From Nitrosomonas sp. PY1 (lineage in GTDB: Bacteria > Pseudomonadota > Gammaproteobacteria > Burkholderiales > Nitrosomonadaceae), in NCBI RefSeq assembly GCF_022836435.1, contig NZ_BQXC01000001.1, positions 438,400-502,399 of the forward strand: a DNA stretch of 64,000 nucleotides, given 5' to 3'. How positions within the stretch are numbered: the first letter of the stretch is position 1; each line of letters starts with the position of its first letter. This document shows positions 1 to 64,000 of the stretch, piece by piece. The notes under the pieces are model-generated. The model did no database searches and was not told the DNA's origin. It worked only from the letters and a program-made list of their open reading frames with translations. Both the position numbers and the translations under genes were made by a program.

Positions 1-1802
1 CCTACCCGTTTGTTCACAGCCGCTAAACTGACTGCTTCCGGCAATTTCGTAAAAGCGCGCACGGCGGCAAGGCGATTAGGGATATCACTTAGTTGTTGTG
101 GATTCAGACTGAGCACGGCATCGACTTCCTGGGGAGTGTAGCCTTGCTCACGTAAATTACCAGCGAGTCGATCATAAATGAAAACTTGTAAATCGTGTAA
201 ATCCGGCGCGCTTGCACTGAGCTCCAGCGGACCATAAATTTCATTTTTTACCAGATCGATCAATTGATTTAACTGAAGCGGTAAGTCTTTCTCGATTAAA
301 ATTCTTATAACTCCAAGTGCATGACGACGCAGTGCAAATGGATCTTTGTCACCAGTTGGAATTTCACCGATGCCGAACATATTTACCAATGTTTCCAGTT
401 TGTCCGCCAGCGCGACACAAACACCGGCTTGATTTCGTGGCAATGTATCGCCTGCAAAGCGCGGCTTGTAATGGTCCTCGATGGCAAAGGCGATATCGTC
501 GCTCAAACCTTCATGTTGTGCATAATAACGTCCCATGATGCCTTGCAGTTCTGGAAATTCACCTACCATGTCGGTTAGTAGATCCACCTTGGCTAATGTA
601 GCAGCTTCAAAAACCTGATCTCGCAAAGTATCTCCACCCAATTGCGCGCCGATCTCGGTTGCAATGATGCGAACATAGTGCATGCGCCAACCCTGCGTAC
701 CCAACTTGTTGTGATAAACCACTTTGTTGAGTTCTGGTATACGCGATTCCAATGTTCTTTTGCGGTCCTGGTCAAAGAAAAATTGCGCATCGGCCAAGCG
801 TGAATGCACTACACGTTCATTTCCTGCGATGATCAGACTTGGATCGGCCGGTTTGATATTGGCAACCAGCAGGAATTTATTGGCTAGTTTTCCTTGCGCA
901 TCCAGTAGCGGAAAGTATTTCTGGTTTGTTTTCATGGTGAGGATCAAACATTCCTGGGGAACTTGCAAAAATACTGGATCGAATGTGCCAACCAGCACAT
1001 TAGGATGTTCAACCAAGGCCGTCACTTCATCCAATAACGCGGCATCTTCTATGGGAGTAAGATTTTCATGCTGTGCGGCGGCGGTCATTTGACGAACAAT
1101 CTCATCTTGTCGCTCGGCAAAACTGGCAATGACAGCGCCCTCTGCTGCCAATTGCTGCGCATAGCTATCGGCTTCCTTGATAACGATTGGCTGCATTGTG
1201 GCTTCAAATCGGTGTCCTTGCGTTTCCCGTCCGGATTGTAGACCTAAAATGTTGACCGAAATGACATCTGCGCCATGCAGCGCAATCAACGCATGCGCAG
1301 GACGGACAAAATCAACACTTTGCCAGCCATCCTCTAACTGATAAGTCATTACTTTGGGAATCGGCAATTGACCAATGGCCTCCTGAAATGCTTTTTGCAA
1401 ACCGGCGGCCAATGAAGTTCCTTTGATGGTGTTATCCCAAAACAGGGTTTCCGTTTTACCTTCCATGGCACGTTTGAGTCGAGGTACGGCCGACGCATCT
1501 GCTCCCAACCCCGCCAATTTTTTAAGTAGTGGCGCTGTTGCAAGACCTTGTGCATCCAGACCAACTGCGACCGGCATTAATTTTTGCGTAACCGCTCTAT
1601 CAGATGCCTGCGCAGCAACATTGGTAATATGCACCGCCAGACGCCGTGGTGAAGCATATGCGGTAACCTGCGCATCTGTTGCCAAAAGATCTTGCGCTTT
1701 CAAGTTGGTAGCGAATAATTCCGCAAAGCTGTTGCCAAGCTGTTTCAGCGACTTGGGCGGCAGTTCCTCGATCAACAATTCAACGAGTAGGTTTTTGGTC
1801 AT
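1..1802 (-). CDS. glyS: Glycyl-tRNA synthetase beta subunit, 3' end cut by the window
   Basis: Beta chain of the bacterial alpha2-beta2 glycyl-tRNA synthetase, which charges tRNA-Gly with glycine in the cytoplasm; the beta chain supplies tRNA recognition. The ATG on the minus strand at 1802 begins [20 protein letters not shown], the typical GlyS amino end. The frame stays open to base 1, where it reads NRLAAVRAF, a GlyS C-terminal region motif. About 600 residues are visible; the family is usually near 690-720, so roughly 90-120 residues lie outside the window. The start overlaps the glyQ stop in an ATGA, which implies translational coupling with the alpha chain. Identity is firm; only the carboxyl end is unseen. 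Confidence 0.95.
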
Positions 1803-2734
1803 GATGCAGGTTCCGCGACATCCGGCATTTGCGCAACCCATTCGCGCGGCGCCATAGGAAAGTTTAAGTTCTTGCGACTATCGTAATAGGCCTTGGCAAC
1901 TTGCCGAGACAAATTACGAATACGACCGATGTAAGCTGCACGCTCCGTGACCGAAATGGCGCCACGTGCATCCAGTAAATTGAACGTATGCGCCGCTTTT
2001 AGCACTTGTTCATAAGCTGGCAAGGCTAATTGCTGCGCAATTAAATGGTCAGCTTGTGTTTCGTGCTTACCAAAGGCTAAAAATAGAAACTCAGTATCGC
2101 TTTGTTCGAAATTGTACGTCGATTGCTCCACTTCGTTTTGATGATACACATCATGATATGTTAGGTCTTGAGTCCAAGTCAGATCAAAGACGCTTTCCAC
2201 ATTTTGTAGATACATCGCCAGACGCTCTAAACCATAGGTAATTTCACCGGTTGCAGGTTTGCAATCAATTCCTCCAACTTGTTGAAAATAGGTGAATTGT
2301 GTAATTTCCATGCCATTTAGCCAAGCTTCCCAACCCAAGCCCCAAGCACCTAAGGTAGGGTTCTCCCAATCATCTTCCACCAAGCGAACATCATTTTGTG
2401 TGAGGTCTAATCCCAGTTCGCGAAGCGAGGCAAAATAGAGGTCTAGAATGTTTCTTGGTGCCGGTTTCAGCACTACTTGGAATTGATAGTAATGCTGTAA
2501 GCGGTTAGGGTTGTCGCCATAGCGGCCGTCTTTGGGGCGACGAGAAGGTTGCACATAGGCGACTTTCCAGGGTTCTGGGCCGAGTGCACGTAAAAAGGTC
2601 GCTGTGTGACTGGTTCCTGCGCCGACTTCCATGTCATAGGGTTGCAGTATCGCACAACCTTGTTTGGCCCAGAAATGCTGCAAAGTGAAAATAATATCTT
2701 GAAATGATTGTATTGTAGGTTGTGTGATTGCCAT
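1799..2734 (-). CDS. glyQ: Glycyl-tRNA synthetase alpha subunit
   Basis: Catalytic alpha chain of the tetrameric glycyl-tRNA synthetase; it forms glycyl-adenylate and charges tRNA-Gly together with GlyS. The protein begins [19 protein letters not shown] and contains the conserved stretches [16 protein letters not shown] and [20 protein letters not shown], both hallmarks of this class II synthetase. From the ATG at 2734 the length is 311 residues, near the family norm. An in-frame TTG seven codons upstream (2755) is possible, but the ATG gives the usual amino end. The stop overlaps the glyS start by four bases. It lies 48 bases downstream of lnt on the same strand and may share its transcript. 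Confidence 0.96.
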
Positions 2735-2782
2735 GCGTCGATTGAATCCGGTCAAAGATAGCCAATAAATATAGTGCGAATT

Positions 2783-4294
2783 CTACAGGTTTTTCTGTGG
2801 ATCTTTTGATTTTGCTCGCAGCAAGACAAGCGCGACAATGCATAGTAATCCAGCCAATAGTAATATTGGATAATTACCGCGACGCACATACGGTGTGGTT
2901 CCGGTGAAGCCTTGCACAGCGCTATGCAGCGCTGCGGTGGTGAAAATCTCTATGCTTTGCAACACTTGTCCACGCTCATCAATGATCGCGGTAACGCCGG
3001 TGTTCGTTGCGCGAAGCATATATCGTCCGGTTTCCAATGCACGCATTTGCGAAATTTGTAAATGTTGTTGTGGTCCGATTGAGCGGCCGAACCATGCGTC
3101 ATTGCTGACGTTGACAAGTAAGGTTGCATCAGGGAGTTGCTTGATGATTTCTTCACCAAATGCGTCTTCATAACAAATATTAATGGCGATTCTTTGCCCT
3201 GCTAGATACATTGGTTTTTGGTCGAGGCTGCCGCGCGAAAAATCAGATAATGGAATTTGTAATATATGGACGATCCATCCAAAAACTGCTTTTAAGGGAA
3301 TATATTCACCGAAAGGTACCAGATGGTATTTGCGATAACTTTGTTCAGGCGCAGAACCAAAGCTGAACATGGTATTGTAGTATTCCCCTTGATTGGTTCC
3401 GTGTTCAGCTAAGCCAATTAATACATCGCCATTGTTGTTGCGCGCATGTTCCGCTAATTGTGCTACATATCTTGCAGGTACGACGTTGCTAAAAAGTGGA
3501 ATGGAGATTTCCGGCGTGACGATTAACTGGCTTGGGCTTTCCAGAATCAGTTTTTTATAAATTTCCATGGTGTTTTCAATATGGTCATCTCGCCACTTTA
3601 AGTCTTGCGAGATATTTCCTTGTAGCAGGCTAACTGTGATTGGTTCTCCTTGAGGGCTGGTCCAGTCAATCATTTGCAAAATATAACTACTCAACCAAAT
3701 CAAAACGAGCAGAGACCCATAGCGCAGTGCTTTTAGCCTATTTTCAATGCAAAGAAAAAGCAGTGCAGAGCTTAATACTAATAAAAAGGAAATTCCATAT
3801 ACGCCAATAATCGGTGCAAAACCTACCAAAGGACTTGAGGGTGCTTGTGAATATCCTACCGCCAACCATGGAAAGCCCGTGAATAATGTGCCACGCAACC
3901 ATTCAAATAGTATCCATAGTGCGGCAGCAACGCATGACCATAATAAAGCGGATGAGATTCGAAGACGAGTTAGGATATACAGACTCAATGCCGGAAATAA
4001 TGACATATAAGCGCATAGTATCATTAATACAACAATTGCAATATGTGTCGGCATTGCACCAAAATCATGCAAACTGACATAAAGCCAAGTGACCCCTGCC
4101 GAGAATAATCCCATGCCGAAGCTGAAGCCTAGTAAGCTTGTTTGCCACGCCGATTGGTTGTTGCGACAGAATTTCAACAGTAGTGCAAGCGTTACAACTG
4201 GAATGGGGAAAAGGTAAAATGGTGCGAAACCTAAAACAGTGACTGCGCCCAATATAGCAGCAATGATTAATTTTATGCGATAAAATTCCGTCAA
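2783..4294 (-). CDS. lnt: Apolipoprotein N-acyltransferase
   Basis: Inner-membrane enzyme that adds the third acyl chain to the amino-terminal cysteine of lipoproteins, the last maturation step before Lol sorting. The first ~200 residues are a series of hydrophobic membrane segments. The rest is a nitrilase-like domain with the expected Glu-Lys-Cys triad: Glu in VTPEISIP, Lys in YRKYHLVPFGEYIPL and Cys in NICYEDAFGEE. Length 503 residues is normal. The start is a TTG at 4294; an in-frame stop lies directly upstream and no better codon follows before the first membrane helix. The window also encodes several predicted Lnt clients (TPR lipoprotein, LolB, MlaA). Confidence 0.95.
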   Translation of the reverse strand: MTEFYRIKLIIAAILGAVTVLGFAPFYLFPIPVVTLALLLKFCRNNQSAWQTSLLGFSFGMGLFSAGVTWLYVSLHDFGAMPTHIAIVVLMILCAYMSLFPALSLYILTRLRISSALLWSCVAAALWILFEWLRGTLFTGFPWLAVGYSQAPSSPLVGFAPIIGVYGISFLLVLSSALLFLCIENRLKALRYGSLLVLIWLSSYILQMIDWTSPQGEPITVSLLQGNISQDLKWRDDHIENTMEIYKKLILESPSQLIVTPEISIPLFSNVVPARYVAQLAEHARNNNGDVLIGLAEHGTNQGEYYNTMFSFGSAPEQSYRKYHLVPFGEYIPLKAVFGWIVHILQIPLSDFSRGSLDQKPMYLAGQRIAINICYEDAFGEEIIKQLPDATLLVNVSNDAWFGRSIGPQQHLQISQMRALETGRYMLRATNTGVTAIIDERGQVLQSIEIFTTAALHSAVQGFTGTTPYVRRGNYPILLLAGLLCIVALVLLRAKSKDPQKNL

Positions 4295-4653
4295 TTAGAC
4301 CTACTTATCTGTGCGCGTTATTAGAATCAAAAAAGGTAATCAGCATAAGCCCATTAAGTTACTATACTCTGCATTTTTCTATTATTTATACTCTTGAGCT
4401 TTTATGATTTTAATGTGTTATTGCCGGTAAAGCTCATATAGTAATTTTATCCGGTTGTATTCTTACTTGTTCTCAATTTTTATTAAATGGGTTTATACAT
4501 AGCCTAATAACAATTTATTTACTTTATTGTCAATATAGAAATAGGATATTCTGATGCTTAAATATATTTGTTTATTGGTAATTGATGAATAGATTCTAAA
4601 GCATATGCGATATGTAGGATATTTTTCTAACTTGTACAGTAACTCGATCTTCC
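4295..4653. other. AT-rich divergent intergenic region between lnt and the TPR lipoprotein
   Basis: About 360 bases that separate the divergent lnt and TPR lipoprotein genes. The stretch is strongly AT-rich and carries no convincing open frame on either strand. It must contain the promoters for both directions, but I could not pick unambiguous -35/-10 pairs among many AT-rich candidates. Confidence 0.5.
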
Positions 4654-6414
4654 ATGAAATTTAAAAATTTACTCTTGTTTTTCTTGTTTGGATTACTTTA
4701 TGCCTGTGCTCATACTTCGGCGACTAAAGAGGGGGAGATAGAAGAAACTAAGGAAGTTGCTGAGCAGGAAGAAATTAACCAAAAAAATTTACCCAATCAA
4801 GAATTGACTGCAAACATTTTGTTTGATTTTTTAGTGGGTGAAACTGCATTGCAGCGCGGTAATTTAGATATTGCGCTAAATCGTTATCTTAAGTTGGCAA
4901 AATCAACCCGAGATTTGCGTCTTGCTAAGCGCGCCAGTGAAATTGCGTTACATACAGGCGATCCAACAGCAGCTGTACAGGCGACTTCTTTATGGGTCGA
5001 ACTTGATCCTGAATCGATTGATGCTCGTCAAACTATGGCGGCCCTGATGGTTAATTTGGGAAATCTAGACGCTGCTCGCCCACACCTTGAAAAACTTTTG
5101 CAGTCGGAAAAAGAAAAAAGTGGTATCGCAAATGCTTTCTTGCAGCTAAATCAGATATTTGCGCGTAATCCAAATAAAATTGCAATTTATCAATTATTGC
5201 AGCAACTTGCGCTTCCTTATAAAGATTTGCCAGAAGCGCATTTTGCGGTTTCTCAGGCCGCATGGCTTGCTAATCAACGTCAAGAAGCTCTAGATGAAAT
5301 GGAAGAAGCGTTGAAGCTACGCCCGAACTGGGAAATTGCTGCGGTTCATAAGGGTAGGATATTGCATCGAGTCGATAGCCCTGAAAATGCTTATCAATTT
5401 TATCTGGGATATTTATCAAAATATCCCAACGCCAATGAAGTCAGGATTGCCTACGCTCGCACATTGATTTCTGATGGTCGTAATGAATTAGCCTATGAAC
5501 AACTGCAACTGCTGATCAGTAAAAATACAGCCGATCCTGAAGTTATGTTGGCGATTGGATTGTTGGCTACCGAAATGGGCGATTTCGATATGACTGAAAA
5601 AAGCCTGAACAAAGCGTTGGAGTTGGGTTATAAAGATCCGGATGCTGTGCATTTTCACATGGCGCAGGTATATGAAGAATTAAAACACAATGATAAAGCC
5701 ATGGAATCCTATCAAATGGTAAAAGGTGGTTCGCGTTATTTGCCTGCGCAAATTCGTTATGCTGATTTATGGGCATCAAAAGGTAATATTAGTGATGCGC
5801 GTAAGTATTTAAGAAATTTACCTGCAACCAATGATCAACAAGCCGCCCATTTAATTTTGGCAGAAGCGCAAATACTAAGAAAATCGAAATCTTATAATGA
5901 AATCTATGAGGTGCTTAGTAATGGTTTGAAGAAATTTCCTGATTATCCCGAATTGTTATATGACCGTGCCTTGATAGCGGATAAACTGGGAAAGTTTAGT
6001 GTGCTTGAGAAAGATTTGCGGAAGCTCATACAAATCAAACCGGATAATGCGCATGCTTATAATGCTTTGGGTTATAGTTTTGCTGAGCGGCGTGTTCATT
6101 TGCCGGAAGCGTTGAAGTTGATTAAGAGGGCCGTGGAACTTGCTCCAGATGATCCTTTTATTATGGATAGCTTAGGATGGGTTTATTATCGTATGGGTAA
6201 TCTGTCGGAAGGACTGAATTACTTAAATCTGGCATTTGCCGCACGCCCAGACCCAGAAATCGCGGCGCACTTGGGGGAAGTGTTGTGGGTACAGGGAGCA
6301 AAAGAAAATGCTAGAGATATATGGCGTTCGGCATTAGAAAAAGAACCGGATAACGAAGTTTTACTCGAAACGATTGAGCGTCTTACCAAAAGTAAGGATC
6401 CTATGAATCCTTAA
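4654..6414 (+). CDS. Outer-membrane TPR-repeat lipoprotein
   Basis: A 586-residue tetratricopeptide-repeat lipoprotein. A lipoprotein signal with lipobox LLYAC ends at about residue 18, followed by a charged Glu-rich linker (about residues 25-45). The rest is helical TPR-like repeats; the clearest are near residues 280-360 and 460-560 (for example NALGYSFAERRVHLPEALKL and DSLGWVYYRMGNLSEGLNYL). TPR lipoproteins of this kind sit next to lolB-ispE in many betaproteobacteria and are thought to act as protein-binding scaffolds at the envelope. Here minCDE lies between it and lolB. Exact partner unknown. Its lipidation would need the adjacent lnt product. Confidence 0.85.
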   Translation: MKFKNLLLFFLFGLLYACAHTSATKEGEIEETKEVAEQEEINQKNLPNQELTANILFDFLVGETALQRGNLDIALNRYLKLAKSTRDLRLAKRASEIALHTGDPTAAVQATSLWVELDPESIDARQTMAALMVNLGNLDAARPHLEKLLQSEKEKSGIANAFLQLNQIFARNPNKIAIYQLLQQLALPYKDLPEAHFAVSQAAWLANQRQEALDEMEEALKLRPNWEIAAVHKGRILHRVDSPENAYQFYLGYLSKYPNANEVRIAYARTLISDGRNELAYEQLQLLISKNTADPEVMLAIGLLATEMGDFDMTEKSLNKALELGYKDPDAVHFHMAQVYEELKHNDKAMESYQMVKGGSRYLPAQIRYADLWASKGNISDARKYLRNLPATNDQQAAHLILAEAQILRKSKSYNEIYEVLSNGLKKFPDYPELLYDRALIADKLGKFSVLEKDLRKLIQIKPDNAHAYNALGYSFAERRVHLPEALKLIKRAVELAPDDPFIMDSLGWVYYRMGNLSEGLNYLNLAFAARPDPEIAAHLGEVLWVQGAKENARDIWRSALEKEPDNEVLLETIERLTKSKDPMNP

Positions 6415-6530
6415 TCGAAACGGCTTTTTCTGCGAATTGCTGCATTTAAAAAGTATTCTGTGTTGCTATACGCCTAGGGTTTTTCAACAGAGGTTTCTAG
6501 TAAAAAGACATTGTCGTACCATTCTAGCGT

Positions 6531-6559
6531 TTGCGTAATAATGATGCGCCCATTATAAA
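6531..6559 (+). promoter_or_regulatory. Candidate sigma-70 promoter for minCDE
   Basis: TTGCGT at 6531-6536 and TATAAA at 6554-6559 with a 17-base spacer, about 70 bases before the minC start in the gap after the TPR gene. It matches the consensus well but is judged by eye only. Confidence 0.45.
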
Positions 6560-6629
6560 ATTGGTATAGCATCCTCATGTTCCGAATATAATCGATCTGA
6601 GTTAGTGAAATAATTCTTTATTTTTTAAC

Positions 6630-7397
6630 ATGCCCAATAACTTGCCAGTTCTTGAATTCAAAAGCAGTACGTTCTTTGCACCCATTCTGATTTTATTCGA
6701 TAATGACATTGTCAGTATCGAGGAAGCTCTCGAAAAGAAAGTTAAATTGGCCCCTGAGTTTTTTAAAGATTCGTCACTTATTATCGATTTAAGCGAGATA
6801 AATAAGCACAATAAAGAAATCGATTTTGTTCAAATTGCGAAATTATTACGTCGCGTAGGCTTTTTTCCAGTTGGAATTCGAGGGGGAAGTGAGCAGCAAA
6901 ATCAACAGGCCAGAGAGCTTTTTATTCCCATCGATACTGTCAGGGAATTGACTAATTTGATTATCACTGATGAAAAGAGTGAATCGGATGCTGCACAAAA
7001 AGACGATTCACAAGTTACGCATACAATCAAGCAAGAAACGATCAATGCTATTCCACCCAGACCCGTATATGTGGCTGCAACCTTGGTCACTCAGCCCGTG
7101 CGTTCAGGCCAACGTATTTATGCATCTGGCGATTTGATAGTCATGTCTCAAGTAAGTGCCGGAGCGGAAATTATGGCTGAAGGAAATATTCATGTTTATA
7201 ATACCTTAAGAGGGCGTGCACTAGCGGGAGTGCATGGCAACACAGCTGCTAGGATTTTTTGTTTCGATATGCAGGCAGAGCTTATTTCTATCGCTGGAGA
7301 CTACAAAACGAGCGAGGACTTAAATAAGCAAACTTACCGGAATCCAGTACAAATTTATTTACAAAATCATGCTTTGATCATTACAGAGATTGTTTAA
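6630..7397 (+). CDS. minC: Septum site-determining protein MinC
   Basis: Inhibitor of FtsZ ring assembly that, recruited by MinD to the membrane near the poles, keeps division at mid-cell. The 255-residue protein has the two-part MinC build: an amino-terminal alpha/beta domain (about 1-105), a polar linker, and a carboxyl beta-helix domain with the conserved stretch QPVRSGQRIYASGDLIV and the later GRALAGVHGN. First gene of minCDE, 26 bases ahead of minD. No strong ribosome-binding site is seen before the ATG. Confidence 0.94.
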   Translation: MPNNLPVLEFKSSTFFAPILILFDNDIVSIEEALEKKVKLAPEFFKDSSLIIDLSEINKHNKEIDFVQIAKLLRRVGFFPVGIRGGSEQQNQQARELFIPIDTVRELTNLIITDEKSESDAAQKDDSQVTHTIKQETINAIPPRPVYVAATLVTQPVRSGQRIYASGDLIVMSQVSAGAEIMAEGNIHVYNTLRGRALAGVHGNTAARIFCFDMQAELISIAGDYKTSEDLNKQTYRNPVQIYLQNHALIITEIV

Positions 7398-7423
7398 GAC
7401 TTTATCTAGCAAAGGAGACTCAA

Positions 7424-8236
7424 TTGGCAAGAATTATCGTTGTGACATCAGGCAAAGGTGGCGTCGGAAAAACGACAACCAGCGCAGCAATCGCTATGGG
7501 GTTAGCAAAAAAAGGTCACAAAACCGCTGTAATCGATTTTGATGTGGGTTTACGTAACCTAGATTTGATTTTAGGATGTGAGCGTCGCGTAGTTTATGAT
7601 TTCATTAATGTAATTAATGGTGAAGCTAGCCTGAATCAAGCGTTGATACGCGATAAGAACTGTAACCTGTTGTATATTCTTCCTGCCTCTCAAACACGTG
7701 ATAAAGAAGCGTTGACGCAAGAAGGGGTAGGTAAGGTGCTGGATGAGCTCTCCAAGGATTTTGAATACATTGTTTGTGACTCACCTGCAGGTATCGAAAA
7801 AGGCGCCAATTTGGCATTGTATTTTGCAGACGATGCCTTTGTTGTGACAAACCCGGAAATTTCCTCTGTCCGAGATTCAGATCGCATGCTAGGTATTTTA
7901 TCTAGTAAATCGCGCCGCGCCGAGCGGGGTGAAGACCCAATCAAAGAATACTTATTATTGACACGTTATGATCCTGATCGTGTTAAAAACGGCGAAATGT
8001 TGAGCTTAGACGATGTACAGGAAATATTGTCGTTGCAATTGTTAGGAATTATTCCTGAATCAAAATCTGTTTTAACGGCCTCTAATGCTGGCGTACCGGT
8101 TATTTTAGATGAAAAAAGTGAAGCGGGCCAAGCTTATGCAGACATTGTCGCACGATACTTAGGAGAAGATCGTCCGCATCGATTTACTGAATCAAAGAAA
8201 GGCTTCTTCAGCAAGTTGTTTGGAGGTAAAAAATGA
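7424..8236 (+). CDS. minD: Septum site-determining ATPase MinD
   Basis: Membrane-cycling ParA-type ATPase that carries MinC to the membrane and oscillates with MinE. The deviant Walker A motif KGGVGKTT sits at residues 11-18 and the carboxyl end (KKGFFSKLFGGKK) is the usual amphipathic membrane-targeting helix. Length 270 is standard. The start is TTG, supported by the AAAGGAG ribosome-binding site seven bases upstream and by the family amino end ARIIVVTSGKGG. It overlaps minE by four bases (ATGA). Confidence 0.97.
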   Translation: MARIIVVTSGKGGVGKTTTSAAIAMGLAKKGHKTAVIDFDVGLRNLDLILGCERRVVYDFINVINGEASLNQALIRDKNCNLLYILPASQTRDKEALTQEGVGKVLDELSKDFEYIVCDSPAGIEKGANLALYFADDAFVVTNPEISSVRDSDRMLGILSSKSRRAERGEDPIKEYLLLTRYDPDRVKNGEMLSLDDVQEILSLQLLGIIPESKSVLTASNAGVPVILDEKSEAGQAYADIVARYLGEDRPHRFTESKKGFFSKLFGGKK

Positions 8237-8520
8237 GCTTACTGGATTACTTTCGGTTATCCAAACCCAAAACAGCGCCACTCGCGAAGGAGCGGTTGCA
8301 AATTCTTGTGGCACATGAGCGCAGTTATCGCAATCAGCCTTCTTATTTGCCCCAATTACAACAAGAATTGCTGGAAGTTATTCGTAAATATGTCAATGTG
8401 GAACAGAATGCTATTTCTGTAAATTTTGAGCAGGACGAAAATCAAGAAACACTGGAAGTCAATATCGTGTTGCCTGAAAGACATTCTCCAGCGGATAAAG
8501 GCGTAACAGCTAATGAATAG
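8233..8520 (+). CDS. minE: Cell division topological specificity factor MinE
   Basis: Small regulator (95 residues) that stimulates MinD ATPase and displaces MinC, driving the pole-to-pole oscillation. The amino end MSLLDYFRLSKPKTA is the membrane-binding helix; the next part (AKERLQILVAHERS) is the anti-MinCD helix/strand; the rest forms the dimerising topological specificity domain. It starts inside the minD stop codon, so it should be translated in step with minD. Typical length is 85-95. Confidence 0.96.
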   Translation: MSLLDYFRLSKPKTAPLAKERLQILVAHERSYRNQPSYLPQLQQELLEVIRKYVNVEQNAISVNFEQDENQETLEVNIVLPERHSPADKGVTANE

Positions 8521-8570
8521 TTTTTCATGGATATGATTGTGCTGTTCATGGTGTACTGAATTTAGCGAAA

Positions 8571-9182
8571 ATGCATTATCGAATCCTAATATATTTTTTT
8601 GTGATGATTCTGGCTGGATGTGCCACTAAGCCTCAGCAATCGACAGTTATTAAGCCAGTAAAAACAGTTGTTATTGAAGCTGCCGCAAAAGAACAAACGG
8701 TTGATACAGATCACTTTAATATTTTAGGAAGGATAGCTGTTCAAGATCGGAATCAAAGTTCGTCCGGTAGTTTTCGTTGGAAACATTGGCCTGTAAATGA
8801 TGAAATTATTTTATTTACCCCTTTGGGTCAAGTGGTCGCTGAGATTTCCAGAAACCCGCAAGGTGTACGTTTGATTACTTCCAAATTGGAAGCTTTTTAT
8901 GCGGAAGATGTGGAAGGTTTGACGCAGGAGGTTTTAGGATGGCGTTTGCCGCTGAGTAACTTGCAATATTGGATTCAAGGAAGGCATTCTCCATTAGCAA
9001 GAGCAGAGAAAGATTTTAACGAGAAAGACCAAGTGGTTGTAATTCGCCAGGATGGTTGGGAAATTCATTACAGTAGCTATACGGCTGCACAAGCAGGCCA
9101 ATCTGAACTTCCTAGACGAATGGAGCTAACCTATGGCTCCCTGCGCATTAAATTGATTGTTGATGAGTGGAAAGCAGAGTAA
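8571..9182 (+). CDS. lolB: Outer-membrane lipoprotein receptor LolB
   Basis: Receptor that takes lipoproteins from the periplasmic carrier LolA and inserts them in the outer membrane. A lipoprotein signal with lipobox LAGC places the acylated Cys at residue 17. The mature part has the LolB core FNILGRIAVQDRNQSSSGSFRW and the WIQGRHSP segment. Length 203 is usual. It lies 51 bases after minE and 35 before ispE; lolB-ispE-tRNA-Gln-prs is a common proteobacterial order, which backs the call. Confidence 0.9.
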   Translation: MHYRILIYFFVMILAGCATKPQQSTVIKPVKTVVIEAAAKEQTVDTDHFNILGRIAVQDRNQSSSGSFRWKHWPVNDEIILFTPLGQVVAEISRNPQGVRLITSKLEAFYAEDVEGLTQEVLGWRLPLSNLQYWIQGRHSPLARAEKDFNEKDQVVVIRQDGWEIHYSSYTAAQAGQSELPRRMELTYGSLRIKLIVDEWKAE

Positions 9183-9217
9183 AAACTCTTGAAGTTTTGT
9201 ATATTTTTGTTTAACGC

Positions 9218-10057
9218 ATGCATACCTTTCCCGCCCCCGCAAAACTGAATCTGTTTCTCCATGTCGTTGGACGCAGAAGCGATGGTTATCATCTTTTGCA
9301 AACAGTTTTTAGATTTCTTGATTTTTCTGATGAAATTACTTTCAAAGTACGCGAGGATGGTGTAATCAAACTGCACAACCCGTTGGTCGGTGTGCCTGAA
9401 GAAAAGGATTTATGCGTCCGCGCAGCAAGGCTTTTGCAAAAAACTGCTGGAAGCAAGCTGGGAGCGGATATTTATTTGGAAAAAAAGATTCCGATGGGAG
9501 GAGGGCTGGGAGGCGGTAGTTCGGATGCTGCAACAACGCTCTTGGCGCTTAATCAACTATGGTCACTGCATCTTAACCAAAAACAATTGCTTGAATTGGG
9601 GCTACAGTTGGGTGCTGATGTTCCAATTTTTATTTTTGGACAGAATGCTTTTGCCGAAGGCGTGGGCGAAGAATTGACCGCGCTGACTTTGTTGCCTGCT
9701 TGGTATTTAGTGCTTATTCCATCGGTGCAGATTTCTACAGCAGAAATTTTTGCAAACAAGGAATTGACACGCAACACGATACCTATCAAAATACCGCCCT
9801 TTTCTATCTATCAAGGACATAATGATCTGGAGTCCGTTGTTTGTCAGAATTACCCTGAAGTAGCGAAATGTTTGCAGTGGCTAAAGCAACTAGAAAATAC
9901 TACAATAGCAGCCATGAGCGGCTCAGGTTCTTGCGTTTTTGCAGAATTCTCAACGCCAACGGCTGCGCAAGCTGCTTTTGAACAAATTCCTGAAGATATG
10001 ACAGGATTTTTAGCAAAAGGATTAGAGTGTCATCCCATGTACAATTCAATGGGGTAA
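9218..10057 (+). CDS. ispE: 4-diphosphocytidyl-2-C-methyl-D-erythritol kinase
   Basis: GHMP-family kinase of the non-mevalonate (MEP) isoprenoid pathway; it phosphorylates CDP-methylerythritol at the 2-hydroxyl. The protein opens with FPAPAKLNLFLHVVGRRSDGYH. It holds the ATP-binding glycine-rich loop PMGGGLGGGSSDAATTL (about residues 91-107) and the late AAMSGSGSCVF motif. 279 residues. The tRNA-Gln gene begins four bases after its stop, so the tRNA is probably co-transcribed and cut out. Confidence 0.96.
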   Translation: MHTFPAPAKLNLFLHVVGRRSDGYHLLQTVFRFLDFSDEITFKVREDGVIKLHNPLVGVPEEKDLCVRAARLLQKTAGSKLGADIYLEKKIPMGGGLGGGSSDAATTLLALNQLWSLHLNQKQLLELGLQLGADVPIFIFGQNAFAEGVGEELTALTLLPAWYLVLIPSVQISTAEIFANKELTRNTIPIKIPPFSIYQGHNDLESVVCQNYPEVAKCLQWLKQLENTTIAAMSGSGSCVFAEFSTPTAAQAAFEQIPEDMTGFLAKGLECHPMYNSMG

Positions 10058-10061
10058 AATT

Positions 10062-10136
10062 TGGGGAGTCGCCAAGCGGTAAGGCACCGGATTTTGATTC
10101 CGGCATTCGTAGGTTCGATCCCTACCTCCCCAGCCA
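10062..10136 (+). tRNA. tRNA-Gln (anticodon TTG)
   Basis: A full cloverleaf: acceptor TGGGGAG pairs with CTCCCCA, anticodon stem CCGGA/TCCGG encloses the loop with TTG at 10094-10096, and a T-arm with GTTCGATCC follows. The CCA end is encoded (10134-10136). It closely matches bacterial tRNA-Gln and sits between ispE and prs, its usual place in gamma- and betaproteobacteria. Confidence 0.97.
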
Positions 10137-10285
10137 ACTTCATTGATCTAACCATAGATATAAATTTACCCTTTTAAAATTAGAATGAGCGAGTGGTTGT
10201 GAAAGGTAATTTCAAACACTCTGAATTTAGACAAAAATGAAATTAACGCCGCGTTAAATGGCTTCCTTCAAAGAAAATTGATGTT

Positions 10286-11236
10286 ATGTCTTACGATAGC
10301 TTAATGGTTTTTACCGGCACAGCACATCCGAAGTTGGCTCAGGATGTCGTCAAACATCTCAATATCCACTTAGGACGGGCAAATGTTGGGCGTTTTAGTG
10401 ATGGCGAAGTAATGGTCGAAATCCTCGAAAATGTTCGAGGAAAAGATGTTTTCGTATTGCAGTCCACTTGTGCTCCGACCAATGATAGCTTAATGGAAAT
10501 ATTAGTTATGGTGGATGCGCTCAGACGTGCATCAGCAGGTCGGATAACTGCCGCGATACCGTATTTTGGTTATGCTCGCCAAGACAGAAGACCGCGCTCG
10601 GTCAGGGTTCCGATTACTGCCAAGGTAGTCGCTAACATGCTGACTACTGTACGCATAGATCGGCTATTAACAATGGATTTGCATTCCGATCAAATTCAGG
10701 GTTTTTTTGATATTCCTGTTGATAATATCTATGGCATGCCTATTCTGCTAGGGGATGTCTGGAAACATAACTACCAGAATTTAGTCGTAGTGTCACCTGA
10801 CGTGGGTGGTGTGGTTCGTGCTAGGCATATGGCGAAACGCTTAGAATGCGATCTGGCGATTATTGATAAAAGACGCCCAAAACCGAACGAAGCGAAAGTT
10901 ATGAATATCATCGGTGAGGTTAAAGATCGCACGTGCGTTATTATTGACGACTTGGTTGATACCGCCAATACGTTATGTGAAGCAGCGCTGGCTTTAAAAC
11001 AGTATGGCGCGAAATCAGTATTGGCTTACTCGACACACGCCGTATTGTCAGGAAGCGCGATACAGCGTATTGAAAACTCGGTACTGGATAAATTGGTTGT
11101 AACGGACACCATTCCACTGCGTGAAGATGCGCTTGCCTGTAGTCGTATTTGTCAACTCAGTATTGCTAATCTACTGGCGGAAACGATGCTACGCATTAGC
11201 AATGAGAGTTCACTGAGTTCGTTATTTATGGAATAA
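10286..11236 (+). CDS. prs: Ribose-phosphate pyrophosphokinase
   Basis: Makes PRPP from ribose 5-phosphate and ATP, feeding purine, pyrimidine, histidine, tryptophan and NAD synthesis. Visible motifs: [10 protein letters not shown] near the amino end, the flexible ATP loop [18 protein letters not shown], metal-binding [11 protein letters not shown], and the PRPP-binding loop [17 protein letters not shown]. Length 316 is standard. The 150 bases before it hold the end of the tRNA transcript and no open frame. PRPP made here is used by the products of pyrB/pyrR pathway genes farther on. Confidence 0.97.
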
Positions 11237-11311
11237 AAAAATTTGCGTGTTTTGTTTTTTAACCGGACTTGCTTTGGTCGCGAACAAGTCATTTTTTAGG
11301 AGTGAAGCATT

Positions 11312-11947
11312 ATGAAAATAGAAGTTAGTGCTGAAAAGCGCTTATTGCAGGGAAAAGGTGCGAGCCGCCGCCTGCGTAGATCTGGCAAAGTGCCTGCAGT
11401 TGTGTATGGTGGAGATCAAGCAGCAGAATCGATAGAGATGGATCATAACGATTTATTCTATAAACTAAAAATGGAAGCATTTCATGCATCGATTTTATCC
11501 CTGAATATTTCTGGGAAATCGGAGCAAGTATTATTGCGCGATACGCAATGGCATCCATTCAAGCAACAAATATTACATATCGATTTTCAGCGCGTTGATA
11601 AAAACAAGAAAATACATATGAAAGTACCACTGCACTTTGTCAATGCTGAGATTTCTCCGGGAGTAAAAGTTTCTGGTGGTATCGTTTCGCATATTTTGAC
11701 GGAGGTGGATGTTAGTTGCCTGCCAAAAGATCTGCCCGAATATATTTCGGTTGATTTGGCTGAAATGACAGCCGGGCACTCGTTGCATCTCAGCGACCTG
11801 GTATTGCCGAAAGACGTTGAAATTGTTGCCTTGGCGAAAGGAGATAATTCTCCCGTAGCTACCATCGTGATTCCGCGGTCAGTGCTTTCTGAAGAAGATG
11901 CTGCCGATGCTGCAGCAACTACTGCTGCTGAGAAAAAAGCTGAATAA
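11312..11947 (+). CDS. rplY: 50S ribosomal protein L25 (long CTC form)
   Basis: Binds 5S rRNA in the large subunit. 211 residues: an L25 domain (about 1-95, with [20 protein letters not shown]) followed by the beta-rich TL5/CTC carboxyl domain, and an Ala/Glu-rich tail. An AGGAG ribosome-binding site precedes the ATG. The long form is common in betaproteobacteria. It follows prs by 75 bases and is closed by a clear terminator. Confidence 0.95.
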
Positions 11948-11973
11948 AATACATTAACGTTGGTCTTATTGAG

Positions 11974-12010
11974 AAAACTGCCGCCATTTAAACGAATGCC
12001 GGCAGTTTTT
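11974..12010 (+). terminator. Rho-independent terminator after rplY
   Basis: AAAACTGCCG at 11974-11983 pairs with CGGCAGTTTT from 12000, leaving a 16-base loop and a T run to 12010. It separates prs-rplY from pth; the A run on the left arm means it could also work in the reverse direction. Confidence 0.8.
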
Positions 12011-12050
12011 TATTTGATTTTATAGCAATATTTTGTGTGTGCTGTTTTGT

Positions 12051-12620
12051 ATGAAACTGATTGTTGGTTTGGGTAATCCTGGTAAAGAATATGCTGGAAC
12101 ACGCCATAACGCAGGGTTTCATTGGATTGATCGACTGGCAGAAGTGCTTGGAATAACGCTGAAATCCGAAGCCCGGTTTCATGGAACATGTGTGCGCATT
12201 CAACAGAATAACCAAGAATGTTGGTTATTGCAGCCGCAAACTTATATGAATGCCAGTGGTAGAGCCGTGGTCGCATTAAGTCAATTTTACAAAATTCATC
12301 CGGATGAAATAATGATTATCCATGATGAGTTAGATTTGCTTCCCGGCGAGATCAAGTTAAAAAAAGGGGGCGGCCTGGGCGGTCATAATGGCCTCAAAGA
12401 TATTGCCGCAAAACTGGGAACGCAGGATTTTTGGCGTTTACGTATTGGTATTGGCCACCCTGGAGAACGTAGCGCTGTGACCGGTTATGTACTCCATCCA
12501 CCGGGAAAAGAAGAAGCGCAATTAATCGAGCAAGCGGTCGAGAAAGGCTTAGAAACTTGGCCACTGATTGTGCAAAGTGACTGTCAAGCTGCCATGCTAA
12601 AGCTACACACTAAAACATAA
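12051..12620 (+). CDS. pth: Peptidyl-tRNA hydrolase
   Basis: Releases tRNA from peptidyl-tRNAs that drop off the ribosome. The chosen ATG at 12051 gives the canonical start MKLIVGLGNPGKEYAGTRHN, including the catalytic His. The conserved MNASGRAV and DELDLLPGEIKLKKGGG motifs are present. 189 residues. An upstream ATG at 12033 would add six residues not found in the family. The rplY-pth-ychF order is common. Confidence 0.96.
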   Translation: MKLIVGLGNPGKEYAGTRHNAGFHWIDRLAEVLGITLKSEARFHGTCVRIQQNNQECWLLQPQTYMNASGRAVVALSQFYKIHPDEIMIIHDELDLLPGEIKLKKGGGLGGHNGLKDIAAKLGTQDFWRLRIGIGHPGERSAVTGYVLHPPGKEEAQLIEQAVEKGLETWPLIVQSDCQAAMLKLHTKT

Positions 12621-12658
12621 GAATTCCAAAACACATACAATATACTGGAACATAAATC

Positions 12659-13750
12659 ATGAGCCTCAAATGCGGCATCGTAGGACTACCTAATGTCGGC
12701 AAGTCCACCCTTTTCAATGCGTTGACAAAGGCGGGCATCGCTGCGGAGAATTATCCTTTTTGCACTATTGATCCCAATGTTGGGATCGTTGAAGTCCCTG
12801 ATATGCGCCTGCAAAAATTATCGGATATTGTCAAACCGCAAAAAATACAACCGGCTATTGTTGAGTTTGTCGATATTGCGGGCTTGGTTGCCGGGGCATC
12901 CAAAGGTGAAGGACTGGGCAATAAATTTCTTGCCAATATCCGAGAAACCGATGGCATCGTCAATATGGTGCGTTGTTTCGTCAATGAGAATGTTGTGCAT
13001 GTCGCTGGTAAAGTCGATCCTCTTTCTGATATTGAAGTGATTCAAACCGAGCTTTCGCTTGCCGATTTGGCTACTGTTGAGAAAACATTGTTGCGTGAAT
13101 CTAAAGTGGCCAAATCGGGTAATAAAGATGCCATTAGGTTGTGTACTTTGCTAGAAATGGTACAAGCGCATCTCGATCAAGGTAATCCCGCTAGAACACT
13201 GGCGCTGGATAAGGATCAAAAGCAGTTATTACAACCGCTTTGTTTGTTGACTGCGAAACCTGCTATTTATGTGGCCAATGTAGATGATCATGGTTTAAAA
13301 GATAATCCACTGCTAGAGCGCGTAAAAGAGTTTGCGGCCGCTGAAAATGCCCCAGTGGTGCCTATTTGCGCTACTCTGGAGTCTGAAATTGCAGAATTGT
13401 CGGATGAAGATAAAAAGGTATTTCTTGCTGATCTTGGTTTAGCGGAACCAGGGCTGAACCGCTTAGTGCGTGCCGGATATGAGTTATTAGGATTGCAAAC
13501 CTACTTTACTGCGGGTGTGAAGGAAGTAAGGGCCTGGACCATTCACAAAGGCGACACAGCGCCTCAAGCCGCTGGCGTCATTCACACGGATTTCGAGAAA
13601 GGTTTTATCCGTGCCGAGGTGATTAATTACGACGATTTTATTACATATCATGGCGAACACGGCGCCAAGGAAGCCGGGAAAATGCGTTTGGAAGGAAAGG
13701 AATATATCGTCAAAGATGGCGATGTCATGCATTTCCGTTTCAACGTCTAA
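12659..13750 (+). CDS. ychF: Redox-responsive P-loop NTPase YchF
   Basis: OBG-family P-loop protein that prefers ATP and binds ribosomes; it is linked to translation and oxidative stress. The G1 motif GLPNVGKST is at residues 8-16 and DIAG(LVAGAS) forms G3. NVDD takes the place of the usual NKxD, which fits ATP rather than GTP preference. The carboxyl TGS domain ends in [12 protein letters not shown]. 363 residues, full length. Ends 77 bases before the convergent DUF192 gene. Confidence 0.96.
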
Positions 13751-13827
13751 GCAGGAGTGATTGCTTTTGGGTGTTTGCAGGCGTTTTTTAGTAGAGGAAT
13801 AATAACTCAGCGGTATGATTGAGGTAT

Positions 13828-14385
13828 TTAAGGATAGCTAGGCAATCCTTGTATTTTGGAGCCAACTTTAATGCCTCGTTCCATAAACCAGCCTTGATTC
13901 ATTTCTAACGCAAAGCGGACGGGGCGGCTTGAACAATGCGTATTTTCCGTTTCCGGCTGCATATCTTTTGTATTGACTATCGTGCCATCATCGGCAATGA
14001 ATGCAATCGTGAGGGGGATTAATGTATTGCGCATCCAGAAACAGCGGATTCCCAATTGATCATAAATAAATAGCATGCCTTCATGGTTATCCATGGACTG
14101 ACGGTACATTAATCCAAGCGTTTGTTCTTGCGTGGTACGAGCAATTTCCGCTCGAATCACATGGATATGGGTCGTTAATTCAATCGCGGGCAAGCGCGGT
14201 TGCGGTCCGTTTTGCGCAGAAACGTTGATAGGTATTACAAAGCTTAAAAGAAGCAAGATCTGCCAGAAAGATAAGTGTATGGGACTGCGGTCAATGTGGT
14301 GAGTGATTTTTGGGAATGTGTTTTTAGCAAACATAATCGTCGAATAAAAAATATAATAGATACATATGATTTTAATTCTTTTCAA
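13828..14385 (-). CDS. Secreted DUF192 family protein
   Basis: A DUF192 protein of unknown biochemical role. The body has the family marks ARTTQEQTLGLMYRQSM, CFWMRNTLIPLTIAFI and the late ALEMNQGWFMERGIKVG. A hydrophobic segment (FWQILLLLSFVIPINVSAQ, about residues 40-58 of the longest form) looks like a signal peptide. This suggests that the true start is one of the later codons, for example the Met at residue 18, rather than the codon at 14385. Its 5' end overlaps yjgA by 14 bases, so the two are probably co-translated. Confidence 0.8.
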   Translation of the reverse strand: MKRIKIICIYYIFYSTIMFAKNTFPKITHHIDRSPIHLSFWQILLLLSFVIPINVSAQNGPQPRLPAIELTTHIHVIRAEIARTTQEQTLGLMYRQSMDNHEGMLFIYDQLGIRCFWMRNTLIPLTIAFIADDGTIVNTKDMQPETENTHCSSRPVRFALEMNQGWFMERGIKVGSKIQGLPSYP

Positions 14386-14905
14386 TCGTTAGCTGTAAAA
14401 CTTGAAAGAGCAGGCGATAACTTTTAGGCGGTTTATTCGCGTTTTTTTCTTTGTGTGTGTTGCGTATCAAAACACGTAATTGCTGCAAGTCCGCATTGGG
14501 ATGTTTTTGTGCAAACTCGGTAAATGCGGTATCGTCGTTTAACAACCGTTCGCGCCAACGTTCCAAATGGTGTAACCGTGCAATTTGTTGTAAGGAGGTT
14601 TGATGCCATGTGGTTAATTTTTCCTGAATGGGTGATACATCGACTTGACGCATCAGTTTACCGATATATTGTAGCTGCCTGCGACGTGCGCCATGCTTGT
14701 CAATCGTTTGCGCGAAACGGATGGCATCCGCAAGATTTTCAGGTAAATCAAATTCAGCCAGTTTCTTTGCATCCAATTCAACCAATCGTTCACCGATTTC
14801 TTGCAAAGCGTGCATGTCTTTTTTCAGCTTTGTTTTACTAGGGGTTGTATATTGATCATTGGTTTCATGGTGATCAATGTGTTGTTCTCGTGAAATTTTA
14901 TGCAC
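14372..14905 (-). CDS. yjgA: Ribosome-associated protein YjgA/DarP (DUF615)
   Basis: Assists late assembly of the 50S subunit. The family signature SKTKLKKDMHALQEIGERLVELDAKKL is present at about residues 23-49, followed by ARRRQLQYIGKLMR. 177 residues, all helical. The start is a GTG at 14905. It lies divergent from pmbA with 113 bases between, which is a very common pairing in beta- and gammaproteobacteria and supports both calls. Confidence 0.92.
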   Translation of the reverse strand: MHKISREQHIDHHETNDQYTTPSKTKLKKDMHALQEIGERLVELDAKKLAEFDLPENLADAIRFAQTIDKHGARRRQLQYIGKLMRQVDVSPIQEKLTTWHQTSLQQIARLHHLERWRERLLNDDTAFTEFAQKHPNADLQQLRVLIRNTHKEKNANKPPKSYRLLFQVLQLTIEKN

Positions 14906-15018
14906 GTTTGCCGGGCTGTATAATGTGGTACTCAGAAGCTGCTATCATAGCGCTTTTCGTTTGATACTGTTCCAAGGATTTATTTTTTTCGGTTTATTTT
15001 TTAACCAAGAACCCATTT

Positions 15019-16377
15019 ATGAGTGATCTTACCGTTTCTGGAAGTCGATTTTCCTATCCATTCACCACATTGCAGCAAATTGCTCGCGATATCTTGGCGC
15101 AGGCTAAGCAGGGTGGCGCTACCGCTTGTGAAACCAATGTTTCAGATGGTTTCGGTCAAACAGTTACGGTTCGTCAGAGCGCAGTCGAAACAATCGAATA
15201 TAATCGCGACAAAGGTTTGTCAGTAACTGTTTATTTGGGGCAAAAACGTGGTAACGCCAGTACCTCGGATTTTTCTCCACAAGCTATCCGTGACACGGTA
15301 GCAGCGGCTTTATCTATTGCGCGTTACACGGCCGAAGACAACTGCGCCGGACTTGCGGAAAAAGACCGCTTAGCGCGCGATTATCCTCAGTTGGAGTTGT
15401 ATTTTCCTTGGCAATTATCGGTTGAGCAAGCAATTGAATTAGCTAAAGAATGTGAGCAATCTGGTTTTTCGGCCGACTCGAAGATTACTAACTCGGAAGG
15501 CACGACGGTATCAACCAATGAGTCGCAATTCATTTATGCTAATAGCTTGGATTTTATGGGAGGATATCCGGTATCTCGCCATAGTGTGAGTTGTGCATTG
15601 ATTGCTGAGCACAATGAAAGTAAACAACGTGATTACTGGTATAGCGTTGCGAGAGATGCTGTTGATTTGGAATCGGTCCGGGAAATAGGACGGAAAACGG
15701 GGTTACGTAGCGCAGCCCGTCTGGGTGCCAGGAAAATTACTACTTGTGAGGTGCCGGTAATATTTGAGGCGCCGATTGCTTCAAGTTTGATTGGACACTT
15801 TGCATCCGCAATTAGCGGTGGTAGCTTGTACCGTAAATCTTCTTTTTTACTCGATAGTATCGGTGAGCAAGTTTTTGCGCCAGATATTCAGATTTTAGAT
15901 TTACCTTATTTAGCAAAAGGCCTTGGCAGTGGTCCATTTGATGAAGACGGCGTGGCAACGATGGAGCGGAAAATAGTTGAGAATGGTATCGTACAAGGTT
16001 ATTTTCTCGGTAGTTATTCGGCACGAAAATTAAAGATGAGCACCACCGGCAATGCTGGCGGCGCGCATAATTTAATCATCCAAAGTGCGAACACACTTGA
16101 AGTTCCGGAGTTGCTAAAGAAAATGCATACCGGTTTGCTAGTAACAGAATTATTAGGGCATGGTGTCAATGGTGTAACAGGAGATTACTCCAGAGGCGCA
16201 TCAGGTTTTTGGGTCGAAAATGGCCGTATAGCTTATCCGGTTGAGGAAATCACCATCGCAGGTAATTTGAAAGATATCTATCGCGGAATTTTAGCGATCG
16301 GCAATGATGTCATTGTGCGCGGTTCAAAACAAAGCGGTTCTATTTTAATTGACCGAATGACGATTGCGGGCGATTGA
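15019..16377 (+). CDS. pmbA: Metalloprotease-like PmbA (TldE)
   Basis: Partner of TldD in the heterodimeric TldD/TldE protease, known for microcin and modified-peptide processing and for CcdA antitoxin turnover. 452 residues. Conserved blocks include NSEGTTVSTNESQF, LLDSIGEQVFAP, GPFDEDGVAT and GHGVNGVTGDYSRGASGFWVENG near the carboxyl end. The TldE side is usually the regulatory, non-catalytic partner. tldD is not in this window. Confidence 0.94.
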   Translation: MSDLTVSGSRFSYPFTTLQQIARDILAQAKQGGATACETNVSDGFGQTVTVRQSAVETIEYNRDKGLSVTVYLGQKRGNASTSDFSPQAIRDTVAAALSIARYTAEDNCAGLAEKDRLARDYPQLELYFPWQLSVEQAIELAKECEQSGFSADSKITNSEGTTVSTNESQFIYANSLDFMGGYPVSRHSVSCALIAEHNESKQRDYWYSVARDAVDLESVREIGRKTGLRSAARLGARKITTCEVPVIFEAPIASSLIGHFASAISGGSLYRKSSFLLDSIGEQVFAPDIQILDLPYLAKGLGSGPFDEDGVATMERKIVENGIVQGYFLGSYSARKLKMSTTGNAGGAHNLIIQSANTLEVPELLKKMHTGLLVTELLGHGVNGVTGDYSRGASGFWVENGRIAYPVEEITIAGNLKDIYRGILAIGNDVIVRGSKQSGSILIDRMTIAGD

Positions 16378-16398
16378 GCGACTATTAACTCCCTGAGA

Positions 16399-16947
16399 AT
16401 GAAGGTGTTACACCGATTTGAGCAGATGATCGGAAAGGTTTCTGGTGCTGCGGGTTGGTTAGCAGGATGCCTGTGCTTATTGATGATTGCGGTGGTGTGC
16501 ATCGATGTAATTGACCGCTATGTCTTCGACTCGGGTTCCATCGCCATGCAGGAATTGGAATGGCACTTGTTTGCCGCGGTTTTTCTGCTTGGTGCCGCCT
16601 ATACCATGCGAGAGGATGCGAATGTTCGGGTTGATGTTTTTTACACAAAAATGTCTCCCGGAAGAAAAGCCATTGTTGATATTTTGGGTACGGTATTTTT
16701 TGTTATCCCAATGTGTTCTTTGATTGTATGGAGCGCCTACGATCCGGTAATTTATTCCTATCAACTTGGCGAAGTTTCAATGGATCCCGGCGGATTGCCT
16801 CATCGGTTTGCTTTTAAGGCATTGTTACCGATAGGCTATTTTCTTGTAATGCTGCAATCTCTTGCGGTTATTTTCAAAAATATTCGCATCTTGTTAGCAG
16901 AGGGCGATATAGAAAAATTTTCGGAATTCCCTGATAAGAAAAAATGA
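16399..16947 (+). CDS. TRAP transporter small permease (DctQ type)
   Basis: Small membrane subunit of a tripartite ATP-independent periplasmic transporter, which takes up organic acids or similar solutes using the sodium or proton gradient. 182 residues with four hydrophobic segments (about residues 18-38, 52-70, 92-114, 136-158). The DctQ-type stretch VDRYVFDSGSIAMQELEWHLFAAVFLLG is broken here only for length: it begins VDRYVF and continues through QELEWH. It overlaps the large permease by four bases. It starts 21 bases after pmbA. No DctP-type binding protein is seen next to it, so the substrate cannot be guessed. Confidence 0.88.
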   Translation: MKVLHRFEQMIGKVSGAAGWLAGCLCLLMIAVVCIDVIDRYVFDSGSIAMQELEWHLFAAVFLLGAAYTMREDANVRVDVFYTKMSPGRKAIVDILGTVFFVIPMCSLIVWSAYDPVIYSYQLGEVSMDPGGLPHRFAFKALLPIGYFLVMLQSLAVIFKNIRILLAEGDIEKFSEFPDKKK

Positions 16948-18227
16948 TAGCGCTGGTGATGTTTCTAACGTGCTTGATGATGCTAGTTTTAGGCTTTCCT
17001 GTCGCTTTTACATTTGCTGGTGTGGCGCTGATATTTGGCTTGTACTTCGAAGGCTTGCAGTTATTCATGCTGGTTGCGTATCGTATCGAATCCATCATGA
17101 CTAATGTTACATTGATGGCGATACCCCTATTTATTTTTATGGGGTTGGTGCTGGAGAAGTCCGGTATTGCAGAAAAAATGCTGGAGTCGATGGGGTTGTT
17201 GTTTGGTCAGATACGTGGTGGATTGGCAGTATCGACGGTTATCGTCGGTGCTTTATTGGCAGCATCTACCGGCGTGGTTGGCGCTTCTGTTGTAACGATG
17301 GGGCTCATTGCGTTGCCAGTCATGCTTAAATATCATTACGATAAAAAACTGGCTTGCGGTGTTATTTGCGCATCTGGTACATTGGGACAAATTATTCCAC
17401 CATCGATCATTTTGATTATCATGGGGGATGTTTTGCAACAGCCGGTTGGAGATTTCTACCGTGCGGCGTTATTACCGGGGTTGTTGCTGGTTTTGTTTTA
17501 TGTGATTTATTGTTTGACCATGGGAGCGATCGCAAAAGATATTGCACCCCCCATGTTGCGTTCGAATACAGCGATATCATCGCAATACTGGGCAGCCATA
17601 AAAGCAATCGTACCAGCGTTAGCGCTAATTGTTATTGTATTGGGCACCATAATTGGCGGTATTGCTACACCGACCGAGTCTGCTGCAATGGGTGCGGTTG
17701 GCGCAGTGGTGCTGGCTGGCTGCAGTAGGCGACTGCGTTTTGCTATGTTGCATCAAATTGCGATGGAGACTACTAAGATCAGTGCTATGGTGTTTACCAT
17801 ACTGATAGGAGCCACTTTTTTTTCTATGGTATTTACCTATACCGGCGGCGATAAAGCGGTTGAACAGTTAATGCAATATATTCCTGGGGGGCAATGGGGC
17901 TTCGTATTGCTTATGATGGCGGTTATTTTTTTATTGGGGTTTTTTATTGATTTTGTTGAAATTGCTTATATTTTTATTCCGATGATTGCGCCAATTTTGA
18001 TTAAATCGGGTATTGATCCACTTTGGTTTGGTATTTTGGTAGCTTTAAATTTACAAACATCTTTTTTGACGCCCCCATTCGGCTTCTCGCTGTTTTATTT
18101 ACGTGGCGTAGCGCCATCCTCAGTAACTACTTTGGATATTTACCGTGGGGTAATTCCTTTTATTTTCTTGCAAATACTGACAGGCATGACGATCATGTTA
18201 TTTCCCAATATCATCCGGGCGTTTTAA
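16944..18227 (+). CDS. TRAP transporter large permease (DctM type)
   Basis: The large, transport-catalysing membrane subunit of the TRAP system; 427 residues and about twelve hydrophobic segments. Conserved parts include MAIPLFIFMGLVLEKSGIAE, ASGTLGQIIPPSIILI, the TPTESAAMGAVGA motif and LTPPFGFSLFYL near the end. The start sits in the dctQ stop (ATGA), so the two are coupled. The binding protein needed for function must lie elsewhere or outside the window. Confidence 0.92.
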   Translation: MIALVMFLTCLMMLVLGFPVAFTFAGVALIFGLYFEGLQLFMLVAYRIESIMTNVTLMAIPLFIFMGLVLEKSGIAEKMLESMGLLFGQIRGGLAVSTVIVGALLAASTGVVGASVVTMGLIALPVMLKYHYDKKLACGVICASGTLGQIIPPSIILIIMGDVLQQPVGDFYRAALLPGLLLVLFYVIYCLTMGAIAKDIAPPMLRSNTAISSQYWAAIKAIVPALALIVIVLGTIIGGIATPTESAAMGAVGAVVLAGCSRRLRFAMLHQIAMETTKISAMVFTILIGATFFSMVFTYTGGDKAVEQLMQYIPGGQWGFVLLMMAVIFLLGFFIDFVEIAYIFIPMIAPILIKSGIDPLWFGILVALNLQTSFLTPPFGFSLFYLRGVAPSSVTTLDIYRGVIPFIFLQILTGMTIMLFPNIIRAF

Positions 18228-18315
18228 TTTTTTAAAGGGAGTTTTTGCTAAAGCAGCATGTTTCTATTATTATCAGATAAGAATGAATGATTATGATTAA
18301 AAAATGAGAGTACAA

Positions 18316-18942
18316 ATGGGGAAAAATTTTTTAGTAATTCTATTAATGGTTGTTATAGGTTTTGCAGCGTTTCCTGCATGGTCGAGTAATCCCAATCTTC
18401 CGCCTGATAAGCTGGTTGAAAAAACGGTTCAGGAAGTCGTAGGGATTATGCAGAAAGATGAAGATTTGAAAAGTGGTAATAAAGAAAAACTGCTCAATCT
18501 CATTGAGACCAAGATCCTACCACATTTTAATTTTGTTCGTATGACACAGTTGGCAATGGCACAACATTGGCAAGCTGCAACTCCGAAACAACAGAAGGTA
18601 CTGGTGGATGAGTTTAGAACTTTATTGGTGCGGACTTACTATAACGCATTGACTACGTATTATAACGAAACGATTAAAGTCAATCCTTTGTCTGATTTAG
18701 GTGATCGTAATGAGGCTACGGTTCGGAGTGTTGTCATTCAAAAGAATGGCAAACAACCGGTGCCCATCGATTACAGTATGGAGAAAAAACCAAACGGCTG
18801 GAAAGTGTACGATGTAACCGTTGCAGGTGTTAGCTTGGTAACCAATTATCGCGGTTCATTTAATAGTCAGGTACGCAAAAACGGTATTGATGGTTTGATC
18901 AAAACACTTTCGGACAAAAATAAATCTTTGGAAAATAAATAA
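18316..18942 (+). CDS. mlaC: Phospholipid-binding periplasmic protein MlaC (Ttg2D type)
   Basis: Soluble lipid carrier that shuttles phospholipids between the outer-membrane MlaA complex and the inner-membrane MlaFEDB complex. A signal peptide (FLVILLMVVIGFAAFPAWS) leads into the MlaC domain, with LVEKTVQEV, ILPHFNFVRMTQLAMAQHW and the late GWKVYDVTVAGVSLVTNYR. About 208 residues from the ATG at 18316; an ATG at 18304 adds four residues and cannot be excluded. Its usual upstream partners mlaF, mlaE and mlaD are absent; a TRAP permease lies there instead. mlaA is at 36836-37621. Confidence 0.9.
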   Translation: MGKNFLVILLMVVIGFAAFPAWSSNPNLPPDKLVEKTVQEVVGIMQKDEDLKSGNKEKLLNLIETKILPHFNFVRMTQLAMAQHWQAATPKQQKVLVDEFRTLLVRTYYNALTTYYNETIKVNPLSDLGDRNEATVRSVVIQKNGKQPVPIDYSMEKKPNGWKVYDVTVAGVSLVTNYRGSFNSQVRKNGIDGLIKTLSDKNKSLENK

Positions 18943-18973
18943 TGACCATTAGAGCGTCGCACCAACTGGTTGT

Positions 18974-19273
18974 ATGGTTTATTTAGAAAATCAAAAGATC
19001 ATAGTACAAGGCGCTGCAACGGTTGATAATATTGCAGCGTTAACGAAGCAGGGATTTCCCTTACTCAACGGGACGAATTGTACGGTTGATTTAAGTCAAG
19101 TTACTGAGGTCGATTCCACCATTCTGAGTATGTTTCTGGAATGGTTGCGCGCATCACATCGAGCTAATTGTCAAATCAAATTTATCAATATGCCGCCTAA
19201 TGTGGTCAGCCTGATTCAACTCTACGGTGTCACGGATCTGATTCCAACAGAAAGTGTTTCTTTGGAAACATGA
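18974..19273 (+). CDS. mlaB: STAS domain protein, MlaB type
   Basis: A 99-residue STAS-fold protein of the kind that binds the MlaF ATPase and stabilises the Mla lipid transporter. The STAS core is clear: VDLSQVTEVDSTILSMFLEWLR carries the conserved Asp-Ser pair, then FINMPPNVVSLIQLYGVTDLI. It follows mlaC by 31 bases, the normal Mla order, and precedes an ABC exporter. Without a local mlaF its partner must be encoded elsewhere. Confidence 0.82.
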   Translation: MVYLENQKIIVQGAATVDNIAALTKQGFPLLNGTNCTVDLSQVTEVDSTILSMFLEWLRASHRANCQIKFINMPPNVVSLIQLYGVTDLIPTESVSLET

Positions 19274-19340
19274 AATATTACCTTATACGCGTAAGTTGTT
19301 AGTGATCGGTTATTGTAGAAAATGACTATGCCCTTACTGG

Positions 19341-20273
19341 ATGGGCTCATCAGAAATGTTGCACGCACTTGAAATAAAGGCAATCTACAAAAACTACGAC
19401 CAGCTCCCGGTACTACAGGATGTTAGCTTGGAGATTCAGTCAGGTGAGTTTTTTGCGCTACTCGGTCCGAATGGCGCCGGAAAAACTACGTTGATTAGCA
19501 TCATTGCTGGCTTGACATTGGCTGCGAGCGGTTCTGTTCATGTCATGGGTTACAATGTGGTAACGCACTATCAAAACGCACGGCTTAATTTGGGAGTGGT
19601 GCCGCAGGAGCTGGTGTTTGATCCATTTTTTACCGTACGGGAAATATTGCTGATTCAATCCGGTTATTATGGTATTAAACACAATACGCGCTGGGTCGAT
19701 GAAATTCTCGCGCGATTGGATCTGGCAGACAAAGCAGACGCCAATATGCGTAGCTTATCAGGTGGGATGAAGCGTCGAGTACTGGTTGCGCAAGCGTTAG
19801 TGCATAAACCGCCCGTGATTATCTTGGATGAACCGACTGCGGGCGTGGATGTTGAATTGCGTCAAACGTTATGGGAGTTTATCAAGCAGTTGAATCGCGA
19901 TGGTCATACCATTGTGCTGACAACGCATTATCTGGAAGAGGCCGAAACACTTTGCAATCGGGTTGCGATGCTGAAACAAGGAAAAATTATCGCGCTGGAC
20001 ACGACACAAAATTTGATCAAAAAAATTCCGCATAGCCACATCGTGCAACTACGATTACAACCGAATGCTTTACCGCAGGAATTGAGACATCTGCAAGTTA
20101 ATTGTCCAGATGGAACGATCGAATTGCGGCTGGAAAGCTATCAACAGATCGAATGGGTTTTGGCTTCGCTACGCACTGCCAAAATTGAAGTTCAAGAATT
20201 TCGTTTGCGGCAACCGGATCTTGAAGATGTCTTTGTATCGTTGATGAAAAGCGATCGGAGCGCTCTGCAATGA
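19341..20273 (+). CDS. ABC transporter ATPase (YadG type)
   Basis: ATP-binding subunit of an ABC-2 type exporter. Walker A GPNGAGKTT is at about residues 43-51, the signature LSGGMKRRV at 140-148 and Walker B VIILDEPTAGVD just after. 310 residues; the carboxyl ~80 residues form the extension typical of drug/polysaccharide-type exporters. It overlaps the permease gene by four bases. In related betaproteobacteria this pair sits directly after mlaB and before ibaG, as here. Substrate unknown. Confidence 0.9.
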   Translation: MGSSEMLHALEIKAIYKNYDQLPVLQDVSLEIQSGEFFALLGPNGAGKTTLISIIAGLTLAASGSVHVMGYNVVTHYQNARLNLGVVPQELVFDPFFTVREILLIQSGYYGIKHNTRWVDEILARLDLADKADANMRSLSGGMKRRVLVAQALVHKPPVIILDEPTAGVDVELRQTLWEFIKQLNRDGHTIVLTTHYLEEAETLCNRVAMLKQGKIIALDTTQNLIKKIPHSHIVQLRLQPNALPQELRHLQVNCPDGTIELRLESYQQIEWVLASLRTAKIEVQEFRLRQPDLEDVFVSLMKSDRSALQ

Positions 20274-21025
20274 CGGCTTTCTTGACTTTATTCCATAAGG
20301 AATTGCTGCGTTTTTGGAAAGTCGGGTTTCAGACCATTCTGGCGCCTATGGTTTCAACGTTATTATATTTGCTCATATTCTTACATGTGCTGGATGCCCA
20401 TAAAGAAGTTTATCCAGGTATTCCTTACACCATTTTCCTAATTCCTGGCTTAGTGATGATGGCCGTTATTCAAAATGCTTTTGCCAATGCTTCATCCAGT
20501 ATGATTCAGTCAAGAATCAGTGGCAATATTGTGTTTATCTTGCTATCGCCACTGACGTATCAACAAATATTTTATGCGTATGTGTTGGCATCGATTGTCC
20601 GTGGATTACTGGTTGGGCTTGGTGTTTACTTGATTACTTTGGTGTTTTTCGATATTCCATTACATTTGCCGCTATGGGCAATACTCTTTGTGGTGTTAGG
20701 TAGTGCTATTTTGGGGGCGCTGGGCTTGATCGCTGGTATTTGGGCGGATAAATTTGATCAGCTAGCCGCTTTTCAAAATTTCATTATCTTGCCGCTCAGC
20801 TTTCTATCCGGTGTTTTTTATACCATCCATGCTCTGCCAATAGAATGGCAATATCTATCTCATTTGAATCCTTTTTTTTATATGATTGATGGATTTCGTT
20901 ATGGTTATTTCGGTGTGTCGGATATTTCACCTTATATTAGTCTCGTGATTGTGGCAATATGCTTATTAGGGATCTCGCTAATCGCCATTCGATTATTAAA
21001 AATAGGATACAAGTTACGTCATTGA
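20270..21025 (+). CDS. ABC-2 type permease (YadH type)
   Basis: Membrane half of the exporter, 251 residues with about six hydrophobic segments. The ABC-2 family region SFLSGVFYTIHALP followed by LSHLNPFFYMIDGFRYGYFG is clear near the carboxyl end. It starts within the stop of the ATPase gene (ATGA), so the two are coupled. Substrate unknown. Confidence 0.9.
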   Translation: MTAFLTLFHKELLRFWKVGFQTILAPMVSTLLYLLIFLHVLDAHKEVYPGIPYTIFLIPGLVMMAVIQNAFANASSSMIQSRISGNIVFILLSPLTYQQIFYAYVLASIVRGLLVGLGVYLITLVFFDIPLHLPLWAILFVVLGSAILGALGLIAGIWADKFDQLAAFQNFIILPLSFLSGVFYTIHALPIEWQYLSHLNPFFYMIDGFRYGYFGVSDISPYISLVIVAICLLGISLIAIRLLKIGYKLRH

Positions 21026-21077
21026 GTGTGAAGAGAAATAACGATTAATACTTTTAAAGAAACAATAAGGAGAGAAT

Positions 21078-21329
21078 ATGATTACCGCGGAACAGGTAAA
21101 AACTTACATTGAAACAGCATTGCCTTGCGAATATGTGATGGTTGAAGGTGAAGATGGACGTCATTTCCAGGCTTATATCGTTAGCGGACAGTTTCAAGGA
21201 AAAAATATGGTGCAACAACATCAGTTGGTTTATAAATCGTTAGGTGAACGGATGAATCAGGAGATTCATGCGCTTTCGATCAAAACATTTACCCCTGAGC
21301 AATGGGAGAGCCAAGTGCAATTAGGTTAG
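21078..21329 (+). CDS. ibaG: BolA-family protein IbaG (YrbA)
   Basis: An 83-residue BolA-like protein; the family works with monothiol glutaredoxins in iron-sulfur handling and acid/envelope stress. It has the BolA fold marks VEGEDGRHFQAYIVSGQFQGKNMVQQHQLVYKSLGERM (shown here only as the ends VEGEDGRHFQ and HQLVYKSLGERM) and a late HALSIKTFTPEQW. AAGGAGAG lies before the ATG. In many relatives murA follows; here a DjlA-like gene does. Confidence 0.88.
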   Translation: MITAEQVKTYIETALPCEYVMVEGEDGRHFQAYIVSGQFQGKNMVQQHQLVYKSLGERMNQEIHALSIKTFTPEQWESQVQLG

Positions 21330-21431
21330 CAAATAAAGTTGCTTGATACGATTTAAATATAGCAATATGGCTTATTAGTTACAGATTGTATGCCCATCAA
21401 TAACATTTAATCCTCTTTTTTACTTTTTATT

Positions 21432-22235
21432 TTGCTGCGAATTCCAGTGTTTAGGATATTGGGTGCTATTTCCGGTTATTTTGTTCTTGGCTTTTTTGGT
21501 ATCTTCATCGGTTATTTTATTGGTAGCCTGATAGATCGCTCGGTCAGGCTGGGTGCGTCCGGCATGAACCCTTTTACGGCCGTGCGCCGGCGATCGGTTT
21601 TTCTCGAAACAGCTTTTATCATGATGGGCGCGCTTGCCAAATCCGATGGGCGTGTTTCGGAGTCAGAAGTGTCGCATGTTGAACAGTTCATGCGGAAGCT
21701 GGGTATGAATTCACAACACCGGCTTAAAGCAATCGCATTATTTAAACAAGGCGCTACAGTTGATTATGACATTCACCCGCAACTGAATGAGTTTTTGGCT
21801 GTTTGTGGTAACGCTGATAATTTGAAACAGGTATTGTTGATTTATCTTGTCATCATGGGGTTATCGGATGGCGACCTGAATGCTGACGAACATAGTTTGC
21901 TGGAAACGATTGCTGCGCGCCTTGGCTACGATGCGCAAACGCTCGATCAACTTATTAATATGGTGATGAATCGTGCGCATTTTTCTGATGGTCAAGCGAC
22001 ATCCACGCATGCGCTTGATGATGCTTACAAAGCGTTGGGTGTTGATCAAAATAGCTCCGACGAAGAAATTAAACGCGCCTATCGCAAGTTAATGAGCCAA
22101 TACCATCCAGATAAGTTGATTGGTCAGGGCGTTCCGGAAGAGATGATCGCAATTGCTACAGAACAATCCAAAGAGATACAAGTCGCCTATGACTTGATTA
22201 AGAAAAATCGCGAACAAAGTCGCGCTAAGACTTGA
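21432..22235 (+). CDS. djlA: DjlA-like membrane co-chaperone (TerB + J domain)
   Basis: Membrane-anchored DnaK co-chaperone. The amino end has one hydrophobic, glycine-rich segment (about residues 8-32). A TerB-like helical domain spans about 55-175 (AFIMMGALAKSDGRVSESE). The carboxyl J domain carries the HPD tripeptide in QYHPDKL at about residue 232. 267 residues. The start is TTG at 21432; a GTG four codons later is an alternative and would change little. About 100 bases after ibaG; own promoter likely. Confidence 0.85.
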   Translation: MLRIPVFRILGAISGYFVLGFFGIFIGYFIGSLIDRSVRLGASGMNPFTAVRRRSVFLETAFIMMGALAKSDGRVSESEVSHVEQFMRKLGMNSQHRLKAIALFKQGATVDYDIHPQLNEFLAVCGNADNLKQVLLIYLVIMGLSDGDLNADEHSLLETIAARLGYDAQTLDQLINMVMNRAHFSDGQATSTHALDDAYKALGVDQNSSDEEIKRAYRKLMSQYHPDKLIGQGVPEEMIAIATEQSKEIQVAYDLIKKNREQSRAKT

Positions 22236-22415
22236 GTAATTACTCAGATTTAATCCATCAACTTCCTATCATTGTACAAGACAGGTATGTGTTTAAAACT
22301 GCCTACCGATTCCAGCGATCAAACCGCTACTAATGTGCGTCTCTATAACAATAAAGCGCCTAAATAGTATAGGCTACTACATAATGATTCCACAGATACT
22401 TACCTAAAAATTATC

Positions 22416-23090
22416 TTGAATATTCTGGCTTTTGAGACTTCAACGGAATTTTGTTCGGTAGCGCTGTTGACAGGTGGCGATATTCGGCACGCAGAACAGC
22501 ATGCCGGCAATCAGCATTCCGAATTGATATTATCGATGGTCAGTGATTTGTTGCTGGAGTCGGGAATATCTTTACAACAATTGAACGGCATCGCTTTTGG
22601 TGAAGGTCCCGGATCGTTTACGGGGCTGCGCATTGCTTGCGGTGTTGCACAAGGTCTTGCATTTGCCCTGAATATACCTGTTGTTGGCGTTAGCACGCTT
22701 AAGGCGCTGGCCGCACAAACTGAAAGCACTAGGGTGGTTGTGGCTCTGGATGCTCGTATGGGGGAGATTTACTATGCGGCATATGAAAAAATAGCAGATC
22801 AGGATTGGCAAACTGTGAATGCTCCAACTTTGTGTGCGCCGAGAAATGCACCGAATCTGATAGGAAATGATTGGGTGGGCTGTGGTAGTGGTTTTGACGT
22901 TTTTAGTAACGAATTGAGTGAGCGGTATTTGAATCACATTCAAGAAACTCGCGGTGGCCTATTTCCGCGCGCGAAAGAAATTGTGCAATTGGCGTTGCCA
23001 ATTCTGAAGTGTGGCAAGGGTATCCATCCATCTGCGGCAGTACCGAGTTATATTCGTAATAAAGTTGCGTTGAAAGAAAACGAACGATAA
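22416..23090 (+). CDS. tsaB: tRNA threonylcarbamoyladenosine synthesis protein TsaB
   Basis: Scaffold protein of the TsaBDE complex that makes the t6A37 modification on ANN-decoding tRNAs. It opens MNILAFETSTEFCSVALL and contains GIAFGEGPGSFTGLRIACG, both typical of this ASKHA-fold family. 224 residues. The start is a TTG at 22416. rimI follows after two bases, a standard tsaB-rimI pair. The ~180 bases upstream hold no gene. Confidence 0.93.
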   Translation: MNILAFETSTEFCSVALLTGGDIRHAEQHAGNQHSELILSMVSDLLLESGISLQQLNGIAFGEGPGSFTGLRIACGVAQGLAFALNIPVVGVSTLKALAAQTESTRVVVALDARMGEIYYAAYEKIADQDWQTVNAPTLCAPRNAPNLIGNDWVGCGSGFDVFSNELSERYLNHIQETRGGLFPRAKEIVQLALPILKCGKGIHPSAAVPSYIRNKVALKENER

Positions 23091-23092
23091 GT

Positions 23093-23548
23093 ATGTCGAT
23101 AGAGCCCGTAATTGAGATTCGAGAAATGTATCTCGAAGACGTACAGCAAGTGATTTCAATTGAGCGGGAAATCTTCCTTTTTCCATGGTCGCCTGGTAAT
23201 TTCTCAGACTCTATCAAATCTGGATATGTTTGTAGAACTGTCGTGGAAGGAAACACCGTATTGGGTTACGGAATTACCATGATGAGCCCTGAAGAGGCAC
23301 ATATATTGACATTGGGTGTGAGCGCCAGTTGGCAAAAAAAAGGCTTGGGTAAAATGCTGATTGAGTATTTTGCAGGCTATGCACGTTTAGAAGGCGCTAA
23401 GTCGATCTGGCTGGATGTTAGGGAGTCTAATCAAGGTGCGGTCAATTTATATAAAAGAATGGGATTCATACACGTTGCCATTCGTAAGGGGTACTACCCC
23501 GCTATGTGGGGCCGTGAAGATGCGCTGGTTATGAAGCTGGAATTATGA
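23093..23548 (+). CDS. rimI: Ribosomal protein S18 alanine N-acetyltransferase
   Basis: GNAT-fold acetyltransferase that modifies the amino end of S18. The acetyl-CoA loop QKKGLGKMLIEYF lies at about residues 83-95 and LDVRESNQGAVNLYKRMGF is the RimI signature. 151 residues. It is packed between tsaB and the uracil-DNA glycosylase gene, with a four-base overlap to the latter. Confidence 0.92.
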   Translation: MSIEPVIEIREMYLEDVQQVISIEREIFLFPWSPGNFSDSIKSGYVCRTVVEGNTVLGYGITMMSPEEAHILTLGVSASWQKKGLGKMLIEYFAGYARLEGAKSIWLDVRESNQGAVNLYKRMGFIHVAIRKGYYPAMWGREDALVMKLEL

Positions 23549-24276
23549 ATAATCGACGCAAGAAGATTTTGCAAGAACTCGGCCTAACGCCGATATGGAA
23601 GAAAAGAACTGATTCTACACCGGAATCATTGACTTCCGAATCTCGTGAGACAACATCGGCTACGATGAAGGATCTTCCCGCTTCTGCGTCAGAAGTCACG
23701 TGCGATCATCCAGTACATTCGATGAATTGGGATCAACTCAAACTTACCGTTTCAAACTGCACCGCTTGCGCGCTTTGTGAAACACGAAAAAACACGGTGT
23801 TTGGCGTTGGGGACGAGCAAGCGGATTGGCTTTTTGTGGGTGAAGGTCCTGGCGCGCGAGAAGATGAAATTGGCGAGCCTTTTGTAGGGCAAGCTGGCAA
23901 GCTTCTCGATCAAATGCTCACCGCGATTGGATTGAAACGCGGCAGCAATGTTTATATCGCAAATATTGTTAAATGCCGACCACCCAATAATCGCAATCCT
24001 TCAGACACCGAAGCCAGCGCGTGTGAGCCTTTTCTAAACCGACAAATTCAATTAATTGCTCCGAAACTGATTGTCGCATTGGGTAAAGTTTCCGCAGGGA
24101 ATCTGCTCAATCGGAATGATAGCTTATCCAGCATGCGTGGAAAGGTTCATGAATACTCAGGAATACCCTTGATTGTGACTTATCACCCGGCATACTTGCT
24201 GCGAGCGCTTCCGGATAAGGCTAAAGCATGGAAGGATTTATGCTTTGCTAAAGCAACGATGGAGTCTTTGTTGTGA
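23545..24276 (+). CDS. Family 4 uracil-DNA glycosylase, iron-sulfur type
   Basis: Removes uracil from DNA to begin base-excision repair. The family 4 catalytic region GEGPGAREDEIGEPFVGQAG starts at about residue 98; YHPAYLLR near the end matches the second active-site motif. Cysteines in CTACALC (residues 72-78) and further Cys at CRPPNN and CEPF fit the [4Fe-4S] ligands. 243 residues, with a polar, low-complexity amino extension of about 60 residues that is usual in proteobacterial forms. Last gene of tsaB-rimI-udg; the mobile island begins right after it. Confidence 0.9.
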   Translation: MNNRRKKILQELGLTPIWKKRTDSTPESLTSESRETTSATMKDLPASASEVTCDHPVHSMNWDQLKLTVSNCTACALCETRKNTVFGVGDEQADWLFVGEGPGAREDEIGEPFVGQAGKLLDQMLTAIGLKRGSNVYIANIVKCRPPNNRNPSDTEASACEPFLNRQIQLIAPKLIVALGKVSAGNLLNRNDSLSSMRGKVHEYSGIPLIVTYHPAYLLRALPDKAKAWKDLCFAKATMESLL

Positions 24277-24444
24277 CTTTACTTGCGTGTTGGTATCGAT
24301 CGAATTTAGCTGCACGATTGATAAAATAGAAATTAGAAAATACTGTCAACTAAAGGTGACTGCGCCAGCCGGATGTTTTGATGTATGCTGATTTTCATGA
24401 AGTCCGAAGTTTCATAAAATGAGGGGATGAAATGGAGGATAAGA

Positions 24445-25260
24445 ATGGAATTACCGCGTACACAGTATAGTTAGGAGTTTCGTAAGGAATCAGTAAAGTT
24501 TTTCAAAGCAAGTGGATTGACGTTGGTTGAAGCGGCAAAGCGACTGTCATTACCCAAGGGGACGCTAAAGAACTGGGTTTATGCTGACGGGGAGAACTCG
24601 CTGCGGTAGGCAAGCGTCAGAAGGCGCTGACTGAAGTTGAACTAGAGCTATCCAGAGTGAAACGGGAATTAGCGGAAGTGAAGCTGGAACGTGATGTTAT
24701 AAAAAAGTGTGCGACGTATTTCGCCAAGGGGTCGCGGTGAGATACGATCTGATCGAATCGCTGCGACAAAGCTATCCGGTTACGCTCATGTGCCGGGTGC
24801 TTGAATTCAAGGTGACGACTAATTCTAAGCATAATCTGCCAATTGTCCCCAATATTTTAGAACGGGAATTTACTGTTAGAGCGCCCGGTAAAGTATGGGT
24901 CAGTGACATGACTTACATTCCTACCGATGAAGGTTGGTTGTATCTGGCTGGAATAAAAGATCTATTTAATGGCGAGTTAGTGGGCTATGCGATGAATGAG
25001 AGAATGACAAAGAGCCTGGTTATGCAAGCATAATTTCGTGCAGCTGCAAGTAAACATTTAGATCAAGGTAGCCAATACTGTGCGCACGATTACCAGAAGC
25101 TATTGCAACAATTTGGCATAACCGCCTCCATGAGCCGCAAGGGTGACTGCTATGACAATGCCCCGATGGGAGGAAGCTTCTGAGGGATACTCAAAACCGA
25201 ACTGGTGTATCACCGGAGATTCAAAACACGCCCACTTTTTGCCAAGCTTTCATTCAATGA
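24445..25260 (+). pseudogene. Decayed IS3-family element (orfA and orfB remnants)
   Basis: A degraded IS3-type transposase pair. The orfA part reads MELPRTQYS, then a stop at 24472-24474, then EFRKESVKFFKASGLTLVEAAKRL with a helix-turn-helix; near 24605 the frame shifts before the coiled-coil end LSRVKRELAEVKLERDVIKK. The orfB part starts near 24737 (VRYDLIESLRQSYPVTLMCRV) but lacks a block of the amino half. It then shows the integrase-core start WVSDMTYIPTDEGWLYLAGI, a stop near 25033, the DQGSQYC region with the second Asp, and a damaged Glu box (GGSF then stop). Several stops, a shift and a deletion mean it cannot move on its own. Confidence 0.85.
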
Positions 25261-25269
25261 TTTGAGAAA

Positions 25270-25515
25270 GTAAAGATTGCTGCCATACATCCGGACTCTG
25301 TATGAGGCGCATTGCCTCTGCCCCTGATGGAATTCGCTGAGTAGCGCCTTATCACCTCAACGTGCTTGATGCACTATGTGCTGTTCAGGTTTAGCCACTC
25401 ACGGTCTAACCAGTCTCGCCATCATGTTATGATTGCCTGTGCAATCGGTGGTAATCTTTCTCTTTAAACTCGTTTTTAATGCAACAACCAATACGCCTCT
25501 ATTCAACCGTCGCGA
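25270..25515 (-). other. Non-coding stretch 3' of the IS110-type transposase, candidate guide-RNA end
   Basis: About 245 bases between the decayed IS3 orfB and the IS110-type transposase stop, with no credible open frame. A short stem GAGGC/GCCTC lies at 25304-25318. In the IS1111 group of IS110 elements the non-coding end downstream of the transposase encodes the bridge/seek RNA that guides insertion, so this is where such an RNA would be expected. The element border itself is not defined from sequence alone. Confidence 0.35.
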
Positions 25516-26555
25516 TCAGTGAGCTGCGGCAGTTGCTACCATAGTGTGATCGGGGTGAAATGTAGCTTTTTTGGTAAGCAATACCCAGATAATGCGGGCA
25601 TTTTTGTTTGCCAAGGCAACAGCAGCAACGTTCTTATTGCGCCGCGCTATCAGCTTGCACAGCCAGCTTCCGGGCTCGGCCTTTTTCTCGGCAATGCGGA
25701 TGACTGCTCTTGCTCCGTGGATCAGCAGGGTGCGAAGATACGTATCTCCGCGTTTGCTGATACCGAGCAATAACTGTTTGCCTCCGCTTGCATGCTGCTT
25801 GGGCACCAACCCTAGCCATGCCGCTAATTGTCTGCTGTCCTTAAACTCCATTGCATTTCCTACGGTTGCCACAATGGCGCTCGCTGTAATCGGGCCAACA
25901 CCAGGAATGGCTTCCAATCTTTGGCTGGCCTCACTCTCCTTGTGCCAAAGCTTGATTTGTAACTCTAATTCGTCCACTTGGCGATCCAGTTCTTTAAGGT
26001 GGTCATTCAGTCTTTCCAGCAATCGGCGCATGGTTCCTGGCAATCCATTTTCAGCATCTTCCAGAATGTCAGGTATGCGTTTGCCAATCGATTGGTACCC
26101 TGTGGGATGACGATACCAAACTCAGAGAGTAGACCCCGTATCTGATTTGCCTGCGCAGTTCTAGCTTTCACAAAACCCTGTCTGGCACGATGCACCGACA
26201 GAATTGCTTGTTGCTCAACGTTTTTGATCGAGACAAAACGCATGTTGGGTCGACTCACCACTTCACAGATCGCTTCTGCATCCGCCATGTCATGCTTGTT
26301 GGTTTTGACGTAGGGTTTGACGAATTGGGGCGACATGAGCCTGACGGTGTGCCCAAATTCACCCAGCTTCCTCGCCCAATGGTGTGAACTACCACAAGCT
26401 TCTATGCCAATCAGGCAGGGCTCAAGATTGGCGAAGAACCTTACCATCTCGCTGCGGCGCAGTTGCTTGCGAAGCACCGCTTTACTATACATATCTACAC
26501 CGTGAACTTGAAATACTTCTTTTGCCAAATCAATGCCTATCGTTGTAATCTTCAT
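25516..26555 (-). pseudogene. IS110-family (IS1111-group) transposase, one frameshift
   Basis: DEDD-type transposase/recombinase. The amino half (26555 down to about 26080) has GIDLAKEVFQVHGVD with the first Asp, GIEACGSSHHWARKLG with the Glu, and NKHDMADAEAICEVV with the later Asp residues. The carboxyl half (from about 26080 to 25516) has AIPGVGPITASAIVATVG and GISKRGDTYLRTLLIHGARAV, the Tnp20-type domain with the conserved Ser region. The halves are in different frames. Around 26080 the reading RLANAYL should be RLAKRIPDILEDAENGL, which a single missing A in an A run would explain. Otherwise both halves are complete, so the shift is recent or a sequencing error. Confidence 0.88.
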
Positions 26556-26649
26556 ATCGGACGCTCCTCTCTGGGTTAGTGGGTTTTATTGCACCACTAC
26601 TTTGGCACTTCGATGCCGTTTAGGGTAGTGGGCGTCCATTCCATTACCT

Positions 26650-27281
26650 CAGAGTGTTTTCAGCAAGAACAACCATTTTTGAGGCAAATAACCACACCCT
26701 TCGCCGGCTACATTGAACACCTGTTGAAAGTTTCCAGAACCTGTCTGGTATGTGTAGATAGAAATCAATACAGCGTTCCCGCACAATGGTCAGGACAAGT
26801 GTTTTCAGTCAGAGTGACTGCCAATCATCTCGACATTGTGGCGGCGGGTAAGACGATTGCAACGCATCAACGCAGTTTCTTGCGCGATCAACTCATCTGC
26901 AATCCCTGGCATTATCTGCCTGTACTGGAAAAGAAACCGGACGCCATACGTCATGGCGTGACATTCCAGAATTGGGAACTGCCGGAGGCGATTCGGCGCG
27001 TGCGTTCGATCCTGCGGCAACAGGATAAAAATGAACGTGCCTTTGTTGATCTGTTGTTACTCACCCGTGAAGCTGGATTGGATGCGCTCGAGACAGCCTG
27101 TGAGTTGGTATTGGAATCAGGCGTTGTCAATGCAAACGTACTACAGAATGCAGTCAGACGCTTGATTGAGCCTATTCGCCCCAAAACATTGAATGCCAGC
27201 GATAATTTACAGTTAATCACTGAGCCTCAAGCGGATTGTCAGCGTTATGATCGACTGCTGGGAAGCCACTATGTCCACTGA
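26650..27281 (+). pseudogene. istA: IS21-family IstA, carboxyl part only
   Basis: Carboxyl ~210 residues of an IstA transposase. The recognisable part runs from QEQPFLRQITTPFAGYIEH through VDRNQYSVPAQWSGQVFSVRV and LPVLEKKPDAIRHGVTFQNW to the end. The amino half with the helix-turn-helix and DDE core is missing; the IS110-type element lies directly upstream, so its insertion or a deletion with it probably removed the rest. The fragment overlaps istB by 11 bases, as in intact IS21 elements. The exact left edge is approximate. Confidence 0.85.
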
Positions 27282-28020
27282 TCTACTAACCCAGCTCAAA
27301 GCATTGCACTTGTATGGTATGGCAGAGGCATGGTCTGAGTTAAGAGCGGAAGTATCGCAACGCAAGCAAATGCAATCTCCCGAAATCATGCTGAGCCAGC
27401 TGATCAACGCCGAAATTGTAGATCGTCAAATGCGCAGCCTGAAATACCAGTTGAAAGTCGCAAAGTTTCCAATTCATCGGGATTTGGTGAAATTCGACTG
27501 GAATGAAACACTGCTCTCACGCCAGCAAATAGAGCAGCTCGCAACGGCTGGTTTTATGAATGATGCACATAACCTCATTCTGGTCGGTGTCACGGGAACA
27601 GGTAAAACCCATTTGGCCACTGCACTGGGTATTGCAGCTATCCATCATGGAAAACGTATAAGATTCTTCAACGCCGTTGATCTGGTTAATCTTCTGGAAC
27701 AAGAAAAACAACTGAATAAAACCGGAAATCTGGCCAAAAGACTCATCCAATTTGACGCCGTCATCCTGGATGAACTGGGATACCTGCCTTTCCCTGAATC
27801 CGGAGGCGCCTTGCTGTTCCATTTAATCAGCCAATTGTATGAGCGTACCTCACTCATCATAACTACCAACTTAAAATTCAGTGAATGGGTGCAGGTTTTT
27901 GGTGATGCAAAAATGACCACCGCTCTGTTAGACCGAATTACCCATCATTGTGACATCATCGAAACAGAAAATGATTCTTATCGATTCAAGCATCGTAAAA
28001 AGTGTATAAAAACCGATTAA
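27271..28020 (+). CDS. istB: IS21-family helper ATPase IstB
   Basis: AAA+ ATPase that helps IstA choose and activate target DNA. Starting at the ATG at 27271 ([21 protein letters not shown]) it has 249 residues. Walker A is GVTGTGKTH, Walker B is [12 protein letters not shown], and [23 protein letters not shown] is a strong IstB signature. It looks intact, but with IstA truncated the element cannot transpose by itself. A second copy of its last ~110 bases, inverted, is at 30830-30950. Confidence 0.95.
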
Positions 28021-28040
28021 CCAACTATACCAGGTGGAAA

Positions 28041-28084
28041 CTTTTCAACGCCGATACCTGGACAGTTTTCAATGCCGATTGACA
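28041..28084 (+). repeat. IS21 right-end terminal repeats
   Basis: Two direct copies of a ~15-base unit, TTTTCAACGCCGAT (from 28042) and TTTTCAATGCCGAT (from 28066), followed by TGACA. This is the multiple-terminal-repeat end expected of IS21 elements. The element should end at the CA at 28083-28084; RTX-like coding sequence follows at once. Confidence 0.75.
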
Positions 28085-28260
28085 ATCGCTATGGCGATAG
28101 CAATGATATTCTATCGGGTGATAGTGGAAATGACATCCTGAATCGAGGAGATAGCAAGGACTATATTTCAGGCGATGCTGGAACGGCTTCTTCACATTTA
28201 TTACTATCGGTCAGATCGATTCTATTATCGATTGAAACGTTGCCAGTAGCTTGACAGTAT
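28085..28260 (+). pseudogene. Carboxyl remnant of an RTX (calcium-binding repeat) protein
   Basis: Directly after the IS21 end the sequence reads YGDSNDILSGDSGNDILNRG and further degenerate GGxGxD-type nonapeptides of secreted RTX proteins. Near 28180 the frame shifts; in another frame it continues FTFITIGQIDSIID, stop, NVASSLTV, stop, which resembles the usual end of such proteins with a Trp codon turned into TGA. So the IS21 element cut an RTX gene and the leftover decayed. No start, no secretion partner nearby. Confidence 0.7.
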
Positions 28261-28534
28261 AGCATTAACGATAATCTGAGTTTTAACAGCAAACTGCTTG
28301 ATCCTCCATAACCATATTTGACTGTAATTCTTCTTAAACAGTGCCGTCATTTTTAAATTGACAGCTAACGTTTAGGGTGCTTGAGAAAACGTTATTTGCA
28401 TTACATTTTGAATAAGGCCTCATTTAAATCATCAGTAAATTATTTGTGAACTACTTGTGAACTTATTGTGAACTTTTTGTTAGGCTTGTGTCTAACAAGT
28501 ACAAATATTTTTCAATAGTTTTCTGGAGGATGAA
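28261..28534. other. AT-rich non-coding stretch with operator-like repeats
   Basis: No credible gene in these 274 bases. The right part holds the triple direct repeat and the inverted repeat listed separately and presumably the promoter of the small membrane protein. Confidence 0.5.
28444..28474 (+). repeat. Triple TTGTGAACT direct repeat at 11-base pitch
   Basis: Three exact copies of TTGTGAACT begin at 28444, 28455 and 28466, so each is one DNA turn from the next. A 7-base inverted repeat TTGTTAG/CTAACAA (28477-28498) follows immediately. The block lies 60-90 bases before the start of the 64-residue membrane protein. This arrangement is typical of operator or iteron arrays bound side by side on one DNA face; the binding protein is unknown. 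Confidence 0.7.
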
Positions 28535-28729
28535 ATGAGTACAAAAAAAGCTAGCAGTCCAACGGTATTATTTATTTTTGTTTTGCTGAGTGTATTAGCT
28601 TCAATTGGTTTGATTTTGTTTGAAGGAATGCACGCGGGAATATTGGTTTTTGTTGGTTACTTCGTTGTAGCAGCAATTAGCAGCATTTTTAGAGATAAAA
28701 GATACTACATTCGAAGAACTTTAGGCTGA
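28535..28729 (+). CDS. Small two-helix membrane protein, function unknown
   Basis: A 64-residue protein with a polar amino end (MSTKKASSPT), two hydrophobic segments (about residues 10-28 and 33-51) separated by a Glu-Gly-Met-His turn, and a basic tail (RDKRYYIRRTLG), which suggests an inner-membrane protein with its carboxyl end in the cytoplasm. A good ribosome-binding site (CTGGAGG) and a strong terminator frame it, so it appears to be a complete single-gene unit. I do not recognise the family. Confidence 0.75.
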   Translation: MSTKKASSPTVLFIFVLLSVLASIGLILFEGMHAGILVFVGYFVVAAISSIFRDKRYYIRRTLG

Positions 28730-28746
28730 GTTAATCAAAATTCTGA

Positions 28747-28777
28747 GGTCGACCCTGGTTTCAGGGTTGGCCTTTTT
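28747..28777 (+). terminator. Rho-independent terminator after the small membrane protein
   Basis: GGTCGACCCTG (28747-28757) pairs with CAGGGTTGGCC (28762-28772) through a four-base loop, with two G-T pairs, followed by TTTTT. A strong intrinsic terminator. Confidence 0.88.
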
Positions 28778-28888
28778 AATCTAATCCAAACCTTTTTTAT
28801 TCTTATTTCTCTGGGTAATTCCCTAAAGACAAATCTGTCGATTATTGGCGAACACAGGCGAGGTTGGTGTTTGTAAATTGGATAACAC

Positions 28889-28933
28889 CTGTTAATTCGT
28901 AGGTCGTAGGTTCGAGTCCTGATCGTGGAACCA
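28889..28933 (+). pseudogene. 3' relic of a tRNA-Asn gene
   Basis: From CTGTTAATTCGTAGGTCGTA through the T-loop GGTTCGAGTCC to the encoded CCA at 28931-28933 the sequence resembles the 3' half of tRNA-Asn (GTT at 28891-28893). The 5' half is not recoverable, the anticodon stem does not pair, and the T-stem is flawed, so it is not a working tRNA. Such 3' halves are commonly left by elements that integrate into tRNA genes. Confidence 0.65.
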
Positions 28934-29253
28934 TAGTTGTGTTTTTATATCAAAATATAAAGCTTTGAAAGGTGTGCCCGAAAAAACAATTAGATTTTAG
29001 TTCTATCTAGTATCCATTTCGTTTTTTCATTGTTTTTGATAAACGAAAGCCTACTAAGTATTGCATCGGTTAGAAGCTATTAAATAACTTTTAAAGTGTT
29101 TGCATTTAGTAAAGATGCAACAATTCAACATCCTACTTTTCTTTATTGCCGTTATTTGTTGTCTTTGTTTGTAGCTTTGATATAGCGTACCTATACTAAA
29201 ATCGAGAATCTACAGGCTAGGTTTAGGTTTAGGTGTAAGGTTAAAATATAAAT
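28934..29253. other. Non-coding AT-rich gap
   Basis: About 320 bases without a supported gene. A short tandem run of TAGGTTTAGGTTTAGG lies near 29218-29235, just ahead of the secreted repeat protein. Nothing else stands out. Confidence 0.5.
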
Positions 29254-29772
29254 ATGTTTATGAAAATTTTAGGTTTAGCTTTGTTGCTGACTTTTAATAC
29301 CTTAAAGGCAGAGACTATACGTCTTCCAATTGAGTTTGGGCAGAGTAAGGCTTTAACATTTGATACCAATATTAAGAATGACGAAATAGGTTCTCAAATC
29401 AAATCACTAGGTGGTAGCTTTTCAAGTGCAGAAGGACATCGTGCCAATGCGGCAATTGGTCTATCGAAATCGGACGGGATATTAAATTATACGCACAAAA
29501 ATTCGAATAGAAGCATAACATTTGATACTAATATTTCAAGTGATCGGACGAGTGAGCGGACGATGCCTCAGATAAATTCGGTGGGTGGAGGCTTTACTGG
29601 CTCAAGCGGACATGGTGTCAGTGCAATACTTAATACAACAGGAAGCGGTGGAGCAATAAACTACACACATACCAATAATAGAACGAAATTAAAATTTACC
29701 AGCGGCGTAAATGTAACTAATGGTATTCATGGGGTAAATATTGGAGTCCAGCTACCTCTTGGTACTAAATAA
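29254..29772 (+). CDS. Secreted glycine-rich two-repeat protein, function unknown
   Basis: 172 residues. A signal peptide (MFMKILGLALLLTFNTLKA) should be cut after residue 19. The mature chain holds two homologous units and a shortened third: about residues 32-85, 86-143 and 144-172. Each begins with a (S/A)xTFDTNI-like strand and goes through (L/V)GGxF, GHxxxA and the end NYTH. The alternating small/polar pattern suggests beta structure. There are no cysteines. The GGG-F-GxS and A-rich strands recall glycine-rich attacin-type domains, but that is only a resemblance by eye. I cannot assign a family. It lies alone in the IS21-bounded segment. Confidence 0.7.
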   Translation: MFMKILGLALLLTFNTLKAETIRLPIEFGQSKALTFDTNIKNDEIGSQIKSLGGSFSSAEGHRANAAIGLSKSDGILNYTHKNSNRSITFDTNISSDRTSERTMPQINSVGGGFTGSSGHGVSAILNTTGSGGAINYTHTNNRTKLKFTSGVNVTNGIHGVNIGVQLPLGTK

Positions 29773-29845
29773 TTTAGACTATCCCATAGTAACTAACGTC
29801 GATAACCCAGTATTACATTATGCACAATGCTCATAGGAGTGGCGT

Positions 29846-30058
29846 CTAATTCAATTTCGTCAGCGCTTTGCCCAAGTGAGCAGCAATATGATCGGATTTG
29901 TCGCTTTTAATCTCGTATTGCGGGCGGTCCGTCGAGGCACGGTGCGTGTAGCCTTTATAATCAAAATCAGAAGTATGCACTTTTATGATTACTCCAGAAA
30001 CAATTCCCGCTTCGGAATTCCAACTTACGTGATCGCCAATCTTAAATTCTTTTGTCAT
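29846..30058 (-). CDS. DUF2945 (hypervirulence-associated TUDOR-like) protein
   Basis: A 70-residue protein that starts FKIGDHVSWNSEAGIVSGVI, goes through the HRASTDRPQYEIKSDKSDHIAAH core and ends near KALTKL. This is the DUF2945 pattern, a small Tudor/SH3-like barrel of unknown role found widely in bacteria and fungi. An AGGAG site is present upstream. It is three bases downstream of the DUF488 gene and so forms a two-gene operon with it. Confidence 0.85.
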   Translation of the reverse strand: MTKEFKIGDHVSWNSEAGIVSGVIIKVHTSDFDYKGYTHRASTDRPQYEIKSDKSDHIAAHLGKALTKLN

Positions 30059-30061
30059 TTT

Positions 30062-30619
30062 TTACTCCTCGTGAAAGCTAAGAAAATTTTCATTTGAATA
30101 GTAAACCCGCTTATTCTCAATACGCGCAGGTGACGTATATGGATGCTCCTCTGCCTTTCCGGTCCTCATAATGTGCATTACTTTCCAACCTTTCGCCTTC
30201 AGATAATCTGAAACCATTGATCGATGACATCGCCACCAAACTGCCTCAGCACACATGAATGCGGTTACTTTCTCCGAGCCGATCTCCTCAAGTTGTTTGA
30301 CTCCCTTTTCAAATTCCTGTGTTGCCATATAATCCGCGTAACCGCGAAACGACACATTCCGCCAGCGGTCGTTTATCGAATTTGGCTGCACTCGGCGACG
30401 TCCGCCAAGTGCTTCGATATGCCGATAACCTATGTTTGCTATCTTTAACGATGTTTCAAGATCACTCCGATCAAAATTTGGGTACTTTCGCGAGCTTGGA
30501 AAGCGACGAATGTCTACTATCATTTGGACACCAAAAGAATCTAACATTGCAATGAATTCATCGGTCGTATGAGTAGAGTGGCCGATCGTGTAGATCGTTC
30601 TAATCGAATCTTTATTCAC
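30062..30619 (-). CDS. DUF488 family protein
   Basis: 185 residues with the DUF488 hallmarks: TIYTIGHSTHTTDEFIAML at the amino end, VDIRRFPSSRKYPNF, YRHIEALGGRRR, and the Cys/His motif MCAEAVWWRCHRSMVSDYL near residue 135. The family is of unknown function; the conserved Cys-x-Glu and Cys-His-Arg suggest an enzyme or metal site. It leads a short operon with the DUF2945 gene, inside the IS21-bounded segment. Confidence 0.88.
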   Translation of the reverse strand: MNKDSIRTIYTIGHSTHTTDEFIAMLDSFGVQMIVDIRRFPSSRKYPNFDRSDLETSLKIANIGYRHIEALGGRRRVQPNSINDRWRNVSFRGYADYMATQEFEKGVKQLEEIGSEKVTAFMCAEAVWWRCHRSMVSDYLKAKGWKVMHIMRTGKAEEHPYTSPARIENKRVYYSNENFLSFHEE

Positions 30620-30750
30620 ACTTTACCTCTTATTTTCTTTTTATGATCGAATCGATCCATGTGACCGCTACTATAAGGTCTACTCCACGAAAGATTGAAT
30701 CAACGTTAGAGTCTTCATATTTGTAAATAAGCGCTAAGAAAACTATGGAT

Positions 30751-30950
30751 TGTCAATCGGCATTGAAAACTTTCCAGGTATCGGCGTTGAAAAGTTTCCA
30801 CCTGGTATATTTGGTTAATTGGTTTTTATACACTTTTTACGATGCTTGAATCGATAAGAATCATTTCCTGTTTCGATGATGTCACAATGATGGGTAATTC
30901 GGTTTAACAGAGCGGTGGTCATTTTTACATCGCCAATAACCAACTCAGTT
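30751..30950 (-). mobile_element. Inverted IS21 right-end fragment with 3' end of istB
   Basis: Read on the minus strand this is a near copy of the end of the IS21 element at 27910-28084: the last ~35 codons of istB ([20 protein letters not shown]), the stop, the same terminal repeats and the same TGACA end, which on the plus strand is TGTCAATCGG at 30751. A handful of base changes distinguish it from the first copy. Upstream istB and istA are absent. It faces the first copy, so the two right ends bound 28085-30750. Confidence 0.85.
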
Positions 30951-31143
30951 CGGTCCACTTATCCACAGATGCGTAGTATCCTGCGCTCTATTCCTCCCTG
31001 GTCAATTTTCAATCGTTAGGGGTGGTCAGTTTTCTGGGAATAGATTGGATTCCTGGAAATCCTATTGGATCTGAGTTGGTTTTCCAATGAGGATTGGCTG
31101 TATGAAAACGTTTCACTCAGTGATTGGTTTGGTATTGAAGGTT
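30951..31143. other. Non-coding junction with a further IS21-like end trace
   Basis: No gene. Near 31000-31040 two spaced copies of GGTCA(A/G)TTTTC occur (CTGGTCAATTTTCAATCG and GGTGGTCAGTTTTC). This resembles the multiple repeats at IS21 ends and may be the scar of another element. Weak evidence. Confidence 0.35.
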
Positions 31144-32418
31144 TCAATGAATCTTTTTCTCACCAATCAGGTGCAATGAATCTTGTTTGCTTTGATTCAG
31201 TAAATGCCATTTTCGAATCAACGCCATGGTAATCGATACAAATAATCCAAAAGCAACAATCACTGCATAAATGTGTATATCCAGCCATACTAGTAAGGCA
31301 TAACAAGATAACATGGCAAGGATGCTTAAATTCTCATTAAAGTTTTGTACCGCAATCGAGTGCCCGGCTCCCATCAAAATATGTCCGCGGTGTTGCAACA
31401 ATGCGTTCATCGGCACTACAAAGAAGCCGGCTAATCCACCGATAATCACTAATAGGACAATGGCAATCCACAAATTCTTCACCAAGATCATGGCCATTAC
31501 TACAATACCCATGGCAATTCCGAGTGGTATGACTTTAACCGATTGCCGCAACGAAACCCAACGAGCCGCGAGCACGGCTCCTACTGCGATTCCCAATGCT
31601 ACAACCCCTTGTAATTGCGCCGCTTGGTTCAAGGGATAATTGAGCGCGATTTCTGCCCACTTCAACACGATAAACTGCAAGGTTGCTCCAGCACCCCAGA
31701 ATAGCGTCGTTACCGCCAAAGAAATTTGCCCCAATTTATCGGACCATAGCAATTTTAAACAATGGCCAAATTCTTTCACTAGAAACAAAGGATTTTTATT
31801 GGGAATGATATGATCGACGCCAGTATTAGGAATATACAAATTAAAAGTCGCTGCGATGGCATAAATAACAGCCACGATCAAAATACTGCTTTCAAGAAAA
31901 TTATCAATACCGGTATCGATCAGTGGAAAATCAAAACTTAGCAGAATATTGGCAATGCTGGGCGTAATTAAAATACCTCCTAATACAGTTCCAAGAACGA
32001 TAGAAGCAACTGTTAGCCCTTCGATCCAACCGTTTGCAATCACGAGCTTCTCGGCTGGTAATAATTCTGTAAGAATGCCATACTTGGCCGGTGAATATGC
32101 TGCAGCGCCTAATCCGACAACGGCATAGGCTGCCAGTGCGGAATATTGATGCGCGGCTATGAATAACAAACCGCATCCCGTGATTTTGATGGTATTGCTA
32201 ATAAACATGACGCGGCCTTTTGGCATGGAATCAGCGAACGAGCCAACGAAGGGAGCCAAGACTACATAGAACAACACAAAAACAAACTTCAAAATGGGAG
32301 TTAAATAAGCCGGTGCATGTAAATCGATCAATAATGCGATGGCTATGACTAAAAGCGCATTATCCGCCAATGACGAAAAAAATTGCGCCGCCATAATTGT
32401 GTAAAAACCGCGTTCCAA
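31144..32418 (-). CDS. lplT: Lysophospholipid transporter LplT
   Basis: Major-facilitator protein that flips lysophospholipids inward for re-acylation. 424 residues and about twelve hydrophobic segments. The amino end MERGFYTIMAAQFFSSLADNALL is diagnostic. The start is TTG at 32418; an ATG eight codons on would drop a conserved segment. The acyltransferase partner (aas) is not fused or adjacent. Divergent from alr, a known betaproteobacterial pairing. Confidence 0.92.
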   Translation of the reverse strand: MERGFYTIMAAQFFSSLADNALLVIAIALLIDLHAPAYLTPILKFVFVLFYVVLAPFVGSFADSMPKGRVMFISNTIKITGCGLLFIAAHQYSALAAYAVVGLGAAAYSPAKYGILTELLPAEKLVIANGWIEGLTVASIVLGTVLGGILITPSIANILLSFDFPLIDTGIDNFLESSILIVAVIYAIAATFNLYIPNTGVDHIIPNKNPLFLVKEFGHCLKLLWSDKLGQISLAVTTLFWGAGATLQFIVLKWAEIALNYPLNQAAQLQGVVALGIAVGAVLAARWVSLRQSVKVIPLGIAMGIVVMAMILVKNLWIAIVLLVIIGGLAGFFVVPMNALLQHRGHILMGAGHSIAVQNFNENLSILAMLSCYALLVWLDIHIYAVIVAFGLFVSITMALIRKWHLLNQSKQDSLHLIGEKKIH

Positions 32419-32624
32419 GTGAGTTCCTATTATTTTTAAAATGAATTATCAATGACTACGGGTGTTTTTGTTATTTTATCCAGTAGTATTCAACGGCAGA
32501 TATGTAGGCATTCCTATTTTGCAATGGAAAATAAATAATCAAGGTTATTTTGAATAGAATAATTTAGTTTATGATTGATCGCGAATAATACACCTACTCC
32601 AACTTACTTTCTTCACAAAATTTA

Positions 32625-33701
32625 ATGTCGCGCCCTATTCGAGCTTCGATTCATTTGCCCGCTTTAACGCATAATTTATCCATAGTGCGTAACTATGCTC
32701 CAAATTCGCGCATCATGGCTGTCATTAAAGCGGATGCCTATGGACATGGATTGCTTCCTGCCGCCCAGGCGTTAAGGGCTGCCGATGGGTTCGCATTATT
32801 AGAATTGGACGCAGCTATAGCACTACGAGAAGCTGGCTTTAAACAACCTATTTTGTTATTGGAAGGTTTCTTTTCGACGAGAGAATTGCAGTTATTTCAT
32901 CAATTTCAGTTGAATGCGGTTATTCATCACGAAGAACAAATCAACATGCTGTTAGCTTCAAAGTTTCATAACCTCGGTCTATTCATGAAAATTAATACAG
33001 GAATGAATCGCTTGGGATTAAGGCCCGAGCAATACTTACTGGGGATTAAAAAGCTGCAGGAAAATAACTATGCCAACAATGTGACACTGATGACGCATTT
33101 TGCATGTGCTGACGATTCCGGACAAAAAGAAAGTGTTGCCGCGCAAATTAATTGTTTTAAAACAATTACACAGCAATACGACTATCCAGTTTCGTTAGCG
33201 AATTCTGCTGCAATTATTCGTTATCCAGAAACGCATGGTGACTGGGTTCGTCCTGGTATTTTGCTATATGGCGCATCACCATTTGCCGATCAAACAGCGA
33301 ATGATCTTAAACTCCAATCAGCGATGACTTTATCGAGTAAAATCATCGCAATTCATGATTTAAGAGCGGGTGATAGGGTGGGCTATGGCGGCTCTTTCCA
33401 TGCTTCACGTGCTATGCGGATCGGTATTGTTGCATGCGGTTACGCTGATGGTTATCCACGCCATGCACCTACAGGAACGCCTGTATTAGTCAATGATCAA
33501 CCGAGCCGACTGCTAGGGCGAGTTTCAATGGATATGTTAACAGTGGATTTAACGCATATTCCAGATGTCGGGATTAATAGTCCGGTGATTCTTTGGGGAA
33601 GCGGGGTATCGGTAGATGAGGTAGCCAATCGTTCCAATACAATCAGCTATGAATTGTTGAGCGCACTTGCGCCACGAGTAGAAAGAACTGCTGCAATATA
33701 A
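32625..33701 (+). CDS. alr: Alanine racemase
   Basis: PLP enzyme that makes D-alanine for peptidoglycan. PLP-lysine motif AVIKADAYGHG at about residues 32-42; the catalytic Tyr lies in VGYGGSFHAS (about residue 253-262); LGRVSMDMLTVD is also typical. 358 residues, full length. The ~200 bases upstream separate it from divergent lplT and should hold both promoters. Confidence 0.96.
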   Translation: MSRPIRASIHLPALTHNLSIVRNYAPNSRIMAVIKADAYGHGLLPAAQALRAADGFALLELDAAIALREAGFKQPILLLEGFFSTRELQLFHQFQLNAVIHHEEQINMLLASKFHNLGLFMKINTGMNRLGLRPEQYLLGIKKLQENNYANNVTLMTHFACADDSGQKESVAAQINCFKTITQQYDYPVSLANSAAIIRYPETHGDWVRPGILLYGASPFADQTANDLKLQSAMTLSSKIIAIHDLRAGDRVGYGGSFHASRAMRIGIVACGYADGYPRHAPTGTPVLVNDQPSRLLGRVSMDMLTVDLTHIPDVGINSPVILWGSGVSVDEVANRSNTISYELLSALAPRVERTAAI

Positions 33702-33754
33702 AACTAATTGCGAAGTCGATTATCGTTCTTATCCACTCGTGATGAAACCAAAAC

Positions 33755-34540
33755 TTATTCTACCTTGGCTTTGCTGCGTAAATCTTGTACAACTGTTCCG
33801 AATTCACGCTGTAGCACACGTTGTTGTATATTTTGTTTAACCTCTTCAAAGGGTGGGACTGTCATTGGGCGTGTGTCCATCAGTTGAATGACATGCCAGC
33901 CAAAGGAGGTTTGCACTGGCTGATCGGTTAAACCACCTTTCGATAATCTTACCAACGCTTCGGAGAAAGGTCTGACATAAGCTGCCGGTGGGCTCCAGTT
34001 AAGCTCGCCGCCGTTACCTTTACTGCCTTCGTCTAGCGATTTTTCTTCAGCGATTTTCGCAAAATTGCCGCCTTTTTTTAGACTTGCAATGACCTCTTTT
34101 GCCGTGTTTTCATTTTCAACCAGAATATGTCTTGCGCGATACTCTTTATCGCCCATCTGCACTTTAAGCATGTCGTACTCTTTGCGCAGCGTTTCGTCGC
34201 TTACGTTATTATGCTTAATATAATCTGCTTGAAAGGCTCTAACTAAAACCGCTTGACGTGCGATCTCCATTTGTGCAACCACCTCAGGATCTTTATCCAG
34301 CTTTTTTTTGAGTGCCTCTTGAGCAATGATTTCTTCGGCGATCAAATTCTCGCGCAGTGCTTTACGCATCTCAGGGCCATCGGTTTGTCCTTGAGCAACG
34401 GCTGCTTTCACCATCAAATCAAGACGAGATTGCGGAATTACAACACCATTGACTTTAGCTACTGATTGAGCTTGTACCGATATCACAACACAGCACAGAA
34501 TACTACCAAGAACTATTTGCGAAAATTTCGTCACGCGCAT
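33755..34540 (-). CDS. Periplasmic PpiC-type peptidyl-prolyl isomerase
   Basis: Parvulin foldase exported to the periplasm. Signal peptide ends near residue 24 (VISVQAQS). A SurA/PrsA-like helical amino domain runs to about 130, followed by the parvulin domain YRARHILVENENTAKEVIASL through FGWHVIQLMDTR. 261 residues. First of a minus-strand block read from yciB/yciI? No: it is the most downstream gene and is 160 bases from yciI, so it likely has its own promoter. Confidence 0.88.
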   Translation of the reverse strand: MRVTKFSQIVLGSILCCVVISVQAQSVAKVNGVVIPQSRLDLMVKAAVAQGQTDGPEMRKALRENLIAEEIIAQEALKKKLDKDPEVVAQMEIARQAVLVRAFQADYIKHNNVSDETLRKEYDMLKVQMGDKEYRARHILVENENTAKEVIASLKKGGNFAKIAEEKSLDEGSKGNGGELNWSPPAAYVRPFSEALVRLSKGGLTDQPVQTSFGWHVIQLMDTRPMTVPPFEEVKQNIQQRVLQREFGTVVQDLRSKAKVE

Positions 34541-34699
34541 GGAATTTCCTTTTTTTGAGATTGAGATAAATTTATATTCATTTGAATATATTCACGTGCA
34601 AAAGTATACGCTTTAACTGATTGAACGTGAATCTTTATGGTATGGATTTGAGATACTATTACATTAAAGACACCAAAGGTTCATGAAGGGTATTCGATT

Positions 34700-35002
34700 T
34701 CATGCAGGAAATACCTTTTTGAACGGTTTTACAGTAACTTTTGCATAAACACCCGCATTAATGTAAGGATCTGCTTCCGCCCATGTCTTTGCTGCTTGTA
34801 AAGATTCAAACTCTGCTACGATCAAACTACCTGAAAATCCGGCTGGTCCAGGGTCTATACTATCTATGGCTGGATGTGGTCCTGCCAAAATTAATCGTCC
34901 TTCTTCCTGCAGTAATTTCAGTCTTCCCAGGTGTTCTGAACGAACAGCCATTCTCTTTTCTAGGCTGTTTGGAACATCTTCCCCACTGATTGCATATAAC
35001 AT
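34700..35002 (-). CDS. YciI-like protein
   Basis: 100-residue YciI/DGPF-like ferredoxin-fold protein. Typical features are the early [24 protein letters not shown] and the late [22 protein letters not shown] with the conserved His and Asp. Substrate unknown. It follows yciB by two bases; yciB-yciI linkage is frequent in proteobacteria and supports both calls. Confidence 0.9.
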
Positions 35003-35004
35003 TA

Positions 35005-35607
35005 CTATTTTTCACCTTTTTCACTGATATTTTTTTCAGAGCTATAAACTTCCTGAGATCCAATCGTTAATTCAGTTGAGTTTTCTTTTAAATGTTTACT
35101 TAGCATCAAAACTTGACCGGCTATAAAAACTAGCATAAGCCCGGTAGATCCAAACAATTTAAATGTTACCCATGTATCAATAGGAAAATTGAATGCTACA
35201 TACAGGTTTATCAAACCCATTGTAATGAAAAAAATGACCCAACTCGTGTTCAATTTCGCCCAAATCGGAAGTGGTAATGTCATTTGTTTTTCCATCGTTG
35301 CCTGAATCAAATTCTTTTTAAATACGATATCGGAAACCAACAAAGCAATCGCGAAAAACCAATATAATATGGTCGGTTTCCACTTAATAAATGTTTCGTC
35401 TTGGAATGCCAATGTAGCACCACCAAAAACAATGATAATCATTAGATTGATCCACATCATTTTATCAATTTGGTGGTGTCGTAACCAAACCCAAATTATT
35501 TGTAAGATTGAGGCAACAATTGCTACAGCGGTTGCAACAAAAATATCGTAAAGTTTAAATGCTACAAAAAATAAAATGATTGGGAAAAGATCAAAAAGAA
35601 ATTTCAT
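35005..35607 (-). CDS. yciB: Inner-membrane septation protein A (YciB/IspZ)
   Basis: A 200-residue membrane protein with five to six hydrophobic segments. It opens [30 protein letters not shown] and has [24 protein letters not shown], both diagnostic of YciB, a cell-envelope/septation factor. The carboxyl tail (about 20 residues, Ser/Glu/Lys-rich) is longer than in E. coli. Leads the yciB-yciI pair. Confidence 0.93.
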
Positions 35608-35656
35608 ACTAGAAGATTGGTAGAGCGTACTCGCCGAAAAATTTAACTTAACGAAG

Positions 35657-36811
35657 CTAACTCAATACCGCAGGTAAGCGAGGTGTAAGCGCGCTTTTCT
35701 CAGTTGTAGCAGTTCCGAGTAATGCAAATCCCAACAATTCGTCCATCTCGCTAATAAAGAGCGCTCTAACGCCATTCTCGCTGACTTCAATATGCCATTC
35801 ACCAGATCTATCAGGATCAGGCGGCCAAATAACTGTTGCACAAGATGGCGTTTTTACGTGTATCGGCATGGCAGGATAACAAACAGGTGTCGGATTTCCT
35901 GATAATGTCGCCGACAATGCTCTTGCTGCGTGTGTGATCGGCATAACAAACGGTAAGAATTTACCTGCAACTTCTGCGCAATCACCTAAGGCATAGATAT
36001 TGTCTATTTTTGTTTGTAATAAACGATTCACGACAATACCACGATTAACAGGAAGTCCGGCTGCTTCGGCTAGCTGTGTCTGTGCTTTCAACCCAATGGC
36101 AGATAATACTAAATCTGATTCAATTTCTTCTCCATTTTCTAATGTTACTCGAATTGTCTGTTCAATTTGATCTACGGAAAGAACGCAAGTATCTAAATGA
36201 AATATTACACCAGCTGCTTCTAATTTGTGCCGAAAGAAGGCGCCTGCTTTGGGGGGCAGTAACCTACCGAGTGGCTCTAAACTGATATCGATGACATGAA
36301 CACGATAACCAGCAGTAACTAAATCATTTGCAAATTCGCAACCAATCAATCCGGCACCAATGATGCATACACATTTCTTTCCTGATAAAGCGGTATGGAA
36401 AACTTGATATTCATCCAGATTATTGACGGTATAAATTTTTCCAACCGCGTTACCTTGCATTGGCAGACGAATTTGATCAGCACCAATTGCCAATACTAAT
36501 TGACTATAAGAAACCTCTTCTTCGTTAGTTAATTGAATAACATTTCGAGTAGTATCAATCGACACTACCCTGTGATTAGGACGGATATCAATCTTGAGTT
36601 GCGAACGCATTTGTTCAGCATTCCCGTTCAGTAATGATGCCGGATCCTTACCTGTTGACAATGCATTCGATAACATAGGTTTAGAATAGAAACCGCAACG
36701 ATCTGCCGCCAGCATAGTTATGGGGATAGTTGCATTTAGTTTACGCAGCTCCCGAGCTGTAGCGTACCCGGCTAACCCACTTCCTACAATGACTACAGGA
36801 GTATTGTTCAC
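35657..36811 (-). CDS. NAD(P)H/FAD oxidoreductase, rubredoxin-reductase type
   Basis: 384-residue flavoprotein of the pyridine nucleotide-disulfide oxidoreductase fold without the redox cysteines. FAD motif [18 protein letters not shown] at the amino end, NAD motif [16 protein letters not shown] near residue 148, and second FAD motif [13 protein letters not shown] near 270. The order and short carboxyl domain fit rubredoxin/flavorubredoxin reductases (AlkT, NorW type). A rubredoxin gene is not seen beside it. It lies between yciB and mlaA with short gaps. Confidence 0.85.
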
Positions 36812-36835
36812 AGATCAAGACAAATCATAGAAAGA

Positions 36836-37621
36836 TTATTGAAAACGATTCCAATGCATTTCATCGACAACATCTTTATTGTTAACTAAGCTTTCTCTTC
36901 GTTGCATATAGGCATCCCGCATAAATTCATAGGGATCTAAAGCAGCTTCATCGATAGTTTTCTTTGTGTCTAGCATTTGTGCACGTATACCGATAGTGCG
37001 TGCTGCAGCAATTGGCATACGTACGGAAGCCTTATTAATATAGTCGACGTGATGCAAAAATACATTGGTAACGCCTTGAGTGACTGGATCGAAAAGAAGA
37101 GTATCAACTGCTAATCCGAAGCCATCACGTAACGAGCTTGGTCCTAAAAATGGCAATACCAAATAAGGGCCATGTCCAACACCATAATGACCAAGTGTTT
37201 GACCAAAGTCTTCATTTCGTTTATTTAGATTAACATCGCTTGCTGCAGTAATATCACTGGCTATATCGATTAATCCGAACAGGCCAAAAGTAGTATTCAC
37301 AAAAATCCGAGCACCTGTTGCCGCAGCACTTTGATAATTGAGTTGCAGGATTGAATTCGTTAACACAACCACATCATTCAAGTTAGAGAAGAAATTGCTT
37401 GCCAACATTTCGATGGGGTCAGGCACTATCCACCGGTAACCTCGCGCAGCCGGTTCAAAAACGTGCTTGTCAAATTTTTCATTAAAATTAAAAATAGCAC
37501 GATTCATAGATTCATAAGGATCTCCCGGGTCTGCTGGTGGCGTTTTTGTTGAAGCGCATCCAATTAGAAGAAGACTTGCGGTGATCAGAATCACTGCTCT
37601 GAAATGTGTGTGGATAGTCAT
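36836..37621 (-). CDS. mlaA: Outer-membrane lipoprotein MlaA (VacJ)
   Basis: Removes misplaced phospholipids from the outer leaflet of the outer membrane and hands them to MlaC. From the ATG at 37621 there is a lipoprotein signal with lipobox LIGC, then the VacJ core DPYESMNRAIFNFNEKFDKH and GHGPYLVLPFLGPSSLRDGFG. 261 residues. An in-frame ATG at 37666 would put 15 extra residues before the signal peptide and is less likely. Its carrier mlaC is 18 kb away at 18316. Confidence 0.93.
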   Translation of the reverse strand: MTIHTHFRAVILITASLLLIGCASTKTPPADPGDPYESMNRAIFNFNEKFDKHVFEPAARGYRWIVPDPIEMLASNFFSNLNDVVVLTNSILQLNYQSAAATGARIFVNTTFGLFGLIDIASDITAASDVNLNKRNEDFGQTLGHYGVGHGPYLVLPFLGPSSLRDGFGLAVDTLLFDPVTQGVTNVFLHHVDYINKASVRMPIAAARTIGIRAQMLDTKKTIDEAALDPYEFMRDAYMQRRESLVNNKDVVDEMHWNRFQ

Positions 37622-37722
37622 ATTTGATTTCTTGATTTTGGTTAAAATTCCGAGCGATCTTGCCATATTTGTGCGATTGGTTCAATAATTTCTGTTACAT
37701 AAACGATGATAACAAGCATTTA

Positions 37723-39816
37723 TCAAGACACAGCAATGCCATTGTGACGGAGCAATGCATCTAATTCCGGCTCGCGCCCACGAAATGCAATAAAAGATTC
37801 TAATGCTGAACGACTTCCCCCAACTGCAAGAATTTCTTTTGCGAACTTTGCTCCTGTTTCGGTATTGACGACACCATCGATAGCTGTCTCCTCAAACAGG
37901 CTATATACGTCAGCTGATAATACTTCAGCCCATTTGTAGCTATAGTATCCCGCAGCATAACCACCTGAAAAAATATGTGCGAAACTGTTGGGGAAGCGAT
38001 TAAAATCTGGAGGAATTATTACTGCAACATCTCGTCGTACTTCATCCAGTAATTGTAATACGGTTTTTCCAGCGTCTAGTTTAAAGTCATAATGAATGTG
38101 CATATCAAATAATGCAAACTCAATTTGTCGTAGCATTTGCATACCACTTTGAAAATTTTTTGCTGTAAGCATTTTATCGAATAACGAGCGTGGCAATGAT
38201 TCTCCACTATCGACATGTTGCGTCATGCCACTAACTACATTCCATTCCCAACAGAAATTTTCCATAAACTGGCTGGGTAATTCAACGGCATCCCATTCCA
38301 CGCCATTGATTCCGGATACACTTAAGTCTTCCACTTGTGTTAATAAGTGATGTAATCCATGACCAAATTCATGAAACAATACGATTACTTCATCATGTGT
38401 AAATAAAGCCGGACGCGAGCGATGATTGATGGTTACTGGTGCAGAGAAATTGCATGTCAGATAAACAACGGGGATTTGTATAGACGATCCACCACCTGAT
38501 TTATCCTCGACATGTCGCCGGGTAATCGCATCATCCATCCAGGCCCCACCACGTTTACTGGGACGTGCATATAAGTCGAGATAAAATTGCCCGATCAGTT
38601 GACCGCTTGCGTCATGGATGTTAAAAAACTTTACATCTGGATGCCAGCACTGAACGTTACTCGTGGCGGGAGCTTGCGTGATACGAATACCATAAAGACT
38701 CTCCACCAGCTTGAACATACCCGTAAGTACTTTGTTTTCAGGAAAGTATTGTTTCACCTCTTGATCGGAGAATGCGTAGCGTGCTTCACGCAGTTTTTCA
38801 CTTACATAAGCTAAATCCCAAGCTTCTAGATTGGGTAAATGAAGTTGTTTTTTGGCAAATTCTCGTAATTCTTGTAAGTCCTTATCAGCATGGGGTTTTG
38901 CTTTGTCAGCCAGCTCCTTCAAAAAATCTAAAACCTGTTGCGGCGAAGTGGCCATTTTGGTTGCTAAAGAGACTTCAGCATAATTGTCATACCCTAACAG
39001 CTCTGCTGCTTCTTGACGTAATTTCAAGATGTTATTGATGATTGGCATGTTATCGAGATCAGCCTCTGTTATGCGCGCTAATTCACTAGCGCGTGTAACA
39101 TAAGCACGATACATCTTTTCACGTAAATCACGATTATTTGCATATTGCATGACCGGAAGGTATGAAGGCATATGTAAGGTAAATTTCCAGCCTGCTTTAG
39201 CATCAGCTTTTGCCTGTTCCTGGGCCGTTTGCAGCACATCATTTGGAATGCCTTTTACAGTTTCTTCATTCTCTACATATAAGGCAAAGGCGTTGGTTGC
39301 ATCTAATAAATTGTCGCTGAAATTTGAAGATAACTTCGACAACGCCTCTTGAATTTCTAGGAAGCGCTGCTTTTTATCTGCAGCCAGTTCCGCTCCACCC
39401 AAGCGAAAATCGCGTAATTCATTATCAATGATTCTTTTTCGTGCGGTCGATAATGTCTCAAATTCCCTGCTTTTCCGTAATTGCTTGAATTTCTCGAATA
39501 GTACTAAATCCTGAGATAGCTCGGCATAGAATTGTGTGATCAATGGTAAATTTTGGTTATAAACTTCCCGTAATTGCGGGCTATTCATGACCGCATTGAG
39601 ATGCGACACTTGCCCCCAAGCGCGAGAAAGACGCTCGTTTGCATCTACCATTGGTTGAACAAAATTTTGCCAAGTGGCAGGTTGTTGGCTACTTCGAGCT
39701 TGTTCAAGCAACGCACGGTTTTCTTTTAATAATATATCGATAGCCGTTGTAACCTGTTCGGCTCGGAAATCGGCAAAGCGAGGTAAGCCCGAAAAATCAA
39801 GTAGCGGATTTGACAT
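37723..39816 (-). CDS. prlC: Oligopeptidase A (M3 metallopeptidase)
   Basis: Cytosolic zinc endopeptidase that degrades short peptides, including cleaved signal peptides. 697 residues. The zinc site HEFGHGLHHLL is clear in the last third, with the third ligand Glu downstream. The amino end MSNPLLDFSGLPRFADF matches the family. Stands 27 bases downstream of the pyrC' stop side and may be the last gene of that block. Confidence 0.95.
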   Translation of the reverse strand: MSNPLLDFSGLPRFADFRAEQVTTAIDILLKENRALLEQARSSQQPATWQNFVQPMVDANERLSRAWGQVSHLNAVMNSPQLREVYNQNLPLITQFYAELSQDLVLFEKFKQLRKSREFETLSTARKRIIDNELRDFRLGGAELAADKKQRFLEIQEALSKLSSNFSDNLLDATNAFALYVENEETVKGIPNDVLQTAQEQAKADAKAGWKFTLHMPSYLPVMQYANNRDLREKMYRAYVTRASELARITEADLDNMPIINNILKLRQEAAELLGYDNYAEVSLATKMATSPQQVLDFLKELADKAKPHADKDLQELREFAKKQLHLPNLEAWDLAYVSEKLREARYAFSDQEVKQYFPENKVLTGMFKLVESLYGIRITQAPATSNVQCWHPDVKFFNIHDASGQLIGQFYLDLYARPSKRGGAWMDDAITRRHVEDKSGGGSSIQIPVVYLTCNFSAPVTINHRSRPALFTHDEVIVLFHEFGHGLHHLLTQVEDLSVSGINGVEWDAVELPSQFMENFCWEWNVVSGMTQHVDSGESLPRSLFDKMLTAKNFQSGMQMLRQIEFALFDMHIHYDFKLDAGKTVLQLLDEVRRDVAVIIPPDFNRFPNSFAHIFSGGYAAGYYSYKWAEVLSADVYSLFEETAIDGVVNTETGAKFAKEILAVGGSRSALESFIAFRGREPELDALLRHNGIAVS

Positions 39817-39842
39817 GATGTTAGCGTATCCAAAAATAAAAG

Positions 39843-41123
39843 TTAATTCTGTTTTTCATAAACAATATGACCATTTACCAAGGTATACCTGGTTTTTCCG
39901 GGCAGCTCCATACCTAAGAAGGGTGTATTCTTTCCCTGACTTAGTATGGAACTTGATGTCACTTTCCAATAGTCATTGGGATCAAAAATACAGATATCAG
40001 CAGCGTTACCGGTAGATAAATTTCCTGCATTGATGCCTAGTATTTGTGCCGAATCATGAGTAATTTTGCTTAATGTTTTTAGGAGCGGTAAGCGCATTTC
40101 TAATCCCCATTTTAGGACGAGCGACAATAACAGTTCTACACCTGTTGCTCCTATTTCGGCTTGACCGAAGGGTAACAATTTTGCATCTTCGTCTACGGGA
40201 GCATGGTCTGAACAAACAGCGTCAATGGTTCCATCTAATAAGCCATGTCGTAGCGCATCGCGATCGCTAAAACTACGCAAAGGAGGCATCAAATGACAAT
40301 TTGAATCAAAGAAGCCAATATCCATATCCGATAAGTGCAGGTGATTAATGGAGACGTCACAAGTTATCGGCAAACCTCGTTGTTTTGCATCACGAATCAT
40401 TGACAGGCTCTCGATGCTTGAAATGCGGCATAAGTGCACTTTAACGCCAGTTTCTTTCATTAATAATATGATATTCGAGATAGCGATGGTTTCTGAGCAT
40501 ACAGGAATCGTAGGTAAGCCTAATCGTGTTGCCACCTCTCCGTCATGTGCTACACCGTGATGCGTTAAGCTGATTTCTTGTGGGCGCAGCCATACAGAAA
40601 AATCAAAAGTGGATGCATAACGCATGGCTTGCATGAGGATACGTAAATTGGATAACAAACTATTCGGTTGACCAAAAACTACACAACCAGCATCAAATAA
40701 TTCGGCCATTTCGGTCAATCGCTCACCTTTGAGTCCTTGCGTTAAAGCACCCACCGGATATACATGAGCTTGGTTGAGATTGCGCGCGCGGTGTTTGAGC
40801 ATTTCAACTAAGCCCGGCTCATCCAATGGTGGATCGGTATCGGGTGGACATGCGAAGCTGGTGATTCCACCAGCGACGGCTGCAGCCATTTCAGATTCTA
40901 ACGTGGCCTTATATTCCAGTCCTGGTTCACGTAATCTAACTGATAAATCAACTAACCCAGGACATACCACTAGCGATTGCGCATCAATGATTCGATTCGC
41001 CTGAAATTCACTGGGCGCTGTTCCAGTTGCGATAATTTTTCCCTTGGCAATAAAAATGTCTTGAATGGTATCAATGCCTTGTTTTGGATCTATCATTCGA
41101 CCGTTTTTGATATGAATTCTCAT
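39843..41123 (-). CDS. pyrC': Dihydroorotase-like PyrC' (probably inactive partner of PyrB)
   Basis: 427-residue amidohydrolase-fold protein beginning MRIHIKNGRMIDPKQGID. Where active dihydroorotases have DxHxHLREPG it has VDLSVRLREPG: both metal-binding His of HxH are lost. Later marks such as CSDHAPVDEDAKLLPFGQAEIG remain. In Pseudomonas an equally altered PyrC' is a structural part of aspartate transcarbamoylase rather than an enzyme; the pyrB gene just 7 bases upstream suggests the same here. The ATG at 41123 is preferred to 41150, which would overlap pyrB. Confidence 0.88.
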   Translation of the reverse strand: MRIHIKNGRMIDPKQGIDTIQDIFIAKGKIIATGTAPSEFQANRIIDAQSLVVCPGLVDLSVRLREPGLEYKATLESEMAAAVAGGITSFACPPDTDPPLDEPGLVEMLKHRARNLNQAHVYPVGALTQGLKGERLTEMAELFDAGCVVFGQPNSLLSNLRILMQAMRYASTFDFSVWLRPQEISLTHHGVAHDGEVATRLGLPTIPVCSETIAISNIILLMKETGVKVHLCRISSIESLSMIRDAKQRGLPITCDVSINHLHLSDMDIGFFDSNCHLMPPLRSFSDRDALRHGLLDGTIDAVCSDHAPVDEDAKLLPFGQAEIGATGVELLLSLVLKWGLEMRLPLLKTLSKITHDSAQILGINAGNLSTGNAADICIFDPNDYWKVTSSSILSQGKNTPFLGMELPGKTRYTLVNGHIVYEKQN

Positions 41124-41130
41124 TACGGTT

Positions 41131-42090
41131 TTATGCCTGATTACCGGCAAGAATTGACATTACTGCCATACGAACAGCGATACCAAAAGTAACTTGTGGC
41201 AAAATTACCGACTGTTTTCCGTCAGCGACTGCAGAATCTATCTCTACACCTCGATTCATTGGTCCGGGGTGCATCACAATGGCATCCTGCCGAGCTAATG
41301 ATAATTTTTCAGGTGTTAATCCATAATATTTAAAATATTCTTCAAAACTTGGTAAGTTAGCACCTGTCATGCGCTCGTTTTGCAGCCTTAGCATCATCAA
41401 TACATCAATATCTTTCAATCCCCTTTCCATCGTATGGTAAACGTGTACACCGAGGCGCTCAACCATTTTTGGTAAGAGGGTTTTAGGTGCAATTACGCGT
41501 ACTTCCGGAACACCAAGTGTTGTTAAAGCATGGATTTGCGAGCGCGCTACCCTTGAGTGCAAAATATCACCGATAATGGCCACGCGCAAATTGCGAAACT
41601 CTCGCTTATAGCGACGGATAGTGAACATGTCTAACAAAGCTTGTGTTGGATGCGCATGGCTACCATCGCCGGCATTGATTACGCGAATATCTGATCGTAC
41701 GTGCTTTGCAATCAAATGAGCTGCGCCACTCTGAGCGTGCCGCACGACAAACATATCTGCATTCATAGCCGATAGATTATTGACGGTATCAAGTAGCGTC
41801 TCTCCTTTGGATTCCGAGGAAACTGCAATATTGAGATTAATAACGTCGGCAGATAATCGCTTGGCGGCAATCTCAAAAGTTGTGCGCGTGCGTGTACTTG
41901 GTTCAAAAAAAAGATTAAAAATCGATTTTCCGCGTAATAAAGGTATTTTTTTTACATCTCGTTCGGTAACTCCGACGAATGATTCCGCCGTATCTAAAAT
42001 ATGTAACAGAACAGAAACTGGCAAGCCCTCTGTAGTTAATAAATGTCGTAACGTACCATTTTCATTGAGCTGGGGGTTCCTGCTATTCAT
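41131..42090 (-). CDS. pyrB: Aspartate carbamoyltransferase catalytic subunit
   Basis: Forms carbamoyl-aspartate, the committed step of pyrimidine synthesis. Carbamoyl-phosphate site [19 protein letters not shown] at about residues 61-79, [14 protein letters not shown] near 145, and [13 protein letters not shown] with the PxN near 272. 319 residues. The start overlaps the end of pyrR by eight bases. No pyrI is present, in line with a PyrB-PyrC' holoenzyme. Confidence 0.96.
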
Positions 42091-42607
42091 GGTTAGAAGC
42101 TTTATCGTATATTTTTAAACTGAGCTTATCATTCTCATCGCGTTGCAACTCCAACATTTGATTGTCGGGTATTTTTAATTCGGTACCCACATATTGTGGG
42201 GTAATCGGTAACTGCCTTCCACCCCGGTCGACTAATGCGACAAGACTGATACAGCCAGGACGGCCATAATCGAATAATTCGTTAATCGCGGCACGGATAG
42301 TGCGTCCGGTATAAAGCACATCGTCAATCAGAAGGATGTTCGATTTTTCCACATCGAATGGTATTTCGGAAGGCTTTACTTGCGCGTGTAACCCTCTTTT
42401 ATCAAAATCATCCCGATAAAAAGATACATCTAACATGCCCAGCGGATGCTGTATGTTCAATTCTTCATGCAAACGTTGTGCCAACCACACACCGCCTGTA
42501 TGTATGCCTACTAACGCAATACCTTGGATTCCCGTAGAGTATATTTTTTTTGCTAAACTTTCAAAAAGTTCTTCAGCATCAGGTAATTGCATGTTTATTT
42601 TCATCAA
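42083..42607 (-). CDS. pyrR: PyrR bifunctional pyr regulator / uracil phosphoribosyltransferase-like
   Basis: 174 residues, with the PRPP-binding loop [21 protein letters not shown] at about residue 93-113 and [13 protein letters not shown] near 130. In firmicutes PyrR controls pyr attenuation; in proteobacteria its role is less certain. Encoded between ruvX (29-base overlap at its start) and pyrB (8-base overlap). A later Met (residue 6) would shorten the overlap with ruvX. Confidence 0.92.
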
Positions 42608-43025
42608 AAAATGATTGTAATATTTGTTGTGCAGCCACTTGATCTAAAATTGCTTTTTGTTTTTTTATTGTTGTGACTGCTTCACGCAGTGCAATTGCGG
42701 CAGTTTGGCTAGTATATCGCTCATCCACGAGAACCGTCGGAATGTTGAAGCGTCCATGAAGGCGCTGTGCAAAACGTCGACTTAAGTTAGTCATTTCATG
42801 GGGAGTGCCATCGATATGCGTGGGTAGTCCAACCACTAATAATACCGGTTGCCATGTTTGAATCATTTTCTCGATAGCCAAAAAACGTTGTACATTAGTT
42901 TCGTGGTGTATGGTTTTTAGAGGCTGCGCCAATGTTGTAAGGGTATTGCCAACTGCTACACCAATACGTTTTTTACCAAAATCAAAAGCTAAAATAGTAC
43001 CTTCGGGTAATTGCTGTAAACTCAT
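42579..43025 (-). CDS. ruvX: Holliday junction resolvase-like RuvX (YqgF)
   Basis: 148-residue RNase H-fold nuclease, in E. coli a 16S rRNA-processing factor. It opens ILAFDFGKKRIGVAVGNTLT with the first Asp, and has VVGLPTHIDGTPHEMT and LVDERYTSQTAAIAL with the conserved Glu. Second gene of the algH-ruvX-pyrR-pyrB-pyrC' operon. Confidence 0.94.
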   Translation of the reverse strand: MSLQQLPEGTILAFDFGKKRIGVAVGNTLTTLAQPLKTIHHETNVQRFLAIEKMIQTWQPVLLVVGLPTHIDGTPHEMTNLSRRFAQRLHGRFNIPTVLVDERYTSQTAAIALREAVTTIKKQKAILDQVAAQQILQSFFDENKHAIT

Positions 43026-43090
43026 TTTTCATTTTAACCGACAAAGCATAACCGAATGATTCTTCGATCATTAGGTTTTGTTTTTATCGA

Positions 43091-43654
43091 TTATGCATGC
43101 CCGACTTCATGAGAAAGATTTGCATCTCGAATTCCTAATGATTGCATAGCTGCAGTAAATTTCTCTTCAGAAGCTAGATTGAATATGATTTCCTGTGAAG
43201 CTGGTACTGTCAACCATGTATTTTGGCTTAATTCGGATTCAATTTGCCCTGGAGACCATCCGGCATAGCCTAATGCGACCAATGTTTTTTCAGGACCTTG
43301 ATCGCTGGCTATTGCTTTCATGATATCTAAAGAAGTAGTTAAGCCAATTTCTTTGTTTACTACCAAAGTAGATTGCCATTTGCCAATTGGATGATGCAAT
43401 ACGAAACCGCAATCCATTTGTACTGGCCCACCAAAAAGTATCGGCGTCAATTCGTTAACAGGTTCGTCCAATTGTGGAATACCCAATTGTTTAAATAAGC
43501 TCATTAGATTCAAATCGGTTGGGCGGTTAATTACAATTCCTAACGCACCATAATCATTATGTTCACAAATATATGTTAGGGTTTTCGAAAAAACCGAATC
43601 TTTCATAGTTGGCATTGCCATTAAGAAATGATTTGTTAAGTTAATGTTTTCCAT
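43091..43654 (-). CDS. algH: UPF0301 protein AlgH (YqgE)
   Basis: 187-residue cytosolic protein of unclear function (first linked to alginate regulation in Pseudomonas). Family features: NHFLMAMPTMKDSVFSKTLTYICEHN at the start (given here in pieces: FLMAMPTMKD, TYICEHN), GALGIVINRP and FGGPVQMDCGFVLH. Probable first gene of the operon that runs to pyrC'. Confidence 0.93.
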   Translation of the reverse strand: MENINLTNHFLMAMPTMKDSVFSKTLTYICEHNDYGALGIVINRPTDLNLMSLFKQLGIPQLDEPVNELTPILFGGPVQMDCGFVLHHPIGKWQSTLVVNKEIGLTTSLDIMKAIASDQGPEKTLVALGYAGWSPGQIESELSQNTWLTVPASQEIIFNLASEEKFTAAMQSLGIRDANLSHEVGHA

Positions 43655-43718
43655 AAAACTTGTCCAATATTTTAAATCACTTCTTGAGAATTAGACTAAA
43701 TAATGACTCAATCGTCAC

Positions 43719-44345
43719 TTAGACCCAGTAAGCTGTCTGAGTCATTATTTTAGAGCTAAATTTCATAGCTGCTTTTATAGGTATGGGCAGTTCGGCGCCG
43801 CCGTGTGACAATGCCATAGTTGCATGACTAGCCTCGTCAATTTTCATTTGCATCACGATCGCGCGGCTCTTTTCATCATTCACTGGCAGTCTTTGTAAAT
43901 GACCCGATAAATGTTCCTCAACTTGGCGCTCGGTTTCTGCAAGAAACCCTAAATTCCACTTGTCACCTAATAACCCAGCGACGCATCCGATTGCAAAGGA
44001 TCCACCATACCAGAGCGGATTTAAGAAGCTTTTTCGACCGCCCAATTCATTGATTCGTTGTTCAGTCCAAGCTAGATGCTCAGTTTCTTCACGCGCAGCT
44101 TTCATCAACGTTTTCTGTACTTCTTCATTGCGTGCCGTTAGGCTTTGACCTTGATACAAGGCTTGTGCACATACTTCACCAACATGATTCACACGCATAA
44201 GTGCGGTTGATAGTTCTTTTTCGGTATTGGTTAGCTCATTTTCGAAGCTATCGCTTCCTGGTGTTTTGCGAATCGTTTGTGCTGGTACCAGCAGCGTACG
44301 TAAAGCAGAATCAAAACCGATAATGAGTTTGTCAAAATTGATCAT
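43719..44345 (-). CDS. coq7: Ubiquinone hydroxylase Coq7
   Basis: Di-iron monooxygenase that makes the last ring hydroxylation of ubiquinone. Ferritin-like di-iron ligands are visible: [42 protein letters not shown] and [13 protein letters not shown]. 208 residues from the ATG at 44345, which gives the usual [19 protein letters not shown] start; the ATG at 44393 is less likely. Stands alone, 64 bases after the algH start side. Confidence 0.95.
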
Positions 44346-44471
44346 AATCACAGTGTTAGATAGACGAGATAATGGATTTATTATAATGGACATGTACCAC
44401 GAGCGTTAAAATTTTTCAACAAAGATATCTTATCGGTGTAGCAAAAGCTTGTCGGTGAGCGCTACCCTCAG

Positions 44472-45776
44472 TCAGTTTGTCAGCCCCATTTGCCGGGCGA
44501 GTAGCGTTACTGGGTGCAATACTTCTACCGGAATATTTTTACCCCACAATCCCTGAGTAATGTGCATTGAACAGCCGACATTTGAAGTTACCAAATATTT
44601 TGCATCATGTGTTACCAAATCATGTAACTTATGTGTAAGCAAAGCATTGGCTATATCGGATTGATCTAAAAAATAAGTTCCAGCTGCACCGCAACATTGA
44701 TCATTATTCTCCAAAGCAATCACCTGAGCATTAGGAATGCGCGACATGAGCGCATAAGGGTAAGATTGTCCTTGTAATACGTTACGTAACGTACAGGGAT
44801 CATGAACGACAATTTTATCGGATAACGGCGCAATATCAACCTGTTCCCATCCAGACGCAGTAGTTAGAAATTGACTAATATCCATGATCGAATGATTTTC
44901 ATCGAATAAACCGTGTTCTGCTAATTGCGCGCCACAACCTGAGGCTGTGGTAATAATTGCATCGACATGGTGTGACTCAAATGCGATTTTGTTTTGCTTA
45001 TTTAATAATGATACTTCTTTTACATGACCGCTATGTTGATACAAGGCACCGCAGCAAGTTTGCTTTTGAGGCACATGGACGGTATACCCTAAACGATTTA
45101 ATACGTAAATGCTCGCATTTAAGGTTGCAGTATCAGTTAATCTGGCTACACAACCGAGAAACAAAGCGACTTCTCCGCGTTTGTTTTTATTGGCCGAATA
45201 AGTTTCTTTCCATGTATGGTTAATAAAAAATGATGCCTTCGTTTCGCTTGTGCTTGCATATGGAAACTTCGTAATTGGAAGGCTGGCAAGTAATTTTATC
45301 AATGGATTTGCCTTCAGTTGATCAAACGAATGAATCCACTTCCAAAAACCGCTTGTTTGTATAAGATAGTACAAGCGACGCAGTTTTTCTAATCGATTCG
45401 GTTGCGTAAGCAATGTTTTTTGTAAAAGGTGTTTTAATCTGGATTGGCTTGTTTTCTTGATTGGTTGCGGTTGCTCTAGCAATAAAGCCCGAGTTTGATC
45501 GATTAATCGACCATACGAGACATGATTTGGACAAATGGCTTCACAGGCTCGGCACGTCAAACAACGATCCATGTGTTCGATAAATCGTGCATTCATAGAA
45601 ATTTTTCCCGTTACTGCACCTTGCATAAGTGCGATACGACCACGTGGAGAATCGGCTTCGGATTTCAGCAGTCGATAGGTTGGGCAGGCTGGCAAACATA
45701 AGCCACAAGACACACACTGATTTGCCTCGTGAGCGATAATTTTCTTAAAATTAGTAGATGAAGAACGGGATGGCAA
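44472..45776 (-). CDS. glcF: Glycolate oxidase iron-sulfur subunit
   Basis: Electron-transfer subunit of membrane-linked glycolate dehydrogenase (GlcDEF). Two ferredoxin motifs, CVSCGLCLPACP (residue ~17) and CLTCRACEAICP (~70), are followed by two CCG domains (CCGALYQHSGH and CCGAAGTYFL). 434 residues. glcD and glcE are not neighbours, so either they lie elsewhere or this serves another 2-hydroxyacid dehydrogenase. Glycolate salvage would suit a Calvin-cycle autotroph. Confidence 0.88.
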   Translation of the reverse strand: MPSRSSSTNFKKIIAHEANQCVSCGLCLPACPTYRLLKSEADSPRGRIALMQGAVTGKISMNARFIEHMDRCLTCRACEAICPNHVSYGRLIDQTRALLLEQPQPIKKTSQSRLKHLLQKTLLTQPNRLEKLRRLYYLIQTSGFWKWIHSFDQLKANPLIKLLASLPITKFPYASTSETKASFFINHTWKETYSANKNKRGEVALFLGCVARLTDTATLNASIYVLNRLGYTVHVPQKQTCCGALYQHSGHVKEVSLLNKQNKIAFESHHVDAIITTASGCGAQLAEHGLFDENHSIMDISQFLTTASGWEQVDIAPLSDKIVVHDPCTLRNVLQGQSYPYALMSRIPNAQVIALENNDQCCGAAGTYFLDQSDIANALLTHKLHDLVTHDAKYLVTSNVGCSMHITQGLWGKNIPVEVLHPVTLLARQMGLTN

Positions 45777-45917
45777 AATATTAATTTCTCTTTATATAAA
45801 ATATACCCTGGAATGCAATGTATTTTTTCGTGATTTATGCTTAATCATTTTTACTTAACTTGTAAAGGAAAAGCAAACCGCAAGCCTAATGGTAGCATTC
45901 TCAATGCATTTTGTTTC

Positions 45918-45947
45918 TTGTCAGATGAACCAAAATTACTGTAAAAT
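45918..45947 (+). promoter_or_regulatory. Candidate promoter for the rpsP operon
   Basis: TTGTCA at 45918-45923 and TAAAAT at 45942-45947 with an 18-base spacer, about 48 bases ahead of the rpsP start. Good fit to sigma-70 consensus and the only gene upstream runs the other way. Confidence 0.55.
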
Positions 45948-45994
45948 TAGCGGTTCTTCTTTTTATACCTGCAGTCAGGGGCTTACAGATAAAA

Positions 45995-46261
45995 ATGGTT
46001 ATTATTAGATTAGCAAGGGGTGGTGCCAAAAAACGCCCATTCTTCAATATGGTTGTTGCGGATTCGCGTTATCCTCGTGATGGAAGATTTATTGAGCGCG
46101 TTGGATTTTATAATCCTAGAGCTGTTGGAGGGGAGGAGCCTTTGCGCGTTCAATTGGATCGTATTTCGTACTGGCAATCTCAAGGCGCCCAGCTATCGCC
46201 AACTGCAAATCGCCTGGTTAAACAATTTACGGTTAATACTCAGAAAGCTGCAAATAGTTAG
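45995..46261 (+). CDS. rpsP: 30S ribosomal protein S16
   Basis: 88-residue small-subunit protein. The start [20 protein letters not shown] and the segment [13 protein letters not shown] are universal S16 features. First gene of the rpsP-rimM-trmD-rplS operon. Confidence 0.97.
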
Positions 46262-46308
46262 TTTTGTTATTGCTGAGTTGCTATCGCGAATAAGAAAATA
46301 TCTCGCGT

Positions 46309-46824
46309 ATGATTGTGATGGGGCACATCTTAGGGCCCTTCGGGACTCGTGGGTGGATTAAGGTTCACCCATACACGGAGTGTATTGATGGATTGCTGCA
46401 GTATTCATCATGGTGGTTGGGTGCAGAAGAATCTGCAAATTGGCATAAAACGGAACTCGTGACGGGTCATGTTAACGGTGATAATTTAAATGTCCGGTTA
46501 GCAGAATATTCTGACCGTGAGCAAGCCTTTCAATTAAAAGGATTACAAGTTGCGGTGCCACGTAGCTATTTGCCTGTTTTGCCAGATGAGCAAGGTAGTT
46601 ACTACTGGTCGGACTTGGTTGGTAAGCGTGTCATCAATTTAAAATCCCATTATTTGGGTAAAATTATTGGGTTGTTTGAAACCGGTGCAAATGATGTATT
46701 GCGCGTACAAAATGACTCCATGGGGAATTCTAAAGAGGTTCTCATTCCTTTCATCAAACAGACCATTATTCAAGTAGATCTGGAGAAATCAAGGGTAATT
46801 GTTGATTGGGAGTCGGATTTTTAG
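46309..46824 (+). CDS. rimM: 16S rRNA processing protein RimM
   Basis: Assembly factor for the 30S head; binds S19. 171 residues: amino RimM barrel with GHILGPFGTRGWIKVHPYT and a PRC-type carboxyl barrel with YYWSDLVGKRVIN and VLIPFI. Lies between rpsP (47-base gap) and trmD (8-base gap), the standard order. Confidence 0.95.
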   Translation: MIVMGHILGPFGTRGWIKVHPYTECIDGLLQYSSWWLGAEESANWHKTELVTGHVNGDNLNVRLAEYSDREQAFQLKGLQVAVPRSYLPVLPDEQGSYYWSDLVGKRVINLKSHYLGKIIGLFETGANDVLRVQNDSMGNSKEVLIPFIKQTIIQVDLEKSRVIVDWESDF

Positions 46825-46832
46825 TGAAATAG

Positions 46833-47606
46833 ATGAAGCCTTTTGCGTGCGATGTTTTGACATTATTTCCGGAAATGCTTAATGCTGTTACTCAGTATGG
46901 CATAACAGGGAGGGCTTGGAAGAATCGTATTTTTGAATTGATAACATGGAATCCACGCGACTTTAGCAATAATAGTCACCGTACTATCGATGATAGTCCC
47001 TACGGTGGCGGACCTGGAATGGTGATGATGGCTGAACCTCTGGAAGAGGCCATTATGCAAGCCAAATCGAGACAACATGAACTTGGAATTATACATCCGG
47101 AAGTTGTTTACTTGTCACCGCAAGGAAAAAAGCTCACGCATGCAATGGTTAAAGAATTGAGTCTCGGTAGTGGATTGATTTTTGTGTGTGGAAGATACGA
47201 AGGCGTTGATGAGCGTTTCATTGTACGGCAAGTGGATAGAGAAATCTCGATTGGTGATTATGTGCTTTCGGGAGGGGAAATTGCTGCAATGGTACTTATT
47301 GATGCAATTGTTAGACAAATTCCTGGTGTATTAGGAGATTCTGAATCAGCAAACCAAGATTCTTTTGTTAATGGACTATTGGATTATCCTCACTATACTC
47401 GACCGGAAATATATAGAGGAGAGCACGTTCCTGAAGTACTAATCTCAGGGAATCATGCGCATATCCAACGTTGGCGTTTGCAGCAATCACTCGGAAGAAC
47501 TTGGTCTAGGCGGCCAGATTTACTTGAAACAAAAATTTCGCATGGCATGACAGTCGAGGAACAAAAACTTCTAGAAGAATATAAACAATTACACAAAACA
47601 AGGTAA
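46833..47606 (+). CDS. trmD: tRNA (guanine-N1)-methyltransferase TrmD
   Basis: Makes m1G37 in tRNAs, which prevents frameshifting. SPOUT fold; knot motifs [31 protein letters not shown] and [19 protein letters not shown] are all present. 257 residues. Confidence 0.97.
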
Positions 47607-47640
47607 AATCGGCAATCTGAAAAATGGAGCAAAACAAATC

Positions 47641-48087
47641 ATGAATCTTATTGATCAATTAGAAGCTGAAGAAATTAAACGGCTTAACAAAGACATACCT
47701 GATTTTTCGCCAGGGGATACGGTTGTCGTTAACGTTAACGTTGTGGAAGGAGACCGCAAGCGCGTGCAGGCTTATGAAGGCGTAGTCATTGCAAAACGTA
47801 ACCGAGGATTGAATTCGTCTTTTATTGTTCGCAAAATTTCAAGCGGTGAAGGCGTAGAGAGAACTTTCCAGGCATACTCACCATTAATTGCGAGCATTGA
47901 AATTAAGCGCCGTGGTGAAGTGCGTCGCGCTAAACTGTACTATCTTAGAGATCGATCAGGAAAATCCGCACGTATTCGCGAAAAGTTATCGACTCGTACG
48001 CAAGCCCTAAAAGAATCGGTATCAAGTTCTGCTCAAACCAATGTTGTCGCAGAAGAGGTGGAAAATAGCGACGAAGCAAACAAATAA
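47641..48087 (+). CDS. rplS: 50S ribosomal protein L19
   Basis: Large-subunit protein at the 30S interface. Core [20 protein letters not shown] and [31 protein letters not shown] (cited by its ends ERTFQAYSP and RAKLYYLR) are typical. 148 residues; the last ~35, Ser/Ala/Glu-rich, extend past the usual ~115-residue L19. Last gene of the operon, followed by a terminator. Confidence 0.97.
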
Positions 48088-48125
48088 ATAGATTGTGTAG
48101 ATTTTATATTTATAAATGAGCACTC

Positions 48126-48165
48126 AAAAAAGCCATGCAAGAACTTTTATCTTGAGTGGCTTTTT
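48126..48165 (+). terminator. Terminator after rplS
   Basis: AAAAAGCCA on the left pairs with TGGCTTTTT on the right, with an inner CAAGA/TCTTG helix and a two-base mismatch between. The A run and T run make it workable in both directions, which suits the convergent ArsC-like gene. Confidence 0.75.
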
Positions 48166-48178
48166 AAATTGAGAATTA

Positions 48179-48529
48179 TTATCTTTTATTCAATAAATCG
48201 AAAACATTTTCAGGTGGACGGCATATTTTAGCTTGATCACCGCGTACTACGATAGGGCGCTGCATTAAATCTGGATTATCAATCATCGCTTGCATGAGTT
48301 CTTCATCGGAAGCGTTTGCTAATTGACTGGCAGATGATTCGTCTTTACGCAAAATATCTCGTGCGGTTACACGCAATTTAGCAATTAGCTCTTTTAGTTC
48401 GCCAATCGTCAAAGGTGTCTCATAATAATTCACCGAATCAAATTCTTCTCCGCTCTCTGCCAGAATGGACAGCGTAGCTCTACACTTACTGCAAGTAGGT
48501 TTCTGGTAAATCTTTATTTTATCGTTCAT
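48179..48529 (-). CDS. ArsC/Spx-family thioredoxin-fold protein (arsenate reductase-like)
   Basis: 116 residues with the amino motif IYQKPTCSKCRATLSIL, i.e. CxxC rather than the single Cys of classical ArsC, and the late PDLMQRPIVVRGDQAKICRPPE with the conserved Arg-Pro. This matches ArsC-related proteins (YffB/ArsC type); activity on arsenate is not certain. No ars genes are nearby. Confidence 0.82.
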   Translation of the reverse strand: MNDKIKIYQKPTCSKCRATLSILAESGEEFDSVNYYETPLTIGELKELIAKLRVTARDILRKDESSASQLANASDEELMQAMIDNPDLMQRPIVVRGDQAKICRPPENVFDLLNKR

Positions 48530-48597
48530 TCATTGTGATGTTTAAAGTTTATGTTTATAGGCATAAACAGAATTGCACTAATTATCGGCATGATATT

Positions 48598-49119
48598 TTA
48601 TTTGATGCCACATTCTGAGGATATCGCTTTATAAGCCGCTGAAGAACCGCTCAAACCAAAGGTATCAGCGGTGCTAGTGCCACGAGAAGAAACACCTTTC
48701 ACAACTAAGGAGTTACCTCGTTTGATCGCATCTACGATTTTATCGTCAGTCGCTTGATCGCGCGCCCATGCTGAGTCATCCTGAGTAAAAAGCTGGAAAG
48801 TCAGATTATTTGCAGTAGCTGAGGCCTCACTACCTGTTTTATAGGTATAGCCCGATACATAACTAAACACATTTTTGCTTTTTTCTGATGGACGATGTGT
48901 AATTAATGCAAACACATCTCCTCTTTTCGAATAATTTCCAGAAGTTTTCTTAGGTTGGCTAACCATATAGCAAATTTTATTGCCATTCTCCATAAAAGTG
49001 TAAGCTACCCAATCACCATGCTCACCAATCATTTTCGGTTCCGTAGCATGTGCAACATTACTAAACAGAGGAAGTAGAAACATGCTAAATAGTAGTAATT
49101 TTGTATACTTTAATTTCAT
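48598..49119 (-). CDS. IalB-like periplasmic protein
   Basis: 173 residues with a signal peptide cleaved near VAHA (residue ~26). The rest resembles the invasion-associated locus B family: GDWVAYTFMENGNKICYMVSQPKK, GDVFALITHRP, VDAIKRGNSLVVKGVSSRGT. Role outside pathogens is unknown. Stands alone, with gaps of about 70-100 bases on both sides. Confidence 0.75.
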   Translation of the reverse strand: MKLKYTKLLLFSMFLLPLFSNVAHATEPKMIGEHGDWVAYTFMENGNKICYMVSQPKKTSGNYSKRGDVFALITHRPSEKSKNVFSYVSGYTYKTGSEASATANNLTFQLFTQDDSAWARDQATDDKIVDAIKRGNSLVVKGVSSRGTSTADTFGLSGSSAAYKAISSECGIK

Positions 49120-49215
49120 TTTTTGAAGAAACCTTAAAAATTATCAGGATGTCAAGCAATTGCCCAATGCCCATCAGCAATATGCCAGACAGTTAAAATT
49201 GATACTGTTTCGTTT

Positions 49216-49473
49216 TTATTGGCATCCTTCCATTTTATAAATATAAAATCCGCTTTTATTGATTTCATCAACTACATGGTCAGGTGCGCCCTGACTGTGG
49301 CAGAAACTGCATTCTTTACTAGTGACGACTGCTTCATTTTCACCGATTGAAGTAAGCCATTGTTTTGCATATTCAACAGCTTTTTTATCATCCTTTATGG
49401 ACGTAAAAACATCAAAATGCATAGTGTGGCCGTCTTTGGCTTTAACGTAGGTATCATATACGTGAATTTGCAT
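49216..49473 (-). CDS. DUF2024 family protein
   Basis: 85 residues: MQIHVYDTYVKAKDGHTMHFDVFTSIKD (cited in part: VYDTYVKAKDG) and ECSFCHSQGAPDHVVDEINKSGFYIYKMEGC near the end (cited in part: ECSFCHSQ). The Cys-x2-Cys-His pattern is typical of DUF2024. Function unknown. Confidence 0.8.
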   Translation of the reverse strand: MQIHVYDTYVKAKDGHTMHFDVFTSIKDDKKAVEYAKQWLTSIGENEAVVTSKECSFCHSQGAPDHVVDEINKSGFYIYKMEGCQ

Positions 49474-50117
49474 TTGCTTAATCCTTTATTACAAAATCAA
49501 TTATTGTTCAGAAATATGCATGGCATCATGCTGCTACCTGAGTTGTTCAAATAACTTTTTTGGGACAGACAAAATACTATACCAAGTTATCAGCAAAACT
49601 TAAACTGCTATGCGCATAAAGAACAGGTGTATAGTCATGTTTTGAGTGTAAAAATTCCTGTTTTATAAGAAGAAATGGAAATAATTTTGAAACAAGGCGA
49701 TTATTCATAAACCTTTTTCTTATCAGATTCTAAAGAATGGTTTTAGGAGTCATCGGGTAATAGTCTATCAGATCAGTGATTGGCTTAAGTTTTTGGTAGG
49801 CTGTTGAAAATCTGTTTGCCTTTGTTTTATGTCGCTTCGCTTCGAAATTGTTTTGCGAAGAATTGTTCCGGGAGATCAGTAATTCGGTAATAGTATGGTC
49901 TTCCAATGCTTAGTGTTTTGCTGGAGTTAAAGCAGTTAAAGCAAAAGGTGATGGTTTGCTGGTGTTTCCACATTCGCAAAGGTAAAATAACGCGGTTTGA
50001 ACTCTTATTGGATGTTTTTATTGGGGCAAGCCAGAGTGACCCGGGAAAAAACTTTTCTTCTTTCTTGGGTCTGGCATATTTTAATTTAAATAAATTGATA
50101 GTCACTTCTATGCAGCC
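49474..50117. other. Long non-coding gap before the polysaccharide cluster
   Basis: About 640 bases. A frame from 49906 to 50121 could encode 71 residues and its stop would overlap the next ATG, but its composition is not protein-like and it has no ribosome-binding site, so I do not call it. The gap probably holds the promoter and leader of the polysaccharide cluster. Confidence 0.5.
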
Positions 50118-51383
50118 ATGAAAGCTCTTTTTTTTCTCCGTCACTACAATGACATTGATCATATTACACCGGTTATTTACAAATGGATTCAGTCTGGTCA
50201 TCAATGTGATGTGGTGTTAATTGGTTCTGCAAAATTTCGGCGCGATTTTCGTGTGCAATTTTTGAGTCAACTAAAAGGCGTCCGTGTGGCGCATATGCGA
50301 GAGCTGTTTTCATGGTTGCATTACATTAAATGGCGTTTGCAAATGTTATTGCTGACGCGGAACGTCCGACGCGTAAAAATTATTGGAAATTTGGTTGCCG
50401 CATTGGCAGAGCGCTTTGATGAAAAGAAACGTGAACCGTTATGGCGATATACAGCGAATTTTTTGCTGGAGCGCTGTTTTGCCGGGAGTAATCAAGGTGT
50501 AGTCGCTTTTGACTGGATTGAAAGAAATTCAGTGATTTGCGTAGAGTGGGTAGAGGTTGTTGTTGCAATGGCGAAAGACAAAGGATTTAGCGTTGTTTCA
50601 TTACCCCATGGCGATAGCCCGCATGCAAGTCAATTAATCCGGAGAGGCGAAAGGCAGGTAGGACCGGACGCTTTGTTTTCTACTGCAGCGATTTTTGACA
50701 AACTGGTAGTGCCTAATGAATTGTGCGCGATACGTTTTCGCCCTTTTCTATCTGAAAATAAGATTGCTGTACTTGGTTCGCCGAGGTACTGTGAGGAATG
50801 GTTAAGCGTTCTTTCCGGCCTAATGCCGCCATCACCATTGGTGCGTTCAAACAGTCGACTTAAGGTTGTTATATTTTTGAGGAAAGCTAATTTCACAACC
50901 TTCTGGGAAGAAGTGGAAGAAGTGGTGCAGATGATTGCAGAATTTCCGGAAGTAGAACTGATTATCAAACCGCATACGCGTAGTGGCTGGAAGCAGTCAT
51001 TGACTACAAATAATACCATTCGTAAATTACGCAATGTTCGGATTGCTGATGATAATACACATTCTGTGCATTTGATGAATTGGTCGGATGTGGTTATCGA
51101 TTTGGCGACATCCGTGGTTTTCGAATCTGTCCGTGCCAAAAAACCAGTATTAGCGGCGGACTATCTGATTGCAGGACGATCTGCGGTAGCCTACTACATG
51201 CCGGAGACTGAGCTGAAGTGTCGCGATGATGTGTATGAAAGGATCAATGGTTTTTTGACGCGAGGACTAGATTCATTTTATGTAGAAGAGAATCGGCAAC
51301 GTTTTTTGAAAGAGATGCTCGATGTTCCAGATGGCAATGTTCTTTCGCGCTTTGTGAAGCTGCTTGAAACGTCAACGAAATGA
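50118..51383 (+). CDS. Putative GT-B glycosyl/glycerophosphotransferase of a surface polysaccharide
   Basis: 421 residues, no signal peptide. The carboxyl half has LIIKPHTRSGWKQ and the later WSDVVIDLATSVVFESVRAKKPVL, a pattern seen in CDP-glycerol glycerophosphotransferase-like and capsule GT-B enzymes, where a His and a Ser/Glu pair face the nucleotide. The amino half is not recognised beyond a Rossmann-like start. First gene of the cluster; sugar or donor unknown. Confidence 0.6.
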   Translation: MKALFFLRHYNDIDHITPVIYKWIQSGHQCDVVLIGSAKFRRDFRVQFLSQLKGVRVAHMRELFSWLHYIKWRLQMLLLTRNVRRVKIIGNLVAALAERFDEKKREPLWRYTANFLLERCFAGSNQGVVAFDWIERNSVICVEWVEVVVAMAKDKGFSVVSLPHGDSPHASQLIRRGERQVGPDALFSTAAIFDKLVVPNELCAIRFRPFLSENKIAVLGSPRYCEEWLSVLSGLMPPSPLVRSNSRLKVVIFLRKANFTTFWEEVEEVVQMIAEFPEVELIIKPHTRSGWKQSLTTNNTIRKLRNVRIADDNTHSVHLMNWSDVVIDLATSVVFESVRAKKPVLAADYLIAGRSAVAYYMPETELKCRDDVYERINGFLTRGLDSFYVEENRQRFLKEMLDVPDGNVLSRFVKLLETSTK

Positions 51384-51470
51384 TGTTGTCCTACTTTTAT
51401 GGGGTTGATCAGTAGAGATCTTTGCAAAGGTTTCCGTATGTCAACATAGGTTACCTAAAATAAAAATATC

Positions 51471-52235
51471 GTGTCAATTAAAGAGATCATTAATGAATTG
51501 GTTGTGGTTGCGTATAAGCTCAATGGAGGTTTTATAAAGATTCCAGTCAGAGATCAGTCTATTTTGATCTCGGTAGATCACTTGCGTACTTTGAATCGCG
51601 CAAGAACCTATTCGATTAAAGAACCCGATACATTGGATTGGTTAGATAATTTTGAACCCGATTCTTGTTATTTTGATATTGGTGCGAACATTGGACAGTA
51701 TTCTTTGTATCCGGCAAAGAAATATGGTGACAAGATTCGGGTTTATGCTTTCGAACCGCAGAGCAATAACTATTATGCACTTAATAAGAATATATTTTCC
51801 AATGGCTTGGATAAGAATATTTTATCCTATTGTGTGTCTGTCTCTGGACAAAGTAAATTCTCAAAATTATTCGTTCCAAAGTTTATTCCGGGTGGTAATC
51901 GATCGCAGTTTGGCGCTGAAGATCTAGAAAATATGAAGGTGCCTACGGCATATACGCAAGGTATATTTGGTGTAACGCTGGATGATTTGTGTGGTCGATG
52001 GAAGTTTCCTTGTCCGAATTACATCAAAATTGATGTAGATGGATTGGAGATTGCTATTTTGAAAGGTGCGGCAATCACTTTGAAGAATCCTGCATTGAAA
52101 TCGATTATTGTAGAGCTAGGCACTGAAAATGAACGTAATGAAGCGCTCGCACTCATGCAGCAAGCTGGGTTGAAAGTAAAGCAAGTGTCAACCAGAAATT
52201 GGGGTGAGACTTGCGTAGTTTTTGAAAGAAGTTGA
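51471..52235 (+). CDS. FkbM-family methyltransferase
   Basis: 254 residues. SAM motif CYFDIGANIGQYSLYPAKKYG at about residue 62-82 and the FkbM-type NYIKIDVDGLEIAILKGA near 184. Such enzymes O-methylate sugars, often in surface polysaccharides. The start is GTG at 51471 and the ribosome-binding site is weak. Confidence 0.88.
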   Translation: MSIKEIINELVVVAYKLNGGFIKIPVRDQSILISVDHLRTLNRARTYSIKEPDTLDWLDNFEPDSCYFDIGANIGQYSLYPAKKYGDKIRVYAFEPQSNNYYALNKNIFSNGLDKNILSYCVSVSGQSKFSKLFVPKFIPGGNRSQFGAEDLENMKVPTAYTQGIFGVTLDDLCGRWKFPCPNYIKIDVDGLEIAILKGAAITLKNPALKSIIVELGTENERNEALALMQQAGLKVKQVSTRNWGETCVVFERS

Positions 52236-52246
52236 TGTAATTGGTT

Positions 52247-53266
52247 ATGGATAAGGCAAGTTTATTGTCTGTCGATGTTGTTATTCCTGTTTATAACTCT
52301 CCCGATATAGTAAAACGCTGCATTGATTCGGTGATCGCGCATCTGGGTCAATCCATTCATAAAGTATGGATTCAAGACGATGCCTCCAATATGGAAACGC
52401 GGGAGATGCTGGATAGATTGACCTACGCGCAAGTACATGTGCACCATGCTGTGAAAAATCTAGGGTATGGTCAGTCGGTCAACGAAGCAGTTGCACGCTC
52501 CGATGCCGATTTGGTGTTGGTACTTAATTCAGATACCGAATTACGAGAAAATTTTCTGCCGACGCTATGCAGCGCGCTACAACAAGATGAAAAGCTTGCG
52601 GTTGTTAGCCCAATACACGATTCTTTTTTCCGCTATCATCCTAGTCGGTATCAGCGCCAATCGGGCGGTTATATTATGACTCACCGTTTTCAAGGCTACG
52701 GTTTCTTGGTTCGGCGTGAGCTTTTTATCTCGATGGGGGGATTCGATCAGCAATTTGGTCGTGGATATTACGAAGATATTGATCTGGGGCGCCGTTTGAT
52801 CGAACAAGGTTGGCGCTTAGGTATCCATGCAGATTGTTATATTTATCATAAAAGCGGCGCTTCATTTGGTCGTGGAGAGGACTTTCAAGCACTGGTTGCG
52901 CGTAATCGCGCACGCTATTTTCTTCGTTATCCCGATGCGAGAGAAAATGTTTTGTTGATTTCTAATCAACACTTATTTCTGGATTTGTCGCCCGAATTGG
53001 TTGATAACTTGAATGTGGTTATGCAGCGCGGAGGAAGTATTTATTGGTTGACGCCATTGCCACCACCGCAGCTATCGTGTTTGCAAGTACACAGCGCTCC
53101 TGTTAATTTATTTAGCCTTTTTCGTTTAATGCTGAGAGGTAAATCGCGTGCCGATAAGCGTATTTCCGCAGTTTGGATACTTGAAGGGGTTCCATGGGTA
53201 TGGCAAATACTGTTGAGAGGATTCGTTCGTCTCAATAAACTTAAGCTGCGAGAGTGGGTTAATTGA
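52247..53266 (+). CDS. Family 2 glycosyltransferase
   Basis: About 339 residues. GT-A fold with VDVVIPVYNSPDIVKRCIDSV at the start, the metal-binding DADLVLVLNSDTEL near 90, and YYEDIDLGRRLIEQGWRLG, the rhamnosyltransferase-like ED motif. Likely adds a sugar to the growing glycan. An ATG at 52247 is preferred over the TTG at 52241. It follows fkbM by 11 bases. Confidence 0.88.
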   Translation: MDKASLLSVDVVIPVYNSPDIVKRCIDSVIAHLGQSIHKVWIQDDASNMETREMLDRLTYAQVHVHHAVKNLGYGQSVNEAVARSDADLVLVLNSDTELRENFLPTLCSALQQDEKLAVVSPIHDSFFRYHPSRYQRQSGGYIMTHRFQGYGFLVRRELFISMGGFDQQFGRGYYEDIDLGRRLIEQGWRLGIHADCYIYHKSGASFGRGEDFQALVARNRARYFLRYPDARENVLLISNQHLFLDLSPELVDNLNVVMQRGGSIYWLTPLPPPQLSCLQVHSAPVNLFSLFRLMLRGKSRADKRISAVWILEGVPWVWQILLRGFVRLNKLKLREWVN

Positions 53267-53903
53267 ATTAGGGGATGCTGAATTAATTCATTGTAAGGTT
53301 GTGTAGTCTTTTGTGTTACTTCTTCCATTTCTAGCGGACACTTTTTTATTGAGTCCAGAGCATTCCAGTCTATGTGAGAAACTGTGGTTTCTCGCGATTT
53401 GATTTTACTCCATTAATTTTCTTTCAAAATTATCCTGGACAGAGGGAATGCAAGTCACATTCACAATCCATAATTGTTTGATATTTTTCGCTTTGAAATG
53501 ACGTTGTACCAGATCTAGCACGGATGACTGTACTTGCTAGGATGAGTTGCAACTACAAAACCACGTGACGGCCGAATTTGAGGTAAGGCTTTTCAATTCA
53601 AATCAAAGTATTGTCGTATGGCATATTGAGAGTTGCTGCTATCAATTTCAAATAGAAAGCGATTCCGTCACGTCCGTTTCTTCTTTGCTGTATATTTCAG
53701 TTCAGAACAACTTGATTGCATTGTTTTATCCAAATTTGTCAGTATGATGTATTTTACAAACCGTTATGACTCAAATCGATCTGGTCGAATACATCAGTGC
53801 GCCTTTAGTAATTTTTACTATAAAAGCGTTATGGAATCTATAGCTATTCACCCTGATGCGATTGAATTTCTTCCCGCATAAGGCCTTTTTATACAAAAAC
53901 TCA
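53267..53903. other. Non-coding, possibly decayed stretch inside the glycan cluster
   Basis: About 640 bases without a convincing gene. Short frames at 53547-53747 and 53633-53881 overlap each other, have no ribosome-binding sites and look unlike proteins. It may be the relic of a lost gene or insertion, but I recognise no family. Confidence 0.45.
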
Positions 53904-55091
53904 ATGAGTCTTATGTACATTCATTCTAACTGGCAAGAAATATTGATTCGATCAACATTGGTTTTGGTTGGTCTAGGGCTTTGGAATAGCGCACTTGGTC
54001 TAATATTTTTTCCTTTATTGGTGGTTGCTTGGATAGTTGACGGTGGCTTGCTTCGTTTTCATCAGACTATCCAAGAGCCGCTGGTCCAAGCACTTTTGCT
54101 ATTATGCTTATTGTTGGTATTAGGCTTGTCATGGGGCGAACAATTTGAAGATAATCGCATGAAGTGGTTGAAATATTTCAAGTTGTTGATTTTTGTTCCA
54201 TACTATTCGCTTCTGAATCGGGAACGATTATTTTGGGCGTTGGCGGGGTTGCTGTTCGGCTATGCGGCTGTTCTGATTTTGGGAACGTATCAGTCGATTG
54301 CTTTGGGTATACAAGGTGTACCGCTATTGTCGATGTCATATTTGAGCTTTTCGGCGATACTTGGGGTAGGTTTTGTGACCTTGATAGGTATTTCGTACAT
54401 GAATCGATCCCTTCTTGTGCAAGCTTCACTGTGGGTTCTGGCGCTCGCCATATTGTTGCTCCAATTTCATCAGAATAGCAGGGTTTTTCTCTGTGCTGCT
54501 GTAGTAGCAACGGTGGTTATGTTTTTTTGTTATTACAGGACGCAGCGCTTGAGGTTGGTGGCAATCTTGTTGTCGTTATTGGTTGTTGTCGGCATTTTTG
54601 CCTCGAGTAGTAAAGTATTTCAGGAGCGTTGGATACAAATCAAAAAAGATTTTGAATGGATGCAGCAAGGTCATTATGATTCCAGTCTTGGCTACCGCAT
54701 AGCAATGTGGGATGTGGGGTTGCACGGTATCGCTGAGAAACCCTTATTAGGGCATGGAACGGGTGTGGCGGCAGGATACTTTGAGAAGACCATTAAAAGC
54801 TATAAAGAGGGTCGCTACCAAGATTTGCCGAAATTTCAAGGGACTGCGCATTATCATAATGATTGGATTGAGATCGGTATGCATCTGGGGTTGTTGGGTA
54901 TATCGGCCTTAATCTTTTTATTCTGGAGTTGGTATCGTACCTTTGAAAAAAATAACTTCACGATATTGGGTGTTGGTTTGATAAGCTATATGTTAGTAGC
55001 AGGTCTTGCCGAGACCCTCCTGGTTTTTAGTAAAGTGCTCTTATTTTTATTGATGATGACCGCAATAATCATGCATTGGAGAAAGCAATGA
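53904..55091 (+). CDS. O-antigen ligase/polymerase (WaaL/Wzy type)
   Basis: About 395 residues with ten to twelve hydrophobic segments. The large periplasmic loop between the later helices holds RVFLCAAVV, LLGHGTGVAAGYFEKTIK and HYHNDWIEIGMHLGLLG; the last matches the conserved His-containing region of Wzy_C/WaaL proteins. It should polymerise repeats or ligate glycan to lipid A core in the inner membrane. The ATG at 53904 is preferred because it begins right before the first helix; the ATG at 53856 would add 16 residues. Confidence 0.85.
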   Translation: MSLMYIHSNWQEILIRSTLVLVGLGLWNSALGLIFFPLLVVAWIVDGGLLRFHQTIQEPLVQALLLLCLLLVLGLSWGEQFEDNRMKWLKYFKLLIFVPYYSLLNRERLFWALAGLLFGYAAVLILGTYQSIALGIQGVPLLSMSYLSFSAILGVGFVTLIGISYMNRSLLVQASLWVLALAILLLQFHQNSRVFLCAAVVATVVMFFCYYRTQRLRLVAILLSLLVVVGIFASSSKVFQERWIQIKKDFEWMQQGHYDSSLGYRIAMWDVGLHGIAEKPLLGHGTGVAAGYFEKTIKSYKEGRYQDLPKFQGTAHYHNDWIEIGMHLGLLGISALIFLFWSWYRTFEKNNFTILGVGLISYMLVAGLAETLLVFSKVLLFLLMMTAIIMHWRKQ

Positions 55092-55150
55092 TTTCATTTC
55101 TTGATATACGCAACGCAAAGAGATTCATCGGATAGTTTTTGAGCCGCTGC

Positions 55151-56134
55151 ATGGGTATGCAAAACGATATGTATCCTATTGCCACCGAAACCAATATTGT
55201 CTGTTATTTATGCGGAGAAAGCGGAGCGATCATTTACCGTGATTGTGTTGATCATCTGTTTGGCGCGCCTGGTAAATGGGATTTTAAGAAGTGTACCGCA
55301 ATAAATTGCGGTCATATTTGGCTCGACCCAAGACCACATGTGGACGATATAGGCAAGGCTTATCAAAATTATTATACACATGATGCAAATGATACGCGCC
55401 TAACCGGTTGGTTAAAGATATTACGCACAGTATTGCATCGACTCAGCTTATTGGGCCTATATAAGGAGCGCCAACGATACAAACACATGTATCTTGATGA
55501 GGTAGTACAGGGCAATCTGCTGGAAATTGGGTGTGGAAATGGTAAGCGATTAAATAGACTGCGTAATCTGGGATGGAAAGTGACCGGTCAAGAAATCGAT
55601 CCGGCTGCCTACGAATTCGTAACCCGTAACCTAGGAATATCTGTTCATTTGGGGCCGCTCGAAAGTTTAAATATTTCTGAGCAATATGACGTGATTCTGA
55701 TGAGTCATGTCATTGAGCATGTACATGATCCGGCTGCCTTATTAATATCTTGTCTGAGATTGTTAAAGCATGATGGTTTGATCATATTGCTTACGCCCAA
55801 TACGGATAGTTATGGTCATCGGAAATTCCGTGCGGATTGGCGAGGATTGGAGCCGCCAAGGCATCTTCATTTGTTTAATTCGAGAACTTTGATGCGATTA
55901 ATGCAAAAATCTGGATTTCAGTGTCAAAAATCATGGACAGTACCGATTACTGCTTTTGGTATCGGCCAAAACAGTTCTGCAGTTCCAAATTCTGTTACGA
56001 AACTGTCACAGTCGATTAGCTATCGTGATATTTTTCGAGGGTTTTGGTTCCAATTGCTTGCACGTATTGTATTTATACTAGACAAGCAATCTGGGGAAGA
56101 ATGTGTTTTGATAGCCAGAAAAACAAAGGATTAA
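55151..56134 (+). CDS. Class I SAM methyltransferase with amino zinc-ribbon
   Basis: About 327 residues. A Cys-rich amino part (CYLCGESG, then CTAINCGHIW) looks like a zinc ribbon; SAM motif NLLEIGCGNGKRLNRL follows at about residue 118 and ILMSHVIEHVHDPAALL is the post-I motif. This two-part build is seen in sugar C-methyltransferases and related enzymes of glycan clusters. Starts at 55139 (TTG), 55151 or 55157 (ATG) are all possible. Confidence 0.8.
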   Translation: MGMQNDMYPIATETNIVCYLCGESGAIIYRDCVDHLFGAPGKWDFKKCTAINCGHIWLDPRPHVDDIGKAYQNYYTHDANDTRLTGWLKILRTVLHRLSLLGLYKERQRYKHMYLDEVVQGNLLEIGCGNGKRLNRLRNLGWKVTGQEIDPAAYEFVTRNLGISVHLGPLESLNISEQYDVILMSHVIEHVHDPAALLISCLRLLKHDGLIILLTPNTDSYGHRKFRADWRGLEPPRHLHLFNSRTLMRLMQKSGFQCQKSWTVPITAFGIGQNSSAVPNSVTKLSQSISYRDIFRGFWFQLLARIVFILDKQSGEECVLIARKTKD

Positions 56135-56160
56135 TATAGAGCTGAAATAAGGAGGATTGT

Positions 56161-56835
56161 ATGAAAAAAGAGAAAAATCAAATAGATATTGCTTCTCATA
56201 TCGTGCGCCCTGATATTGAAAGTTATATGCGTACTTTGGCGTCACTTACGGATGATCCTGTCTTACTTGAAATGGAAGCGTTTGCAAAACAGCAGAATTT
56301 TCCGATTGTGAATCGTTTAGTTGGGGTTTTTTTAGCAATGCAGGCTGAAATGATCCAAGCAAAGCGTGTTTTTGAATTCGGCAGTGGTTATGGTTATTCG
56401 GCTTATTGGTTTGCCAAAGCGGTAGGTGCTGAGGGGCAGGTGACTTGCAGCGATAGTAATCCAAACAATCGAGTCGCGGCGGAGAAATATTTAGCAAGCA
56501 CCGGTTTGTGGCAGCGCCTTAATTTCCAAGTTGGAATGGCGCAAGATGTTTTTTTATCAACCGAAGGTATGTTTGATATTTGCTATAACGATGTGGATAA
56601 GGAAGCTTATCCGGAAATTTGGCAAATGGCTAAAGACAGAATACGTCCGGGTGGCTTGTATATTGCTGATAATGTTTTGTGGAGCGGGCATGTAACTGCA
56701 CAAAATGATTCTAGTGCCATAAGCGGATCGACAAAGGCCATCATCAAGCATAATCAAATGATTTTTAATGATGCGGCATTTGATGCTTTTATTAACCCTA
56801 CCCGTGATGGCGTGCTCGTGGCTAGAAAGAAGTAA
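56161..56835 (+). CDS. Class I O-methyltransferase (COMT-like)
   Basis: 224 residues. VFEFGSGYGYSAYWFAKAVG is the SAM motif, FDICYNDVDKEAYPE carries the metal-binding Asp, and GGLYIADNVLWSG the next conserved block, all as in bacterial caffeoyl-CoA-type O-methyltransferases. An AAGGAGG site precedes the ATG. Likely, but not surely, part of the glycan cluster. Confidence 0.88.
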   Translation: MKKEKNQIDIASHIVRPDIESYMRTLASLTDDPVLLEMEAFAKQQNFPIVNRLVGVFLAMQAEMIQAKRVFEFGSGYGYSAYWFAKAVGAEGQVTCSDSNPNNRVAAEKYLASTGLWQRLNFQVGMAQDVFLSTEGMFDICYNDVDKEAYPEIWQMAKDRIRPGGLYIADNVLWSGHVTAQNDSSAISGSTKAIIKHNQMIFNDAAFDAFINPTRDGVLVARKK

Positions 56836-56958
56836 TTGACGATGCAGAACTCGGAGTGTCTCGAATTTTTTAGGTGCGCAAAACAGTTTTGATCACACCA
56901 AGCGTGCTAAGTGCGATCAATAAGCTCTGGTTTCTTAAGCAAGACCTTGTTCCGTTTG

Positions 56959-57240
56959 TTAGTCACTGCGTTTCGTTACTTCCAATAAGTGATATCCAAA
57001 TTGTGTTTTCACCGGTCCTTGTACTTTCCCAACTGGCGCACTGAATACAACTGCATCGAATTCTTTTACCATCTGTCCGCGACCGAATTCACCGAGATCT
57101 CCTCCTTGTTGTCCGGATGGACACTGCGAGTGCTGCTTGGCAAGCTCTCCAAAACTAGCGCCATTTTCTATTTCCGTTTTAAGTGATTGGCATTGTTCTT
57201 CGGTTTTTACCAAAATGTGACGTGCGCTGGCGCGTGGCAT
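56959..57240 (-). CDS. ppiC: Small cytosolic parvulin (PpiC)
   Basis: 93-residue stand-alone parvulin peptidyl-prolyl isomerase: SARHILVKTEEQCQSLKTEI, FGELAKQHSQCPSGQQGGDLGEFGRGQMV and TQFGYHLLEV are all canonical. No signal peptide. A strong AAGGAG site precedes the ATG. Confidence 0.95.
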   Translation of the reverse strand: MPRASARHILVKTEEQCQSLKTEIENGASFGELAKQHSQCPSGQQGGDLGEFGRGQMVKEFDAVVFSAPVGKVQGPVKTQFGYHLLEVTKRSD

Positions 57241-57466
57241 GATTTTTCTCCTTTTTTAGGATCGTGCTTCCAAAAATTAAATTTTTACAACGATGGGTAA
57301 GGTCTCTAGCAATTTTTAACCGCAAAGTATTTCAAATTTTTAGCAGCACTATCGGTTATTTTAACGTGTTACAGTTAAGCATAACGTGATCTGAAAAATC
57401 TTGCACTGCTTTGTTGTGCAGAATTTCTGATCGTTTCTTTTTCATATAGAGCGAAGCGACACCGCA

Positions 57467-58132
57467 ATGTCTTTAAATATTCTTGAGTTACGCAATATTA
57501 GCAAGGCTTACCCGCAAGGACGAAAGGTATTGGATAATCTGACCTGCATGCTTAAAGCGGGCGAGTATGTGGCTATCATGGGTGAGTCCGGTGTAGGGAA
57601 GTCGACATTGCTGAATCTAATTGCGGGTTTAGACATACCGGATTCCGGAGAAGTACTTATTGATGGTATCGCTATTTCTTCATTGAGTGATGATGCGGCA
57701 ACGCAATTGCGCCGTGAGCGGTTCGGGTTTATTTTTCAGGCTTTTCATATTTTGCCGCATTTGACACTGCTGCAAAATGTTGCTTTGCCGCTGCTTCTCA
57801 ATGGACGATCGTTACAGAGTGCAGAACAAATGCTCGATCAAGTTGGCTTGCAGGGACGGGGGCAGGATTTTCCGCGTCAACTTTCTGGCGGTGAATTACA
57901 ACGTGTGGCTATTGCACGAGCTTTGGTTCATCGCCCTAAGTTGATATTGGCTGACGAACCTACAGGAAATCTCGATCCCGATACCGCGCAGGAGATTTTG
58001 CAATTAATACGCGCTGAAATTAAAGCGAATAATGCAAGTGCGATTATCGTGACACATTCGCATATGGCTGCAGCAACCACGGATCGTGTAATGAATTTGC
58101 GTAAAGATGGCTTACATCCTGTGAGCTTATGA
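57467..58132 (+). CDS. ABC ATPase of a LolD/MacB-like exporter
   Basis: 221 residues: Walker A GESGVGKST at about residue 39, signature LSGGELQRVAIARAL, Walker B LILADEPTGNLDPD. Typical of the LolD/FtsE/MacB group that works with FtsX-type permeases. It overlaps the permease by four bases. First of a three-gene operon. Confidence 0.93.
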   Translation: MSLNILELRNISKAYPQGRKVLDNLTCMLKAGEYVAIMGESGVGKSTLLNLIAGLDIPDSGEVLIDGIAISSLSDDAATQLRRERFGFIFQAFHILPHLTLLQNVALPLLLNGRSLQSAEQMLDQVGLQGRGQDFPRQLSGGELQRVAIARALVHRPKLILADEPTGNLDPDTAQEILQLIRAEIKANNASAIIVTHSHMAAATTDRVMNLRKDGLHPVSL

Positions 58133-60699
58133 AAACTGGAAACACAATGATGTTAAACCGTTGGCTACTTGCGGGTGAATGGCGGTCGCATATCGGTCAA
58201 GCATTGGTTGCTTTGCTGGCGATTGCGATTGGTGTTGCAATGGGTTTTTCGATTCATTTGCTCAATAGTGCTGCATTTAACGAATTTTCTGCTGCTAGTA
58301 AGAATCTGTCTGGACAGTCGGACTTATTGGTGCGTGCCAAGACTACTTTAATGGATGAGGCGCTTTATCCTCAGTTGGCGGCTTATGATGGCGTGGCAGT
58401 AGCCAATCCAGTGCTGGAGTTGGATATTGCAATGCCTGGTAAGCGACAAGCTCGTGGCGATTACAAGTTGAAAGTCATCGGGATCGATATGTTTCGTGCA
58501 GCACAAATTGCTCCCGATTTGTTAGGGGTTCCCGAAGAAGGCAAGGCAATGGATCGATTGGCGGATGACGCGATCTTTTTATCACCAGCGGCAATGTCTT
58601 GGTTGGAAGTGAAACAAGGCGATACGCTGTCATTCCAGGTTGGAATACAGTCTGTATCATTGCGTGTTGCAGGTGGTTTAGTGCGTGCCAGAAGTGGACA
58701 AAGTATTGCTGTGATGGATATCGGTGCAGCGCAATGGCGTTTACAGCACTTGGGTAAGTTGTCGCGTGTTGAATTGAAATTAAAAGACGGCGTAAGTCAT
58801 TCTGTATTTAAAAATAAGTTGGAGCAGTATCTAGGAACATCTTATACGGTTGTTGAATTGGAAAATCAAGAAGCACGGGTGGCCAATATGTCGCGTGCTT
58901 ATCGTGTCAACTTGAATATGCTGGCGTTGGTGGCTTTATTCACCGGAAGCTTTTTAGTGTTTTCGACACAAGCGCTCTCGATAATACGCCGCCGCCAGCA
59001 ATTTGCGTTGCTGCGAGTATTGGGTTTTACCCGTCACCAAATACTTTGGCAAGTGATGATAGAAGGACTGGTACTGGGAATACTCGGCTCGATTGTAGGA
59101 GTGGTATTGGGGTATGGGATTGCCGTCAGTGTGATTGAATTCTTTGGAGGGGGATTAGGTAGTGGATTCTTTCCGGGTGTTAAACCTGATATTAATTTTG
59201 AAATTTGGACCGCTTTGATCTATTTTATAGTTGGACTGGGTGTGACATTATTGGGAAGTATTGTGCCTGCATTGGAGGCTGCGCGCGCAAAACCTGCATT
59301 GGCATTGAAATTGGGTAGCGAAGATGCAGCCATAAAAAAAACATCTTTTCCTCTGTTTGCCATGATAGGGCTGTGTTTCGCTGTTATCTTCACGCAATTA
59401 CCAGCTTTAAATGGATTACCGGTTTTTGGCTATTTGGCCATTGCGTTGCTGTTAATTGGCAGCATCGCTTTAATGCCGTATTTAATCACTTGGCTTTTTG
59501 CTGCTACGGCTGCTTTTAGAAGGCGTGTCCGCATAGGTGTCGTTGGGTTTCTATCCTTGGCGAGGTTGGAGAATGCATCCAATCATGCGTCGATTGCGCT
59601 TGGGGGTATATTGGCAAGTTTCAGCTTGATGGTTGCGATGGCTATTATGGTAACAAGCTTCCGTGAATCTGTTGATCAGTGGCTAGATCGTGTATTGCCT
59701 GCTGATCTTTATGTGCGCACTGCTGCTGTTGGAGATCTTGGTAGTTTTGATTTAGACACGCAGCAAATGATTTCTGCGTTGCCCGCTTTTTCTCGAGTGG
59801 ATTTTTTTCGCACACAACAAGTATTATTCGATGTTAATAGACCGGAAGTGACATTATTTGCGCGTTCGATTGATCGAATGGACCCGCGAAATACATTGCC
59901 TATTATTGATGATGAAACACATGCGGTTATAGCGCTGGATTCATTACCGGAAAATGTTTTACCTGTTTGGGTATCGGAAGCCATGGTGGATTTATATGGC
60001 TATCGGGTTGGGGAGAGAATAATGCTACCGATTGGTGCGGGTATACATGAGTTTATGGTAGTGGCTGTTTGGCGTGATTACGGGCGTCAATTCGGTGCGA
60101 TACAAATGCAATTGGATGATTATCGTACCGTTACGGGTGATTTCATCGTGAATACGGTTGCGTTGTGGTTGCAAGCGAATGTATCAATGCAACAAGGCAT
60201 TGAGCAATTAAGGCAATTACCTTTTGGTAAGGAACTGGAGATTTCTCGGTCGAGCGATTTGCGAGCGATTAGCCTAGAAATCTTTGATCGTAGTTTTGCG
60301 GTTACCTATTTGCTTGAGTTGGTTGCAGTCATTATTGGGCTATTTGGTGTAGCTGCAAGCTTTTCTGCGCAAATGCTGGCACGCGCAAAAGAATTCGGCA
60401 TGCTACGGCATATTGGTGTGATGCGACGCCAAATTCTATTCATGTTGGCCACTGAAGGTGGTTTGTTGACAAGCTTGGGTATTATGTTTGGGTTTTTGCT
60501 CGGCTGGGGAATCAGTTTGATTCTGATTTTTATCATTAACCCGCAATCATTCCATTGGACAATGCAAATGCACTTACCCTGGGGTTGGTTGCTATTAATC
60601 GCAATCGTTATGCTGATTACTGCAACAGGCACGGCATTATTGGCAGGGCGACGTGCGGTTTCAAAGCAAGTAATACAGGCTGTTCGGGAGGATTGGTGA
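58129..60699 (+). CDS. FtsX-family ABC permease
   Basis: 856 residues with two FtsX repeats: four helices early and in the middle (about 260-480) and a final three at about 730-850, each with a large periplasmic domain. The helices include LALVALFTGSFLVFSTQALS and the ends LRHIGVMRRQILFMLATEGG. Long double-FtsX permeases of this build are linked to lipoprotein or lipid export and occur with AttH-type lipocalins, as here. It overlaps the next gene by one base (TGATG). Confidence 0.9.
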   Translation: MKTGNTMMLNRWLLAGEWRSHIGQALVALLAIAIGVAMGFSIHLLNSAAFNEFSAASKNLSGQSDLLVRAKTTLMDEALYPQLAAYDGVAVANPVLELDIAMPGKRQARGDYKLKVIGIDMFRAAQIAPDLLGVPEEGKAMDRLADDAIFLSPAAMSWLEVKQGDTLSFQVGIQSVSLRVAGGLVRARSGQSIAVMDIGAAQWRLQHLGKLSRVELKLKDGVSHSVFKNKLEQYLGTSYTVVELENQEARVANMSRAYRVNLNMLALVALFTGSFLVFSTQALSIIRRRQQFALLRVLGFTRHQILWQVMIEGLVLGILGSIVGVVLGYGIAVSVIEFFGGGLGSGFFPGVKPDINFEIWTALIYFIVGLGVTLLGSIVPALEAARAKPALALKLGSEDAAIKKTSFPLFAMIGLCFAVIFTQLPALNGLPVFGYLAIALLLIGSIALMPYLITWLFAATAAFRRRVRIGVVGFLSLARLENASNHASIALGGILASFSLMVAMAIMVTSFRESVDQWLDRVLPADLYVRTAAVGDLGSFDLDTQQMISALPAFSRVDFFRTQQVLFDVNRPEVTLFARSIDRMDPRNTLPIIDDETHAVIALDSLPENVLPVWVSEAMVDLYGYRVGERIMLPIGAGIHEFMVVAVWRDYGRQFGAIQMQLDDYRTVTGDFIVNTVALWLQANVSMQQGIEQLRQLPFGKELEISRSSDLRAISLEIFDRSFAVTYLLELVAVIIGLFGVAASFSAQMLARAKEFGMLRHIGVMRRQILFMLATEGGLLTSLGIMFGFLLGWGISLILIFIINPQSFHWTMQMHLPWGWLLLIAIVMLITATGTALLAGRRAVSKQVIQAVREDW

Positions 60700-61808
60700 T
60701 GAAGCAATTGCACAAAAAGAATGAGAAGCGGTTTGTTATTCTGATCAATTTGTTACTGCTAGTGATCAGTGTAATAACCGTCAATGATTCGGTACAGTCT
60801 TCGCGCTTATTGCCGGTCTTATCTGAGCATTCATTAGTTTTTCCGGACGATTATGGAGCGCATCCGGGTTTTCGTCTCGAGTGGTGGTATATCACTGGAT
60901 GGCTCGAAACGGACGATAAAAAGAAATTGGGTTTTCAGGTGACTTTTTTTCGCTATGCGACAGACTTGAATTCGGAAAATCCGAGTCGATTTGCTGCGAA
61001 AGATGTGATTATTGCACATTTGGCACTATCGGATCCTGTCGTAGGCCGATTAATGCATCGGGAAAAAACTGCACGCGAAGGTTTTGATTTGGCCTATTCA
61101 AAACAAGGAAATACGGATGTAAAGTTGGATGATTGGTCTCTGGTTCGTGAAGAGAATGGAGTTTATCAAGTGGATATGCGAGTGGAAGATTTTGGTCTGC
61201 AATTATCGTTACGGCCAACACAAAAACCAATGCTGCAAGGCGATCAGGGTTTTTCTCGCAAAGGGCCCAAACCGGAGCAGGCAAGCTATTACTATAGTGA
61301 ACCTCACTTAAGCGCGACCGGTACAGTATTCAGAAATCACCAACCGATTCGTGTGAGCGGAGTGGCTTGGTTGGATCATGAGTGGTCAACAGCTTATCTT
61401 GATTCAGATGCGGATGGGTGGGACTGGGTAGGCGCAAATCTGAATGATGGTTCTGCGTTGATGATGTTTCAAATTCGCGGTAAAAAGGGTGATCGAATAT
61501 GGGCTTATGCTGCACTTCGAGAGATTTCCGGAGAGATGCGTTTTTTTACTGCCGATGAAATTGAATTTATACCTATCCGTATGTGGAAATCACCGCATAC
61601 CGAAGCGATATATCCTGTTTCTATGCGTGTTCGTACAGGTGAAATCGAGTGGCAATTGATACCGCTTATGGATGATCAAGAACTGGATGCTAGGCAATCC
61701 ACTGGTGCAGTTTACTGGGAAGGTGCTGTAAAACTGATCAAAGATAATCGCTCGGTTGGACAAGGCTATCTTGAATTGACTGGCTATGTAAGCTCTTTAA
61801 CGTTATAA
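60699..61808 (+). CDS. AttH/CrtC-like lipocalin-fold protein
   Basis: 369 residues with an amino signal-anchor (about residues 12-28). The body begins FPDDYGAHPGFRLEWWYITGWL (the EWWY motif of the family) and has GVAWLDHEWSTAYLDSDADGWDWVG in the middle (cited as WLDHEWST). Such proteins fold as a double lipocalin and are related to carotenoid hydratase CrtC and AttH. Coupled to the FtsX permease, it probably handles a hydrophobic substrate in the periplasm; the substrate is unknown. Confidence 0.85.
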   Translation: MKQLHKKNEKRFVILINLLLLVISVITVNDSVQSSRLLPVLSEHSLVFPDDYGAHPGFRLEWWYITGWLETDDKKKLGFQVTFFRYATDLNSENPSRFAAKDVIIAHLALSDPVVGRLMHREKTAREGFDLAYSKQGNTDVKLDDWSLVREENGVYQVDMRVEDFGLQLSLRPTQKPMLQGDQGFSRKGPKPEQASYYYSEPHLSATGTVFRNHQPIRVSGVAWLDHEWSTAYLDSDADGWDWVGANLNDGSALMMFQIRGKKGDRIWAYAALREISGEMRFFTADEIEFIPIRMWKSPHTEAIYPVSMRVRTGEIEWQLIPLMDDQELDARQSTGAVYWEGAVKLIKDNRSVGQGYLELTGYVSSLTL

Positions 61809-61934
61809 CAGCGCATAAAGGTGACTGGATATTATTTCAATACTTTCATTGTTGATAAATGTGAGTTAGAATTCAAAAGTCAATATGATTGACGTATCGA
61901 GTGTATGATATAAAATCATTGTGAACTGACTATA

Positions 61935-61983
61935 CTCACTTGTTTATTACATCAATTAAGGTTGGATGTAATAAACAAGTGAG
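61935..61983. repeat. Perfect 19-base inverted repeat
   Basis: CTCACTTGTTTATTACATC (61935-61953) and its exact reverse complement (61965-61983) are separated by 11 bases. Outer partial pairing (TGAACT at 61922 with AGTTCA at 61985) extends the symmetry. Neither side is followed by a T run, so it is not a standard terminator. It lies about 100 bases before the small membrane protein at 62085. Confidence 0.85.
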
Positions 61984-62084
61984 AAGTTCATGGTCGATGG
62001 TATGATCATGTAAAGGTAGGAAAAACGTTTCTAAATTTTAGAAGCGAGGTTGTTTGTAGTTTGTAAAATATTAAGGAGAAAAGG

Positions 62085-62201
62085 ATGCAAAACGAAAGTG
62101 GTATCAACAGAAGAGAAACAGATGCACAAGTATTGAGACTGTTCTTTATTTCAACCGCTGCTTTTATTGTTATCGGTGCGGTTATTTACGGAATATTCTA
62201 A
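62085..62201 (+). CDS. 38-residue single-helix membrane protein, unknown
   Basis: A complete short gene: AAGGAG lies a few bases before the ATG, and 38 codons follow. The protein has a polar, basic amino part (about residues 1-18, with NRRETDAQ) and a single hydrophobic helix (LFFISTAAFIVIGAVIYGIF) to the end. Size and shape recall the tiny helper subunits of respiratory or oxidase complexes, but I cannot assign it. It lies between the perfect inverted repeat and the bidirectional terminator, opposite the protoglobin. Confidence 0.75.
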   Translation: MQNESGINRRETDAQVLRLFFISTAAFIVIGAVIYGIF

Positions 62202-62337
62202 GTTTAAGTAGATTCGATGTTCTGAGTGCATAGATCATAGATTATTACTGTATGGGTTTATGCATGGACTGCTTGTTTCATCGGTTTTTAGTAAACCGCA
62301 GAAAAAAGCTATCAGTCTGAAGATTCCTTAAAAAATT

Positions 62338-62376
62338 AAACACCCATTCATCAGATTCAGATGAATGGGTGTTTTT
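62338..62376. terminator. Bidirectional terminator between the small gene and the protoglobin
   Basis: CACCCATTCATC (62341-62352) pairs exactly with GATGAATGGGTG (62360-62371) over a seven-base loop. An A run before and a T run after let it stop transcription from both sides. It separates two convergent genes. Confidence 0.92.
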
Positions 62377-62405
62377 ATTTACCGTGAATGGTTTAGGGCT
62401 TTGCT

Positions 62406-62999
62406 CTAGAACTCACCGTCTTTGATGTAAGGCTGAGACCATAATATGACTTGCATCAAAACAGATTTTCTCCAGGCGTCTTGCATGCGATCAACATCAT
62501 CACGGGAATGTCCACCCTTTTCAAGAAATGGGCGTAATGTTGTGGTAATTGGAATTAATAGTGCAAAAATATAATGCACGTGAATGATGGGCACCGATTT
62601 TACATTATCGGTTTTGTTTTTCTTTGCACTATGGTGACGCAAGCCAATTTCGTATTGATAATTTAACCAATTTTGATCGTATTCACCTTTGGCGGTATCT
62701 AAAATCCATTGCCCAAAGCGTTTTCTTACTCCGCCTAGATAATCCATATTCGGTGTGCCGTCAGCTGCATTGGTAAAGTAGTGCAGTAAAAAAGGCGTGG
62801 AACCTACAAAGCCGTACCATACATCCAGGATTTGTTCGGTTTGATCTTTTAGGATGTCATGCGACATTTTCAAATACCGAACGTCGTCATCACCAAATAA
62901 GGATGCTTGCTTGAGCTTTGCAAAATCGTCTATCGACAGGGGGGATTTTTTTAGATCGGCACTACCATAGGTGTATCCTGGTATGTTTGTTGTTGCCAT
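62406..62999 (-). CDS. Protoglobin
   Basis: 197-residue single-domain haem globin of the protoglobin/globin-coupled-sensor lineage, with no signalling domain attached. The proximal haem His lies in YEIGLRHH (His about residue 122), and VWYGFVGSTPFL and the late ILWSQPYIKDG are typical. Protoglobins bind O2, NO and CO and are found in many nitrifiers; a role in NO handling is plausible but not shown here. A GGAAG ribosome-binding site precedes the ATG. Confidence 0.9.
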   Translation of the reverse strand: MATTNIPGYTYGSADLKKSPLSIDDFAKLKQASLFGDDDVRYLKMSHDILKDQTEQILDVWYGFVGSTPFLLHYFTNAADGTPNMDYLGGVRKRFGQWILDTAKGEYDQNWLNYQYEIGLRHHSAKKNKTDNVKSVPIIHVHYIFALLIPITTTLRPFLEKGGHSRDDVDRMQDAWRKSVLMQVILWSQPYIKDGEF

Positions 63000-63203
63000 A
63001 AAATTACTTCCTTTTTTAGATGATTAATCACTTGAGTTATTGAAGGTAGAACGCGAATCCAAGAAAGGCTGCGGCTACGTCATATTATTGATGGGTTGTT
63101 ACATTTTGCTTCAAATAATCAATTCAATTGAGCATTAGAATGAAATTTGAACTATGAATTCTACAGGAAAGCTTTGATTACGTGAACATTCTTTTATTTG
63201 GAA

Positions 63204-64000
63204 TTATTTAATTTGGTTTTTATGAGCAGATTCGTTTATGTGGGCTTGCGATTTCAGCATTGCAATTATCGACCGTGTTTCTGGATATACATTGCGCCAT
63301 ACATAAAAGGATTCCGCAGCTTGCTCAACCAGCATGCCGATTCCATCTGCCAGTCGACTAACACCGCATCGTTGGGCAAATCTCAAGAAAGTGGTTGGTT
63401 CAGCGCGATACATCATGTCATAAGCTAAGCTATCTTCGGCAAAGATACACGCAGGTATATCAGGGAATGTATTTTGCAAGTCGGCTGAAGTGGCATTGAT
63501 AACAATATCGAATACCTGATTGGATAGATTGTCAAAATTACAAGCAGTAATATCTCCGTAACATTCAAATTGTTGTTGTAATGTTTTAGCTTTTTCGAAA
63601 GTACGATTGGCAACAACTAATCGGATAGGTTTCTGTTGCAATAGCGGCATGATTACGCCGCGTGAAGCCCCGCCAGCACCGATTAACAATATGCGCTTTT
63701 TGGCTAGGTTTACTGCCAGATTGCGAGTAATGTCATGTATTAATCCTATGCCATCGGTGTTATCTCCAAGAATTTCATCGTTTTCGAACTTTAAAGTATT
63801 TACTGCTTGTGCGAGAGATGCGCGTTCGGTTAATCGAGTGGCGATTTGATAGGCTTCCAGTTTGAAAGGAACAGTCACATTCGCGCCGCGACCGTTTTGT
63901 TGAATGAGTTGCATTACTGTAATTTTAAATTGATCCAGTGGTGCAAGAATTGCTGAATACGCCATCGATTGATTGGTTTGTTGCGCAAAAATAGTATGTA
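63204..64000 (-). CDS. aroE: Shikimate dehydrogenase, 5' end cut by the window
   Basis: NADP-dependent reduction of 3-dehydroshikimate in aromatic amino acid synthesis. The frame is open to the right edge, reading HTIFAQQTNQSMAYSAILAP before ANVTVPFKLEAYQ; the first ~15-20 residues are outside. LGDNTDGIGLI and the NADP motif LLIGAGGASRGVIMPLL (about 128) are present, as is the late YDMMYRAEPT. About 265 residues visible. Confidence 0.95.
   Translation of the reverse strand, partial: HTIFAQQTNQSMAYSAILAPLDQFKITVMQLIQQNGRGANVTVPFKLEAYQIATRLTERASLAQAVNTLKFENDEILGDNTDGIGLIHDITRNLAVNLAKKRILLIGAGGASRGVIMPLLQQKPIRLVVANRTFEKAKTLQQQFECYGDITACNFDNLSNQVFDIVINATSADLQNTFPDIPACIFAEDSLAYDMMYRAEPTTFLRFAQRCGVSRLADGIGMLVEQAAESFYVWRNVYPETRSIIAMLKSQAHINESAHKNQIK

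Follow-up and report, generated by a model that had tools for sequence, protein, structure and literature searches.

The window, a 64-kb stretch of the 2.85-Mb genome of Nitrosomonas sp. PY1 (labelled G000, in the genus that includes N. oligotropha), carries an array of short direct repeats ahead of a small membrane-protein gene. Three exact copies of TTGTGAACT lie on the forward strand at 28444-28452, 28455-28463 and 28466-28474 with an 11-bp period, exactly where the preliminary description had placed them. The array (28444-28474), a proposed tandem operator that is kept upstream of homologues, is preceded by a weak in-phase unit, CAGTAAA (28433-28439, forward strand), which is degenerate (G000:C1:466832, 3 mismatches over three units), and followed by a degenerate fourth unit, TTGTTAG (28477-28483, forward strand), in the same 11-bp register. 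Further downstream on this strand, a Shine-Dalgarno sequence (GGAGG, 28525-28529) precedes an open reading frame (28535-28729) for a 64-aa protein with a basic tail, which belongs to a Nitrosomonas family of 60-90-aa proteins, and an intrinsic terminator, a hairpin followed by a T-run, lies at 28746-28777. Two short hydrophobic segments are clear in the hydropathy of the 64-aa protein, which had no match in Pfam or NCBIfam, and all the parts of the self-contained small membrane-protein gene with its own terminator described earlier were indeed found. Directly upstream of the array, remnants of insertion sequences (rve-domain, IS110, Mu-type and IstB/IS21 ORFs) are clustered at 24700-28020, and a short RTX-like remnant (GDSNDILSGDSGNDIL) lies at 28072-28254, between this cluster and the array.

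No other exact 9-mer triple spaced by 10-12 bp exists in the 64-kb window, and 20 block shuffles produced none. Single copies of TTGTGAACT are unremarkable (16 sites with at most one mismatch vs 18.7 expected), showing that the signal is the phased triple and not the individual unit. The 7-base dyad reported next to the repeats is also present (TTGTTAG at 28477-28483, CTAACAA at 28492-28498, forward strand) but marginal, since 7 bp is reached in 4% of shuffles. It did not hold up as a second, conserved operator: among nine further promoters of the 64-aa family that were tested, only L006 has a comparable one (8 bp), and in the window the left arm is the fourth unit and the right arm largely coincides with the predicted -10. 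An RNA hairpin was ruled out as well, because the dyad is not conserved and its left arm precedes the predicted transcript start.

The preliminary description had suggested searching for the repeat upstream of homologues of the 64-residue protein. Within the relatives sample, such homologues were identified in four further genomes (three copies in one of them), and all those sampled carry TGTGAA units at 11-bp steps upstream. The absence of repeats there, named earlier as refuting, was thus not seen, and comparison strongly supports the putative operator ahead of a small membrane-protein gene. Across the genus, the three-unit pattern (up to 3 mismatches) matched in 50 of 61 Nitrosomonas genomes, at many sites in each, and a reversed control gave almost none. 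Among 300 genomes of the order (up to 2 mismatches), only 2 of the 292 outside the genus matched, each with a single, chance-like site. Array coordinates are identical in one genome of the genus sample (G065) and in the N. oligotropha Nm45 record (G085). Judged from these comparisons, the array is one copy of a genus-wide control element in Nitrosomonas, a member of a dispersed set and not the feature of an island that it had been taken for. In the open-licence papers covered by our literature searches, we did not find this element described.

Most arrays examined stand ahead of small membrane-protein genes, at a near-fixed distance genus-wide. Over their length, the 64-aa family aligns with a larger one of MKTSQ type (hhalign probability 94.9), and the two together account for over 130 matches, spread across 40 of the 61 genus genomes; no member was found outside the genus in the 300 genomes of the order searched. 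An array was present upstream of the start codon in 62 of 76 sampled two-TM family members vs 2 of 1520 shuffled upstreams, and at least five of the 14 array-less members (L066, L067, L073, L074 and L080) directly follow another member in tandem pairs. A second target class consists of 25-aa single-TM peptides (e.g. MEKLPVTYYAIVLILFMFLVLEAFV); single-TM ORFs of 24-28 aa with good ribosome sites were observed behind arrays in several genus genomes (L236, L237, L239, L241, L248 and L298). In some species, arrays are also found ahead of CzcCBA-type efflux operons and a SulP transporter, and the genes observed behind arrays include outer-membrane efflux genes of CzcCBA-type operons (L043, L046, L051 and L057). 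His-rich, secreted-looking proteins lie behind arrays in Nitrosospira multiformis Nl7 and Nitrosovibrio Nv6 (L313 and L315), and a similar His-rich gene (L062), with no array ahead of it, lies upstream of phoPQ in the genome of the window.

The arrays end in a conserved GAACTT-N16-TCnnA. When upstream regions were aligned on the last unit, C16 was present in 84% and A19 in 85% of 62 promoters. GAACTT-N15/17-TCnnA occurred in 45 of 76 upstreams vs 0.5% of shuffles, and when spacers of 13-19 were allowed between GAACTT and TCnnA, the spacer was exactly 16 in 43 of 47 matches; a strict ECF match is missing in ~40% of sampled upstreams. The published AlgU consensus is GAACTT-N16/17-TCtgA (PMC10651043), and the family shows GAACTT and TCnnA at this 16/17 spacing. 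In the window, the proposed ECF (RpoE/AlgU-type) -35, GAACTT (28470-28475, forward strand), matches this consensus inside the third unit, and the proposed -10, TCTAA (28491-28495, forward strand), overlaps the right dyad arm at a spacer of 15, the family mode being 16. A sigma-70 -10 was rejected: a TATAAT-like stretch exists in some promoters of the 25-aa class, but the shared feature at fixed spacing is TCnnA. The genome of the window encodes an RpoE equivalog. From sequence, we thus infer that the core linked to the arrays is a predicted RpoE/AlgU-type ECF promoter.

The 11-bp period fits response regulators (RRs) of the OmpR/PhoB family, because the half-sites of PmrA (CTTAAG-N5-xTTAAT) are separated by five base pairs and stand head to tail in an 11-bp register (PMC3973317). 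Operators of this type have at least two direct half-sites at a 10-11-bp period over or just upstream of the -35, and the array has both this period and, on the predicted promoter, this position. The genome encodes four OmpR-family RRs with intact receiver domains, namely two PhoB, a PhoP-like and an unnamed RR, and a fifth Trans_reg_C match belongs to a large open frame that is of a different kind. The two phoB copies (L060 at G000:C1 2.01 Mb and L061 at 1.64 Mb) encode proteins that are 98% identical, and transposase-like ORFs lie directly upstream of L060. The unnamed RR forms a pair with a histidine kinase (HK), the pair adjoining hemE (G000:C1, about 835.7-837.7 kb), and PmrA/BasR is among the best structural matches of the RR. 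It was correct that no regulator lies beside the repeats, the candidate being encoded ~370 kb away.

An orthologue of this unnamed RR is missing from 10 of the 61 genus genomes. Eight of these ten have no array, two (G012 and G017) have only weak, 3-mismatch matches, and the small proteins are missing from all ten. In the array-less or RR-less genomes checked, PhoP and PhoB are retained; the RR-less genomes checked also encode the RpoE equivalog, except that in G017 it is split and below cut-off. Co-absence with the RR gives Fisher p values of ~2e-6 for arrays and ~4e-6 for small proteins, but RR absence reflects two inferred losses on the PhoPQ tree, one weakly informative, so that the co-loss cannot be significant once relatedness is counted and the link between RR and array is suggestive only. 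Other genes may also have been lost along with the RR. Among named genomes, a set picked by RR search, arrays are found in all 9 ammonia oxidisers that have the candidate RR and in none of the 9 genomes where only distant relatives occur, a pattern that likewise follows phylogeny. Conversely, the RR is present without an array in G014 (83% complete) and G035, and G019 has the RR with no array match. No arrays were found near RR genes in the named loci, nor upstream of the PhoB, PhoP and candidate RR genes in the genome of the window, and there is thus no sign of autoregulation, which we discarded. Altogether, sequence comparison suggests that a two-component regulator whose genes lie elsewhere in the genome may read the array.

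We propose that the array is the upstream half of a compound promoter that controls a dispersed small-membrane-protein regulon, with the PmrA-like RR as its most likely regulator, a reading to which we give about even chances. Subunits of the regulator would occupy successive units head to tail and assist an ECF sigma factor at the -35 that overlaps them, and the regulator would be the PmrA-like RR-HK pair beside hemE. One operator would then drive the 64-90-aa two-TM family and the 25-aa peptides, joined in some species by CzcCBA-type efflux and SulP transporters. The broader proposal, that ammonia oxidisers possess a lineage-specific small-membrane-protein regulon with compound promoters where subunits of an OmpR-family regulator line up head to tail on the -35 of an ECF sigma factor, is more tentative, and we hold it at somewhat below even. 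Activation is favoured over repression, by analogy and from the arrangement in the 25-aa class, and from the efflux targets and the type of sigma factor we infer an envelope or metal-stress role for the regulon. The spacer of 15 rather than 16 in the window counts against the proposed explanation.

The most serious alternative, which is nevertheless less probable than the PmrA-like RR, is that the tandem operators serve another protein (PhoP-like, a PhoB paralogue or a tandem binder that is not an RR), the loss of the RR being coincidental. Only two RR loss events are available, the RR locus itself has no arrays and BldC, a non-RR protein, is reported to bind direct repeats cooperatively (PMC5859096). 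Against this, PhoP and PhoB are kept where the arrays are gone, and both the arrays and the RR orthologue are limited to ammonia oxidisers among the genomes searched.

It is also conceivable, if rather unlikely, that the array is a repressor site. In most of the family, one TTGTGAA unit lies inside the -35/-10 spacer, as one array unit does in the larger subfamily, and a protein bound to this last unit would block the ECF promoter until released by a signal. The 25-aa peptide class, by contrast, mostly has its units over the -35 and upstream of it, the usual place of an activator, and PmrA and PhoB are activators from such sites.

A further possibility concerns the products: the small proteins may be regulatory, structural or membrane-active. 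That they are stress-induced membrane-active peptides of the type I toxin kind (TisB-like), their expression being timed by the array, appears improbable; size and hydrophobicity fit, as do several copies per genome, tandem duplication and standalone transcripts, but no antisense RNA or antitoxin was found in an Rfam scan of the locus, which gave no relevant match, and the conserved basic tails and dispersed copies equally suit a regulatory or structural role.

The iteron array raised in the preliminary description, or a replication-origin remnant of a mobile element, has next to no likelihood, despite the helical period of the direct repeats and the IS remnants just upstream, because arrays precede promoters and ORFs at many chromosomal sites in dozens of genomes, with no replication gene or origin seen beside those examined. 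Chance repeats are just as implausible, since a lone TTGTGAACT is expected at random but the phased triple is missing from shuffles and the array is kept across the genus.

The compound promoter has partial counterparts in known systems. MgrB is a small inner-membrane protein controlled by PhoP, similar to the situation proposed here, where such genes would be under a candidate OmpR-family regulator; in Nitrosomonas, however, there are many dispersed paralogues per genome. The operators of PmrA/BasR and the OmpR/PhoB family share with the array direct half-sites, the 11-bp register and, for those operators, head-to-tail binding (PMC3973317), and the candidate regulator is itself PmrA/BasR-like by sequence. 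Nevertheless, the array is not a PmrA box: its half-site is TGTGAA and not CTTAAG, so that the CTTAAG-N5-xTTAAT pattern is absent, it has at least three units instead of two, and its core promoter looks ECF-type, not sigma-70. RpoE/AlgU (sigma-22) promoters have GAACTT-N16-TCnnA in common with the arrays (PMC10651043), and one of them, the AlgU-dependent promoter of mucE, also drives a small envelope protein gene (PMC3819740), but most promoters described here differ from these in having a tandem operator over the -35. AgrR of Cupriavidus metallidurans, an OmpR-family regulator of a metal system, is comparable in that some of its operators carry additional direct repeats in phase (PMC7380067); the AgrR core is, however, an inverted repeat (6-4-6), whereas the conserved part here consists of direct repeats only.

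What appeared as an isolated repeat thus becomes a regulon of nitrifying bacteria whose regulator, promoter and gene family can be tested. For the small proteins examined, neither Pfam nor NCBIfam gave a confident match, and their genes are otherwise undescribed. If the compound promoter is correct, two-component and ECF sigma envelope-stress routes would meet at one site, and it would provide an entry to what dozens of small, uncharacterised membrane proteins do.

Downstream of the terminator, window positions 28895-28934 resemble the 3' half of a tRNA (ggttcgagtcctgatcgtggaacca); ARAGORN and Rfam do not recognise a tRNA in this stretch, which is possibly an old attachment site. Beyond it, at 29254-29772, a 172-aa protein with no confident Pfam match begins with a signal-like segment and has two glycine-rich halves that resemble each other.

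Follow-up and report, generated by a model that had tools for sequence, protein, structure and literature searches.

Two kinds of described system come closest to the locus considered here, namely the small extra subunits of ammonia monooxygenase (AMO), the enzyme that starts nitrification, and the ompA mRNA of E. coli, which carries a stabilising 5′ hairpin. An extra helix in AMO has only recently become visible in structures, and two chains in the PDB are relevant to it: 9cl6_Da, labelled ‘ammonia monooxygenase supernumerary helix’, and 9leg_E, labelled ‘AmoD’. The latter is presumably not the same as the pmoD-like gene that was named amoD in the older literature. The archaeal enzyme also has extra subunits, named AmoX, AmoY and AmoZ. 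Entry 9cl6 we take to be that of Tucci & Rosenzweig (PNAS 2025), with N. europaea as the organism. Small subunits of archaeal AMO besides AmoA, AmoB and AmoC are reportedly described in PMC10030591. We found no paper on the helix gene in oligotropha-type strains or on the leader described below, although one may still exist.

The window (the whole stretch of 64,000 nucleotides from Nitrosomonas sp. PY1 that was analysed) contains a locus for which we favour one reading, considered probable as a whole: an AMO helix gene set apart from the other AMO genes, with its own promoter, a structured leader of about 200 nt in which a conspicuous dyad forms hairpin P1, and a terminator, the hairpins setting the level or stability of the mRNA. 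What was computed is the conservation of the gene, its homology to the PDB chains, the conserved promoter motif and the conserved pairing with covariation; that the leader is transcribed we infer. The locus indicates an AMO helix gene of oligotropha-type Nitrosomonas that stands apart from amoCAB and is found nearly genus-wide, its product falling into no Pfam or NCBIfam family at the thresholds used. The gene bears a hairpin-rich leader with conserved pairing, and the roles of helix and leader are now directly testable.

A sequence-only reading of this DNA had drawn attention to a tiny gene with a good ribosome-binding site about 100 bases past a long exact inverted repeat, and the description holds: the ORF (62085–62201, plus strand) starts with ATG 101 bases from the dyad, and AAGGAG stands before it at 62073–62078 on the same strand. 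The 38-aa product contains a single strongly hydrophobic segment, 19 residues long with a Kyte-Doolittle value of 2.40, as expected of a single transmembrane helix. With a pN/pS of 0.185 (44 distinct core coding sequences), the ORF is a real coding gene. An initial search placed it in 25 of 36 other genomes of the genus and in none of the 24 drawn from elsewhere in the order. With a profile built on 13 relatives the count was 75 of 85 genomes within the genus; a broader profile of 21 relatives, with E values up to 0.1, matched 78 of these 85 and none of 40 genomes from the rest of the family. The suspicion that a real membrane-protein gene had been easy to miss for its size was justified. Matches to the protein profile outside the genus, among 300 genomes of the order, were weak and partial, several of them within larger frames, and were taken as chance.

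Seven genus genomes gave no match (G071, G073, G033, G015, G014, G100 and G105). G014 and G105 have AmoC without a helix match, and a laxer search for the helix in G105, G014, G100 and G033 found nothing convincing. AmoC occurs in 93 of 125 family genomes and the helix in 78 of the 85 from the genus, many of the assemblies being fragmentary; the 40 genomes that represent the rest of the family have no helix match, although many of them contain AmoC. Since there are AmoC-bearing genomes without a helix match both outside the genus and within it (G105, G014), the helix is, as far as sequences indicate, dispensable for AMO in general. Two further observations concern individual genomes. G105 is a near-complete two-contig assembly with AmoC and no recognisable helix gene, and tandem AMO helix genes are found in G065 (three, at C155:17520–18219, in part locus L182) and G068 (two, at C70:21659–22068).

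The evidence for the identity of the protein comes from comparison with PDB sequences. Profile A1, which has 13 rows and contains no N. europaea-type sequences, gave exactly two matches, 9cl6_Da (2.6e-6) and 9leg_E (0.016); with the broader profile A5, in which N. europaea-type rows are included, the values were 3.2e-16 and 8.8e-15, respectively. A diverged genus member used as query reached 9cl6 at 1.5e-17 and 9leg at 1.1e-12, and a third protein type reached 9leg at 4e-7. All 39 residues of 9cl6_Da are contained in an ORF of genome G063 (locus L150), and graded intermediates connect all the types of helix protein. Because of the PDB matches, the identity with the G063 ORF, the intermediates and a promoter motif common to these genes, the gene is taken to be that of the AMO supernumerary helix. 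The product of the window ORF is thus very probably the supernumerary transmembrane helix of Nitrosomonas AMO, and the protein of the window's clade would be expected to reside in the AMO complex.

Upstream of the gene, 75 loci were analysed, in 65 of which a −10 motif was found by regular expression. The core of the conserved promoter motif in the window, CATTGTTGATAAATGTGAGTTAGAAT, lies at 61847–61872 on the plus strand and includes a −10-like TAGAAT at 61867–61872, from which a transcription start near 61880 is predicted. The strict form of the motif is present at 59 of the 75 loci, compared with 4 of 1500 shuffles, and the loose form at 74 of the 75, compared with 81 of 1500; when up to three mismatches are allowed, the source genome contains a single occurrence of the version seen in the window. 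The possibility that the leader is common to amoC was rejected: ten amoC upstream regions from six genomes, with starts called crudely, contain no full promoter motif, and model R1, run across seven genomes, gave one match each in three and none in the other four.

The dyad has arms of 19 nt at 61935–61953 and 61965–61983, 100% complementary and separated by a loop of 11 nt, and is the longest perfect inverted repeat of the window. Only one other with arms of at least 12 nt and a loop of 3–20 is present in the 64 kb, a 15-nt repeat at 62338–62374, so the small gene is bracketed by the two; 20 order-1 Markov simulations yielded one inverted repeat in total, of 13 nt. The repeat at 62338–62374 (plus strand) was recognised by the terminator scan as a terminator-like hairpin that would end the unit. 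It separates the helix gene from the convergent protoglobin gene and is terminator-like on both strands. The dyad itself is followed directly by AAGTTCATGG, with no T run, and the scan listed no Rho-independent terminator there; the earlier observation of a long exact repeat without a T run is therefore confirmed. The RNA fold of 61920–62084 has an energy of −47.6 kcal/mol (z = −6.3). An origin from a repeat element was rejected, since the dyad is single copy in the source genome, where its sole other match is its own inverse. The exact sequence is confined to the clade of the window (the window and L004, L029, L030 and L130); an imperfect form of it occurs in L068 and L131.

An alignment of 42 distinct leaders identifies the dyad as hairpin P1 of a four-hairpin 5′ leader; 43 leaders of 176–231 bases had been kept out of the 65 loci with a −10 motif, three others being excluded by name. 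All four hairpins of the window are on the plus strand. P0 (61881–61923; arms 61881–61890 and 61914–61923) has two mismatches in the window and corresponds to columns 9–18 and 44–53 of alignment A3. P1 (61935–61983) is evident as a perfect repeat, in the RNA fold and in the alignment, and P2 (61989–62010; arms 61989–61995 and 62004–62010) in the MFE fold and the alignment. A third hairpin (62026–62046; arms 62026–62034 and 62038–62046), found by the fold and the terminator scan, is at the place of the P3 of relatives and, in the window's clade, out of register with P3 in the alignment.

Across the 42 leaders, 88.5% of 1521 cells are paired in the four-hairpin structure, against 34.1–53.3% in six slid controls, a count that leans towards P0 and P1 because these two were named after inspection of the alignment; RNAalifold alone chose P2 and P3, and not P0 and P1. 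Covariation is 0.296 in the same leaders against 0.089–0.140 in the slid controls. In 500 shuffles the percentage paired, the number of double-change cells and the covariation score always stayed below the observed values, whereas the number of pairs with a double change (14, shuffle mean 14.5) and that of further pair types (51, shuffle mean 52.6) are not above the shuffles. The same holds for these two numbers without the window's clade, where 92.9% of cells are paired and covariation is 0.347 (37 distinct leaders). By hairpin, 83.3% of cells are paired in P0, 83.3% in the P1 columns (93.0% without the window's clade), 93.4% in P2, with double changes in five of its nine pairs, and 96.2% in the P3 of relatives. 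Other species have different complementary arms in the place of P1, for example CTCAGTTCC facing GGAACAGAG. Pairing is thus kept through sequence change across species, though on two of the five measures shuffles do equally well, and we hold with high confidence that the structured 5′ leader is real. The refuting outcome named earlier, a lack of conservation of dyad and gene, does not apply to the gene or to the pairing, although the exact dyad sequence is clade-specific.

Further evidence comes from a covariance model of P1–P3 built from 38 non-window sequences, with the four window-clade rows deliberately excluded. Applied to the window together with 38 other loci, it matched L004 and L030 at 8.8e-6 and L029 and L130 at 2e-5, and its best place in the window was 61931–62041 (24.0 bits, 0.016), the next standing at 4.3. 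At the scale of whole genomes the G000 site (24 bits) fell below the threshold. In an exchange of arms, P1 arms of the window's clade paired with their cognate partners at −14.4 to −21.9 kcal/mol, and with partners taken from other clades at about −6. Six N. europaea-type leaders have a folding energy of −30.6, where column shuffles give −11.7 (sd 2.8); for eight SDD-type leaders, one of them (L025) shortened by a misplaced start, the corresponding values are −18.4 and −0.3 (sd 0.6). Seven short GGKY-type leaders have no significant structure (−3.3, with shuffles reaching −4.8). It should be noted that one clade (L141, L143, L144 and L146–L149) combines a GGKY-type helix protein with a short leader of about 75–100 bases and no long hairpin-rich structure.

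The region beyond the gene also varies. In many relatives (L005, L084, L120 and others) a 3′ UTR that starts with ACTGA and ends near TCAGT, followed by a strong terminator, spans the first ~130 bases past the stop of the small ORF. In 19 of 26 of these, TG[CT]CC faces GG[GA]CA by regular expression; RNAalifold on the 26 sequences gave nothing useful and no structural support. The window's clade does not have a 3′ UTR of this type.

How might such a leader act? The helix gene is single copy and apart from amoCAB, and its message would be short, running from a start near 61880 through some 200 nt of leader and an ORF of 38 codons to the terminator at 62338–62374. Successive 5′ hairpins might protect so short an mRNA and set its steady-state level, and one helix gene could thereby suffice for an abundant enzyme whose amo genes are present in several copies; AmoC has five matches in the source genome. 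That the leader acts on the stability or level of the mRNA we would put at somewhat short of an even chance. Such a role fits better than an aptamer because the sequence drifts while the pairing is kept, whereas an aptamer should keep unpaired bases. An arrangement in which the leader hides or exposes the ribosome-binding site was rejected, since its predicted accessibility is the same as in shuffled leaders (0.49 compared with 0.47, and higher in 21 of 42).

Alternatively, the leader might be a regulatory RNA and switch synthesis of the helix in response to ammonia, copper, oxygen, NO or AMO assembly, whether as a riboswitch, as a thermometer or by being targeted by an sRNA or protein. A long leader with several conserved hairpins before a single gene, a structure maintained in several clades and the G-rich stretch that links P2 to P3 (of the type GTAGGGGGG) would all suit it, but there are few invariant unpaired positions, unlike in a typical aptamer, the clades differ strongly in sequence, P1 is no terminator, and the ribosome-binding site is no more hidden than in shuffles. 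Neither is there an Rfam match at threshold: the only one for the window leader was mir-2242, with 30.1 bits against a gathering value of 70, and six relatives gave one match, with 25.5 against 90.8. Membership of an Rfam family was rejected, since these microRNA models look like any long hairpin and were matched below threshold. We consider regulation of this kind unlikely, and slightly less likely still the more specific proposal that an undescribed leader, devoted to this one accessory subunit and maintained in most clades of Nitrosomonas, answers AMO assembly, copper or ammonia and so tunes AMO by helix dosage from a locus apart from amoCAB.

It is quite improbable that the small protein is instead an unrelated single-helix protein with a chance resemblance to the AMO helix, for example a partner of the neighbouring crtC-like gene or protoglobin. 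In its favour, the window protein used alone as query reaches 9cl6 only at E 0.0062, and a designed repeat protein ranks ahead of that chain at 0.0006 (with just 2–4 bits for each of its domains); in addition, a crtC-like gene is present in at least 41 of the 75 loci, a lower bound because the fetched loci are short. Against this stand the profile match of 2.6e-6 to 9cl6, the one further PDB match being a related chain, the graded intermediates with their common promoter motif, and the inconstancy of the neighbours of a gene that is nearly genus-wide. The small gene does face a protoglobin (PF11563, E 6.9e-25; 62406–62999, minus strand), as had been proposed. Protoglobin is, however, found in at least 18 of the 75 genomes within the fetched loci, which are short and make this a lower bound, and the small gene near 17 of 52 protoglobin loci, 43 of which are 78–99% identical; a functional link to so inconstant a neighbour was rejected, and there is no sign of the connection with oxygen or NO that had been conceived through it.

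Of the two roles offered earlier for the dyad, an mRNA 5′ structure and a large operator, the first agrees with the leader alignment, in which pairing is kept while the arm sequences change. That the dyad is a palindrome bound by protein at the DNA level, such as an operator, is very improbable. The perfectly symmetric 19-nt arms and a position fairly close downstream of the promoter motif might speak for it, but an operator should keep its sequence, and the half-sites are not conserved between clades; the dyad is also 62 bases beyond the −10 box and single copy in the genome. Equally poor is the idea that the dyad serves the crtC-like gene upstream as a terminator or 3′ hairpin, since the stable hairpin, which begins 126 bases past that gene's stop at 61808, has no T run, is separated from it by the small gene's conserved promoter motif, and has its pairing conserved together with P2 and P3.

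Under the favoured reading, that of a separate AMO helix gene with a structured leader, the locus can be compared with the systems described at the outset. In the ompA message of E. coli, too, stable hairpins stand close to the 5′ end of an abundant mRNA that encodes a membrane protein, but there is no relation in sequence, and a stabilising effect of the helix leader is a proposal. The extra subunits of archaeal AMO are likewise small and additional to AmoA, AmoB and AmoC; they are archaeal, however. AmoD (9leg chain E) belongs by profile to one family with the window protein (0.016 with A1, 8.8e-15 with A5), but is longer, with 45 aa, and has a GGKY tail. Chain Da of 9cl6 differs in that the window protein, of 38 aa, has an NRRETDAQ N-terminal part and is without the C-terminal GGKY tail, and in that the leader of the window gene has another sequence. 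The two nevertheless share a single hydrophobic helix with the matching core STAAFIVIGA.IY/W, and a similar promoter motif stands before the gene in the genome that carries the ORF matching chain Da.
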